Assembly: GCA_000349905.1 (NCBI GenBank)
Contig: KB722752.1
Location: forward strand, 389,697-453,696
Reading direction: 5' to 3'
Source of the DNA: Volvariella volvacea V23
Lineage: Eukaryota > Basidiomycota > Agaricomycetes > Agaricales > Pluteaceae
DNA: 64,000 nt
This document shows, in pieces, positions 1-64,000 of this stretch (position 1 is its first letter; each line of letters opens with the position of its first letter). The notes beneath the pieces were generated by a model that was not told the origin of the DNA, searched no databases, and worked only from the letters and a program-made list of their open reading frames with translations. The position numbers were made by a program, and so were the translations under genes.

Positions 1-3000
1 ATGTACATGGGAAGTCTATACACTCCCCCACCCAAAGCCCCACCACTCGGGTTAATCCGAGGTACGATGATGGGGAGCCATCATCCCATGAGCCTCCTTC
101 CCAAACCTGAACTTGATCGTCCGAATGTTCCTTTTCATGTGCCAAAAGGTCGTAAACCTCATCATGCGTCCATTTGCCGACGGTCTTAACTCCTCATCAA
201 ACGCGTGCCCCCCCTCGTCAAGATCAGGTTCATTCAAACCGGACAAGAACCAAGACCAATCTCTTTTCGGAGATCATTTATCATTTCCTTTCGGTCCTGG
301 TGAGATATTTACATCCTTCTCTTCCCTGTTCGTGAGAGTCTCCCCGCGGTAGCTTCCCTAACTCGTTCTGCGCTAACACCTATTCGCGGAAAGGTCTGTA
401 ATTGTGTTGGCTTGCGGCTTGCGGGAGAAGACATCGCGCCCGTGACTGCTGGCTTGCACGTTGCATGTTGTTACCTTGGCCACGAATAGATGTGAAAAAA
501 GCTACGCCTTACGAGGTAATCTATGTCTTTTTTGATGCACCACGTCAAATCCCTGCCAACACCACGGCTGGGACCCACTACAGGGATTACTGCGAACATC
601 GCACGTACCACTCGTCAGGATCAACGACACTCCTCGTTCGTCGCTACATATTGATCGCACGAATCGAGTGAATGCAAGTTGGTTCGCGCTACAAGGGTGA
701 TCCTGTCCTCCCCAAGCCCGAACGCTATCCTTAAAAGATTTTGGAGGCCTGAACGCGGGATTTGGCGAACGACACGCGGAATGAATGGTTTAGCGCGGTG
801 CATTGCCAATTATTCGCGCTTGGAGCTCAGATGACCTAAGAGAAGACATGCACCCTCATCCGTCTATATCGAGGCAAAAATCCCTCATCATGAACAGCCT
901 ACCCTACCGTCAGGCGACACACAACATACAACACGCGCTATCGGCAGAACGGAAACGGCGACATGAGGTTCACGGTAAAGCTGGTTCTTGACTAACTGTA
1001 CAATCTAAACACCTTGTTAGTTTCCTTTGACTCCCACATCCTGACCCACGCGATACCGATCCTCAGTTAACACGCAAAATGCGATTCCGTACACTATTCA
1101 CCCACGCGAAGCACTCCGTTCCGAAAAGTCCTGCTATTACGGAATCAAAAAAATGTTCTTGTTCGCTCTTGGACACGCCTTTCTAGAAAACTGAATGGTG
1201 AAAGACACGCCAAAATGTTAACGTGGGAAGAAAATCACGCCGTACATTTTGGGACTAATGAGGTTCAACGTTAATGTTGACGGCATGCAGTAATAGCCGC
1301 CCATCGAGGCGGGTGCGTGCCCTTTTTTTGCGTGTAGGAAGCGTGTACCGTTTGGGTATCGGTAACTTCGGTTGCGTGTTGCTATGAAAGCCCAAAGAGG
1401 GTAAATACGACATGCCCTTGAGGTGTTGTCGAAGAAGACCTTGGGGGTGTCATCTATGATGATAATTATGACGCATTCAGGGAAGATGGGGAGATAAGCG
1501 ACGTCCAAACGTTGATCAAAACAAAACGGGGGTAGATGATAAAGGGACCTTGGGAGAGAGAGGTTAGTCTATGACTACCAACGCATGCCCTTGAAGTCAG
1601 GAAGAAACCCCCGGAATTGAAGCGAATCGACCCAATTGATCTATACGGACATGGTCAACATGATACTTGGCACACGCGGTTGATTCTACGAGAACGGCGA
1701 CAGCAAGAAGCAATTGAGGGTCAGAAAAGGAGCAAAGGGTTTTCAAACGAGCACATGGTAATAGTGGCAAGTGTATTGCTATACCTGGAATACTAGTCTT
1801 AGGGAACAGAGCTGCTTACCATCAATCTGTACACCCGTCAGTTGTGCAAGCCCCAACTCGGAACCCTATGTGTCAATTCGTGAAAGTCTTACGGGCCGTT
1901 CATATATGCTGAGTCAGATTCATATACAATCACACAAGGTATTTGATTAAGGATCAGGAAATGAAGGAGGTGAAAATCGATGTCGACGTCGAAATCATGA
2001 TCCCACGTAAAATAGCTAGTTGTAATAACGTGCTCCCCCAGGGTCAGCACAGCATCTGTCAACGCGTCAACTTTTTGCGACATTTCTCCCGGTGCTGTTC
2101 ATACATTCATTTCAAACCATTAACTGCTGTCTCGCGTGCACACGCACCAGCGCGCATTTGGACGATTCCAATAGAAAACGGTTAAAAAAACGTTTCCGGC
2201 AGTGGGGATTCAGGCTCCTAGTTACGTCCTTTGTCCTCTTTTAGGAAAGAGTCTGTTACTCATATATACATTTGTTAATACCGTAGAATATGCAGCAGAA
2301 AGCCCTACACGATCGACTGCGGATTAATGTCCTTTAGTCCGAGGACTCCGTTTAAGGCGGGCTACTATCTTATTCAGTTAGTTGAATTGAGAAAACAGCA
2401 CCAGATCGCTTGCCGGGTGCAGATACGTTGTGATGGATCGTAGTCTTCTGAGAATGTGTGAGTTGGCTGTATATCGGCTACGAGAGCCTGGGCTGTGATT
2501 TGAATACTTCCGTGGATGTAATGCGCATACAAAGTTGGGACCCTCATAGAAGAATAGAGTGTGCCCGAGGCGTACCGATGAAATGACTCGATGGGGTTGG
2601 TCATAGGTGAAGGGGACACTGGTGCGTGTCAAATTCTCGAATTCACGTTCAGTGTGGTAGGGTCTATTCCCGTAGTACGGAGAGTCCTCACCAGATGCCC
2701 GTTAAGTGGTCAAGCGACGTCGAATAGCCTTATTGCTTCCGCCTACAACCGATGTTCGCTTTTCAACCCAAGTAGAACGTACCAATATGTTCATGCCGTC
2801 TGACAACGCTTAAATCGGTCTGGGGCGGAACCACCAACAAGGAACAATCGACAAAGGACGGCCATCATAGAAATCAGATCCCCAAACGTCTCCGATCATT
2901 GAGAGAAAAAGAAGCATTGCGTGAACAATATTGTTAGAACTCGCCGTGGCAGCTGACCGGATATGAAAAGTGCCCGTAAAAAGATCTACCAGACCCAGCC

Positions 3001-6000
3001 GGAGTATCGGGACGACTTGCTCGACATGGGTCGATTTGACGGGTGTGGATGGCATGCGTATTATAAGAGTAAACAGGGGCGGCGTCTAATGCTGATGAGA
3101 GCTGAGTGGAAAGGGACGGCTGTAGTGTTGTGAAAAGTTGACAGCATAAGAAGTAAGGCTGTCAAGTCGACCCGCTCGGAAAACGTGGAGGTAATGCTGT
3201 GGATACTTGATGGTAGATATGCCCATTGATACTTTGTCTTGAGGACCCACGCGAGCGGAGCTGATAAGGAAGTCTTGGCTACTGTGTCGTTGACATGAGA
3301 GAACGGGAGTGGCGTTGAAAGTCCGTTCATGACCGTTCAGGCCTGTCGATGTGCCGAAGGAGGGCACTTGCGTTGAGTGCAAGCGATAATGCGTCCTCCT
3401 GAAGGAGAAGGAGAGGTACATCTAGCCAGGGTCCAGGTCCGTGGATGGCTTGGGAAAGTGTGTGATCACGATTCTGAATCGATTTAGAAGTGACATGGCG
3501 AACCAACCCCAGAAGGAAATTTTGGCTCGGGTACCCACGCTGTAACTTACATTGTTAGCACACATACAGTCTGCCAAAGGAGCTGACACACAAACCACCC
3601 ACGGACGTAAGACCGAAGTGAGCACGCTAATAGCAGTGTTTTCAAAGAAAAAGGCATTCACCTTAGAAGGCGGGGAGGTCGCGTGACAAGCCCTACTAAA
3701 CCTGCAAAGGTAACGGCATCTAGGTTTGAAGTCAGCAGGGGCCCGGTTGCGCGCCCACATCGCAAGACAGCCTAGAGCCGTGCTATGTTTGAAGGGTACA
3801 GCAGGCATTCTCTGGAAAATGGAGAATGCGGATGTACGTGTACAGTAAGTTGAAGGCACTGCTATGACGTTGAATAAAAATGTCAGCGCGAAGGGTTGGG
3901 CTAGTTGTAAGGTACAGGGCAGAATACTCAGCTTTAGATGCATAGCAGTAGGACTATTCTTCCTAGGGTTGGGACGTAATCAACCGCGGCATATGCTCGT
4001 GGGTGTCCATTCATGTTGCAGTATCAGCACCTTAACTGGAATAGCTTCTGTCGGGTGAGTCTGTGGCCGTGATTAGCACGAGAAGGAATGAAGATGTTAC
4101 ACTGACAGTCGAACGGAAACCTACATCCCATACCGTAAAGCAGCTCTGCAATGCCTGTCCGAGCTGGGCGGCCGCCCATTGCAACCATTGTGACCAACTA
4201 CTTGAAGGTATGTTTCATTTCTTGCCGTAATACGAGAACAATTGGACAAACCCAGTTGCGAACGGTCAACGGTTCGGTGATGCTGGCAACTCTTGGTGGG
4301 TGTTGTTGAACTTGGGAGTTTGGCGTTTGGTGATCGGGCGCCCAGGCGACGTGCTACGCGTCGGGAATTGGCGCTTGCTGACCAACAGCTCGGACTCATC
4401 GTAACGCGTAAGCCGCAATTGTTTTTTATCCATTCCAAGTGGCTCTTGAGTGGTTTTTAGATGGAATCCGGGAAGGCCTGACTTCGCCAGGTAGAGAGCC
4501 TCTTCTGATTCCCAGTGAGTATTTCCCCATTTCGGCGTCTCTCAGTTTGCATCACTTCTGAGCAGGACCAGCGCGCCAATCTTTGAAGAATCGCATGGGA
4601 CGCGGAGTAACTACAAACCTAAATTATTCCTCTCAAACTCAACTAGACATCGTGGGTATGACAGACGATCTAGGCCTAGATCGCTCTTCCTCTGGATTTT
4701 CCCAGCAATCGGACCCTGAAGCGTTGTCGAGGCTTGAAACCAAGCAGCTCCGGGATGTTAACGACATTCCCCAATATTCGAGCTGATTACAGCATCGCGG
4801 AAAAGCTTCCCTTATCCCGTGGAGTTGACCAGCCACCAAGGTTCCTGCTTTACGTGGCGACCTGAGGCACTTTGTAAGCGCATCTTAAGCGCATCTATTA
4901 GTTTGGTGAGGCTTGTGTTCACCTGCATCCAAGCCAAACTCATGAGTGATACTCCGCTCTCGTTTGCATGACACGCCTATATACTACTGTTTGCAGCAGC
5001 GGAGCGGCCTATATGCGTGAATTCCCACCAGGTGTCACAGAAGCGAAGACGCAGGGTACGAGATGTTGAACTTGGGTAACTGTTCTAGTTCCTGGCCTTG
5101 GTTTTGCCCACAATCCTGAAAACCCAGGACTCAAGCAGTGACGGCCGCTAACGCTTACGCACCATCTAGCGCAATTATAGCAGGGTGGCTCGTCGCATTT
5201 CACCTTGTAAATGCTAGAGGTGCCCCACCTTACCATATTGAGGTTTGCACCCTGCCGCTCCTCACCCACAATGCCTTTACTTAAGGTTCCAGGCCGATTG
5301 TGATTGCTCCATCTAGCTATCATTTATCCATACTTGATCCATGAATCAAGGTAGCTCGCATTAAATCGACAAGGACCCGAGCGTGAGTGGGAGCAAGGTT
5401 TGCACGGCCAATCAGATAGCGTCAGGGGATAGATATAGGTACAGGCAATGCTTTGACACAGGCAGTCATAATATCCGTCGAAATCTCGGAAGCTGGGTGG
5501 GAACTCACAGGGCCAATAGCAGCTGTAGCGGTGGCAGTCATCGTGGATTGTGCACCATCAGCTCGATGAATTAAGTGTGTGGCGCTCGTTACGAAAAACA
5601 CGTATTGACTCAAGATATTGTCCCAGGACGGTGAGTACCTGTTCTAAATAGCGTTTACCAGTCCCTGAATACTTATGTGGAGGCTCGACAGATTAGTCTT
5701 TACGTCCGCTTATCGGTGTTTTCGTCGTGGGCAATGAACCATTGCATTTTTTTTCTATAATAGAGGCTAAACCGGTCTGCGGTCGTTTTGTCGGCTGCAG
5801 TTCGGGCACGTTAATGTGGGGAAGACCCTGGTGTCACAGACTGCACATAGGGGTAGCTTGCGCAACCTCCACATGTTGACCCGACAGGTGCGCAAGTACC
5901 TTCCAAGTGCCCATAAATGCGGTGTCTGGCTCAGGTTCTGTGGTATCGTTCTCACCATCAACGAACTTTTCAATTGACCGGAGGTATTCCTCATAACTTA

Positions 6001-8383
6001 ACAGGTCACGGACGAAAGAGCTTCAATTAGAACATGTGGGCAGAGGTGGCGTCGGCGGTAGAACTGCATGGCGTTGACAGTTCTCCGTGTGCGCATAGCG
6101 ACCAGAACGTGGGCACCCCAAGTCTCGCCGAGCTTTGGCTCCAATTCAGACCACCTACTACCGAGGGGACAAACGTTTTCAGACACAGGCCCTTCAAATT
6201 GACTGCAATTAATTGGCGCAGTCGTCCAAGGCTCTCACGTATCAGTCTGCATTCCCATGACCTAGTTTGCCGCCTCTGACCTTTCCACCCGCTTTTTACG
6301 GTCCATAACGACTTCAAAAGAGGCCATATCTGGTCTTCAAGGGTCCCTGTCCCTTCTCTCTCCCTTCTCAATTCAATTTAAACGAACTATATATGGCAGT
6401 TTTATGCGTCACCTCATCGCCACGTTTCAACCCTAGTAGAAACCACCCCACGGCCACTTGGCCGCTATTGAGAATTTCGCATTCCACATGTCTTGTGATC
6501 AATATCAGTGAGGACTTTACCCTGTTTTGCTATCCTGCTGAATGCACACTCATTGCTGCGGGTGCAATAAGTGCCTAGTTTGCCATCTCATGGAATCAGG
6601 CTTTAGAACAACGGTTGTAGGCTCCATCTCTCTGGTCCTCTGTGGCGCATTGTGCGACACATCGTACGGGGAAAAATCGAGCAGTCCATGGTTAGTATAT
6701 CGCCTTCATCCGCCTATGGATGTGTTGATCAATGACTAATTGAGATGTCCAAGGAAGCGAAATTGGTACATTGGTGCGGAACTACAGATCGTGCGCCGTT
6801 GAAGGAGTGTACTCAACGCTCTGATGAAAGTTGACGCTCACTTGGCGAGATGCTCTCCGTGTCTGGACCCGGGCCCGGGGGAGATTTCTGATTTCCCCAG
6901 TGGGATAGCACGTCCGCTTGATTTATCCAGGACCTTGATCATGCTGCATCGCCAGCCCTGGGGAAGTGTGATACGCGAACCACGGGACCAGGTGGTGCAC
7001 CGCGCAGAAAGGAAAGCTCCAGCAATGGAACAATGTAGATTTGCAACACCGTATAGAGGGGTGCAGGCGTTGTGAAGGGACGACCCTGATCATGACCCAA
7101 ACCGATCCAAGAGTCAGTGCTGGGCGAGCGTTCAATCACTTCGCCGTGCGTTAGTGCACACTGAACTTCATAAAGAAACCATTGGAGTCGGTGTCTACCA
7201 TTCAACGGTAAAGCCACGTTTTCTGTTGATTGACTCACTCCTTTGTCAGCGGCTAGGCGATATGAGAACTGCGGTCGTCCATGGGTGCTACATTATTGTT
7301 GAGTTTCAAGACGGCGTTTCATTGACAGGAAGTGTGCGTCTTCTTCGTCAGGCTCACTTCATTCCCAATTGACATTGTGATTCGGCGTTAATTTTTTCCA
7401 GCGCCTTATTACGCAAGGTGGAATGAAGCCAGACTGCGTATGCTTCATTCGAACGTGAACCATGACCGGAATGGCATACATACTTAGGCTACGTAAGGGG
7501 TCATGCGGTTCTGTTGTGTTCGGTCAGCCTCAGTGCTTGTGACTACGATGTGCCTTCAGCACTCACGACTACAATTCAATCTATATGAAATTCAAAGGAC
7601 ACGACCCACAGGAAGGGTGACAAAAAGTTCCGTCCAAGTTTGAAAAAAGGCATTTCTGGATATCAGCATGCACCGGAAAAAAGTGAGGGTTGACTTATGT
7701 CGTCATTATTTCTTCGGTCCTGAGCGCAGATCCTCTTGTGAATCCAGAATAGGCAATTGAATTTTGGGGTACCCATCGATAGGTTTACGAGAGCCGCTGA
7801 TTTGTGAGCCATGAACTTCGGGAGCGTCGGTCACATTTCCGATTTCACAATTCTTGCGCCCAACTTTATTGGTCTTGCGGTGACTTACGGATTTGGCGAG
7901 TAATTCAATGTGGTTTGGGGTTGGCGGAGGTTTAGCCTTTATGATGATTGACTAATCCCGGCACGTATTCGACAGTGCGCGCTTGGTACTCCATTCGAAG
8001 AAATTCGAATGCGAATGCCTCTAGCTTTCATGAATATCCCCGGTTCTCCTACAGTCCATTTGGAGGTCTCGTCGGTTACCTTTCACCCTTTCACGTCTTC
8101 AATTATAGCCGTCAATGTAAGTTCTGTCAAACCCATATCATCATTTGTTTGCGGGGGTTGTGTTTGCCATTGGATTGGCAGGGCCCAGGCAGATTCCCGG
8201 AGGCGACTGCCTAAAGTGACTGACACGCTAATTATAATCCTTTACGCTAATTCTCAATACAAGACCCAGGTAAATACCGACCGAATACCTCCGAATGCGG
8301 TAAGGTGTGCAGTATGATTCCTGATACACCCACAGTGCTCAAGGTTTTAACTTACATTACTATCACCAGCTGCATGTCCGATA

Positions 8384-8407
8384 CCCAGAGCCCAGAGCCC
8401 AGAGCCC
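8384..8407. repeat. Short tandem repeat, 7-bp unit
   Basis: The heptamer cccagag occurs three times in a row, followed by a partial fourth copy. It lies in the gene-poor stretch and has no visible function. Confidence 0.8.
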
Positions 8408-10736
8408 GCAACACACGCCCTGGAAGCCGGGGCCGAAGTCAAAGAGAGTTTGAGTTTTGGGAATTTAAAATTAATGATATTTCACCCTCGGACCCAGCCA
8501 TCAGCCACTATCGTCATTTTTTCATAAAACACTTTCCGGCCTTTTCAGTGGTTGCCTTTTCTGCGTACGAGTATGACTGCGTATGGGTGTACCTGGTTGG
8601 GGCGTTTGTGAATTCGTGATGTGGTGCTGGGCTTGGGCTCAAATCTGCATTCTGAGGTGAGCGGCGAGCGTTAGTTTCGTTATCTCATATCTCCGTTTCT
8701 CGTCATGTTTTCTTTTACCTTGATTCCAGTCACTATCGTATCACTATCGGTGCCGTCTACATTTTGCTCCCTACTTCGCCGCTCATTTGTTTTTTGGAGC
8801 ATCATCAGAGTGACGTCTATATATCGTATTTCGTAGGGTTCGAGAGCGCGGGCGGGTACTTGTATGGAAAATCACGGTATGCACTTCACATTTCAACATT
8901 GCACAATTCATCTATTTGTCTTCATCAAAAGCATGTATCACGGACCGAATCCGAAATCCGGAGCTGAAGCTTGGGCGTATAAGCTACGCAAATCTAATAT
9001 TGATCTACACTGCGAAAATGCCTACATGGCAAGCGTTAAACGTCATTTCGGTGGTTAGGACACAACACTGCTGAAACATCGTGCCTTTCTCCATAAGCCA
9101 AGTCGAACCAAACCCAGCAGGGCATTTGATACCTCACCATTTGAGGAAATTCTGCGCTCGAGTCTAGGGCACGTTGTCGCTGCCGTGGATGCTTGTGGTC
9201 GTGGGGGTAAAAAGGCACCGGGCCCGGATTTGACAAGTGCAAACCCTAATACTCGTGCACCTGAAGCATGAAGAGGATTCATTCCCCGCGGAGTTGATCG
9301 TTGCCAGGTCTATCGTTATCAAACCCCTCCGGTGTTCTTTTTATTTTGTTTGGGTTTTGGGTGCGTATTGCTCCTAGGTGAGTGGTGCGTGGTGGTGCTG
9401 ATCTCGTGCGAGTTTGGAGCCGTAGAGTACTTGCAGTTGTTCGTGTACACGAAGCTTAAAACTCAGTAGGCCTCGGAGGCTGGAGCGCCCACTCATCTCC
9501 TAAAACCAGGCATCGAGCCAGGGGCCTGCAGATCAACTAACACCGACATTGTCGAGATGACGCAACTGCGTCATGCCACGCGATTTAGGCTTGTATTTCT
9601 GGAGCCCGAGTTACGGTATCAGTTACAGTGCAGGCCGCCAAGCGGACGGGAAGCCATTCTGAATAGGGGAGGGAGATGGATGACGATAATGGCGTGAACC
9701 TGGCGTGCCGTGTAATGTTTACACTATCCGCTGGCCATGGACGTGGCGTGCTGGAGCGAGAAGCCAGGAACTGGCTGGAGTCCAAAATTCAAGGCCCCAA
9801 CTCCGACTTTGTTTGAATGCCGACTCACGAATTTGCAATTTCGCGTAAAAGAAACAAAAAAACACAAAACGATGAAACGGGAAATGTCAACGACAAGAAC
9901 CAAGCTCGCCGACGTCAGCAGTGTGGCGGAGTGCAATTTCGGTGCGTCGGTGTTGATGCCTATCTTATAAGATGGAATGAAGAGGAAATGAAATTGACTC
10001 GAAAAGTCTAATTTGTTTTTCTTTTTTTTTTTTTGTATCGCCAAAGCAAGACAAAAACACGTGGAGGTTGGACTGAGCGGGACTAGTTGCAATTGGGCAT
10101 GGATGGCGAGATGGGCAATCTAAAATCTCAACGTGATATCGCGAGATGCGAGATGCGAGCGGAATCGGAATTGTGATGAGTGCCCGGGCTCCCCCCTCCC
10201 CAGGCTAGCGCCTTTTACAGCTGGGTGGTGGGTTGCTGTTATTGTGTGGTACTGGATGGCGTGCGTCGTGGTCTACCTTGACTCAGTGCCCGCGCGCGCG
10301 TTAGTTTCAGTTTCAGTTTTCAATCCCCGCCCTCAGACTGCAGGCGAACGGTGGTTGTGTGTGCCCTAGGCCAGATCGCCGTGAATCTCCGTATAGACGG
10401 ACAGCGTGCATTCCTTGTCTATACCGGAGGAGGTTTGGGGTTTGGGGCTCAAGCAGTAGTATGAAACGAATACCTCGGCCCCGCATAGAGCGATTCTAGG
10501 TGTGCAGGCCGGCAGACCGTGGTGAGTGTAGGCCCATATTTGGAATCTTGCATTTGTTTTTGAGCTGTTGAGGAATACGAAAGCTAATACTACTAGGACT
10601 TCGGGAGCACTAAATGTGCTCCTATCAGGATCCTTAATACTGGATCCAGTGTTGTGCTGGTGCACTACTGCATATCTGATAATTTGACAGCCCAAGTATG
10701 ACGAAAGACAACGAGTTCTGATATTCCTACGACATA

Positions 10737-10822
10737 CAGGGTGTCCATAGCATCAGGGTGCGCACTGATATCATGATCAGGGTATCAGGGTGTCAACTGC
10801 ATGGCGTCAGAGTGTAGTGTCT
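10737..10822. repeat. Imperfect cagggtg-type repeats
   Basis: Variants of catcagggtg recur about five times over roughly 85 bases, with irregular spacing. This is probably a decayed minisatellite. Confidence 0.5.
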
Positions 10823-10960
10823 ATTTCGACCACCCAACTGGGAGCTTATGTCCGGGCGAGCATTGTTGTGGGGCGTGATGGATAGGGACCGGCCGTACGC
10901 ATGCAGATGCTGAAGGCTCGCCAGGACAGGCCTAGGGGCGGCTTGTTTGCGTCAACGTGC

Positions 10961-10976
10961 TGATGATGATGATGAT
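10961..10976. repeat. (TGA)n microsatellite
   Basis: Five full tga units plus one base form a perfect trinucleotide repeat, followed by an imperfect unit. Confidence 0.85.
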
Positions 10977-12732
10977 AATGCAGTAATCGATGCATCGGGC
11001 GCACGGTCACTGTTTCCCAGATTCGGAAGGGCCCACATCGAGGCCACATCTCAACTTTGCCAATACATCCACCGCATGCCGTGGGCCATGTGCCATTTGC
11101 CATATACGAGTATGTGTGTGCGGATAGATGTGCATACTGCATACGGTATGCGACGTTCAAAACGCCGTTGTCGATTCCTGTTCCCTTTAGCGTTCCTACT
11201 TCTGGAAGGAGGAGGAGAGAAGGGGGTACCGCCGTGGTGATTGTTGGCCACTGTAGAACATCAGTCGGAAACGGGTGCCCGTTATGCTGTGCAGAGGCAT
11301 GCAATTTTCTGTGGGCCGCTCGTCCGTTATGGTCCAGACTCTGGGGTGTGATGTGTGTCATGGGTGCTCCGACGACACGTTCCTAGGACGATTCGGGCAA
11401 GACGCTGGGAGCGAAGAGGTTGGATCTCCCGATGAACTGCTCCCGTCACGGGGGCGAGAGCGAGACTGTGCTGGATTGAGAAAGCGAGGAGCAGGGAGCG
11501 AATAACATACGGATATATCGCGCAATCAATGTGTCAATAACGTGCAGTGGAGTTTTTGTGGATCACGCGAGGTACGGGAGGGAGCTGATCTTGAAAAAAA
11601 AAAGGCAGGTCGCCGTGAATGAAGTGTGAAAGTGGAAAGATCCAAGTTCAAAGTCAGATATTGGGATGTGGGATCTAACAAGTAGCCGTTATACAGTTGA
11701 GATGCTTTTTGATTTACCTTGCTGTGCCTCCCTGTCCGAGGAAACTCCTCAGGTCGGACAGGAGGCTGAAACCAGAGCCTAAGCCAGGCCCTACGTGCTC
11801 GCATCTCGCAGGCTGGACATCTCGTCATAAGTTTAGGTTCAGGCGACAGAATTGAGTTGACGACGCACCCAATCACTGCAGTCACTAGGATCACCAATCA
11901 GGAGGTGCCCCTTGGCAGGACGGTACTAGTCTGGTCTGGTTGAATGCAAAATAATTACAACATGCAAATGAATGGAACGAAGATCGTTGTCGATGGCCGA
12001 GATTGGGAAAAGGCGAGTGAATAGAGAGTCAATTTATTTCCCCATTTGACATAGCGTGAGTCATGGGGATTAACATTTCAGGTGTGCAGTGGAGCAAGGA
12101 GTGGCGCGTGCGCGTCGCTTAGGAGGAATGCGTGCGATGCGTGGATGGTGTGCCGGCGAACGCGTTCATGGGGGCGTGCCCGGACGCGTGCGCGCACGTA
12201 AGTTGGGCGTCAGGCCGTCGCTGTTGTGCTGTGGCCAGGCGTGTTGACAGTTGGCCGAGATCGGGGGGGTGGGATTAGGTAATCAATGCAAGCGCGTTTG
12301 GTTCCGAGTGCGTCCAACTCCGCGAAGCTTCGACCGCGACATGTCCGCGCCGCGCCGCGCACGAGCGGAGACGGCGACCTTTCGGCGATGCCGATGTGCG
12401 GTGGCCGTGCGCAGAGTTGCCGGGGCTGGTCTGTGCGCACGCAGCGGGTGACGCAGCGGCTGGGGCAGGACGAGGACGCGAGGACGAGAGTTAGAGCCGT
12501 GGACGGGGATGACGTAAGGCACCCAACCGGCGGTATATTGGCCAGCAGACGAACCGGCTCGTTTTGTCAGGCGTTCATTTCCGCGCAAAGACACCGATCA
12601 GAGCCGGAGATAAGGCCAGCCGAACCAGAGGTGCGGGCGGATCTGAGATCTGAATGAATTCGCGGGGACCTGGCCTGAATGGGACAGATAAATATAATCG
12701 AATTACGCCAAATCCCACTCCGCCATTTGACC

Positions 12733-15700
12733 ATGCACGACCAGCGACAGTCCTCCCTCTGCCGTCTCCCGCCCGAGCTCCTCGACGCCATCTTCTTTGA
12801 GCTCATCGGCAGCGACGACGCCCTCGACACCGCCAGCACCGCGAACCACGGCCCCCTCGGCCAGCTCTTCCCTGTCCTCCTCTCCTGCCGCTACTTCCAC
12901 AACTACCTCAATCCCCACAAGCCCGCGTCCGCGGCCCTCTATCGACGCATATTCCTCCACAAGTTCGACACCACCGCCGTCGTCCGTCGGGCGTTCTCTC
13001 CCCATTCGGCCAACTACCTCGACCAGTTCATCCTCTACCAGGAATACCTCCACATCATCGCCTCGGGCGATGTCGACCGACCAACTGCACCGGATGCGCT
13101 GTACATGGCATACATCATGCTGCTGGAGAACGACGGGAAGAACAGAGAGCAGCTGGAGCGGGTGGGTGTCTACCAGTTCGCCAAGAGCTGGGTCAACAAG
13201 CACCTGTACGATGGGTGCGAGCGGAATGCCGGATGGCCCGTCGTAAATGACGCGAACGCCTGCGCACTATGGATAATGTGGATGTGCACTACAGAAGGTG
13301 AGTATATGCGCGTCCATCTCCGTCTCCATGCGCTGACAGACGCTTGCAGAGCGATTGCGTGCCGAGTCTGATACCGAGATAAATGCGTTCATAGAAAAGA
13401 TCCTGCCATTCGTTGCTAATCCCTACCGTGTGCGTACACCCGTCTCCACTTCCTTCCCGGTCCCAGTTTAATCCCCGTCGTCTAGTACACATCCGCCGAG
13501 GCTCCACCCAACCACTTCAGCCTCCCCCTTCCCTCATCCTTCAGACATCTGATATACAAGAGGGAATCCCAGCTCTTCTCCCGCATTGAGACTGCACATG
13601 GTCCCTACCCAATATACTATGATGGCAGAACCGATACCAGCCAGGTCCACTACTCATCCAGACCTGCGATGCACACGCCATCCATCACCATCCCCGCAAA
13701 ATTGCTCTACTTTGTTCGAAGAGAACTCATCCCGTTCCCCGTTTTACGTGAACTCCGACGGACGCGTGCCCAAGCCGATGCGGAGGGCGTCACCGATGTA
13801 GGTCCAACACAAGAGGACATAATAGAAGTCAATGAGGGAAGCTCTGTCAGGCTTGTCCCGTCGGCGGCTTCTTCGTCTGGCTCGAGTCTACCACCCACCT
13901 ATCCACATCCGTTGAGCTCGATTTGGGACCACCAATGGGATCGTGCAAGGAGGGCCGATCCTTTCGAGAGCGAGAAAAAGAGACGGGCTCGGCTCAGTGG
14001 AAAGAGGCAGAAATACAACAGATCGCTATACGAACCTGGAATGTTGACTGGTTTGTGGCAAGGCAGAATCCTGGTGCGTGTCCTAGATGTCTTTCTTCGT
14101 CTATTTGGTCCTTATATGCGCATCGTCGTACAGTTCCCGAATACGATCCTGCTGCACCAATTCCTACAAGTAGGAGAGTACCCTCCGGAAGGGTTTTCAG
14201 AGTCCAGTCTTGGGTTCGTCACACTGCCGTTCTTCGTACGCTTCCAAGAGCACGTGTGCTACTATCCCGATGAACCCGTTCCTTCATACGTCTCGACCTC
14301 GACTCCGACCCCATCTCAAGCCCCAAATCCCGCCAACGCCTCCGCTCCCACTCATCCACAACATCGCCACCTCCACACGATTCGCAACTCTCACCTTGCG
14401 TCTTTGCACCACGAAAACCTGCAGAACGGCTGGTTCCCTCACCCGCCTACGTTTCCTCCCTGCTACGACCCCAGGAGCCCGTTCTTTAGCACCTCGAACC
14501 ATGCAGTTGCCGGCGATCGGTCTGATGGGACGGGGATGGGACCGATGACGATGTTTCACTTTGATAGCGAGAAGGGCGGGAGAGTGAAGATCAGGTTGAC
14601 GGACGGTATGAGGGCCGCACGAGCTCCTGCCGCTGCAGCGGAGGAGAGGACGGAGTGGACGTATGAGACGTGGGAGGAGACGAAGGACATGAAGCACAAT
14701 GATGCAGAGTGCGAGAGGTGTAGGCAGAGGGACGAGTGGAATGAGGCTCAGCGTGAGCGAGAGCAGGAGGAGATGAGGAGTCGCCCGGGCACCACGGGGA
14801 AGGGAAAGGAACAGGCTCACCGCGGAAGAGGAGGGAGATCTGCTTCGCCTTTGATGAGTGTTGCGGCTACGAGACTTGCGCCAAGGGAGGAAGACGTGTT
14901 TAGAAGCGTCGGACTAGGAAGGGGAGACGATGGTGTTCGCGATATGGACGACGACGCGGACGCTGATATGGAGGGCGAAGAAGAGGGCGAAGAAGAGGAC
15001 GAGGAGATACTGGATGATCTCCCGAACCCGGAGGACACGGACGCCGAGACTCCCGACACGGACGAGTCGGATGAGTGGACGGACTCGAGCTCTGGTGCTA
15101 GCAGCAGCGGCAGCGGTAGTGGCAGCAGCAGTGACGTCGACTCTGACGACGGCGATGCGGGTGTTTATGATGCGGAGGGAAGGGTCTTGTTCCCTGCTAT
15201 CCGGCCTGCGAGGGAGGTCTGGGACGGCGAGCAAGAGAGGAGACCGAGGCGGTATGCGTTTCCTGACGAGGCCGGGATGGACGTCGAGTCCGAGGCGTCG
15301 GACGTGTTGTCCTCTGGAAGGAGGATGAGGAAGAAGACAAAGCGCTTGTCACGTCTGTCTTCATCTGAGTCTGCGCGCTCCCGATCTGGGAAACGCACCT
15401 CTGCCGCGAAGCCCAGCCGCAAACCGCGGTCGACGCCCCAGACGTCGTCTACCTGCCGCGGCATCCGGGATATCATCATCACGGGCACGACGGACCACAG
15501 GCACGGCCAGGCGTGGAACGACTATGTGTACTTTGGGAGGGTGAGGAGCTGGGATGGGCTGGTCGGGATCTTGAGGCGGCCGAAGAGAGCGGAGTTGGGT
15601 GACTTGTTCATGTATGGGTATGTGGTCGGCGGCAAGGGCGGCGTGGAGGTGGATTTGAAGGAGGGGCTGTTGGAGAGATTTACGAGTGATGCGGGTGCGC

Positions 15701-15864
15701 CTGATGCTGGGCAGGGAGCGGGAGGAGATGCGAGCGCGAATGGAGGTGGGGAGGGAATGAGAGGCACGCCTGGGTGTTTTGTGGGGAATTGGAGGAATGT
15801 GTTTGATATTGGGAATTTGCCGCCGTATGAGAGCGCGTTTATCATGACGAGGAGGGCGGAGTGA
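12733..15864 (+). CDS. Large acidic F-box protein
   Basis: This is probably the substrate-recognition subunit of an SCF ubiquitin ligase. The first exon encodes a typical F-box core (SLCRLPPELLDAIFFELIG) near residue 10, followed by an F-box-associated region. Exons 12733-13297, 13350-13429 and 13486-15864 join in phase across GT-AG introns of 52 and 56 nt, giving about 1,007 residues. Residues around 640-780 form a low-complexity acidic and Ser/Gly-rich insert. The C-terminal part (from about residue 860) returns to folded-looking sequence with a GTTDHRHGQAW segment and ends with PGCFVGNW. Together with the LWQGR motif this is loosely reminiscent of FBXO31-type proteins (weak inference). An in-frame ATG at 12679 would add 18 residues. 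A 60-nt in-frame segment starting near 14071, with gtgcgt and acag ends, could be a third intron. The substrate is unknown. Confidence 0.8.
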
Positions 15865-17189
15865 GGGCTGTCGTGGGATGTTCAAGCGCAAGTTTGAGTG
15901 CGATTTTTTGGCGAGGTGTGAGAGCGGGAGTCGTCGAGGTCGAGGAGAGATGAAGTGGGTGGACCGGATTGAGAGTCTTGCGTCGTCGTCATCGTTGTCG
16001 TCATTGGGATCGTTATTTTGGGAAGGGCGTTCAAGATGCGGATGTCGAGTTGTTATCTTGCTCGCGGAGCCGACCCCTCTTGGATCTTGGAGTGGAGGAT
16101 CATCTCGTGGATGTAATGTGATTGCGGATGCGTATGTGGGGTGTAAAATGTGAACGTAGAAGGAAGGAAGGAAGGATATATGTTCATATATTGGAGGGAA
16201 AAAAGAAGTCGGGATTGTTCCGTTGTGTATATCTTGGGCAGTTTTGGAGTTTGGATTTGGGGAGTTTGAAGCTCTGGTTGGGTCCTCCCCTCCCCTCCCT
16301 TCGTCGCTGCGTTGGGCATGGTTTTGGCTGGTAACTCCAGTCCCCTCTGCTACTCGCTATGAATTTTTGTGCATTCTCTACTGATTCGCATCGTCGCTTG
16401 ACGTGCATTCCGGAGATTTTCTTGCGTCGCCTGCCACCTCCCCGCTTTGCATTTGTATATGAAACACAATTATGCTATTGCTCTCTCTTTTTGTTTTTCT
16501 TGTTTCTTGTTTCTGGTCTCTTGGTTTCTGGTTTCATCTTGGACGCTTATTATCCATTTTCGTCGCCATGTTCGTTGTTATCATCACCATCATCATTCTT
16601 GCCTCTCATCTTTTATTAATACTGCATCATGTTATATAGCCCACCACTGCGTTCCCGTTCTCATCCTCGCCTGCTTGCTTTGTTATTGCTATACTGATAC
16701 AATACAGATACACGCACGCATATACACGTATACGTTATTTCATCCATTACTTTGACTTTATCTTACCCCGTCATGCGCACCTGCACGAAAACCGCTCCAT
16801 GTCATCGCCTATGCATCATACGCCCACCCTTTTGCTTCTTCCCGCTCGTTCCGCCATCCCATCACCTTGTTCCACTTGATTTCAATTTCGTTTCTTGATA
16901 AACGCGAGTCGTCCCACAACTTTTTTCACGAGCGAGTACCGGGTACTTTATCACTTTGTTCGCACACCAACACCTCTTGTACGCGTTTCATGGTTGTACA
17001 CCTACATCGTATGAATTGGTAGCTGTTTTTTTTTGTGCAATTCAAACTTAGTTGATGATTTGCCCGCGATCCTGATTGCCGTCCTGTCCGAGTCCCCCGA
17101 GTCCATTCACGATTGAGGGTGTTACCTCACATCGCAATGGAGGATGGCAGTTGAGTTTACCAAAAACTACACGCCCCGCCTAGGACGTA
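15865..17189. other. Intergenic, no gene seen
   Basis: This is the 3' flank of the F-box gene. It contains pyrimidine-rich stretches and short open frames without family motifs. No RNA gene or repeat family was recognised. Confidence 0.5.
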
Positions 17190-17471
17190 TTGGCAGCTGA
17201 CGGTGAAGGCGCCAGCGTCGGTCTAGATCCGCTGGTGCTATCGCAGCGCTCGTCCAATACTAGGATGGGATCCCCAAGGAATAGCGGGATCGGCAAATTC
17301 CTTGCATTCTGGTTGGACGCTAGTGCCTACAATTACACGAAACCTCGGGCTTTTACTCCAGTACTCGGTCCTGGTGACCTTTTATACGTACAGGCCGGTG
17401 CTTGGCATTTATTCAATGGCGGGCGCCTAATATCTGATGCTGTCACAAAATTGTGTAGGCGCTCAGGTTGA
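17190..17471 (+). other. Possible cupin/JmjC-like fragment
   Basis: A 93-codon open frame, without a good start, contains PGDLLYVQAGAWH near codons 64-76. This closely resembles the beta-strand of JmjC/cupin folds that carries the distal metal-binding histidine (consensus GDxLxVPxGxxH). The proximal HxD/E motif is not visible upstream and the frame does not continue, so at best this is a gene relic. Chance similarity is possible. Confidence 0.2.
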
Positions 17472-20400
17472 CACACCAACACCGGCACCCCCACATAAAG
17501 GTTTCTGCATTGTTCTACGAGTGTCCGTCTCGTCGTGCCTTCATCTCACTCGCACCCCGGATCACATCGCTCGGGACGGCCTCCTGAAAATACCAGTCCA
17601 GAACCCAGAGCAACGTTAGCCCAAGGATTTGCGGAACAATATGAACGCGAACCTCCTGGGAGAAGTATCTCGCGCTTGTGCAAGGACTGTGCTCCAAAGA
17701 GCCTCGGATGCGAGTATCTCCTTTTCGTCAATTGAACAAGGAATTACGATGCTTTATCTCAATTAATCAAGATCTGGCACACTCGTATGTATTATCGCCA
17801 AGTTGACAAGGGTCGACGGAGACTTGTCAGTGCAACCCTTTTTTGCTTCCCCTTCTTTTAGTGGAGAGATTTGCAGGGACTTCGGGTAGGAATTTTGACG
17901 CGGCGGATTCCGTTCCGTCGTGGAACGAGAAAAAAAGTGGCGGAATTGAGCTGGTTGTTGGGTTTGGTTAGCACCACGCAGGCTTTAGGTCTCCGTGTTG
18001 GCAGGACGGGGGAAGGATTCCAGAAATGTCGATTACGGCGCTTACGAACATTACGGTCCCCACTTTCCCGGTTCATGGAAAGGGAGAGACGGGGGGCTTG
18101 AGCTTCGCATAGTCCCGGTACCATGCCAGAACTTACTTGAGCCACCGCTATTCTCGCCCAGCTTGAGTTGACAGCGTGTCAACCCCTACGAAGACAAGGT
18201 GGAGTATTACCCAATATGTATCCGGCTCACTCCTTTCTGTGATTGACATTGACAGAATCTGGGAGGCGGAGACAGCTGGAATTGTGCGTTTCTCAGACCG
18301 GGAAACTTGCAGCGTGTGCTACCCCACATCCACACGGAAATCTCCCAAGGGTCGGAGGTGACATGCGCGAGACGCCACTACCCTCCTGAGCGAAAAGGAA
18401 CTCCATTATCCTTACCAGAAACTCTTGTGACTTTCTAGCTAGCCTTACCGATTGCTAGACACATCGGATAGATAGGAACAAAGAAATCGTGATAGCCATC
18501 CTCACCCTCAACTTTGACTCATTGACTCAAGGCCCCTAACTCCTAGGTGACCAATTGGCAGTCCTCGATGGGGTTCTCTCCGAGTCGGAGTGACTCGGAG
18601 TTGCAACTCGTTCGCGTCTTTTTGTGTGCCTTGGGATGTGAATATATAATTACGAAGCGCAATTCAATCAGCCTTCTCCGTCGATGTCTAATTGGACAAT
18701 GAAAAACTAGGTTGGACGAGTGCCTTTACCGTAGCCCTGGACCCTGATTAAGGCCAAGACGTGGTATTCTCGAACGATGGCTTTACCCGTTAGGAAACGG
18801 CATGCTGCGACGCCTCAAGCCTCCTGGCCACCTTGCACGTCGTCAAACTGGATGCACTGTTGTTGCATTGTGAACGTATGGTCTTGAGCAGAGATTAAGA
18901 CTGAGCTGCACGGATCTAGCGGGCGTTTCTGGAATGGGACATCAAATCTGGACTTTTATTGATTGGGTGACGGAGATGAGAAAAGTGCTCTACATTATGA
19001 GTTACAGAAGGATCAGGCGTTCCGACCACACCGTATCTTAGAAATCTATCCCAATCACATATCATTGGAACGTAACCAAAGCCTTGCAGGCAACTATCTA
19101 TTACTGCGTGGTCCGAACGAAGGTCAAATGGAAGGCGATCGGGTAAATTGTGTGGTACACGTGTGTCGCACACGCTTTGACGGTGAGGTTAGTAGGAGTT
19201 CGAATGTCTCGAGCTGGGAGAACAAGGCAAGTTCCGATCATGTATTGCAGCCAGCTCGTCATTGGCACTCGAACAGTGATATGATGAAAGATGAAATCAA
19301 CGGAGACCTTACCATCTAGTGGACACAGCACCGCAGGCGATTATGACACAAGGTATCCGCAACATGTTACCGACACATGATTCCTCCATTCCACAACTTT
19401 CATTAATGTTGTCTCCACTACATTGTGTTGATGCAGCGGCCCCGTTGCGTAATATTATCGGTGACGCACTGAAGCTAATTGTATGAGGAACCTGTTTCAT
19501 ATATCTTGAACGTGACTGATCCCAGACGGTTGGACTTCCGGATGATATTCCCGTGCGCATGAAACGGCGTGGACTAATCCGTCTCGCAGTTCGTTGTAGA
19601 AACTCTCCGTACCACGACTCGTGACTGATGAAAATGGAGAAGTGACAAGGACAGGCGCCTACGGTATTTGCTTCGGAGGACTTGTCACAACTGCGGATCC
19701 GTTTATAAAATAAGGTATTTCTTGATAAGCAGCTAACCTTTGGCATGGCAATCGATTTTACAGCCCTTTCTTGATGCGTGATCCCATGCTATGCTCCAAT
19801 AGGCACATTCGATGTGACTTTTGCCCCAGGCGGGTTGCTTTATTACTTACAACTAGAGGTTGTTTGGCACAATGATGATTGGGGTACGAAGTGCTGGAAG
19901 CAGTGGTGTGAAGCAAAGGAGACCGGCAATCTTATTGAAGACAAATTATTTCATTTCGGCGAGGCACCCCCAGTAGGAGAACCGTAATTTGGAGGAGAGT
20001 AATACGGAAGGGTGTCGAGGGCGTTAATGAAGTGTGTGAATGCACCGTGGCCGATGCACCCACGGCCATTTGCAAGGTCGTGCTGATTGCACCGAAGGGA
20101 AGAAGAGAAGTGCTGCAGCAGGGGGATCGACTAGTGAGGGCCACCATCAAGGGCGTTGACTTATTGGGATCACAAACTGGTGCATACCACACATGGGCAA
20201 TGAAGGGGCGGGAACCTTCCTTCCTTGAAAATTAACTTTGCAAATGCTTCATGGACAAGTTCTAGCCAGCGTGACTCGAAACCATATCTGTCGCCCCCTC
20301 AGTACCAACACTAATGTGAAGGTGTGTGGTGGCGGCGTTCATCGGTGAGGGGATAGCACTGTAGATGAGGAGTTAACCGTAAGCGTGACACAAATACGCT

Positions 20401-22495
20401 CGCGCGGCGCACAAGGCTATAGAACTGATAACGCAGTACTTCCCTGGCTCATACCTTCCTTGCGTTAGTTTCATCCCACCCAATGGCGTGGTGGGCCAGT
20501 AGCTCAGAGAGGTAGGTTGGTGGAAATTACCTGTCGGGCCCAGGTCCGATCATTGTTTACACGTTGTTCATGGTTTGGTTATGGATCATCTAAAGAGATT
20601 GTTCTTGCAGAGAATAACGGCATAGAAACCCTTTTGTGGACAAGGATAACGGGTTAAGCTCGGCTGAAGGACTTGACAAGATGAATTGTCCTTGCCGTGC
20701 TTAGTGCAAAGAACCACATTGCACGTCCAAATTGGGGAGCTGAGATTATTGGATTGACCTGGTTATCGGCGACTTCGTGATGGATGCTGTGACAAGGGGC
20801 TCAATCGCCCTTGCCTTGTCGCTCACATCCAAGAGAGTGCAGAAGCTACTGCCGCCACGGTGCAGCTTCCCTCCATTCCTTGACTCAGCTTCTCACCCTA
20901 ATCGTCCGCCCCTACATAGCGTGCAGCTCCTTTCCATTGTTTCACGTGGGATTGGAGCCAGGAGCATCCTTCATGAGTCTAGCTTAGTGCACCGACTAGC
21001 CGGGACCATAAATGAATACCTCTCACCTAGTTGTGCCTCGTCACCATCGCACCACTTATGAGTAATCTGCGATATGCCCTCGCACCCCGAGATCACTGGC
21101 CTCCTCACTGAACATCTCCTGTCGGGTAGTACAGGGCTCTGGTGCTGAGTGAGAAGGGTCTAGACGTACCATCACGTCCAATCTCCATGCGGGCCTCAAT
21201 TGTGATGGCCCCCTCTAATTCTCTGAGCGCAATCACTCACCTGTCTGTCATGAGGTCCACCTTTTTCCTTAGCGGCCGTTCAAGCTACCAAAATGCGCGC
21301 ATAAGCCCCTCCCACATGTACAGCACACGAAGTAGATTGACGGCGTTTTCCCCATAATCAAGGGGCCAACACCGCCAACAATAGACAACATCATAGGAGC
21401 TAGTATGGGGAAGTTGCCCGCCGTGGACTTGGCCTTCGTGGTTCAATTCTTCCCATCATCCGGCCCGGTTTGACCCGGTGCGAACAATTCCCTCTCTCTG
21501 GCATCAACCATTCGTAGCTTAACACCAAACCCTACTTGCTACGAGAGCAGTAAGAGGCGAGTACTGTACGCCAATTTTTGTTGCATGGGGTATCGTTGGA
21601 CGGGGCATAGATGATGTGAAGTTAGTGTTCATAATGCAATGACGGAGGCTTTTGCGCTCGAAGCTCTTCACCTCAAGCAATAGATTATACTGATGCACCA
21701 GAACGAGGGCTCCCTCATGGGACAGACTTTTAGACTGTTCAGGTCCGAGTGCGGTGATAGCGAGAAGATATTGGGTGATAAAGCCTGTTTTCGAGTCTAC
21801 TTCAATCATGCTGTTTCGTCGATTCGATATCGATAAAGTGACGTTGACGATGTGCGTTTAGCATTCAATAGTTGTCGGTGGCCGTTGTCCATGTGGCTGA
21901 TTCGTGGGTGATAGAAAGGACTAGTGTGAGATAAGGGTTTGTAACGAGATGTAAATAGATGACTCCAGTTGTTTCCTTTTCAATTCAATTGAGACAATTG
22001 AATCGCACAGCGCTGTTGCAGGGTCCAACTTCAACCAATCACGCGTCGCCCAAGCCCGAAATACAGTTCGCTGTACCAGCATAGGTGAGTTTTGCATGTA
22101 TTCATGGATGCCTCTCTCATCCTACTATTGAACCTATACGTGCCACCTTCTGGATCGGTTCTCATCGCCTTAATGCCGTCACCTTGGATCGGCGTAGTAG
22201 TGGCATCACATAGAGCTAATAGTAGCCTAATACGCTTCGTCGATTTGCACGAACGTTTTCGTTGCATACCAACCGTGCATATATTGGATTGAGCTCTAAC
22301 CAACTCTTGATCTGAAAGATCCGGGAAGATCGTGAGTGATTCCTTCCCTTCTCGCACTTACTTTTATAAATCATTGGAGTCGCCTTAACAGGGGTACAGA
22401 TAGGATTAAGCTAGTACCTCCTGCTTATTTCCACAAGTTGAAATTGCCATTTAACCCTTGCATCAGGGTGAAAGTCCGAAGTGCGGGCGACAGTG
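17472..22495. other. Gene-poor stretch, nothing recognised
   Basis: About 5 kb hold only short, unrelated open frames on both strands, with no codon bias or splice-linked continuity that I can support. No transposon protein motifs, terminal repeats or RNA genes were recognised. The final 200 bases must include the promoter, or an unseen 5' exon, of the amidohydrolase gene. Confidence 0.45.
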
Positions 22496-25400
22496 ATGGT
22501 ATCTACCAATTCTTCAAGGGTTTCGGTTCCTCTGGAAATCAATGCTGCACCGCCTACGCATCTCTCAAGTAATGCCACATCTCCTCGAAGAATTCACCAC
22601 ATTTACTGCAAGCAACTCTTCGATCCCATATCGCTATCCTTGCTTCCGAATCGCGTAATCAGTGTTGATCAAGACACCGGTTTGATTCTAGAAGTCTGGG
22701 AAAGCGCACTCGATCTTAATGGGCCACCTGGTTCTCTCGGGTTACCACCGCCCCAGCCCCCGAGCTCGAACGACAGGGATCAGATCGAAATAATTGATTT
22801 GGGCAACTTAATCGTCTTACCTGGGTTTGTTGATGTTCATGTTCACAGTACGTTGCAAGATTCATCTTACTAGTGCGCGCTAACGTCTTGAATGGATAGT
22901 GTTCCTACATCCGTACTCTGAATCCTCATGGTATACACAATTGACACAAGAATCAACTGCAGAAAGGACAATTCGTGCCACCGTAAACGCTCGTCATACT
23001 CTCTTGGCAGGTTACACGACTATCAGGTAAGTTCGGCCCTTCATTTATTTACTTCGCAATAGAATCAAAACGAGAGGATCCTGAGTCCTCTTTGCGATGC
23101 CCAATGAGTTGTAGGGTTGGATTGGTATCCACACGGTCTCTAGGAAACTCACCCCACGACCGAGGGAACGCAGCCTAGGCTGCGTTATAGACGATTATTA
23201 TCATGACTGGGATATATCCAGTAATGTCTGCGTCTCATTGGTGCTAAAGGAAAGGTCCTTCGCTATTGTGACCCTGATGCCCGACCTACTTTCTCTATCC
23301 ACGAACCACATTTATAGTATAACCTTGATCTGGGGATGGAAGGTATGACCCAAGCACCGGTCGTCCACCCTTCCATCTCTGTTTTTATTTCCTCCGGGGC
23401 CCGTCGTTGCGCCCACAGTTCCGTTGATGGAATTCCGCCGTCATAGTCTCTACCATGGGATTTTGAATGCATCTCACCCTGATGTGCCTCAATTTACTCA
23501 ATCTCAGTCTTCTTGCTGGGTTTCCGTCAACCCTCACGCCGGCATTTTGATGAACGCCACACCATCGCGTTCTGCCCGTTCCGCCCCAGCATCTTTCTGA
23601 GATTAGATATTTAAATTCCTTTTTTCCTCCATTCCCTGAGCAATCCCTTTTCTTTCTTGTTCTCTACTCCTTCGCTTGTACGCTTATTTGTCACCCTACC
23701 GGGGGAATTTCACCCAATCTTCGGGAATTGCCATCCATTCCACAGGTCTGCACTATCTCTTATTTTCCGTTCGTGGTGGCGGAGAATTAGAGTCGACTCA
23801 TTCTCTCGCTCACGCCACCACTTGCGTTCCCTTATCGTTTCAATTCTATATTCATGGAAGTCCCTGTCAACAGTTTTCCTCGCTGCATTGCGTTCTTTTC
23901 GCCACAGACCCTCTCCTGTCGTTCCATGTCTCTTCTAAGACATGTCATTCTTTGGCCTTTGCACCCGGAAATCTAGGACCTAGCTAGCAATCACATCTTT
24001 CCAGGGACTTAGGGACGGAAGGGGCGGGAGACGCCGACATCGCGCTCCGCAAGGCCTTGGCAACATCTCTGATAATCGGTCCAAGATATTACACTGCCAA
24101 TAGAGCTATAGTCTCAACTGGGGGGTATGGCCCTAAAGGTGACATTCATGTGAATCAAGAAGGCGTAGAAGGTGTCCATGGTGCTGAGGTTGCAGACGGA
24201 GAAGATGGCTGTTTGAGAGCAGTTCGAAGACAGATTGGAGCTGGTGCGGATTGGATCAAGGTATGTCTGATTGACCTGAAGGAATGCGCGCGTGCCTAGC
24301 TCGCTTTTCGGGTCGAATTTCCGAAAATATGAGGATTTTGATGCACGAGGCTCACATCTTGTTTTCTCCTCGTGCTTTTGGGGTTCTAGATCTATGCAGG
24401 TACGTCCACAAATTGACTTTTTTCAATCTCGTTTTCTTCATGTTCGCTTTCAAATTGTCCAATCGCCTTCCATTCTTCTTACTTTAATCACCGGCTCAGC
24501 TTTCATTCTTCCATATCGATATGGTTTCTAACCCCGACACCTCAACTAATTTACTTATTGATTCCGAACACCGTCTGAGATTCAAATTGCTTCTTGAATA
24601 CATCCTTGAACCGCGCTATTACATTACTATATAGATCCCACTAATGTTTTACATCATCTAGACTATCGAGCCCGCTCACGCATGGTAAACGTTTCACCAC
24701 TACTGGCCGGGCAAGCAGTTAGCCTTTTCAATCGGAAAGAACTCAAAATTATGATTGATGCCGCACATGAAAGCAACGTTAAAGTCGCCGCACATACAAA
24801 TTCCGGTCCGCAAATGGTCGAAACTCTGCTCGATCTAGGGGTTGACTCGATCGAGCATGCGGGGAATTTATTGAAGCCGCAGCAGAGGGTGTGGCAACTC
24901 CACGACAGTGCAATCTCAGGCTCGTCAGTTAGGAATGTAGATGCGGAGGAAAGTTTGGTGGGACAGTCCACGTTGGAGAGGTTCGCGAGGTCGAGAACGT
25001 TTTGGGTGCCAACACTCGCGGTTTATTACACCATGGCACAAACTGGAGGTGCGGATGCCCATGCAACATGGGAAGCTGCGAGTCAAACCTTTCGCTATGC
25101 GGTGCACAAGATTGGAATGCAGAACATCGCATGCGGAGGGGACACTGGTACTTTCGCTCACGGCAGGAATGCATTGGAGATGGTTTTGATGAGACGCCTT
25201 GGCGTGCATTGGGCAACTGTGTTAAGATGGGGCACCTACAATGGGTGGGAATGTATTCGTGGGAGGGAGTGGGAAGGTATTTATGGAGAAGAACGATTAC
25301 GGAAAGTGGAGGGAGAAGGATTCTCTGGGGGGTTAGAAAGGGAGGCGCCTTTTGGAGACATAAAAAATGGATGGGCTGCTGATATTATTGGTATTGAAGG

Positions 25401-25521
25401 AACGCTGGATAAATCGCCAGAAGAGTTTGAAAAGGCGGTTATGGAGGGTGTTAAGTTTGTGATGAAGGGAGGAAAGGTGTACAAGCATAATGGACAACCC
25501 ACGATGGCGTCGCTGTCGTAG
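22496..25521 (+). CDS. Amidohydrolase (imidazolonepropionase/Xaa-Pro type)
   Basis: This is a metal-dependent hydrolase of the amidohydrolase superfamily, probably cleaving a C-N bond in a small amide or dipeptide. The exact substrate is unknown. Exons 22496-22847, 22900-23026, 24005-24260, 24390-24399 and 24662-25521 join in phase to give 534 residues. The metal-site residues are all visible: H115 and H117 (VDVHVH), the likely carboxylated K245 (DWIK), H293 (AAHTN), H314 (SIEHAG) and D409 (GGDTG). The C-terminus has the usual GWAADIIGI and KGGKVYK strands of the small beta domain. Exon 4 is only 10 nt long (atctatgcag). It is supported because it restores the conserved DWIKIYADYR run. Intron 2 is 978 nt long, far above the usual length here. 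The start is the first ATG of the open frame; a further 5' exon is possible. Confidence 0.85.
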
Positions 25522-25891
25522 AGTAGTGTGCTGGCGTGCACGCAATGAGTGTTTTGACATATGAAGAGCCCTTCCTCGAGAGTTATACACGACGTCCAGC
25601 CTTGTGCACATCACTCGTCTAACCTTGGCGGGCGCCCCCAAGACGAGTTTATGACCGCCCTGGTCCCCGCAATGTCCGATCTACTCGTTTCTTTATCTTG
25701 AGAGCCCGATACCCTCATATGCCTGATCTTGCGTCAGTTTGTCATAGCCAACGTGCTTGGCGTTATTCATAACTTGAATGAGTTTCTGGGCACCTTGAAC
25801 CACTCTTAGCGCGCGCACAGAGATTCTGATTGTGCTATATTCGATCCTCTATAGTTCTATGTCTAAGATCTACCAGTGCTTATGATCGTGT
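25522..25891. other. Convergent intergenic region
   Basis: These 370 bases lie between the 3' ends of the amidohydrolase (+) and the SnoaL-like gene (-). They presumably contain both 3' UTRs. No other feature is seen. Confidence 0.6.
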
Positions 25892-26689
25892 TTACTCGGC
25901 CCCCTCAGGAATAGTGACCAAGTCGCGGACCATAGCAGAGTCGAGGTAGGCGCTAAAGCGCATATTAGTCAATGCCATACACGATATATACTCATTCGAC
26001 TTACCGGACTCGGATGATTTTCCTCTCATCGTTGAAAGTGACGACCCAAGCATAGCTACATGAACAAAATAAGTTTCTTTAATATGTTATACGCTTGTAG
26101 TGAACCCACCGGTTGTCGAATCGGTAACCGTACTTGGAGACGAGTGGTTGACCCTGAGAATTCTGGGCACTACAAGACCGTCAGCCCCATTACCATCTGG
26201 AAAGGATTCAGGACTTACTGGAGTTCTACGACAGCAATGTTACCGGAGACAATGGGCTCGTATGCGACGACGAGTCGGATGGGTTCCTTTGGACTCATTC
26301 ACAAACGTTGATGAACGCGAGAACTTTGGGACTCACGAGCAAAATCCCGTTGACGACGTTGAACGTAGCAGCTCGGAAGGCTGTGGACGGAAGGATAAAT
26401 AGCATATTCCTATTGTGAAGGGTAGCTATGACTTACAGTCCAAAGAAAGGTAGCGACCAGCCAATGGGTTGGTTTTGAATTCGGGAAGAGGGTTGACGAC
26501 GGTCCAGTCGACATCAGGGGAGACATGGGTATCGAAGAACCCAGAGGAGTTTCCTGAGCCCATGGGTTCAAAAATCTGACGGACTAGGGCAGGAGTAAGT
26601 GGGTTGTGGCGGGGCCAGTGAGCAAGATGCGCGTCGGCGGCGACGAAGCCAGTGAAAGCAAGAATGGGGAGCAAGTACTTGACGAACAT
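25892..26689 (-). CDS. Secreted SnoaL/NTF2-like protein
   Basis: This is a small secreted protein with an NTF2-like (SnoaL-type) alpha+beta cone fold. Exons on the minus strand are 26437-26689, 26337-26380, 26219-26286, 26110-26169, 26005-26055 and 25892-25952. All join in phase with introns of 49-57 nt, giving 178 residues. Residues 1-19 form a clear signal peptide (MFVKYLLPILAFTGFVAADA). The body shows the family hallmarks EPIRLVVAYEP, a central strand with SKYGYRFDNRYAWVVTF, and a closing KIIRVRAYLDS helix/strand. Fungal members are mostly uncharacterised; some relatives are cyclases or isomerases. No enzyme activity can be assigned here. A TATA box lies about 105 bases upstream of the ATG. 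Confidence 0.85.
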
Positions 26690-26793
26690 CCTAACGATGC
26701 TAAAGGTGTTGGAGAAGGTGTGTGAGTGAGGTGATTTGTTGAAGAGAGTAGGTGAGCTGTGTCGTAGTGCTGAAGAAAATCCTAACCCGCCCT

Positions 26794-26800
26794 CTTTATA
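26794..26800 (-). promoter_or_regulatory. TATA box of the SnoaL-like gene
   Basis: TATAAAG on the minus strand lies 105 bases upstream of the ATG at 26689, in a good position for a core promoter. Confidence 0.55.
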
Positions 26801-26941
26801 GCGTTTGTCCAACCGATTTCCTCGGTCTGGCGCTCGCTAGATACATCCACATAAGCCCAGCCTGCTGGAGAAAGTCGAGCTTCCTGCTAGCAATTTAGTG
26901 TCTAGAGCAAAGCACTGATAGGAACTTGAGATCCGAGAGCT

Positions 26942-27895
26942 TCATGAGCTGGACACGCGTCTCGTCAGATTGGCGGCATGCGGCGTAATGCATTCATCGC
27001 GGCTTTCTGCGTCCAAAATGATGCGATGAAGCTGAAATCCGGGTGTGTATTTGTCAACGACGGGCTTGTCGTGCTCTGGTCCGAACATATTCTGTCAGAC
27101 TAAGGTGTTAATCATAACGAAAGACATCGTCCAGTGTCCAGAAGCGTCAAGACTGACGAGATGATGAATTGCATCACTTACGTGACTAGACCCGTAGTCT
27201 TGATGCTGTCAAGACCCTTAAATGTGATGAAATCGATCCTGGGCGTCTGGCATTGTGACAAGCCATCAGATAGAAGCAAGGTGCGGTTATCAGTAAATTC
27301 TGGTGGTGTGTACGCCAGAAACAGCGAGAAAATATAGCCATTATGGAGTGGAGGGAGCGTATTGATCGACTGTATGCCCACTGGAAGTCGGTATCGTGAA
27401 CGCAAGACCTCACTAAGGTTTGATGGCAAGCTTCTTGCCATCCATGGCAGAAAAATAGCTGCGGCCTCTAGAAGGTATCAGAAGCATCAATATCTGTAAA
27501 TTGGACCAGGGCTGGCCGGGTCATCCTAGGTGGGTCATCACACTACATGAGAGCCACCAGCATTCAATGGCAGTGATGGCTAGATTAATGCCAACGCAAG
27601 ATCGATACAGGAGGATCGCAGCATAAGCTTTTGATACCGATGCCTGATTAGCGTATCTGTGCGAGGACATATCACATGTGGAAAGGCGCTCATAGAAGAA
27701 CCTCTTCCTCTCCTCGCCCATTGAAATACTCTGTAGAATGAGGTTACAGCCAGGAGAAGACGGGGTTGATAACATATAACATGGCATACCTTGCGAAGTG
27801 CTCACTCCTATGTTCTGCTGGCGAGGGCAGCCGATGTCAATGTCACCAGCACACTCACTAACAACCCCAGTCATCAGAGCCAGGTTTGGCAGCAA
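26942..27895 (-). CDS. Possible multi-exon gene, unrecognised
   Basis: Several protein-like open segments lie in order on the minus strand. One is 27521-27760 with a hydrophobic, membrane-segment-like run (YAAILLYRSCVGINLAITA). One is 27178-27441 (contains TPPEFTDNRTLLLSDGLS). One is 26942-27091, behind a good acceptor, encoding 49 residues and a stop (contains FGPEHDKPVVDKYTPGFQL). I could not find one consistent set of donors and phases joining all three. It could be a membrane protein gene, a decayed gene or chance. No family was recognised. Confidence 0.22.
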
Positions 27896-28252
27896 ATATC
27901 AATTCAGGATGAGCTCATCAGGGAGTGACAGTGGATTAAGTGAGTTCAAATTGCCAGAAGGTGATGTCGGAATAAAAACATGTAACCGTGGAGGTACCCC
28001 GACGCAGCCAAACATCCTCGAACCGCGATGCAAACAAACATTTCAATGACAAACGTTGCACAGCCTCCCAACTGAAGTACTTGGCAAAATGTGTTTTGAA
28101 TTCAGAAGCTTATGCTCGCTACACTTCTTCCGTTGCGGTCGGTCAAGAGGCCTAAACTCCGAGAGGAATAACTAGCACAAAATGAACAAATCTACCAACT
28201 AAACAGGCTCGCATGAGGTTATACAAGATGCTGAGAAAATTGAAAGATGATG
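27896..28252. other. Intergenic, no gene seen
   Basis: This is the 3' flank of the F-box/LRR gene and the possible 5' region of the unrecognised minus-strand locus. No motifs or repeats were recognised. Confidence 0.4.
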
Positions 28253-29743
28253 CTACAAAATAGTAGGCGATTTTACAAATTTGAAGGTCCATTCATCGTT
28301 AGAAAGCGGCTCAATCTGCCACGACGACCACGGAAGACCATATATACTCCAAACCTTTGGCCTCCCAGTCCGTCCAACCAACTGTCCCATGATCACAGTC
28401 GCTGCTGAACTGGCAGCGGTGAAGGGATGCGGATCCGCCTTCCAGAGGGTCCCTGCATGCCTTAATGCTGGAAATTGTTCCAGCCAATTCAGTAGGTTCT
28501 GAGCGTTCTCAAGACTGAAGTCCCAGTTACTCGGTGTTCGCACGGATAAGTCTTCCAGTTGCAGGAACAGTTTAGGAGAGGGCCATGTTACGGTGATGGT
28601 GTTCTGCGTGGAGGCCAAGATACCCTCCAGATAGAGACATGGTAGATGGATGGTCAACATCCGAAGTGTCAATGCGTGATGAGGAAGAACGACGGTAATT
28701 AGCTGCCTGGTGCAATCAAATAAAGTTCCTTCGCCCGGAAGTTCGTCCAGGTGCAGTCTTTGTAAGCCTTGAAACGAAGTAAGGTAGTCCATGAGCGCTG
28801 CGTTAACGCCATAAGTGACGAAGAGATATTCAAGTTTGGTCTTCCTGGTTCGGAGTACATCCCAAAATCCATCCAGATTTCTTCCTGGAGGAACTTCCAT
28901 ACGATCGATAAATAGACAACGAAGGTTGGGGAAGTCAGGTAAATCTGAAAGATGCGAGTCATTTGAGCAATTGATATCGCCGTGCAATGAGATGGATCGG
29001 AGTGAAAGGAAGGGAGCAGATGATCGTGAAGGGAATATGTCGCGAAGGTGTATGTCTTCTGCTCTCCAAGTTTGGCTTATCTTTATTGCCAATTTTTCGA
29101 GAGTATTGTTTAGTTGGAGAAGGGGCTTAAACAGTGGCATTGTGCTTCGATCGTCCTGGTGAACAATGTGCAGTTCCGTTAGCTGAGTGAAGGACTCGAA
29201 GTTGGGCGGCGGGGGTAGCATCTCAGGGAACATGCACGAATGACGAATACCGAGTCTGGTCAAGGTGTTCCTGGATGCATTTCCAACGAGGAGCAATAAA
29301 TCCCTTTCCAAGACCGCCCGATCCAGGTGCTTTTGCACGTCCCATGCGAAGAGTACAGATGTCCATCCAATATCGACACGTCTAAGAGAGGTAAAGCGCG
29401 TAATCTCCTTTCGGAGAACATTCACCTCAGATTGGTAGTTCTGATCGTCGTGTGGGATGCCGATTCTGTTCGGCTGAAGCATTACAAAAAGCGTTTTGAC
29501 GTGTTGAACAAGGGAATCTGGGATCGGAACAAAAGGGATGGGATGACATGGGGGTTTCACACTGCTCAACTTGTTTGACAGGCGAAGTCCGACTGTGTCA
29601 ATGAGAAAGGGCGCGAAGACTCGGGAAAGGTAAAGGCAAGTGCATCGAAGACGAGCCGCGTCAATGTTGGTGAGGTGAGGCCCAATTTGACCCAAAATTT
29701 CTGGAGATATTGAGAGGATAGAAATGCTCTTTTCACTGCTCAT
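28253..29743 (-). CDS. F-box / leucine-rich-repeat-like protein
   Basis: This is probably an SCF ubiquitin-ligase adaptor. It is a single uninterrupted frame of 496 residues, counted from the ATG followed by SSEKSI. A second in-frame ATG at 29788 would add 15 residues, but the shorter start places the F-box where it usually is. The F-box core is ILSISPEILGQIGPHL (about residues 9-24), followed by ARLRCTCLYLSRVFAPFL. The rest is a series of irregular leucine-rich strands such as LTELHIVHQD and LRSISLHG, typical of basidiomycete F-box proteins that lack strict LRR motifs. It is divergently arranged with the Tra2-like gene. Lack of introns sets it apart from the other two F-box genes in the window. 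The substrate is unknown. Confidence 0.8.
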   Translation of the reverse strand: MSSEKSISILSISPEILGQIGPHLTNIDAARLRCTCLYLSRVFAPFLIDTVGLRLSNKLSSVKPPCHPIPFVPIPDSLVQHVKTLFVMLQPNRIGIPHDDQNYQSEVNVLRKEITRFTSLRRVDIGWTSVLFAWDVQKHLDRAVLERDLLLLVGNASRNTLTRLGIRHSCMFPEMLPPPPNFESFTQLTELHIVHQDDRSTMPLFKPLLQLNNTLEKLAIKISQTWRAEDIHLRDIFPSRSSAPFLSLRSISLHGDINCSNDSHLSDLPDFPNLRCLFIDRMEVPPGRNLDGFWDVLRTRKTKLEYLFVTYGVNAALMDYLTSFQGLQRLHLDELPGEGTLFDCTRQLITVVLPHHALTLRMLTIHLPCLYLEGILASTQNTITVTWPSPKLFLQLEDLSVRTPSNWDFSLENAQNLLNWLEQFPALRHAGTLWKADPHPFTAASSAATVIMGQLVGRTGRPKVWSIYGLPWSSWQIEPLSNDEWTFKFVKSPTIL

Positions 29744-30515
29744 AGTGGGGAGATAAAGAATAATTGCAGAGAAAGAACCATGATGCATGTCATCAGCGGC
29801 TCGGGCGGTGTGGGCCCCCGACCGGTCCGTAGCTCAGCGCTCAGCAGGGTCACAATCCGACCGGAAGAGGACGAAGGATGCTGACACTCTCCAACCCATG
29901 GGGAGATCGTCAAGTCCCACAATTGCCATTGGGCGTGAGGTAAATAGGGTCGCATCCACTTTAGAGGCAAGAGTTTGGGTCGGGGATGTGCAGATATGAC
30001 CTAGTTTTCTGCTGGAATTGCCTCATCTCAAATCCAGCGTATTAATAACGCTCGATAGCATCAATACGAACAGGGCATAGAATTTTCCAGGTGGTCAGAC
30101 TTGTAATTCGACCCAGGGTATCCCGCGCTCCGCCCGTTTGTTCTTTCCATCGGTGTTATGACGGAGTATGAACTAAATTTGAAGCTGAAATTCATCTGGT
30201 CAGCAATGGTGTTACCGTGCATGAAAGGATGAAAAGAATAGAAAATGTAATGACAGGTCAATAAAGGCGCCTTTGACCTTCTTTATTCTCGGTGTAGCCA
30301 TCTGCCAAGGTCGTTCCGCAGTAGACGAATGTCTGCCGAATGACGGCCAATGGAGTCTGCGACATGCTGGATCCGCCTGTATTTGAATCTGTTTGTTTCA
30401 GGGATGGATATGCCAAATAAATACAAAGCATGTCGTCCGAACGGCCATGTGAGCGTGTACTCCTCCAACCTTCCACCCGACCGCCGCAGACCGCAACCGT
30501 CAAGACTTCTCACCA
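29744..30515. other. Divergent promoter region, F-box / Tra2-like
   Basis: About 770 bases between two divergent start codons presumably hold both promoters. No TATA box stands out near either start, and no other gene was recognised. Confidence 0.5.
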
Positions 30516-32012
30516 ATGGATGACGGTACGTTCTCAGCATCAGCCACGACGACGACGACATCTTCAGTCTGTCTTTCGGCCCCGCCACCAGCCCACCAGT
30601 ACTTTACGAGCTTCCACCTACCCATAACAGCCTTCTCGTTGTACAACTAGACTCAGCCTTTCACCTGCTACGATGACCTGATTCAGTTGGCTTAAGGCCG
30701 ACCTCCTCACTTTCGTCTCCCTTCTTTCGAATGGAGCCTCACGAATCGGGTTGCGGTTTTCACAAAAACACGAGGCGTTTTTTTTCCGTTCCACGACGTT
30801 CTCCCCGTTTGGACGAGAAGGCGCCTGTCCCTCACTCTTCTTCCAACCCCACTATCTTTACCTTGGCTGTGGTCCACTCCAGCTACCCACCCTCGTTCTC
30901 CTCCTGCTCCTGCAACTGCCACATGTTCACGCCCTAACCCTATTTTCCCGCTTCTGTCTTGTTGTTCTCATACTCAGCATGGCAATCTCAAGATATCGCG
31001 CCCTCTGGTGGAATTAGCATTCCCACTAACGAAGGGGGTCTGAACAATGGTTCAGCAATGGCAACTGACGATCCCAACTGGAACGGGAATGGGCGTTCCC
31101 CTGGTAGAGACCGCGAGCGTGGTGGTGAGCCACCCAGGCGCTCTAGCCGTAGTGGAAGCCCTAGGGGCGACAGAGCAGGGTAAGTCTTCACTTTTCCTTT
31201 GCCTAGCCCCTACACTTTCTTGTGCTTTCCTTTTGTACAACTCCGCTGCGCCCGCGTGTTCACATAAGCTTACACACTCTCGATCGTGTTCCTTTCTCCG
31301 CGGCATCTATAGACGAGGGAGCGATGGAAGCCAGAATCCCGGAAATAACCTCCACGTGTCAGGTCTCCATCATAGAGTTGACCATCGTGACCTGGAATCG
31401 GCGTTCGCAAAAATAGGGCGGGTATGTTTTGTTGTCACAACCCTTTTGCAGGGTGCAGAGACTGACGGGGTTTCTGTTCTAGGTTAAGAAAGCAAACGTT
31501 ATGTATGACCCACATACGCGTGAATCGCGCGGGTTTGGATTCGTGACAATGGAAACAGGTGAAGAAGCCGAGGCTGCCATTACTGCCCTTAATGGTACGG
31601 AGCTGCAGGGTAAAGTTATGACGGTGGAAAAGGTATGACCTACGCAGTTTCGCGCGTTCCCTCGGCGCTCATTGTAGATTTCAGGCTCGTCGAGGTAGGG
31701 CTCGTACCCCTACGCCAGGAAAATACTTTGGCCCTCCCAAGCGATTTGAACGTGAGTAATTTCTACTCGGCATGCAACGCGTCATTATCCTCACAAGCCC
31801 GTTCAGATGAGAGATATTACGATCCTCGGCCCTACGATAGTCGTTATGCGCGTGATTATGATGACCGAGGTCATTCAATGCGAGGCAGATACGATGATCG
31901 TCGGGGCCGTGATTATGATCGTTACAGAGACTACGACAGAGGGGACAGAGGGGACAGGGGAGACAGAGGATATCGCGACTATGATCGTCGTTATGATGAT
32001 CGCAGGTACTGA
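30516..32012 (+). CDS. tra2: Transformer-2-like RNA-binding splicing regulator
   Basis: This is an RRM protein of the Tra2 class, expected to bind purine-rich exonic enhancers in the nucleus and promote splicing. Exons 30516-30525, 30978-31179, 31313-31421, 31483-31632, 31685-31751 and 31807-32012 join in phase to 247 residues. The first exon is only 10 nt (ATGGATGACG) and is followed by a 452-nt intron. The N-terminal part is Arg/Ser-rich (PPRRSSRSGSPRGDRAG). The single RRM (about residues 80-155) has RNP2 (LHVSGL) and RNP1 (RGFGFV). It is followed by the ARRGRARTPTPGKYFGPP linker typical of Tra2 and a C-terminal Arg/Asp/Tyr repeat tail. The symbol is by similarity; fungal orthologues are rarely studied. 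Confidence 0.88.
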
Positions 32013-32264
32013 CGGAATTGAATTGGTGGAGTGCTGCCTATATAATATTTACCGCAAGCCTCACTATTCACGGTGCTCCTTTGACAGTAGTATCTTGTAT
32101 GCTTTTTTCACCGTGTTATTGCATTGTTTTAGTCTGCTTTTCTCGATGTACATACGCTTCTGTGATTTAATATTGTTGAGTGAAAGCTTTGAGAGTCGAG
32201 CTTCTCGAAGCTTTGCTGTTGGTTGATTGCAGTTATAATAAATTTGAGCGTCATCGTGGTATAG

Positions 32265-32350
32265 CCGATCTTAGCTCAGTTGGAAGAGCGCGAGACTGTA
32301 ATGGTTAACCCGTCATCTTGAGGTCGCCTGTTCGAGCCAGGCAGATCGGA
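32265..32350 (+). tRNA. tRNA-Tyr (GTA) with 13-nt intron
   Basis: The acceptor arms CCGATCT and AGATCGG pair perfectly and are followed by discriminator A. The D-arm (A box) TTAGCTCAGTTGG and T-arm (B box) CTGTTCGAGCCAGG are present. The anticodon stem CGAGA/TCTTG (one G-T pair) frames the loop CTGTAA, anticodon GTA. A 13-nt intron (tggttaacccgtc) follows position 37, the canonical place, leaving a 73-nt mature tRNA. Nuclear tRNA-Tyr genes commonly carry introns. Confidence 0.95.
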
Positions 32351-32353
32351 ATA

Positions 32354-32358
32354 TTTTT
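32354..32358 (+). terminator. Pol III T-run terminator
   Basis: Five T residues start 4 bases after the first tRNA-Tyr gene, as expected for RNA polymerase III termination. Confidence 0.7.
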
Positions 32359-32622
32359 ACTTTACCTTCTTTTCCTTCCAGTTATTGTAGAGCCTTACTA
32401 CGTCCCCTTTACTAACCTGGCAACCACGTAAAATTTTAATCAGTCAATGCTCAACGACTTACCACAACTCCACCTCCGCTGATAGGTCCTTAGCGAATTG
32501 CGATAATAGAAAACGTAACTGTGGCGAAAGAAAAAACACAGATCTAGGACGTAAAGACGCACATAGAGGGCCTTCACCATACCGCACTGGATATAGACCG
32601 CTTAGCGAACGCCAAGATACAA

Positions 32623-32715
32623 CCGACCTTAGCTCAGTTGGCAGAGCGCAAGACTGTAATGGATGCCCCGGTACTTGCTATCTTGATGTCGCCTGTTCGA
32701 TCCAGGCAGGTCGGA
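32623..32715 (+). tRNA. tRNA-Tyr (GTA) with 20-nt intron
   Basis: This is a second tRNA-Tyr gene 272 bases downstream on the same strand. Arms CCGACCT and AGGTCGG pair and are followed by A. The A box, the B box (CTGTTCGATCCAGG) and the anticodon stem CAAGA/TCTTG with loop CTGTAA are clear. The intron after position 37 is 20 nt (tggatgccccggtacttgct), unrelated in length to that of the neighbour. The mature tRNA is 73 nt. It differs from the first copy at several stem positions, with compensating changes in the acceptor stem. Confidence 0.95.
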
Positions 32716-32724
32716 TGAAACGCA

Positions 32725-32730
32725 TTTTTT
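32725..32730 (+). terminator. Pol III T-run terminator
   Basis: Six T residues lie 10 bases after the second tRNA-Tyr gene. Confidence 0.7.
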
Positions 32731-33955
32731 GGTTGAGAATGGGCGTTGGGTCTGGTGGGGAAGGTAAGTTGTGGAGGAGCCGTATTTCCTTATTAGGTGC
32801 ATGAACACCTTAACCTCATCCACGTCGGCCATCCGCTGCATGGGAATGTCCTTGTTGTGTCGTCCTACTTTCCTTTTGTTGCGATACGTGGTTGCGAAAA
32901 CAGAACAGCAGGACAGAGGTGGGTGTGCTTTACTAGAGAAATACGGTGAAACCAATACCACTTGAACGTGTCCCTATACGAAGCTTGCGCTTAAAATGTT
33001 TTTCAGCAACATCAATACGAGTCAAACTGCCGAAGCATAACGATACCGCTTTACTACCGAGTGCTATGCATTGCTCCAAAGGTCCAGATTATTCACTGGA
33101 CAAACCACGGTAAATTCGTCTAGCGACTGTGACATTTACAGGTAACTTGCACCCGTCAATTATATTAGAGCTGGCCGGGGCGAAGCTGGTATATATGCCT
33201 CGATTTTTCGCTTAACCAGTGTCAGATGGCTATATCCCATGACAGTCAGCAGGATAAACAAGGTTCTATCAGCCGTGCGTACTTCGCACTCTCAATCTAT
33301 CATTCCCCGTGGAGAACTTGTGGAGAGGAATACAAGGATTAATTCTTCTGTGGACGGAATACCGATCCGGCGAACCTGAGAAGGTATTTCACCGCGGTTA
33401 TATTCCCCATCGTTGATCCACCGCGTTTATTTTCTCCATTTGCGGTTTTTCCCAACGCAACTGCAGGTCATATTGATAGACACGGGTGCGGCATAAGGCT
33501 CTTGAGTCCCGTGGAAGTGCGGTGGTAACCAGGTCTTGGAAGACGTATCACTGACTATGCCGGATACTCCAGAAGTAGGAGTCACCGACGACGATCCGCC
33601 GTGAGCTCAACTTTCTGGTACGCGTTTTCATGTTTTCTAGTCCCCAACATACACGAATAGACAGCAAACTCGAAGATGAATAGAACAATGCGATTTACTC
33701 GATAATTCAGAGGTCGGTCATGTCCTCAGCACATCCCCTATCCAACCAAATGCTTTGGGCTTGGGTCAGTATGTAAGGGCCCGGTGATCCGACGCATACA
33801 ACGGACCACCTTTAAAAGGTTGTCCTTCGCTTTAATTATCTCCATGGCGGATGACCACCAATTACTGGTACGGACCGTGGACCCGGTTAAATACTTTAAC
33901 CGCCTCTTCTGTTGACAGAAGAATTTCGCCGTCGTCTCAATGTCGGTATATTTTT
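32731..33955. other. Intergenic, upstream of CBM1-GH43 gene
   Basis: I recognised no gene. Short frames on both strands lack motifs. The right end is the upstream region of the GH43 gene, whose putative control sites are listed separately. Confidence 0.5.
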
Positions 33956-33966
33956 CGGACAGTCCG
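33956..33966. promoter_or_regulatory. Inverted CGG palindrome (Zn2Cys6-type site)
   Basis: CGGACAGTCCG is an inverted CGG-N5-CCG repeat, 77 bases upstream of the GH43 start codon. Fungal Zn2Cys6 regulators often bind such pairs. Which factor binds here is unknown. Confidence 0.4.
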
Positions 33967-33971
33967 CCTAG

Positions 33972-33983
33972 CTTGACGTCAAG
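33972..33983. promoter_or_regulatory. CRE-like palindrome
   Basis: CTTGACGTCAAG is a perfect 12-bp palindrome containing the bZIP/CRE core TGACGTCA. It lies 60 bases upstream of the GH43 ATG. Confidence 0.45.
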
Positions 33984-34001
33984 TTGAGCTGGATGCAGTG
34001 A

Positions 34002-34008
34002 TATAAAA
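34002..34008 (+). promoter_or_regulatory. TATA box of CBM1-GH43 gene
   Basis: TATAAAA lies 35 bases before the ATG. It is close to the start codon, so the transcript leader would be very short. Confidence 0.5.
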
Positions 34009-34042
34009 GCAGAGTTTTATGACTCTAGTGGAAGCACCAACG

Positions 34043-35936
34043 ATGAGGTCGCTGTTTTCAGGTCTCGTTCTCAGCTCGCTCTTCCTTTCAGCTGCGGCTC
34101 AGCAAAGCGCCTACGGTATGGCTGTATGCTTCTTCATGATGTCGAACTCAATGGTAGTCCATAGGCCAATGCGGTGGTAGTGGGTGGACTGGGCCTACTA
34201 CCTGCGTCTCAGGCTATGTCTGCCAATACCAAAACGAGTGGTACTCGCAGGTACATTTCCAATGCTGTCGTAGCCTCCATCCATCTAACGTCCGCGTACA
34301 AATGTAGTGTGTTCCAGGATCAGCAACAACTAATCCGCCATCCACTACCACAACATCCAACCCTCCCACAAGCACTCAGAGATATAATCAACCCATCCTC
34401 TGGGATGACCTAGCTGATTTAGAAATTATCCGTGTGAATAGCACGTACTACTACTCTTCCTCGACCATGCACTATTCTCCTGGTGCTCCAGTCCTGCGTT
34501 CGTACGACTTGGTCAACTGGGAATATATTGGACATTCTGGTAAGGCTCATCGCTTATGCTAATAGACGACGAACTAATAACACCATTTGCGTCCTATAGT
34601 TCCCGTCCTCGATTGGGGCAGCAAGTACGACCTCAGTGGCGGCCGAGCCTATGTCAAGGGTATTTGGGCCTCGACTATGAAATACCGCAGGTCCAACGGT
34701 CTCTTCTACTGGATCGGATGTATCGAGTTTGGCAGGACCTATGTTTACACCGCGCCCGCAGCGTCAGGGCCTTGGACCAGGCGCGCAACCATCAACACCT
34801 GCTACTACGATGCCGGCCTGCTCATCGACGATGCAACGGATACGATGTACGTTGCCTATGGTAGCACGACTATCAACGTCGCCCAGCTATCATCGGATGG
34901 GTTCTCCCAGGTCAGGACCCAAGCCGTGTATACAGCCCCCTCGGACATTGGGTATATTGAGGGATCCAGGATGTACAGGATCAATGGGAACTACTACATC
35001 GTCGTCACCAAGCCTGCGAACGAGGAGTGGGTGCTCAAGGCCTCCTCGCCCTTCGGTCCTTACACCATCAAGTCCCTCGTTCGGGGCCTTGGAAGCCCAA
35101 TTTCCGGTGCCGGTGTACCGCACCAGGGCGGTATAGTTGATACACCATCCGGCCAGTGGTACTACATGGGCTTCGTGGACGCATACCCAGGTGGCCGTAT
35201 TCCTACTCTGACACCGATGACTTGGGGCTCCGACGGTTTCCCCACCCTACAGCTCGTCAATGGCGCCTTTGGAACGTCATATCCCTACCCAGCAACTCCA
35301 CACCCCCTTGGAGCCCTCACCGGCACGGACTCCTTCAGCGGCACGTCCCTCAGCCACAAGTGGGAGTGGAACCACAACCCGGACACCTCCAGGTTCTCCG
35401 TCAACAACGGTCTCCGTCTCTCGACAGCGACAGTGACGACTGATCTCTACAACGCACGCAACACCCTCACCCACCGCATCCTCGGCCCTACCTCCACCGG
35501 CACCATCGTCCTCGACTACTCCTCCATGCGCGACGGAGACCGCGCCGGTCTCGCGCTGTTCAGGGACCTGTCCTCCTGGATCGGCGTGCGGCGCGACAGC
35601 GGCACCGTCCGCCTCACCCGCGTCTCGAACCTCAACATGGACTCGAGCTGGAACACGGTCAACACCGGCTCTGAGATCGCCGCGGGGCCGACGCTGCCCG
35701 CGACGGGACGGGTCTGGCTGCGCATTTCGGCGGACATCCGCCCGAGCTCGGCGAGCCCGCAGGCGACGTTTAGCTATAGCACGAACGGGAGCTCGTTTAC
35801 GACTCTGGGGTCGGCGTATACGATGGGCAAGGCGTGGCAGTTCTTTATGGGGTATAGGTTTGGCATCTTTAATTATGCGACGGTTGCGTTGGGCGGGAGT
35901 GTTACGGTTAGCTCGTTCACCCTGAGCACGCCTTGA
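34043..35936 (+). CDS. Secreted CBM1-GH43 glycoside hydrolase
   Basis: This is an extracellular hemicellulase, most likely a beta-xylosidase or arabinofuranosidase acting on xylan side or main chains while anchored to cellulose. Exons 34043-34115, 34165-34250, 34308-34539 and 34600-35936 join in phase (575 residues). A signal peptide covers residues 1-20. A fungal-type CBM1 follows (residues 25-56) with four cysteines at 27, 38, 44 and 54 and aromatic W32, Y46 and W50/Y51. A Pro/Ser/Thr-rich linker spans about 57-77. The five-bladed GH43 domain (about 80-360) has base D89, transition-state Asp D201 (YYDAG) and acid E251 (IEG). The C-terminal third (about 375-575) is a beta-sandwich of the kind often attached to GH43. 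The CBM1 exon has its own introns on both sides, consistent with domain shuffling. Confidence 0.92.
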
Positions 35937-36360
35937 GGTGGTGCTGGGATGTAGGAGAGGGCTGGTCTTTTGATGGTGACTTGGTATATGTAAACTTGCG
36001 CACTGTAAAGCAGACTTATTTAAGGATATTTTCAAAATACAATTCTCACCTCCAGTCAGCTGGCGTTGCGTGAGATAAGTTCCTCCGAGATGTTCCGTAT
36101 GCGCGAAGTTTATTGGGAATGGGTGCACCGTTGAGTAGAAAGAGCAAAAATCGTTCAAGGCGTGGTCCGATACGATGGGAAATGTGCTGTCTGGTGCATA
36201 TGATGATCTCTATTGAGATAAATAACGATGCGAACGAAAGAAAAAGCATGCAGTGAGTAGGTAAAGCAGAGATGGTGCACGTTTTAAAAATAAGGATACA
36301 AGATGGTCCATGAAATGGTCATGCATGATGTCGGATATAGTGAGCTTATTGTGGATAAAG
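35937..36360. other. Convergent intergenic region
   Basis: This region lies between the 3' ends of the GH43 gene (+) and the small membrane-protein gene (-). Nothing else was recognised. Confidence 0.55.
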
Positions 36361-36978
36361 TCAGAGGTGGAATACCAATATGCTGAGCAAGATGAGGGCT
36401 AAGAGTACGATTGAGGCGACTGATAAACAACGAAAGAGACCTTGGGGTGAGGGGAGCAACTTTAAGAGGGAATGGGAGGGAGAGGGTGGAAGGAGTCGAG
36501 TGTATCGCAATTCTATGACGGATGAATGTGGACGAAGAAGTACCGATTCAACAGACTTCGTGGTGAACGAGCCGGAGGAAGAGCTATCATCCTGGGGCTG
36601 TGGTAGCTGAGCTAGCCTCCATCCAGGATGGTTCAGGTGAGACGCTACGGCACTAAAGGCGATGGTACCCCGGATCGTGATCGCGTTGAAATCCACATCT
36701 AGATTGAAAATACAGTTGCGCCACAGGTTTTCCCAGAGGAAGATGTGTTCTTTCGGCGGCATTTCACGCCAATCCAGTTGGATGTGGAGGTGGCGATGCG
36801 GGCTGTCTATGGTGAATACCTGCCAGGCTCGCGGGTTGGGGAGTGCTAGAGTAGAGGTCAAGCTCCGCTATGGAAGGATGTGAGAAACGCACATTGGGAG
36901 TAGCTTGGAGGAGGTGGTTGCTGGCGAGTGTGGAGGTGATGTGGCGGATCTTCTTGGTACGGCGGAGGGGAGTCCATT
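36361..36978 (-). CDS. Hypothetical protein with C-terminal membrane anchor
   Basis: The open frame 36361-36861 reads as a plausible protein (contains AWQVFTIDSPHRHLHIQLDW and MPPKEHIFLWENLWRN). It ends in one hydrophobic segment (SIVLLALILLSILVFHL), suggesting a tail-anchored protein. It has no ATG before an internal methionine. A proline-rich candidate first exon with a good ATG (MDSPPPVPRRSATSPPHSP) starts at 36978, but the obvious donor (gtgcgt) and acceptors do not join it in frame with an intron of normal length. Either the splice model differs (for example a gtacca donor at 36960), or one base has been gained or lost. No known family was recognised. Confidence 0.45.
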
Positions 36979-37480
36979 ATTTTGGACTGCTAGGGTATCG
37001 TTCAAGGATACCGCCTCACCATTTCCCTAGGTTTTATAGGTGCTCCTCGTGGTCTTGAGGTGACTTGTTGGAAGTATAAAATGAGCCCACATGTTTGCTG
37101 TGCAAAGCGATTGGGACAATAGCAACGAGGAGCGGCGGCGGTAAGTGTTGGCAATCCTGCTGCACTTCGTGAAGAAGTTACGTTAGACGCTAATGAAACG
37201 ACGATGAAGTGGCGTCCACGCACCTTGTACGGGCCTGCGGGATGGGTGGCCATGTGTCGATGACCCTGTCCATCACTCCGGTCTCAGCCCATCTCAGGGA
37301 GGCATTGCTGGCATACCGGCCATTCGACGCTCGCCCGCGTGAGGCTTGACTCGGTGCAGCGCCGCAGCTCTGCTCTGGTCTGTCGGCATTGTGGTGGTTG
37401 AGGCCAAGGGGGTGGGCGTGGGAAAAGCCGGCGAGCCAATAAGCTTTCGGAATGGATGCGAGAGCCTCATTGCGCGGTGC
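36979..37480. other. Divergent promoter region
   Basis: This lies between the start of the small membrane-protein gene (-) and the DUF726 gene (+). It presumably carries both promoters. No clear TATA box or other gene was seen. Confidence 0.5.
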
Positions 37481-40400
37481 ATGTCTCTCCATTCCAAACC
37501 ACCCCCGGCCAACATTTTCGACGATGACGACGACGAGGGCTGGCAGGACATGGAGGTCGTCCGCGAGGACACCTCGCTCAGCGGGCTGGATGAAGAAGAT
37601 CAGAAGAAGTACCATTACATGCCGTCCGCCAAAGGCAAGAGTGCGGCCAACGCGACTGGCAGCATCTTGGATGTCGACGATCTGGGAAACGAATGGAGAA
37701 CCAAGGCCGATCAAAACGAGCGGGAGTATACCAGGCTCAGGATGAAGGAGGAGGACGAGTCCGATGAGGTCCATCTGCGGACCAAGTACCTGTTCGACGA
37801 AGACAAGGCGATGACGCCCCTCAGCCAGATGCAGGCCACAAAGAACCTGCTGACGGAGGCTCAGAGGATAGCATACGTCGGGTTGTGCGCGTTGGCCAGC
37901 CGAGAAATGTCGGAGAAGCTGAAGGCTACGCAGCGGAAGGAGTTGAAAGCCGCAGCAGCAAGCATGGATCTGTGGGCATTGAAGATTATGGGGAGATTGT
38001 ACTACCACATGGAACTCGAGACTCAAGGTGGGTTATCTACTGCCGTTCCCGCTATCTTCGCTGCTTCTGATTAACGATGTGGCTCACGCGACCCGAATCC
38101 CTTCTGATAGAGCAGAAGATGATTGAGAGCCTCGCTCTTCACGGCGTTCGGGCAGAAGACCTCGTACCTGCCCTGATGGCGACACATACCGTTGCAAACC
38201 CAGAATATGACCCAGAAGAGGCCAAGCGACAGGCTGCAGAGCGCCAGAACCAACCCGACCACCCAGACGATTTTGACGACGAGGCATCGTTGTCAGGACA
38301 AACGCTGGTATCGCCACCCACAACGTCATCTCCTCCCGCAAGCGCATCCTTCACGTCTATAACACCCAGCACAAGTGCCTCGTCCACAAAGACATTTCAA
38401 ACAACCACCAGAGTGCTCGAGGACACCACAACAGGTCTCATGCCTGGAGTCACGACTACACTATCGGCAGCTGACAAGGACGTTACCCTCGATATCAGAT
38501 GGACGGTGCTTTGTGATTTGTTTCTTATCCTCATTGCCGATAGCGTTTACGATGCACGCTCTAGGGTGCTGTTGGAGAACGTCGCGCTCAAGTTGGGCCT
38601 TGGGTGGCTGGACGTCGTGAGATTCGAGAGCCGTATCACGGAAGCTCTGGAGATACAAGAGGACGTTGAAAGAATGGAGAACGGGCAGATTGTAGAGGAT
38701 CGACGGAAGGCGGGAAAGAAGAGGCGGTATGTGATGATGGGTCTTGCAACACTAGGTGTGTAGCACAAATTTGTACCACTTCTAGTTCTTGTTCCTGATT
38801 CTGGTTGACAGGTGGTGGTTTGGTTATTGGGCTGTCTGCCGGGCTTTTAGCCCCGTTTATCGGGGCCGGTTTAGGCGCTGCCTTGACAGCCGCGGGTATT
38901 AGCGGCACCACAGGTTTCTTAGCTGGTGCTGGTGGTGCCGCTGTCATCACTACGGGTGGTGTCTTGACTGGTTCGGGGATTGCAGCGAAGGGCATGGCAA
39001 GACGCACACAGCAAGTCAGGGTATTCGACGTCCTCCCACTTCATAACAACAAACACGTGAATTGTATCCTCACAGTTCCTGGGTGCGTCTCATATTAATT
39101 TTATTCACTCAACGATTAACTCACAATAGGCACCGATAGATTTATGACAAGTATTCAAGACGATGTTCGGTTGCCTTTCAGCGTGCTTGACCCGGTTGTC
39201 GGCGATGTATTCAGCGTGCTATGGGAACCAGAGATGATCCGAGAGACTGGTGACGCTCTGAGGATTCTCACAACGGAAGTCCTTTCTCAAATCGGACAGA
39301 CCGTTCTTCAGGCAACAGTGATGACCGCGCTTATGAGCGCACTCCAATGGCCAATCAGTCAGTAGTCGATTTATCAATCCGTTTGTCCAGCGATGCTGAC
39401 GATTTTTCTAGTTCTTACAAAGCTAGGGTATCTAATCGACAACCCATGGAGTAACGCTCTCGACCGCGCTAAAGGCGCTGGCAAAGTCCTGGCCGACGTC
39501 CTCCTCCACCGAAACCTTGGTGTACGACCCATCACGCTCATCGGGTTCTCTCTCGGCGCACGAGTGATCTTCTATGCCCTCCTCGAACTCGCGAAACACA
39601 AAGCGTTCGGCATCGTTCAGGACGTCTTCATCCTGGGCACGACTGTCACAGCCTCCCAGCGTACCTGGTGTGAAGTCCGCTCTGTAGTCTCAGGGCGGTT
39701 TGTCAACGCCTACGCGAGGAACGATTGGGTTTTGAATTACCTGTTCAGGGCTACGAGTGGTGGAGTCGGGACTGTGGCGGGGCTGAGGCCCGTGAAGGAC
39801 GTGCCGGGGTTGGAGAATGTGGATGTGACAGATAAGATCTCTGGGCATATGAGCTATCGGACGTTTATGCCCCTTATCCTGGATCAGCTGGGGTTCCCTG
39901 TGTCGGCCGATTACTTTGATGAGCCCGAGGTGAGCTCCTACTGTGCTGTGAGATCTTCTGCGTGCTAATACGTTGTTTAGGAACCTGACTTTACGGAAGA
40001 TCGGATTGTGGTTCGGGAAGACGAGGCGGAAGAGAAGAAGGGCTGGTTCTCTTTCAAATCGAGTAAATCGACACCGCAGAAGCACGTCTCGAGGCCGCCG
40101 ACTGCGGCTAATTATCCACGGCTTTCGCAGCGGAAGACTTCTGATGCGGTGCCAGCACAGAGTCAAGAGAAGAAGTCGCCCGGTGCGGTGGAGGAGGATG
40201 AGGACTTGCCGCCGAGGTTGCCGACTTCTCAAAGTACGGGGGGTGCAAGTTCGAGACCGCACACGCCAAGACCGCAGACACCGTCAAAGGGTGGCGAAGA
40301 AGCTGCTCCTGCTGAGGGAGCAGCAGCGGATGCCCAGTCCACTGCCGAGGAGTTGCCCGCTCGTGCTGGGTTTAATTTTGCGGCGATTAAGGAGGTGCTG

Positions 40401-41396
40401 GACCAGAACCAGGCAGACGAGCTCAGTACTGGGAGTGGAAGGACCTTGTCCGCACCTCCTGCCCATCTTCATCCCGATTTTAGTGGGGGAGGCAAAACGC
40501 CTACCATGCGGTCGGGTGGTCTACCAGCCACGGCGTCAGCTCCGCTCTCGAGAAGGGGTAGTGACGAGGACGTAAGACGCGTGACTGGCGGTTTTGGCAG
40601 ATCTGTGACGCTGGAGGACGACCATCGTAAATATTCGGACGACGAGGATGAGGATGAGGAGCAATACCCGGCTGCATCTTCGTCCCGCCAGCCACCGCCC
40701 ACACTCTCATTCGGCAACGACTACACTTCCTATCCTAGCTCATCGCCCTTGTCTCAAAGCGCGGTGGATCCTCATATTAAGCCATATCGAAGCTATCAAG
40801 ATACCTCATCGCATATAATCACATCAACGCCTGCACTAGAAGATCCAGGATCGTTATGGTCCTCAACTCCTTCCTCTAGCATCTCACCCTACCCATCATC
40901 CACGATATCATCATCAACTACTACTACATCTGCATTCTCTAATACACCTAGTACCTCGGCAATCCCTAATTCTCAATCTTCATTTGCATATGGATTCGGA
41001 ACTGCTGATCCTTTCTCGTCGGCTTCGTCCTTCACTCCAAATGTATCTCACGCGTCAAAATTTCCAGCATCTTCTTATTCCTCGTTAGACGGCGGTAGCG
41101 TAGGTCTTGGAATGGGCCTGGGAGGCGGTGGATTCGGAAGTAGCGGTCTAGGCGGCACAGGGCTGAACGGTGGCTTCGCGGGTGGTTCATCCTCGAACTC
41201 GTTCACGCCCCCTGGTGCAGAGCTCTCGTTTGGCTCGTCGGATGGGACAATTACGACTGGTTCCGAAGCGTCGTCTAGTAGGGGTAAACCTGCGGATGTG
41301 TGGAGGATACCTGATCATATTGGGAGCAAGACGGGTGGGAATGGAGGTGCAACGGGGGGTGGTGGTGGTGGGTTTGGTTTGAATCCTTGGTCGTGA
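37481..41396 (+). CDS. DUF726 alpha/beta-hydrolase (TMCO4/Mil1-like)
   Basis: This is a membrane-associated putative lipase/esterase of the DUF726 family (human TMCO4; yeast Mil1/YFL034W). Exons 37481-38027, 38111-38755, 38812-39082, 39140-39357, 39412-39929 and 39981-41396 join in phase to 1,204 residues. A long N-terminal region contains an acidic start (IFDDDDDEGWQDM). A Gly/Ala-rich hydrophobic hairpin (about 395-450, GLGAALTAAGISGTTGFLAG) fits membrane insertion. The hydrolase domain follows, with nucleophile elbow GFSLGA (S607) and a LGTTVTA strand. After HMSYR (about 710) comes a poorly structured Ser/Gly-rich tail of about 470 residues. That tail is much longer than in yeast or animals and may mediate trafficking contacts. 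Yeast Mil1 interacts with an AP-1 mu subunit; whether this protein does is unknown. Confidence 0.9.
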
Positions 41397-42826
41397 TGGC
41401 GCTTCGGATATGTGATATATATTCAACCCGTCTATCTTCCTTGTGTTGCGCGACTTTGGACTCGATCATCTAGGAATGAGATACTCTCTTTTTTAAAAAA
41501 ACAATATGAAGTCTCCTTTTCCGATACCATATCACCCTGTTCTGGCAATGTGCATATCTATGCCACCTACAGTCCTTCAATTCGTGTGCAATCATGCCCA
41601 CAACACCACTTCTCCCTATGACTTACAATGCATATGTACTACGCATAAGATAGTGGATCCATAGCTAATATAATAATGACTTCGGTTATTACTTTGACAC
41701 CGTGGGCAGTGTTTGAGACCGGCGGGGCCGGTAATGCAAAGATACCAATAGTATGTTTTGATGGAAGTAGTCTGGATAATCCCTGAACATACCTAAGGAT
41801 ATGTTTTGGATTACTGATTTTGGTATACCCACGGAATTACTCTTGTACTACCTGTAGGTACTACTGAGATATGTTTTTTTAGTATATTCACAATAAATAC
41901 AGGCAAATTACTATGAATGATTCATAGACATATTTTTTGTATTACTATCATATATTCACAGTATGCAAGGCAACAAAAATCCTAGTTCCTTCTCTGTGTT
42001 TTATAGCCTCTAACTCCAATATCATGATTGTAAGAAATTGAAGTAATGCACTGATATTGCATCTGTGCATTAACAAGATGCCAAAAAAAGAATCAGAGTG
42101 TTGAACAGCAACAATCTGATGCAAGATAATTGAAAATCAATTAAATGAGTGGGCAGCATACATCAAGGTAACCTGTTGTGCTAGGTGTTGTGCTAGGCCA
42201 TTTACTTGTTCCCATTTGCGGTTGCTCACAATGCTAGTGTGTCAAAACATTAATTGGTAAGACCTTTGTTCCAATGCATCCACTCCGCAAAGTACACACA
42301 CCTTCAAATATCAAGTAACAAGCCAAGATAACATGCAAAAATAGATTGTGCAGATGATAATGCTCACGTACCATCAAATCTGATACCTTGGCATGAACTC
42401 CTTATACATCCAACTGCTGGTAAAGAAGATGCCATGCTCTTCAATCTTCTGGTCGTTCCTGACTTTCTTCAAATGGCGTGGCTAGGGCAATCAACCAGAG
42501 ATGGCTGTCATACGTACTCCTGAAGGAGAGCGAATCCACTCCTTGAGCTCGGCACTTATGATGGATCGCGCCAGGGTACTTTGATCAAGTATCCGTCTCG
42601 GGAGCCACGGATCTCTCGACATTGCGTTGCCAGCTCCAATGCACAAATGAAAATCTCCACGGGGCCTGCCAGCGTCTCTCGTGCCTTAGCTCTATCTAGC
42701 TGGTTACGGGTGACTACTTTTCGACGCCATGATCCCCTATCCTCCAGATTTCGGGTACTCTGGTGAAATTGATTAATGTTAGCCGGAGGAAATAACAGAG
42801 AGTCGTGCAATCGTTCCAGCAGCTAA
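41397..42826. other. AT-rich intergenic region up to assembly gap
   Basis: From about 41.64 to 42.4 kb the DNA is AT-rich with recurring atatgtttt and tactac motifs, unlike its neighbours. No open frame is convincing. The region ends at an assembly gap, which suggests repetitive or hard-to-assemble DNA. No transposon protein or terminal repeat was recognised. Confidence 0.5.
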
Positions 42827-42926
42827 NNNNNNNNNNNNNNNNNNNNNNNNNNNNNNNNNNNNNNNNNNNNNNNNNNNNNNNNNNNNNNNNNNNNNNNNNN
42901 NNNNNNNNNNNNNNNNNNNNNNNNNN
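42827..42926. other. Assembly gap (100 N)
   Basis: Exactly 100 undetermined bases, a standard filler for a gap of unknown size. Distances across it should not be trusted. Confidence 0.99.
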
Positions 42927-42973
42927 AAAGAAAGATAACATGTGGGTAGCCCCCTGGAGGGATTGACGCCCTA

Positions 42974-43161
42974 TGAGTCAAAATTAGTGGGGTATGGGAA
43001 TCAGGTAGGGTTGGACACATTATATCAAAGATCCCACCTCCTGACGAGAAAACCCGAGCAGTAACAGTGACAAAGACGCATCAAAAGGCAAAGGAAAATT
43101 GGAGTTGAGTCACCGCTCTTTCTCACAGAAAGTGTTGACTCACGTTTTGCATATTGACTCA
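42974..43161. promoter_or_regulatory. Cluster of TGACTCA (AP-1/Gcn4-like) sites
   Basis: The heptamer TGACTCA or its complement occurs at 42974-42980, 43106-43112, 43136-43142 and 43155-43161. All four lie within 300 bases upstream of the 2OG oxygenase start. bZIP factors of the Gcn4/AP-1 (Yap) class bind this core. The clustering suggests stress- or starvation-linked control, which is inference. Confidence 0.4.
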
Positions 43162-43270
43162 CAAGTGGACCCACAACTACAGCAGTAGCGTACAATACAC
43201 TGATATAGTAATAACCGCTGTACATATAAACCAAGTATCCTTGCCGTTCCTTCTCTCGTCGCTTGACAGA

Positions 43271-44721
43271 ATGAAGAGAGACCCTACGGTCGAAAGCCAG
43301 ATAGAGTCTATCCGGGCAGCTTTAACGGTGTCTCCTCCATATTGCTCTGGGACCGCAACGCTTGACGACCTCGGGGGACACTTGTTCTACCTTTGTCCTG
43401 GACAGGGAGACGAGTCCAAGTGAGCATTTTTCCGTGCTTACAATTCGTCCGGATTGTTCATCAGATTGCACTCCCACCCGGTCTCTATCTCTAGCTTCAT
43501 TAACCTCGCCAAAGCAAAGGAATCACAGCTTCAAGCTTTAACGGATGCCTGCCAACTCGCAACATTCGGCCTGAACAATCAAGACGTCTACGATGAAAGC
43601 TACCGCAAAGCACGAAAAATGGATACCACCCATTTCGTTACGAGATTTGACCCCGTAGAATGCGGGATTATGAATTTCGTGAAGGAGCAACTCCTCGATC
43701 CTGCTGATCACGACAAGGAAATCCGAGGAGAACTTTACAAGCTGAACGTTTATGGTCGGTGTACATGTCCTTCAGGCGTTGGTCCTAGCTTGACATAACA
43801 ACTGGTATTTTAGATAAAGGATCGTTCTTTAAACCCCATGTCGATACACCCAGGGGAAACGACATGTTCGGCTCTCTCGTCGTCGTCTTCCCAACACCCC
43901 ATCAAGGCGGCTCGCTCTTCCTCCGCCACCAAGGGAAAGAGTGGCGCGTTGACTCCAACCAACTCCTCTCAAAAACCTCAGAGCCATGTGTCGTGTTCAT
44001 CGCATTCTACAGCGACATCGAGCATGAAGTCCAAGTCGTCTCATCCGGCTACCGCGTCACGCTAACCTACAACCTCTACCACGGCGCCAGCCAACCGAGA
44101 TACTCAATGACCAAGGCAATCGACATCCGTATCCCCGATGAAGAACAGCTCTACTCCCTCATCTCGACGCTCATGGAAGACCGCACCAAGGTCCTTCCAA
44201 ACGGCGGGTATCTCGGCTTCGGATTGCAGCACAAATATCCGGTCCCTTACGACCGCAACCTCTCCAATGTCCTGCTACGCCGTCTCAAAGGTGTAGACGA
44301 GATCCTCCGCACGATCTGTCGCAGACTGTCGTACTCCACGTCTATCCAGCTGATCGCGGAAAACGACGAAATAATGCTTCCTTACGCGCCTGAGCTCAGC
44401 ACAGACGAGGAGATAACCGAGGATTGGGTTGACTACCTCTCTCACTGCCAGGTCGTCGTTCCGGTAGCTGGAAAGGAGAATATTAGTAATTGGAGAGACG
44501 ATTCGGACGGAGGCAAGGAGCTGGTGTGGGTTGTGCCTCCAGCTGGGGTGACGTATATTAAAGAGGATTATTTGCATTATGGGAATGAGGCGTCGGTCTT
44601 AACGTTTTATGGGGAAGTATGCCTCATCGCGAAGGTTCCTCCTCCGTTCAGAACTGATAGCGAAGAGGAATGCGATAATACTAGCAACGAATCGGAAGGG
44701 AGTGAGGATGAAGAGGAGTAA
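43271..44721 (+). CDS. 2OG-Fe(II) oxygenase, prolyl-4-hydroxylase-like
   Basis: This is an Fe(II)/2-oxoglutarate-dependent dioxygenase of a family widespread in basidiomycetes; its substrate is unknown. Exons 43271-43419, 43465-43754 and 43814-44721 join in phase to 448 residues. The iron ligands are H155 and D157 (KPHVDTPR) and H217 (DIEHEV). R227 (GYRVTLTYNLY) is the likely 2-oxoglutarate carboxylate ligand. The double-stranded beta-helix strand MFGSLVVVFPTPHQGGSL is typical. The C-terminus is acidic (SESEGSEDEEE-like). No signal peptide or membrane segment is seen. This intact gene is the best reference for two broken relatives at about 50.7-52.4 kb and 56.5-56.8 kb. Confidence 0.88.
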
Positions 44722-45027
44722 AGCGCAATGTACTTTGTCCATTGTTTTCTAGTTGCTCTCATTCCGTATTTCCATCGAAGTACGGGATCAGGGAAAAAAG
44801 TAATAGATTCGATTGTAACATTGCCCTCTAAAATCCACTGCTCCTGTCGCGCTAATACTGTACATACGCGAGAACACAACAGCAATCGGTTCTCCCTCGA
44901 ATGCAACTACTGGTTGACTACTGCCATTGCTCATCTACTCTCATTGCGAGCAGATTGCCGTTTGATCTTGTATCTCGACTTTGAAGGACTTGCGCAAGAT
45001 CAACAGTCTATCCATCCCGACAACCCT

Positions 45028-47075
45028 TCACACTGCATTAAGATCACTCCATCCATCACCCAAGCCCTCTCGAACAGTCCATCCTTTCCCGTCTAGCCAC
45101 CTCCAAACTCTTTCAATATCCATCTTCTCAACCTCCTCCGCACCACTCTTAACTTCGTCCAAAACATCTACGTTTCCTCTCTCTCCAACCAAAGCAAGAA
45201 CGCTCCATCCGACAACAATCATCCCTGGAGGTCTCTGATCGCCTACACTCTCTAGCGCTTTAACGATATCCTTCAAGGTCGAAGACACAACTCTCTGATC
45301 CGGCATCGTGGCCCTCTCGATGATCGCAATAGGCAAATGCGGTGGGTACGCTGGCCCCTCCCTCCCCTTCCCACCACCCGTCGAGGTCAAAACCTCAACC
45401 ACCCTCTCCAATCTCGCAACGCCCATCAAAATCACCAGCGTATTCTCCCTCTTGTATCCAGGAAGCTTGACCTCCTTCCCTCCCCTTCCAACGCCGGTGC
45501 ACACTACGAACGACTCGGCTACACCCCGTTGGGTGACGGGTATGCCTGCGAACGTGGGTCCTGCGAGGGCGGAGGATATGCCGGGGATGACGAGAGGCTC
45601 GAAGCCGTTTTGGCGGAAGTAGAGGATTTCTTCGCCGGCGCGGCCGTAGATTGATGGGTCGCCTTGTTTGAGCTGTTGAATGTGGTGGTGTATATGCGCA
45701 TATTCGGTGCAAGAAGACAAGGAAAAAGTACATATATTGAGTCCGTGGTGACGAAGTGGACAGTCAGAGAACTTACGCGGACGACAGTCAGCCCCTTCTG
45801 CGCAGCCTCGACGGCTTCAACCATCATCTCCATCTGAGCTCCCTCGGCGTTTCCAGGGAACTTTTTTGCAATTTTGACTTGGACGTGCGATGGTATCAGG
45901 TTGAGAACTTCAGCCGGGACGAGCTTATCTGAAAGAACCAGCTGCGCTTGTGTCGTCAAGACAGTGTGCGCGGATTGGGCGAGCAGACCAGGATGGCCTG
46001 GTCCCGAGCCGATCAAGATAATTCGGCCTCGACGTGGTGGGGATGGGGAAGGTGGGGAAAGGGTGATTGAATGTATCGAGTGGAGTGGGTGCGTGACCCC
46101 CTCTTGGGTGGCACCTGCTGTATGACTAGCACTGGGACCTCGGGGAGAATGAAGAAGCTCTCCAGAGAGCGCTTGCTCCATGTCTTCGTCTGTCATGTTC
46201 GCGAGTTTGGGTATGGGCCAGTATTCGCTCACTTGAGCGACCCATTTTATCCGTCGTTTCAGACTCTCCGTCTCGGTTTCACTATTGGAACGGGAGGGAA
46301 CGGGTCTATTTGGGGTCGCTACCGCGCTGTCTTCGTTGTTTTCGTCGAATTGGACTGCGTCGTCTTCTATGTAGCCATTCTCCTCAACTGCTCCTCCCCC
46401 TTGTATTGTCGACCTCGTTCTCTCTCTTTCCTTTGCTAACGATCTCATCTTTCCAACCTGCTGAACTGCTACACCGACCTCCTTTGGTAGCTTGGCCACT
46501 ATCTCCCTCGTCACCCTGCCTGCTAGTCTACACCCTTGTCCGTTCGTCGTAACACCAATTTGAAGTGGCGTTTTTGCACCAGTTGTAGGATTTGTGAATC
46601 GATGAGTTGATGTGAATGAGAAGTCGCAAAGCTCCGGGATATCGGTCACATTAACCAAGATATTGCGAGAGCTACATATGTCGTAGATCTGTTGCGCTGA
46701 TTCGCGTTTGCGTCGTGTGGGGTGGGTACTCTGAGCGAGGAGCGTATCGGTTACGCAGACGAATCTAATGCTGGGGCTTGAGCATAGATAGGCACCAAAG
46801 GCTGCCAGACCATCACCCGAAGATTGGGTAGAGGAAGTGGGTGCGGGTAGCTGATCCCAGCTGAGGAGCTGAACCTGTCCTTGTTCTGCCCGCCATCGCA
46901 ACTCGTCGCATATGGTCTCGCTGTCTCTTGTCAAAACAACGACCTGGGAGTTCGCTTCAAGAGCCGCATATGCTCGAGAAGCTGCAAGTGTTCCTGAGCC
47001 GATAATAACGGTCGTTTTTGAGGCCAGTCGGAAGGAAAGCAAGAGAGATGCGCCTCGTTGAGGGTCAGGATACAT
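45028..47075 (-). CDS. MET1: Siroheme synthase (uroporphyrinogen-III C-methyltransferase)
   Basis: It makes precorrin-2 from uroporphyrinogen III using S-adenosylmethionine. That leads to siroheme, the cofactor of sulfite and nitrite reductase. Exons 45777-47075 and 45028-45672 join in phase to 647 residues. The N-terminal half holds a Rossmann-like segment (TVIIGSGTLAASRAYAAL) as in precorrin-2 dehydrogenase/ferrochelatase (CysG N-terminus, Met8). The C-terminal half (from about residue 340) is a full SAM-methyltransferase, with IGSGPGHPGLL, DKLVPAEVL and the RLKQGDPSIYGR loop split by the intron. This order resembles yeast Met1 and bacterial CysG. Whether the N-terminal domain still oxidises precorrin-2 is uncertain. 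The ATG is the first in frame; the frame extends 15 nt upstream only with a TTG. Confidence 0.88.
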
Positions 47076-47597
47076 CGTGGGTGGGAGCAAAACGCGAGGA
47101 GTCGAAGCTGAGGAGCATTTCGTCGTTTATGATATTAACGAGACTTGCGCCACGATAAGCAATTTGAATTCGGAATTGCCACTGTCAGTATGGCGCAAGG
47201 GTGTGGCGGTTTCTAAAAATTTCATCGGCGTAACTCGCCGGCGCCTAATCGGACTTTCGGAGTGACTGGCGCTTGCCGAACGGCTGCCCGGCCCATGCTC
47301 GGGGTTCCCAGCAACCTTTGTGCAGCGAGAACAGGTTTTCAGCTCTCCAAGCCTATTGTCTACAGCGCGTGTTGTCGGGTTAGTTGAACTTGGGTTGCAA
47401 TTGTCGATGAGCCTCACGATAGTTGCGACGCAGGCTTCCTTTCTTGAGCTCAACGCCGCACCTCTATTGTGTGCCTGTCGCGTATAAGGCAGAAGATGAG
47501 ACGATGTATAGTATTAATCTTCACTACACCCAGCTCCACAAATCATAGCCTTCAAGCTCTCGCCCAAACACCTCAACTACACCTTCTGTGATTACCC
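47076..47597. other. Divergent promoter region
   Basis: This lies between the siroheme synthase start (-) and a small hypothetical gene (+). A minus-strand open frame of 108 codons here shows no motif and is treated as chance. Confidence 0.5.
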
Positions 47598-48101
47598 ATG
47601 TCCCAGTCACTCCCTTCTCCCACAGAAGGGATTCGAGTGAGAGTCGAGCCACTCGACAACGCAGCACAAGATTCCCCCTCGATTTTATCAATCTTGTCCG
47701 ATTTTGACGAATTGAACATCAATCCGGAACCAGAAAGCGCAGAATCTATAAGAGGCGTAGAGGATGGGCTACAATCTGAGCCTGTCGCAGAAGAACCTGA
47801 AATCATGCCCGTTCCTAAACCTTCACTTCTACTATCCCTTCGCACACCACGTATCCCAGCTTCACCACCTTCTCCGCAAACTGAAGCAAGCTCAAACCAT
47901 CGTTCAGACCAAGACACATCGACTGCACCCAAGCCAAGTGCCAATACTTTGTCTGCCGATCACTGCTTGGACAGAGGTAAGAAACTCGCAGAATTGAACT
48001 ACTTCATTCCGCTCTTATCACCACTTGCAGGGCAGACGCGTTCGCGAGTTGTGAGCGGCGGTCCGCGACTGAACACTGTTTCACTCCCTCCCGAAGTTTA
48101 A
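47598..48101 (+). CDS. Small hypothetical protein
   Basis: The gene encodes 149 residues if a 54-nt intron (47977-48030, gtaaga to tgcag) is removed. The intron is a multiple of three and lacks stops, so the unspliced frame (167 residues) also stays open. The protein is Ser/Pro/Glu-rich, without signal peptide, membrane segment or known domain, and looks disordered. It ends in RLNTVSLPPEV. The sequence around the stop codon shares an exact 16-base match (tcactccctcccgaag) with a relic near 52.86 kb. Confidence 0.5.
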   Translation: MSQSLPSPTEGIRVRVEPLDNAAQDSPSILSILSDFDELNINPEPESAESIRGVEDGLQSEPVAEEPEIMPVPKPSLLLSLRTPRIPASPPSPQTEASSNHRSDQDTSTAPKPSANTLSADHCLDRGKKLAELNYFIPLLSPLAGQTRSRVVSGGPRLNTVSLPPEV

Positions 48102-49056
48102 ATGGAGTGAACTGGTAGTTTTAGAGCGAGAGATTGATTTATAGCCTCTACCGTAACGAGATGGATTTCATTTGTCGAATTGTAATTACACTTGTATCCA
48201 TTCTCTTACTTTAAATATTCACCATGCACAGATTTCCATGCAACTATTTGCGGTATCGATTGTATAAGGCTCGCAATACTTCCAGCACCTCCAACTGGGA
48301 AAGAAATGGGACTACTTCTACGCCTCTGCAGGTGCCCTAGTTCCTTTATTCGGATGGGTCGAGTTACCTGATGACGATGTCTTTCTAGGGGATGACCGCC
48401 GTTGACTAAGTATTCGATGGTGTGGGGCGCAAGTAGAGTGTAAGCACAAACCCGTGAATTGCTATAGATTCGATCGCACTTTTGACTGCGATGCTTTTCC
48501 TCTAATTGCTGCGCTGCCTGTCCAGCCACTTTGCTTTCATATTTTAGGAGACAGAAATCGCATTCTATTCCCTATTCAATCAACCAGCACCGAATCAGTG
48601 AGCTTGAAGGCAATAATTATCATGATGGAATTTGAAGGGGTAAACCTAATCTCGTAGCGGATCAGACATCGCAATCCGCTCCATTTCGGTAGTTATACCT
48701 TCGAACGCCTTGGTATACAGCCTCCCTGTGCACCCGTGGCAGCCTATCGATTCCTTGGGAACTACGATGATTCGAATAGCTGGAAATCAATCGCAATATC
48801 TACAACAAGTCGACTGCGGACTGGGCGCTAATTTAATCTATGTCTGAGCGGCGCACGGCTTTACAATCTCATCCCCTTAAATAACTACGCCGTCCACAGG
48901 TCCACAGCCTCTTATTAGGACCCCTTTCGCCTCGTGCCTCTCAACGGGTAGTAGTTAATCCTCCTACGGAGACCACGCATTTAGCGCCCCTAGCTGGGGC
49001 GTTTCACGTTGTTCATGGGCACGATGGATCATAGAGGAGACTGCACCCTACTGCCG
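48102..49056. other. Intergenic, no gene seen
   Basis: Short frames only. The right end carries the core promoter of the next small gene. Confidence 0.5.
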
Positions 49057-49065
49057 TATATAAAG
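49057..49065 (+). promoter_or_regulatory. TATA box
   Basis: TATATAAAG lies 102 bases before the likely ATG at 49159. This is the usual distance for a TATA-driven fungal gene. Confidence 0.5.
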
Positions 49066-49158
49066 CGCGAGATTAAGTTGACTCTACGCTACACTGCTCA
49101 TCTACGCCGCTCCCCTCTCGCCCGCTTACTTCGCCCTCACAATACGTATACTCTAAAA

Positions 49159-49722
49159 ATGCACAAAAGCCGTCGTGGGATGACAAAGAGCTCTCCGAGC
49201 CCCTTAAGCCCGAATTGGGTCCCCAACGCTCATCCGGCAGACCATGAAGACTCTACTCGCCCAAATACATCAACAAATCCCCATCCGCAAGCCCAGAACA
49301 CTCCTACCCATCCAGTTGCACCAGCTGCTCGACAACGTGTATCTCATTCAAATTTAACGCAGCCGACAGTACCAAATGCTTCCGCTTCTACGCCTACTTT
49401 GAGGACACATGTCGACAGAGCCCTCATGCGCTCTGGCATCAGGAGGAAACACATGCCTCGTCAGGACTCATACCCACCGCCATCCTCAGTTTTGTTTGAT
49501 ACTGCTGATCCTCAAGTGGAGACGAAGGATGTAGAAGAAACGAGTATTAAAGATACAAAAGGTTACAATGACTGTGATAAGACAATGCGCCGCTCGAACA
49601 CTGCCACACAACAAGGTACACTGGGCGCCTCGACTCCTGGGGCACCTCGAAGTGCACCACTTCCTTTACCTGAAATTGATTTCGAGCTCGTGATTGGTGA
49701 AACGGAGGATGCACTTAATTGA
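49159..49722 (+). CDS. Small hypothetical Ser/Thr/Pro-rich protein
   Basis: An intronless frame of 187 residues from the ATG encoding MHKSRRGMTKSS. In-frame codons extend upstream through the TATA box, so the internal ATG is the probable start. The composition is Ser/Thr/Pro/Ala-rich with a basic N-terminus and an acidic end (LPEIDFELVIGETEDALN). This suggests a disordered cytosolic or nuclear protein. No family was recognised. Confidence 0.5.
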   Translation: MHKSRRGMTKSSPSPLSPNWVPNAHPADHEDSTRPNTSTNPHPQAQNTPTHPVAPAARQRVSHSNLTQPTVPNASASTPTLRTHVDRALMRSGIRRKHMPRQDSYPPPSSVLFDTADPQVETKDVEETSIKDTKGYNDCDKTMRRSNTATQQGTLGASTPGAPRSAPLPLPEIDFELVIGETEDALN

Positions 49723-49992
49723 CTGTCGTAGTCATTGTGCGCTTGTATCTTTTTAGTTCAGCTATGGCAATTTACTAACTAGTTAGTACTCGTCTGTGTG
49801 CTTTGTTAATTAAATTGAATAAGAAGCATGCGAGTTGAGGGGCATCTGATCAATAATGCCTTACAATATCGGGTTCGCTTATTCAGTACGCCCACAACTC
49901 AAACAGCGTGATTCAGCGTGTTAAATATCAGCCTCTCCTCATTCACAGCCGTCTACACTTGGTGCTATGCACACATGTTGTCCCTCTGCAAC
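49723..49992. other. Short intergenic stretch
   Basis: This is the 3' flank of one small gene and the upstream region of the next. No other feature was found. Confidence 0.5.
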
Positions 49993-49999
49993 GTATAAA
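49993..49999 (+). promoter_or_regulatory. TATA box
   Basis: TATAAAG lies 97 bases before the ATG of the tandem-repeat protein gene. Confidence 0.5.
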
Positions 50000-50089
50000 G
50001 GCGACGAAGTGGAGCGACAGCCAGTGTACTCCATTCTTCCCAGCCCATCAACTGATTATCGTTTCCATCTCTACATTGTTTAATCACAT

Positions 50090-50522
50090 ATGTCTCAACC
50101 CCCTCAGCCTATTTCATCAAGTGAAAACGTTGAGCGTACAGTGAAGCCAAATCCTACACACAGTACAGGTATATACTATTCTAATATCCTTGACACTGCA
50201 TTCGACTTATGAATCACTACCAACAATTAAATCAGCCCCAACAGGCGAAGCAAAAGCAACAGACAATAACTCACAATCTCAGAAAAAGCCACTTTCTGGA
50301 ATTGAAGACGAAGGCGAGGCAATTCAAGGGCACGGGCCACCAAATGCTGGTAAACCAGACGCCGAAATTCAAGCGAAACGTGGCTTGCGCCGCGAAGGGG
50401 CCATTCTTATCGATCCTAAAACCGGTAAACCAGACGCCGAAATTCAAGCGAAACGTGGCTTGCGCCGCGAAGGGGCCATTTCTATCGATCCTAAAACCGG
50501 AATGATTACACCCAGTAAATGA
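50090..50522 (+). CDS. Small tandem-repeat hypothetical protein
   Basis: Exons 50090-50168 and 50236-50522 join in phase to 121 residues. The protein is hydrophilic. After a Ser/Gln-rich start it holds a 25-residue unit, beginning GKPDAEIQAKRGLRREGAI and closing IDPKT, twice in immediate succession, then ends GMITPSK. The repeat carries charged residues typical of a short amphipathic helix. No known domain was recognised. A TATA box is present upstream. Confidence 0.6.
50349..50498. repeat. 75-bp tandem duplication inside a coding exon
   Basis: Two head-to-tail copies (50349-50423 and 50424-50498) differ at only two adjacent bases (ctt versus tct). The unit is a multiple of three, so the frame is kept. 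Confidence 0.95.
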
Positions 50523-50695
50523 GTACGCCTCATTAACAGACTGGAATGCAATAATGCCATCTTGTTCTTGATGTATCACTTTTGTGCTGCACTTGGACGC
50601 TTCCTGTAATTGTCTGTCACTACATATTGTCATTCACTATATAAATCGCTAGCGTAACTTTTGCTTTATTACCCACACTGCAGAAGTGCATCTAG

Positions 50696-52358
50696 CTAGA
50701 GGCTCTGGGCCCCGGTGTGTGCATGATAAGAACGCGCCTCCCCATAAAAATACTGCAGCATCGTCTCATTCCCATACGCCAAATACGGTGCCTCATACGC
50801 TAAGCCAATCGCGCCATCTGGATATCCCACTCTCAAATTCTCTTTGAAACGTGGAATCTGGGACGGTGAGGGTGAAAATGGTACACCGGTCCTCATATCC
50901 TTCATCGTCTTCGAAGAGCAGGTAAATCATGATGTCTATTTTGAGGTCGTTCAATATTTTGTTGAGCATCGCGTCTCGACCTTTGAGCTGGTATTTAAGA
51001 GCTGAGGATAGGCTAATTTCCACGTTGGCCCGCTCGAGAGGGTATTTGTGTTGGAGGCCGAAGCCGAGGTACCCGCCATTTGGGAGGAATTCAGTACGGT
51101 GGAAGAGAAGGGTGCGGAGGAATGATCAGAGCTCTTGTTCGTCTGGATTTTTGAGGGACTGAGGGATAGGAACCGGTCGGCTGAAGCGCTTGCTCCTCTC
51201 CCAATAGAGGTTGTAGGTTAGAGTGACTCGATAACTCGAGTCAACAGTTTTGACCTCGTATTTTATGTCGCTGTAGAAAGCGACAAACGCGGCACTTTAT
51301 TGCTCGATGTTTGAGAGAAGTTAGGAGGAATCGAATTTGAATTCTTTTCCTTTATGGCGGAGGATGTCGGATTATCCTCTGAGTTTAATACTGACGACCC
51401 ATGCGTTGTATATGCTCGTCCCTCGATATTCCGTCCGTACTTACTGCTTACTTGTTCAGATGATCATTTCTTCCCCCTTTTAGATAAAATAACTGATATC
51501 TTGTGCTCACACATTCGTCATCACTCCCAATACCTCGGAGTATCGTATGGAACGTTCTAGCTACTTTTTAGGTGCAGAAACCGTATATAAAGTGTCTGTA
51601 AATCTCGTCCAAATCCTCATCCTCGTCTGTCTCTTCCATCTGACCCCTGTCCTGAACTACACACAAATACACCAAAACAACTCCGAGGTGCGTCACCGCA
51701 TCCTCTGCGAAACTCACCGCTTCAACAGAGGATGAGGACACCTCCTTGATGGGGGGTCGAGAATACGATAACGAGAAAGCTGAACATGAATCCTCCTCTT
51801 GTGGTGTCTAGATGAGCCTTGAAGAATGATCCAGTTCAAGAATGATCCAGTATCTAAAGTTCCTCGTTCTCTAATCAAGGAAAGGGAAAGGCAGAACTGC
51901 GTACAATAAAGATTCAGCTTGCAGAGCTCCGCTCAGACAGTCCTGGGGTGAGTAAAATTATTTCCTGATTTCCCCTCGATGATGCGAATAATGCCGAGAG
52001 AGGCTGGTTCAAACTTTGGTGAGAAACTATCGGCATCCATTTGACACGATTTGCGATAGGTTTTATCATATACATTTCGATCGTTTCGCTCAAAATTTGC
52101 CGGAGAACAGGCATTTGTAAGAGCTCTCGACTCGTCTGTAGTTGCCTGACCAAGATCGATGAATTTGACATATTTCGTGGTGATAGTATCGTAACGAGCG
52201 TCGATTGTTGCTTACCTGACTTGACCTGATGCGCTGCGGTAGTATAACTAACCGCCAGAATTTCCCAGGTTAACTGTACCAGTATAGTACGGTAGAGGGT
52301 TGTCGAGAAGGTCGCGGATGGGCTTGAGACGCTGTTCACTAACTTCGTCAAGGGACAT
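50696..52358 (-). pseudogene. Broken 2OG-Fe(II) oxygenase copy
   Basis: This is homologous to the intact gene at 43.3-44.7 kb over its whole length. The N-terminal part (from ATG 52358) keeps LLDNPLPYYTGTVNLGNSGG and then hits a stop. The exon 2 counterpart (about 52190-51950) keeps TYRKSCQMDAD. Exon 3 starts near 51890 with ELCKLNLY, and GSFFKAHLDTTRG keeps the HxD. Lesions include several in-frame stops, a 16-nt tandem duplication at 51819-51850, and a 361-bp insertion. The distal iron-binding His is replaced by Tyr (DIKYEV). The C-terminal part runs to 50696. It cannot make an active enzyme. Confidence 0.85.
51367..51727. mobile_element. 361-bp insertion with 7-bp target-site duplication
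   Basis: Homology to the intact oxygenase exon stops at 51728 and resumes at 51366 (GGVLI then LRHKGKEF). The 7-mer GAGGATG flanks the extra DNA at 51360-51366 and 51728-51734, as left by transposition. No terminal inverted repeat or coding capacity was seen, so it would be a non-autonomous element, a solo relic or a repair insert. Confidence 0.5.
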
Positions 52359-52845
52359 TGTGATGTGCTAGGGCGTTTTTTAGGTCCTGAATATGCGGTA
52401 TGCATGTATATCGGAACTAATCCGAGTCAGGAGGTCTGTACGGTCACGACTAGGACTTATTTCTCTCACATGCAGGCCTACGGATGTAGGCGGGTAAATG
52501 AAGTGTCTGTATAGAGAGAGCTCCTTGCTTTCGCATTTGTAAGCTCAGGATGCAGGGGTCAGGAAGACTGACACTCTTGAATTTTCCTTTGGACGCCTTA
52601 CTCCTTACCGCTTCCATGTATAGTAGCACGTCCTTCATGAGCGCATTTTCTTGATTTGGATTACGAATGTAATTAAGCAGCCCTGCTACTTAGGTACACC
52701 ATGAGGGGGATTAATATACACAAAATCAAACAATTACTTCCTCATACGATTTCGAGATAACTGGAAAGACCTCGTAATGTTGTCCGAAGGTGATCTCAGC
52801 AATCGACCCCTGATGTTGATGTCTGCACATATTCAAGCATGATAA
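52035..52845. repeat. Segmental duplication, copy A
   Basis: This is the same orientation and order as 56545-57329. It contains the 5' part of a broken 2OG oxygenase, its upstream region, and the last about 100 bases of an F-box gene coding frame (ending SYEEVIV stop). The portion 52582-52845 differs from copy B at about four positions, whereas the rest has drifted clearly more, with indels. Confidence 0.85.
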
Positions 52846-53789
52846 CCCTGTGTCACTCCCTCCCGAAGGTGAAGTTGAGTGAGCCGGTGTATTCTAGCAG
52901 CTTTTGGGATGAAAGATTGCTTCAGAGCTTTTGCCCGTAACGAGGTCACTGCCATCATAGATTTACAATCTCGTGCCCGAAAGATATGGGACTCCACTAC
53001 CCTCTGCATTGTCAGTACCATTACAGTCTTCACAATTCCAGCAATGCCGTTATACAACTCAGCATTCACAAATTAGTCTTTTACTTATTCTGGACAGGAC
53101 GTAGCCATACACGTCCCAAGTCCATTCTAATTGAATTTCAGGGCTACAAGATTATAACCCGGTGAGTTGGGTATTCAAGCCGAATCACAACCTGTGCAAG
53201 TATATATGCTCTCCCCTCTTGTCCCACCTCAAGCTCGTCTCTCGCCTTCAGCACAGGCATCGATTATCATAGTCATGGCAGTTTATCCGCCCAAAATCTG
53301 CAATTCCAGAACTTCAGACTAGCAGACAGTCAAGCACGCATAGCAATTGGTGTGTTGATGCGTCGCATGGCAGAATTATGTCCTCTTTATTGTGTTGTGG
53401 GAGAAACAAAATCTCGCCACGCCACGTGACAAACGAGGCGCAGGCGGCGCAATATCGCCAGTAACACTACTTCAACCCCAACTACATGTACGCTCCCCCT
53501 TCCTTTATCTCGAAATTGATGGTTCTTCCCTCAAAGCTCAAATCCTCCCTGTGAAACTCCTCTCGACGTGAGGCCTATGGAGACCCAGAGGTGGCCTTCG
53601 AAGCCAATGGAAGTACACATGTACCACACTACCTGTAAGTCCAGTAACTGCAGCAAAGGTAGCGATTTAGTTTAAACCAGTACGAACGACGCTTCTAGTT
53701 CCTCTCATAGGAGATTCCCTTAGTGAGTTCATTTCACCGCGCCTCGTCAGCAAGTGGGTGAACTTCAAACATTGTGTACCTGCAGTGCG
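52846..53789. other. Rearranged intergenic region upstream of Argonaute-like gene
   Basis: It begins at the breakpoint of duplication copy A. Positions around 52857-52900 resemble the 3' end of the small gene at 47.6-48.1 kb, which suggests a further decayed fragment. A tatatat motif at about 53.2 kb and a 15-codon frame follow. No complete gene was recognised. The 5' end of the Argonaute-like gene might extend into this stretch. Confidence 0.4.
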
Positions 53790-56399
53790 ATGTGGCGACC
53801 AAGACCTGTCCCTCCATTGAGCATGCCTATCAATTTAGGACTATATGATTTTTACCACCCTCACTCCCCAGAACTATGCCTACCATCATCTGCGATGACT
53901 AACGAACCTGTACAGGTGTATACGAACTGCTTTCCGATCCAAATGGATGACGGTATCACATATTACGTCTACAAAGTAGAAATGAGGCTCGCAGGGAGTT
54001 ATGCTGAAGGCTCTCAGCCCGCTGAATTCTCTCAACCTACCAAGGGCGCCCAACTTGCTTGTAGCACGGAGTCTGCCATGCGCTCTCCTGCTGTCTCTCA
54101 AATAAAGCGTCTAGTATTCCAAAGCCTGGAGGCCTTACCATGCTGGGAATAGCGTGGTCTCAAAGGGAATGTCGTTCATGACGGTGCCACAAAGCTTATC
54201 AGTCTAAAAAGATTAGACGGGCCTTTAGTATTTTCTGTCCCCTTCCAGGAAGAGGCTCATGGATCAAGAAAAGGCGAAACGGTGTACTACACAGTCGAGC
54301 TATTGTTAACCAACGAAGTGCATACAGCAGAATTAAAGGAGTGAGGCCCCTTCACTTCTTGCTTGGTTTGTCTTCTCATTTCGCATAGATATTTGGCAGG
54401 CAGGCGCGACCAGAGAGATGCCGTCGCACTGGCACTCAGTACCATTCTGGCCGTAATAACAAGAGCCCGGAACCCAATTGTCATAAACCGCAACAGGGTC
54501 TCCTTTTCATCCCAGGAAACGGCGCCAATGTCACTAAATGGAGGGCTTGAAGCAGGGGAAGGGTTGGATTGGGACACTCAGACTGTGCACGCGCAAGTAA
54601 TGCTGAACATAGACGGTACCAAGCTTCGAGCTGGTAGTAAGCTTATAGAGAGATTCGGTCTACGTGTTGTCAAAGAAATGACTCTTGCTCGAGGTCTCGT
54701 CCTCGCTCCACCATGCCTTCACTATGGGAGAGCTCAAGTTACAATCGATAGGAACGGGCGATGGCGTCTTCCACAAATAGTCAATTTTACTCAGCCAGCA
54801 ACACTCGCAACATGGGGAATAGTCATTGTCGACGGTGATAATACTATGCCGCGAGGGGAGGAATGACGCGATCGTCACGAGCGTATGGTCAGCTGATGTC
54901 ACACATTCGAGGCATGACAGGAGCTCTTCCATTGTCTAGGTATGAGAATCGAATGCGATCCCCTGATCAAAATCGCGACCATTCTTCCTAAGCAGGAAGA
55001 TCACACACGTAGGGACGCAATTGAGAAAATTGTACAAGCCGCATCCAGATTTAAAGGGATACCTAATCTCATCGTCTTTCTCCTGGTGAATCGCGATAAG
55101 GCTATTTATACAGGCATCAAGTACAAATATGAATATGAGGGAGACGTGCGTAAGTTATGAGTCCCTGTGCGGGTGTTTGCTATACTAAAATTTAAATCTA
55201 GTTACCGCCTGCTTCCAAGTTTCCAAGCTAAAAAGTCATAATGCTACCTGCTTGATGGGTTTTGCGATGAAGATCAATGCAAAACTTGGTGGAATAAAGT
55301 AAGTTCAGTGACTTAAACGCCCGTTCTGCTAACGATCTGTGACAGTCGAACGGTGTCACTTACTGAGCACTTTGGCGACGCAGTCATGGTAGTCGGCATC
55401 ACTCTTAGATATCCCGGTCCAAGAAGTATTAGCGAAGCACCTACGATTGTAAATGTAGTGGCCAGTGGGGACTCCAGGTTGTCCCAGTATTATGCCAGCG
55501 TGGGTATTCAAGGCCGCACTCACGAGGTGAGTGCATATCTTTCTTGCGCCATATGATACTGATTGTATTAAAGGCTGTATTACAGCTGGAAGAGATGCTT
55601 GACTGCAGGTTGACTGCCTTTTACCAGCAGAATGGCAAGTACCCGCAGAGCATTGTCTTCTATTGCCATAACGTACGTGATGTGTGTCAATTGTTTAACA
55701 TAAATTCGTGATTTGGTGACATACTCTAATCATGAAAATAGACAGATAATCAGGGCATCTTTCAAATTGAGTTTCCAGACATCCAGAGGGCCTTTATCCG
55801 TGTTAGGGACAGGATAAATTCCTTATATGATCCCCGCTGCACGTATATTCTTTCAGTAAGTACTAAATACCGAGCGTTCTCTGTATTTTGTTACTAGCTT
55901 ATCGCAGGATCGACTTGACCCCACGCGATTTTTTTCAACCAGCACTCTTTCGAACAAGAATTGTCTACCGGGCACAGTTATCGATGAGGTCTTCACGCGT
56001 TCTGCGGATGACTTTTTCTTGCTATGTTAGGCATTGTTTATTTCCTTCTGTTCTTTGATTCTAATTTGCAACGACCCAGCTCATGCTTCTACTCAGGGAA
56101 CAGCACGTCCTACCCACTACATTGTTCTTTTGAAGCCCGAAAATGTTCCCCTGAATGAGGTGCAGGCACTGACCTACCGCCTCTGTTACATACCGGCTGC
56201 GGCTAATAGTGCTGTCTCCGTGCCAGCTCCAGTTTATTATGCAGAGTTGGCTGCAAAACGCGGCCAGTGTTATATTTATCCCTTCTACCTAGGTGGACAG
56301 AACTCAAATAAAGACGAGAATGCAACGCAGTTCATAACTAATAGATGGAGAGGAGGTCCAGATAGCATAGCATTGCGCGAAACTATGTTTTATCTTTAA
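53790..56399 (+). pseudogene. PAZ-less, slicer-dead Argonaute-like gene with in-frame stop
   Basis: Argonautes bind small RNAs for silencing. Exons 53790-54340, 54389-54834, 54940-55149, 55202-55298, 55346-55526, 55586-55672, 55742-55855, 55908-56025 and 56080-56399 join in phase to 707 codons, ending MFYL as in true Argonautes. An N-domain (VQVYTNCFPIQ), a DUF1785 linker (GGLEAG, VMLNID), linker 2 (FGLRVVKEM, GLVLAPPCLHYG), Mid (KINAKLGG) and PIWI (QGTARPTHYIVLL, APVYYAELAAKRG) are recognisable. The PAZ domain is missing: linker 1 runs into linker 2 within about 15 residues. Catalytic positions are T454, H523 and E657 instead of Asp, Asp and His/Asp; E495 may match the Glu finger. Codon 121 (54150-54152) is TAG; a 39-nt in-frame intron could remove it but would be unusually short. 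The exon 2-3 join is uncertain: reading on gives TGA at 54864. It is either a decaying gene or a strange functional one. Confidence 0.75.
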
Positions 56400-56529
56400 A
56401 GAAACCTGATTTCGACTTTTTGTATAAAAGGCATCTTTCAGGCCTTGAAGATTTCGAACCATCAATAGCGCGACTTAGCGTGCATGACTCCTCTGGCCTC
56501 AGATGAATAGGCAGTGGTTTAATTGGTCG

Positions 56530-56828
56530 TGCTTCACTATAGACACTTCGATCGTTTCGCCCAAAAGTTGCCGGAGAACAGGCATCTGTAGAGCTCTCAA
56601 CCCGGCTGTAGTTCCTTGACTAAGATTGATGAATCTGACATATTTCGTGATAATAGTATCGTGACGAGCGTCGATTGTTGCTTACCCGACTTGATAAAAT
56701 GCGCCGCAGTAGCATAGCTGACCTCCAGAATTTCCCAGATTGACTGCACCGGTACAGTACGGTGGAGGGTTGTCGAGTAAGTCACGGATAGACTTCAAAT
56801 GCTGTTCACTAACTGCATCCAAGAGCAT
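56530..56828 (-). pseudogene. Truncated 2OG-Fe(II) oxygenase copy
   Basis: The first exon reads as in the intact family (ATG at 56828, LLDNPPPYCTGAVNLGNSGG). Part of exon 2 follows (FINLSQGTT, then SPATFGRNDRSVYSEA after a frameshift). Homology stops near 56545, before the HxD iron site, so the copy is inactive. It lies in copy B of the segmental duplication, upstream-to-downstream as in copy A. Confidence 0.75.
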
Positions 56829-57329
56829 TGTAATGTGTGAGGGCGAACTTGTAGGTCTTGAGCATGCGGTAGGCATACATATCGGAATTCAGAGTCAGGA
56901 GTCCGTACCACGACTATGACTTATGCCTCTGAGACATCGACTCATGAAGCTTGAAGGCGGGTGAACGGCGTAACTCCTGGCTGTGAAGTGAGAGTTCCTA
57001 GCTTTCGCATTCCACTGATCGTGTAAGCTAAGGAGGCAGGGATCAAAAAGACTGACACTCCTAAAATTTCCTTTGGACGCCTTACTCCTTACCGCTTCCA
57101 TGTATAGTAGCACGTCCTTCATGAGCGCATTTTCTTGATTTGGATTACGAATGTAATTAAGCAGCCCTGCTACTTAGGTACACCATGAGGGGGATTAATA
57201 TACACAAAATCAAACAATTACTTCCTCATACGATTTCGAGATAACTGGAAAGACCTCGTAATGTTGTCCGAAGGTGATCTCAGCAATTGACCCCTGCTGT
57301 TGATGTCTGCACATATTGAAGCGTGATAA
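56545..57329. repeat. Segmental duplication, copy B
   Basis: This is the partner of 52035-52845 in direct orientation. Here the right end is the genuine 3' end of the intact F-box gene (57210-60105), so this locus is probably the donor and copy A the derivative. Confidence 0.85.
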
Positions 57330-60105
57330 GCAAATCAGAAACGAGGCAGATGAGCACTTTTTACAGCGGGGGTTCACGTATATGCGAAATGCGTACATCG
57401 TCTCCCAATGACTTCGTAGTTGGCTAAGGTTATAAATCTCGGACTCCGGAACGCATGAGGCACAACGGTACAAATTCCCATCTGTATCAGGACGAGGGAA
57501 GGATTCTGCCCTTCTATACGCCCTCTCTTCCCTTGGGTAATAGACCATATCTTCGTAAAGAACTGGTTCAGGGATACTATGACTGTCGATTATATTATAT
57601 GACGTCTCGGTGTCGTTGTTCACTGAAAGGAGGAAGCATAAATAGCCCACTCACCTGCTTTCAAGATGGAGGCGGACATCACCCTGACTGTGACAGAAAT
57701 AGTTGGCACAGTGATTGCATGCCCAGACTGGACCTTGTGCCAGAGCTGTTGACGGCGACATTTCTCGATTTTTGGCGTACGCTTCTGCTTGTTGGGTTAA
57801 CAAATGCAACCTCAGCACGCTATGGCTCGAGTCGTCTTCGTCAAACTCTTCTGCGTGTCCGACCTGCGAGTCACATTTTAAACCAACTCTTACGAGCGAT
57901 CATAGCGATCAACGTACCAACTCTCGCCAAGTTAGTGCTTGTACTGTATCTACGCCATCCATTCTGGATCCATTTCCATTCCAACATAATCCGCTGCAGT
58001 TGCCACAAACAAATCTTGCATCAACTGCGTCCAAATGTTCGATCGTCGTTTCTGGTGGGAAGTCCAACAATTTCAGTATACTCTCAACAACATCTGATCC
58101 CCTATATGACCAAACAATTCCTCGACGTCCGCGTCGGAATGCAAATACGCAGTTTATGTGGTATTTCAGCTCGTCCCAACCAATGAGGCACAGTGCAAAC
58201 GTCCGAAAACTGGGACGTTTGGAACTCTTGCAGGCAAAGCAAGTAAAAACGCTAGTTGGAGAATGGTGGATCCTGTGTTCACGCGATTGCGAGCTTTCCC
58301 CTCTATATGGAAGCCTAGACATGAAGAACTCCTTCCTTTTGCCTGCCCATCCTAAGCATCTCTTTCGCAACTCATCATTTCCAGAGAGGCCTATTGTGAC
58401 TTGGCCGTACTTTGCGTGATCTTCGAGGGTCTGTGTAATTGGATCCCAAGTATGCACTTCTTCCCAAGTTGGTGTGGCCCAGTCAAATTGTGGTTTGACG
58501 TCAAGCTTTAGAGATATCTTGCAGCGCAGCAGGCTCTTAAAAAATTCCTGTAAAAGTTTGTGATCTTCTGCTTTGCGCCGCTCCACTATTTCTTCAATTC
58601 GCGACAGGACCTTTATGAGGACTTGCAACTTGGTTAGCAGAAAACGATGTATGGAGGAAGGCTATAATACCTCGCTTTGAAAATCTTGGAATCTCCCCAT
58701 TCCGGTGCCATTTATAGACTGTATCACGAATGAGTACAAGGTCATTCCTTCTCCTGAAAAAACTGGCTCCGGGCGTGAAATCAGAACCATATCTGGATGA
58801 GAACAATGTTTGCACTCACAATTTAAGGATACGAGTGCGAGTTTTCTCGATAGTATTCGTGAACAAGCTGTATTGAGCTTCCAGCCAGGATTTACACATC
58901 AAATTATGCTGATTGACTTCGGTAAATCATTGGAATACGGAAGAGTGGTAAGAACTTACCTCTGCAAGCTCACGACACCGTTTAATATAGCCCTCCATAA
59001 AATCTTCGAGGGTTGGCTCACTTTTCCCACCCGGATGTGCACTCCCATTTAACGATTTGTCCTGTCTGCGAAACCTCTCGAGTTTATAATGCAATATATT
59101 GACATCTGCACGTCTCCAGCGACCAGAAGCAGTACCAGATGCGCCAATGTCCGAGTTCAACTCCCAACTGGCTAGTGTCGTGGTCATTTAGTAGGATTTA
59201 TGCGAGAAATAAATATGCGAGAAATAAATTTGCCTACCACGACGGTATGTCATAGGTAAAAGTGTCGCAATACATTCACTAGGCAACTCTTCTCTAGTCA
59301 TCAAGCTACGGGCACCACTTGAGTTGTGACCTCCTCTGTAGAATAGATATCACCTTTTTTTCAAGCACGCATTACAATATCTTCGGTGCAGTGCCCAATC
59401 TGGTTGTGCCGCATACTTCTTACATCGCTATCGGCAGATCCCTGTGCTCAGACTTCAGTGTCACATAAAAACAGATGAGAACATACATCACAAATAGGCT
59501 CCCCAAACAACAGATCTGCCCATCTGTGATGGGTCAAATTGGGAGGACATGGCGGCATTTTCGCGTCCTGCCAAGCCCTTCTCCACATACCACTGGAAGT
59601 AGGTGATGATAGTGCATCCTGAAGTGTACAAGACGCAATAAAGAGATTCCAGAGTTCGAGTGGATGGAGATGTGATGCTACCTAATCATCAGTTAGGTCG
59701 TCGTTCGAAAAGTGGACAAAACCTCGCATCACACCTCGAGTATGATGTCGATGGGTAGTTCAGGAAGCCTTGACAGTGATCCCCGTTTTGTCCTTTGCGA
59801 TTTCCGTCGAAGCGTGCTTCGAACAGCTATTCTGATCAAATTCTCTGTCGGCCATGGAACGCATAAATCAAGCAATGGAATGGGCGTCATAACCAACACT
59901 CACTATCTTGAGGATAATACTCTCTCAGCTGGAGCTTGCGTCCGACATCCAACAGAGGTCTAAACCTCCTTCTACCATAGTCGATGTTTGCCGATTGAAA
60001 GAAGGGGAGCTCAGATAGCAAGCCGGGTCCTAGGCTCTCTTTGACCCATATTTCACCCGCAGTAGACTTGAAATCTGCGAGCGAATGAAAAGGAAGATTA
60101 TCCAT
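57210..60105 (-). CDS. F-box protein with C-terminal zinc-finger-like region
   Basis: This is a likely SCF ubiquitin-ligase adaptor of a large Agaricomycete family. Eleven minus-strand exons join in phase: 59904-60105, 59735-59844, 59487-59681, 59354-59427, 59238-59293, 58960-59171, 58820-58908, 58671-58792, 57918-58621, 57655-57863 and 57210-57582 (781 residues). The F-box is at about residues 91-125 (LSRLPELPIDIILE, HLHPLELWNLFIASC). It is followed by family hallmarks MWRRAWQDAKMPPCPP, a cysteine pair motif (CKKYAAQPDW, RRYCNACLKK), a helical middle part, then DARFVCGNCSG, ALTWRELV and WACNHCANYF, which look like paired Zn-binding knuckles. No lesion was seen. The 3' end lies in segmental duplication copy B. 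An intron near the 3' end could shorten the tail. Confidence 0.8.
59200..59229. repeat. 15-bp tandem duplication in an intron
   Basis: The unit atgcgagaaataaat is present twice, exactly, inside the 66-nt intron 59172-59237 of the F-box gene. Confidence 0.85.
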
Positions 60106-60460
60106 TGTGGGGCTTGTAGTGGTTGCGGTGGTGGTCGCGCCCAACGTCCAGCATAGTTCGCCAAGACATTGGGCATCTCGGTGTGAGCGGTCCGCTGAGC
60201 GCCGTAGTTAAGATTTCCGCAGCACCCATGATCTGCAGGAGCGTTCCTTATCCAAGTCACGGTGCAGACACGCGAATTATCAATTCACATCCGCCTTTGT
60301 CATGCAGCATCATCCCTGTCCGCAGTGAGGACAGCTTGGACCTTGATGGGTCTAATGACGAGACGTTGAGCAATCAAAGACTCCGGAATGCTTTAAAGCT
60401 TCACATAAAGTTGGCAACGTGACAATCTGGTAGAACCGTTTTCTGTTCCCACCAGCCACT
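60106..60460. other. Divergent promoter region, F-box / GST
   Basis: These 355 bases lie between the starts of the F-box gene (-) and the GST gene (+), presumably with both promoters. No TATA box stands out. Confidence 0.5.
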
Positions 60461-61517
60461 ATGTCGGGTCCTACAACTGCAGCACCTGCGCTGACCTTGC
60501 ACCACCTGAATAACTCGCGTTCTCAGAGGATATTATGGCTTTTGGCGAGTCTCAATTCGATACACCCCATCTCCTCTACTCATTGAGTACTCATTTTGAA
60601 CAGGAAGAGCTCGAGCTACCGTACGAGATCAAAAAGTACCAAAGAACCGCTCAAGGTCTTGCACCACCCGAACTGCTAGCCATCAACCCATTGGGCAAAT
60701 CACCCGTCATCTCTGACGGAGACGTCGTGCTTGCAGAAAGCGGGGCTATTGTCGGTATGTACCCATCCAGAACGACACATGTCCAACTCAAACCAATACT
60801 GTAGAGTATCTGATTGCAAAGTACGGCAAGGGCCAGTTCGATCCTCCCGAAACAGGTCGACTGGACAATCTATACTGTACGTCCTCCGTCCCCCATCGTA
60901 CCTCAAACGAATGCTGGTTTCACCGCTGCCCGAGACAGTCACGCACTACGCAGAGGGCTCGCTCCAGCCCATCCTCGTTCGCAGACTCCTATTCCGCACA
61001 ATCCCAAAGAACTCTCCAACCCTCCTCCGCCCGCTCCTCAACACCGTCTTCCAGAAGCTCGACAAGACCCTAAACGGCGCCGAACTAGAGAGACACGGTA
61101 AATTCGTGCGTCTTTATATCTTCCTGTTGAACAACAGATCGGAAGGCGTTTCTTCTTACTTCTATTTGCGCTTTTGTTGTTGTAGATCGAGACGCACTTG
61201 GAGAAATCAGGAGACTGGATAGCCGGGGGCTCGCACCCAACTTCGGCAGATTTCCTCATGAGCTTCTGTTTGGACACTTTTATCTCTCGAGGTCCCGAGT
61301 ACCTCGGTCCAAAATCTCGCGAATACGTCAAGCGGATTCAGGAAAGGTGAGCACGAAATTTCATCACTTTCATTGCCAGAACAGCTCATCCCATCTCTAC
61401 CACTAGGCCTGCTTATAAGCGCGTAAGTCAACTCGATTCCGTACCCCATTCCCACTCTAACACTATTTGTAGGCACTAGAGAAAGGCGGCAAATACGACT
61501 ATGCTCTGAATCAGTGA
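60461..61517 (+). CDS. Glutathione S-transferase
   Basis: This is a cytosolic or ER-associated glutathione transferase for detoxification or peroxide reduction, probably Gtt1-like. Exons 60461-60544, 60604-60754, 60805-60876, 60939-61105, 61186-61346, 61407-61422 and 61473-61517 join in phase to 231 residues. The thioredoxin-like N-terminal domain shows SRSQRILWLLEELELPYE, NPLGKSPVI and the glutathione-binding ESGAI. The helical C-terminal domain has YFTHYAEGSLQP and IAGGSHPTSADFLM. Intron 1 begins with GC instead of GT (ttg/gcgagt). The join is required to build the conserved LWLLEELELPYE run. Exon 6 is only 16 nt. An apparent start at 60535 lies inside intron 1's frame and is not real. Confidence 0.9.
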
Positions 61518-61988
61518 GAAAGATCCGCGAAAACTGCGTACAGAATGAAATCTCGACTACCTTATGAACTTATTAGCATCACAAACGTTTACATCTTTCA
61601 TTTCTTTTCACCATGCATACTTTGTAGCGCCACCCTAATAGCCTAATACTCATCTGCCCTTGTATGCTTCGAATACAATTGAACACGTGTTCTCCGTGCC
61701 GGGCTTGTTCACTGGCCATTAATATCAAGGATACCCTCCCCCAGCAGATCGGCGTTAGCCACCTTGTCTACTTTCAATGCTACGCATCCGTCAACACACC
61801 ATCGTCACCATCTCTACACAGGCAAGAGTAAGCTACACAACAACATAAAAGAAAAAAAAAGATTACAAGACACCTCAAGGTCTACGTAGTACAAGGAATC
61901 CATAATTGTAAACCGCTAATCCACACGCGCAGCAAAAAGAAAAAAAGTACGAAAGAATGGGGAAAAAGTATGCGACAAAAGGCCGCCT
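61518..61988. other. Convergent intergenic region
   Basis: These 471 bases between the 3' ends of GST (+) and Dsk2 (-) include A-rich stretches (runs of 8-9 A). Nothing else was recognised. Confidence 0.55.
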
Positions 61989-63432
61989 TTACAAGCCACC
62001 GCCATTCAGGATATATTCGATTGCGGAGTGAACGTTCCCTCCTGTGGCGAGCAGGGCTCGGACATTTTGCGACGCGTTGGTGAAACCCATATCTTGTAAT
62101 TGCTTGGAAATAAATAATGAGATTAGCCTAGCAACGCGTCGCTAGGTGTAATGTACATACCTGGAGCTGCACTTGGAATCGCTCTTCCGGTGGCCGAGTG
62201 TCGGATGGTGTTGGAGCAACAGGTGGTAACCCGAACCCAAAGGGATTCATACCAAACAATGCGGAAGGATCGAGTGGTGGAGGTGAGCCTGCACCACCAG
62301 CACCTGCAGCACCAGTTGGAGGTGGAGCAAAGAGGTTGAACGGCGGAGGCGTCGCGTTTGTGCCCGTCGCATTACCACCAGCGGGATTGGTATTGTTGGC
62401 ATTCGTTCCAGTCGTATTAGGCGCACCAGGCGCAGGGAATCCAAAAGGAGGAGCACCGAATGGACTGCCAAATGGACCTCCTGCTCCTAATCCTGATGCA
62501 CCTTGAAAAGCGTGGGCCATTTGCAGCATCTGTCGCAGACGTTCAGGGTTGGAGCTGTCCAGCCGAAATAGGAAAACGGATCAGGACTTGATAATCGCGA
62601 GGAATATGCCAGAAGCTACGTACATCAACTCCCGGAATTGCTCGCTCTGCATCGCCGCGCGTACTTGGGGACCCATGCCGGCGAGTTGAGGGTTGGATGC
62701 AATGACCTGATCTATGATCGCAGGGTTGGACATCATGGAGGACATTTGTTGAAGGAATTGGGGCGAATTCATCATCGATGTAAACTGCCATAAATTGAAT
62801 GGGGGGACCAGGCGCCGAGGTGACAATTGACTCACCATATTAGGATCGTTGGTATTGACGCCAAGATCTGCGAACGGGTTGAATCCAGCCAAAGCTCCAT
62901 AACCCAGATGACTGTTCAATTGTGTTAATGGGTCGTGGGGATTCTGACCGGCCTGCATCGTCGGAAGCTGTTGTGGAGTCGATGACTGCTGTGAAGTACT
63001 GCCACTTGCACGAGCAGCGCCTTTGACCATGTGAATCGTGTGCGAGGCCTGAATCTTGTACGTGGCAAGAGTGTCATCGTCCTGTGAAGGAAGATGTGAG
63101 ATGTGAGCTTCGCGGTGGCACAAGGTCGCTGCGCATGTTGACTTGCCTTTAGAACACGCCCTACACGAGTGAGAACGGATAAGGAGGATAAGGAGGGCGC
63201 GATAGGTGAGTCTCGAACCTGAATAGATCAATCTCTGTCGTCCAGCCTCGACATCTGATTTCGCTGCAATGGCCTGCTTGAGCTCCAACACTGTCTTGTC
63301 CGTCGTGATGGATATTTGAAGCTTGAGCTCATTGGGGCCTACGCTCTGCATGAGCAATGGATTCGAATGTTGTTGCAAGCCCTTACCTTTGATGTTGATT
63401 TGGATTTCGGGGGCAACAGCCTCGTCAGACAT
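61989..63432 (-). CDS. DSK2: Ubiquilin/Dsk2 ubiquitin-receptor shuttle protein
   Basis: It carries ubiquitinated substrates to the proteasome: the N-terminal UBL binds the proteasome and the C-terminal UBA binds ubiquitin. Minus-strand exons 63219-63432, 63147-63160, 62836-63081, 62624-62784, 62161-62554 and 61989-62102 join in phase to 380 residues. The UBL lies at about residues 25-100 (LELKQAIAAKSDVEAGRQRL, IYSGRVLKDDDTLATYKI). STI1-type helices follow (FTSMMNSPQFLQQMSSMMSN, NPERLRQMLQMAHAF), then a Gly/Pro/Asn-rich linker and a C-terminal UBA (LQDMGFTNASQNVRALLATG, AIEYIL). Exon 2 has just 14 nt and is followed by a GC-AG intron with the textbook AAG/GCAAGT donor. Length and order match yeast Dsk2 (373 residues). 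Confidence 0.93.
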
Positions 63433-64000
63433 AGTGGTGAAGGGCAGAGTAAGTGTTTGTCTGTGTTTACCATCGCCTTGGATTATGGTATCGTCGAGGC
63501 ACGTGCGAGGTCTGCCGTGCCACCTAATACAGAGGCCGTGGCACCGCGTTCGAGCATCAGCGTGGACAGAGACGGCGGCAAAATGTGAGCACAAGAGACA
63601 CTTATTAGCTGGCAAGAGCTCGGAGAAGCGGACACGCTGTAGGCAAACACCGACCTGCGCCTGATCCATTTTATATCGGTATGTAATTAAGGCAAAATGA
63701 AAGCAAGGACATAAATGTTTAGACTCTTGTGGAGTTTGTTGGAAGGCGGATCAATAGGACTTTTTGCTACCCACGTCGCTGATTTCACCAAGGTGCGTTT
63801 CCAGTGCGTTGCTAATTTTTGACGAGCTCACGATAAAAAGGGTTCCAAATTAAATTATTTTAATATAAGAGAAGAGTTAGGAGACGCAGGGAAGACTCTA
63901 CTGACCCTTGTCTTCGATGCGGGTTCAAAGCGGGCGGTCGCGCTGGTGTGGCGCCTATTTATAAGTATGTTTTCCCAGATTTCCCATATGTCCAAGCACG
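63433..64000. other. Upstream region of DSK2, window end
   Basis: This presumably contains the DSK2 promoter. An AT-rich stretch lies near 63.85 kb. An open minus-strand stretch at 63.9-64.0 kb might belong to a gene beyond the window, but nothing is recognisable. Confidence 0.4.

Follow-up and report, generated by a model that had tools for sequence, protein, structure and literature searches.

A PAZ-less, slicer-dead Argonaute homologue with in-frame stops and its two open-frame paralogues in Volvariella volvacea

Results

Exon structure and surroundings of the locus

The window is the whole 64,000-nucleotide stretch that was analysed, positions 389697-453696 of contig C17 in a Volvariella volvacea genome of 35.4 Mb and 54 contigs. 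It contains a homologue of eukaryotic Argonautes (hereafter the window gene). Human AGO1 (4kre_A) aligned with its spliced model from linker 2 to PIWI (model residues 269-702, E 5.9e-36). With X placed at the stops, the model matched Pfam Piwi (E 2.1e-47) and ArgoN (E 3.5e-11, 44.2 bits against a cut-off of 30.9, model residues 40-193), the latter domain being broken by an in-frame TAG. The ArgoL2 match was weak, at 16.6 bits (cut-off 33.3; E 0.0091), and ArgoL1 had no Pfam match in the model. Eight exons, placed by homology and splice signals, joined in frame into 742 codons followed by TAA, and the seven introns were all of the GT-AG type and 47-69 nt long (Table 1). A preliminary description of this DNA had called the gene an Argonaute, which the AGO1 alignment and the Piwi and ArgoN matches bear out, and had given the right span for the coding stretch, the start codon being uncertain.

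A direct repeat of ~0.77 kb, present in two copies in the genome, flanks the gene. The minus-strand ORFs in both repeats (52726-52893 and 57210-57650) have a C-terminal stretch in common, which makes it likely that part of a neighbouring gene was duplicated locally. Four of the eight neighbouring ORFs scanned with Pfam matched ordinary families (Table 1) and four had no match. A 75-base unit occurs at 50340-50489 in two tandem copies that are 92% identical; its length is a multiple of three, and it is possibly coding.

Table 1. Coordinates of the features at the locus, as positions in the window
Feature	Position	Strand	Evidence
DUF726 ORF	39366-39968		Pfam
2OG-Fe(II) oxygenase ORF	43789-44721		Pfam
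Sirohaem synthase/methylase ORF	45519-47126		Pfam
Direct repeat flanking the Argonaute gene, left copy	52068..52837	.	Repeat search, pieces 82-96% identical
N-domain exon (ArgoN), holds the in-frame TAG; start codon uncertain	53790..54340	+	Spliced model; ArgoN match
N-domain TAG stop, CWE*RGLKGN (asterisk, stop) against DWTRLGLKGN in canonical paralogue L019	54150..54152	+	Spliced alignment
Exon with N-domain remainder, linker 1 start, PAZ deletion junction, linker 2 and Mid start	54389..55149	+	Spliced model
ATG, start in the WC 439 annotation (P0001 residue 1, C17:444224)	54528..54530	+	Annotation mapping
Linker 1-linker 2 junction (MLNID, 13 residues, FGLRV), PAZ missing	54600..54668	+	Linker distances
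Mid stretch with three TGA; 105-nt putative intron of the WC 439 annotation	54835..54939	+	Model; annotation
Mid exon, guide 5'-end pocket, KINAKLGG	55202..55298	+	Spliced model
PIWI exon with Thr for the first catalytic Asp (GITLRYP) and a retained Glu finger	55346..55526	+	Spliced model, alignment
PIWI exon with His for the second core Asp (FYCHN)	55586..55672	+	Spliced model, alignment
PIWI exon	55742..55855	+	Spliced model
PIWI exon	55908..56025	+	Spliced model
Last PIWI exon, ending in MFYL plus TAA as in relatives; Glu as last ligand (YYAE)	56080..56399	+	Spliced model, alignment
Direct repeat flanking the Argonaute gene, right copy	56539..57321	.	Repeat search, pieces 82-96% identical
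Ubiquitin-like ORF	62581-63750		Pfam

Loss of the PAZ domain

Linker 1 and linker 2 are 13 residues apart in the window gene, against 138-182 residues in 13 other Argonautes (seven paralogue models and six others), and the junction lies within one exon, as the preliminary description had stated. The HMM search proposed there matched Pfam Piwi and gave no PAZ match at E <= 0.1 in the window gene model. An exon-by-exon scan of the genome, which may miss PAZ in intron-rich genes such as L025, gave PAZ matches at four of the eight PIWI loci of this genome and none at the window locus. Among 23 conserved PAZ columns, the window gene kept 0, paralogue L024 10 and paralogue L022 6. With linker spacings of 138 (L024) and 154 residues (L022), these two genes hold what reads as a PAZ remnant.

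Catalytic site and guide pocket

The tetrad of the window gene is T-E-H-E, against the DEDD or DEDH of a slicer-competent Argonaute. GADVTHP is changed to GITLRYP and FYRDG to FYCHN, the last ligand is the Glu of YYAE, and the Glu finger is kept. The alignment thus agreed with the residue changes first described, and the gene was rightly called PAZ-less and slicer-dead; loss of the whole catalytic tetrad, however, holds for both core Asp residues but not for the retained Glu or for the last ligand, which is a conservative Glu. Among 119 homologues of L024 (the best 120 of 203 matches minus its own strain allele, with P0212 of V. volvacea included), the Glu was kept in all 119, the first and the last Asp in 118 each, and the second Asp in 116.

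The Mid and PIWI parts of the window gene keep the Y, K, K, K and Arg of the pocket, which, together with a Gln position, we take to be the residues holding the guide 5' phosphate. The Gln position is occupied by Ala in the window gene, by Val in the canonical mushroom rows L019, P0124 and P0142, and by Gln in P0004 and P0002. With these residues kept, the Mid features earlier related to guide 5'-end binding appear to be sound. Erosion was not confined to the catalytic sites, since about half of the 119 conserved PIWI columns were kept in each of the three genes (62 in the window gene, 61 in L022 and 66 in L024), and 115 in L019.

In-frame stops and the Mid stretch

The model of the window gene that follows homology contained four in-frame stops, so that the exon joins could not be upheld as continuous. 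The TAG lies where L019 carries a coding codon inside an exon, and no intron falls here in the paralogue models (L019, L022, L024). The other three stops, TGAs at 54864-54866, 54894-54896 and 54915-54917, fall within 54 bases at the start of Mid. A 105-nt GT-AG intron would take out all three and leave the TAG; the frame is therefore interrupted by four stops, or by one with this intron. The residue numbers of the preliminary description are 35 below those of the present model, which is exactly 105 nt, so 54835-54939 seems to have been spliced out there; the TAG falls within its gene span and is absent from it.

Enumeration of in-frame GT-AG pairs gave seven around the TAG (57-120 nt), all lacking G at the fifth donor position, and five around the TGA cluster, among which the 105-nt pair agrees with the annotation of strain WC 439. 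Spliced alignment against L022 favoured two compensating frameshifts in Mid, and alignment against L024 and L019 favoured the 105-nt intron. No frame of the Mid stretch was significantly similar to L024 or L022 (shuffle test, P 0.30-0.98) or to 21 canonical targets (shuffle test, median P 0.44-0.70). An intron, frameshifts and decay are thus indistinguishable there, and the two frameshifts are claimed no more than the intron.

The allele of strain WC 439

A search of 5.8 billion protein sequences with the window gene gave P0001 (AX16_009983 of V. volvacea WC 439, 481 residues) as the closest sequence and the only close relative among the matches listed (best 120 of 212). The two differ at 2 of 477 aligned residues. 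The WC 439 annotation begins downstream of the TAG and splices out the 105 nt of Mid. Between the strains, L024 differs at 8 of 722 residues, some of them probably at the cut end of its allele P0121, and L019 at 3 of 819; the strain differences of the three genes are too few for a comparison.

Two paralogues with the same losses

Both core Asp residues are missing in L024 (C5:1163662, tetrad N-K-H-K) and L022 (C5:1385492, tetrad S-E-Y-D) as well as in the window gene, and the three Asp are kept at the five other loci of the genome. The frames of L022 and L024 are open once introns are placed, and their C-termini are ordinary. A frameshift in the first model of L022 was accounted for by a 49-nt intron. 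P0121 (AX16_004281 of WC 439) is the allele of L024. No PAZ match at E <= 0.1 was obtained in L022, P0121 or the window gene, and the canonical P0212 matched at 1.5e-19. The L019 model contains one stop, presumably from a misplaced intron, because the allele P0212 is annotated at 963 residues.

Judged by its sequence, the window gene descends from eukaryotic Argonautes. In a tree of 38 rows, all eukaryotic and none prokaryotic, the five rows of the window gene, L022 and L024 fell on one side of a branch with support of 100/98, to be read with a long-branch warning; the branch of the window gene is 6.4 changes per column long. The three genes adjoin the L019-type agaricomycete group. A grouping of the window gene as a direct duplicate of L019 was rejected (p-AU 0.029), and one as sister of L022 alone was not (p 0.42). 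Plain identity does not show the grouping, as the window gene is 34% identical to L022, 32% to L024 and 35% to L019. Among 250 conserved gap-free columns, 63 deviate in all three genes, 11 of them to an identical residue; in a further 12 of the 63 the window gene shares the derived residue with L022 only and in 5 with L024 only. Derived residues common to the window gene and L019 in the same comparison numbered 3.

No member of the non-slicing group from another species stood out among the matches listed to L024 (best 120 of 203), and the 119 homologues besides its own allele were 31-34% identical to it. An alignment search returned 6 sequences, none of which stood out as a group member. These searches depend on shared words, and two of them scored 7995 candidates. 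Within this scope, the apparently non-slicing lineage was found here only in V. volvacea. The preliminary description had set its proposal against the case of full-length relatives beside a neutrally evolving copy. One half of that case is seen, Pfam PAZ being present in 118 of the 119 listed homologues (the exception is P0234), but the nearest paralogues are without PAZ.

Constraint versus decay

All four stops lie ahead of the last 374 codons of the window gene, which hold none. In simulations of neutral substitution, which cover this clean part only, picked after inspection, and model substitutions and not indels, a level of 0.08 changes per site left the 374 codons free of stops in 5.6% of 1000 runs; the share fell to 2.5% at 0.10 and to zero at 0.20. 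Identity with L024 was 0.48, 0.53 and 0.34 at first, second and third codon positions, and third positions were near random against the relatives. The stop-free run set against the simulation indicates that neutral drift was short relative to the divergence; if the C-terminal part is a guide, neutrality of the window gene could only be recent. For most of its separate history the gene was probably constrained as a coding sequence, and its losses at the catalytic site and of PAZ, alike in kind to those of the intact-looking paralogues, would largely have fallen in that period.

Discussion

The reading that we favour, with a probability of roughly 0.6, is that of a slicer-independent Argonaute lineage whose most reduced copy, the window gene, is a recent pseudogene. 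The history would begin with duplication of a canonical mushroom-family Argonaute carrying DEDD. The duplicates would then have lost both core Asp residues and had PAZ eroded, with the frames and the guide 5'-end pocket kept, and probably act or acted as non-cleaving guide binders, which, without slicing, might silence, serve as scaffolds or compete for small RNAs. The window copy would later have lost its remaining PAZ through an in-frame deletion and recently acquired the nonsense codon in the N domain and the stop cluster in Mid, so that it is now most likely a pseudogene. Given its in-frame stops, the modest suggestion of the preliminary description, a decaying gene, is the likeliest present state of this copy. 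The bolder one, a slicer-dead, PAZ-less Argonaute with a possible role as guide decoy or regulator, gains support in another form: two open-frame paralogues are also without the core Asp residues and a detectable PAZ, which suggests that non-slicing Argonautes were kept as coding genes in this fungus and that the window copy decayed later. L024 (with P0121) and L022 resemble the window gene in these two losses, with no Pfam PAZ match, and in the kept pocket residues; they differ from it in their open frames and PAZ remnant, whereas the window gene has four stops.

It is possible, though unlikely, that the window gene lives on as a 481-residue MID-PIWI protein truncated at the N-terminus, starting at 54528 and using the 105-nt intron in Mid. 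Its C-terminal half is clean and the WC 439 allele hardly differs from it, so a MID-PIWI protein may still be produced from the locus, and the Mid stops are removable by a GT-AG intron. Yet P0001 is a gene prediction, the intron exceeds the 47-69 nt of the other seven, and it spans a site that the L019, L022 and L024 models all place in an exon. The first 36 residues of the truncated protein had a pLDDT under 50 in the predicted structure; the good fold was to be expected anyway, since the protein was modelled with 32 other Argonautes in the alignment. A living 481-residue form would bind guides by the 5' end without PAZ or slicing, as an analogue in layout of short Argonautes, and would, if true, be the more interesting case. 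We regard as rather doubtful the fuller proposal that the lineage left slicing and PAZ anchoring yet loads guides, and that the locus makes a 481-residue eukaryotic short Argonaute of independent origin which competes with the canonical ones or regulates them.

Errors of assembly or sequencing, behind which an intact N-L1-L2-Mid-PIWI Argonaute without PAZ would stand, are a highly unlikely source of the stops: the independent WC 439 annotation starts past the TAG and skips the Mid stretch, as would be expected if both lesions were present in that strain too. That the gene is complete and expressed, with splicing also removing the TAG, is scarcely credible: the seven in-frame pairs span the TAG, and the donors used in L022 (GTAACT, GTAGCT) are not much better, but the pairs are without G at the fifth donor base (0/7), the three paralogue models have no intron there, and such splicing would delete residues that align to the N domain of L019.

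The window gene can be set beside several known systems: prokaryotic short Argonautes (PMC6299218), a PIWI-like protein of Leishmania and canonical agaricomycete Argonautes. Prokaryotic short Argonautes consist of MID-PIWI without PAZ and are catalytically dead. Their likeness to the window gene is one of layout, and the MID-PIWI-only form would apply just to the predicted, truncated P0001; unlike them, the window gene is eukaryotic by descent and still has N-domain sequence upstream. No APAZ-effector partner was recognised by the Pfam scan in the eight neighbouring ORFs, which are single exons or pieces. The PIWI-like protein of Leishmania (PMC3528672) is likewise a eukaryotic Argonaute relative without PAZ, but it is reported to keep the DDH catalytic motif; the two losses of PAZ are separate events. 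Canonical agaricomycete Argonautes (P0212, AX16_002966 of WC 439; the VvAgo1 subfamily, PMC7522536) have the same fold and, except for PAZ, the same domain order, and keep the PAZ and DEDD that the window gene is without; that source assigns a full DEDD tetrad to VvAgo1.

The intact-looking L022 and L024 allow a test of whether an Argonaute can function without slicing or a normal PAZ and are better experimental subjects than the window gene, which illustrates how far an Argonaute can be reduced. No title or abstract on PAZ-less, slicer-dead mushroom Argonautes was found among the open-licence papers listed. For funRNA, a protein counts as an Argonaute when it has both PAZ and PIWI, and the first two catalytic positions are reported there to be well conserved among fungi (PMC4290597). 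Surveys built on that definition would be blind to such genes, and three genes in one mushroom deviate from that conservation. An InterProScan survey of V. volvacea V23 gave five Argonaute genes (PMC7522536), against the eight PIWI loci counted here. Two of these loci, L020 and L021, are canonical-looking paralogues that share 72% identity; in the alignment their Glu-finger column holds V (L020) and G (L021), which may be a misalignment.
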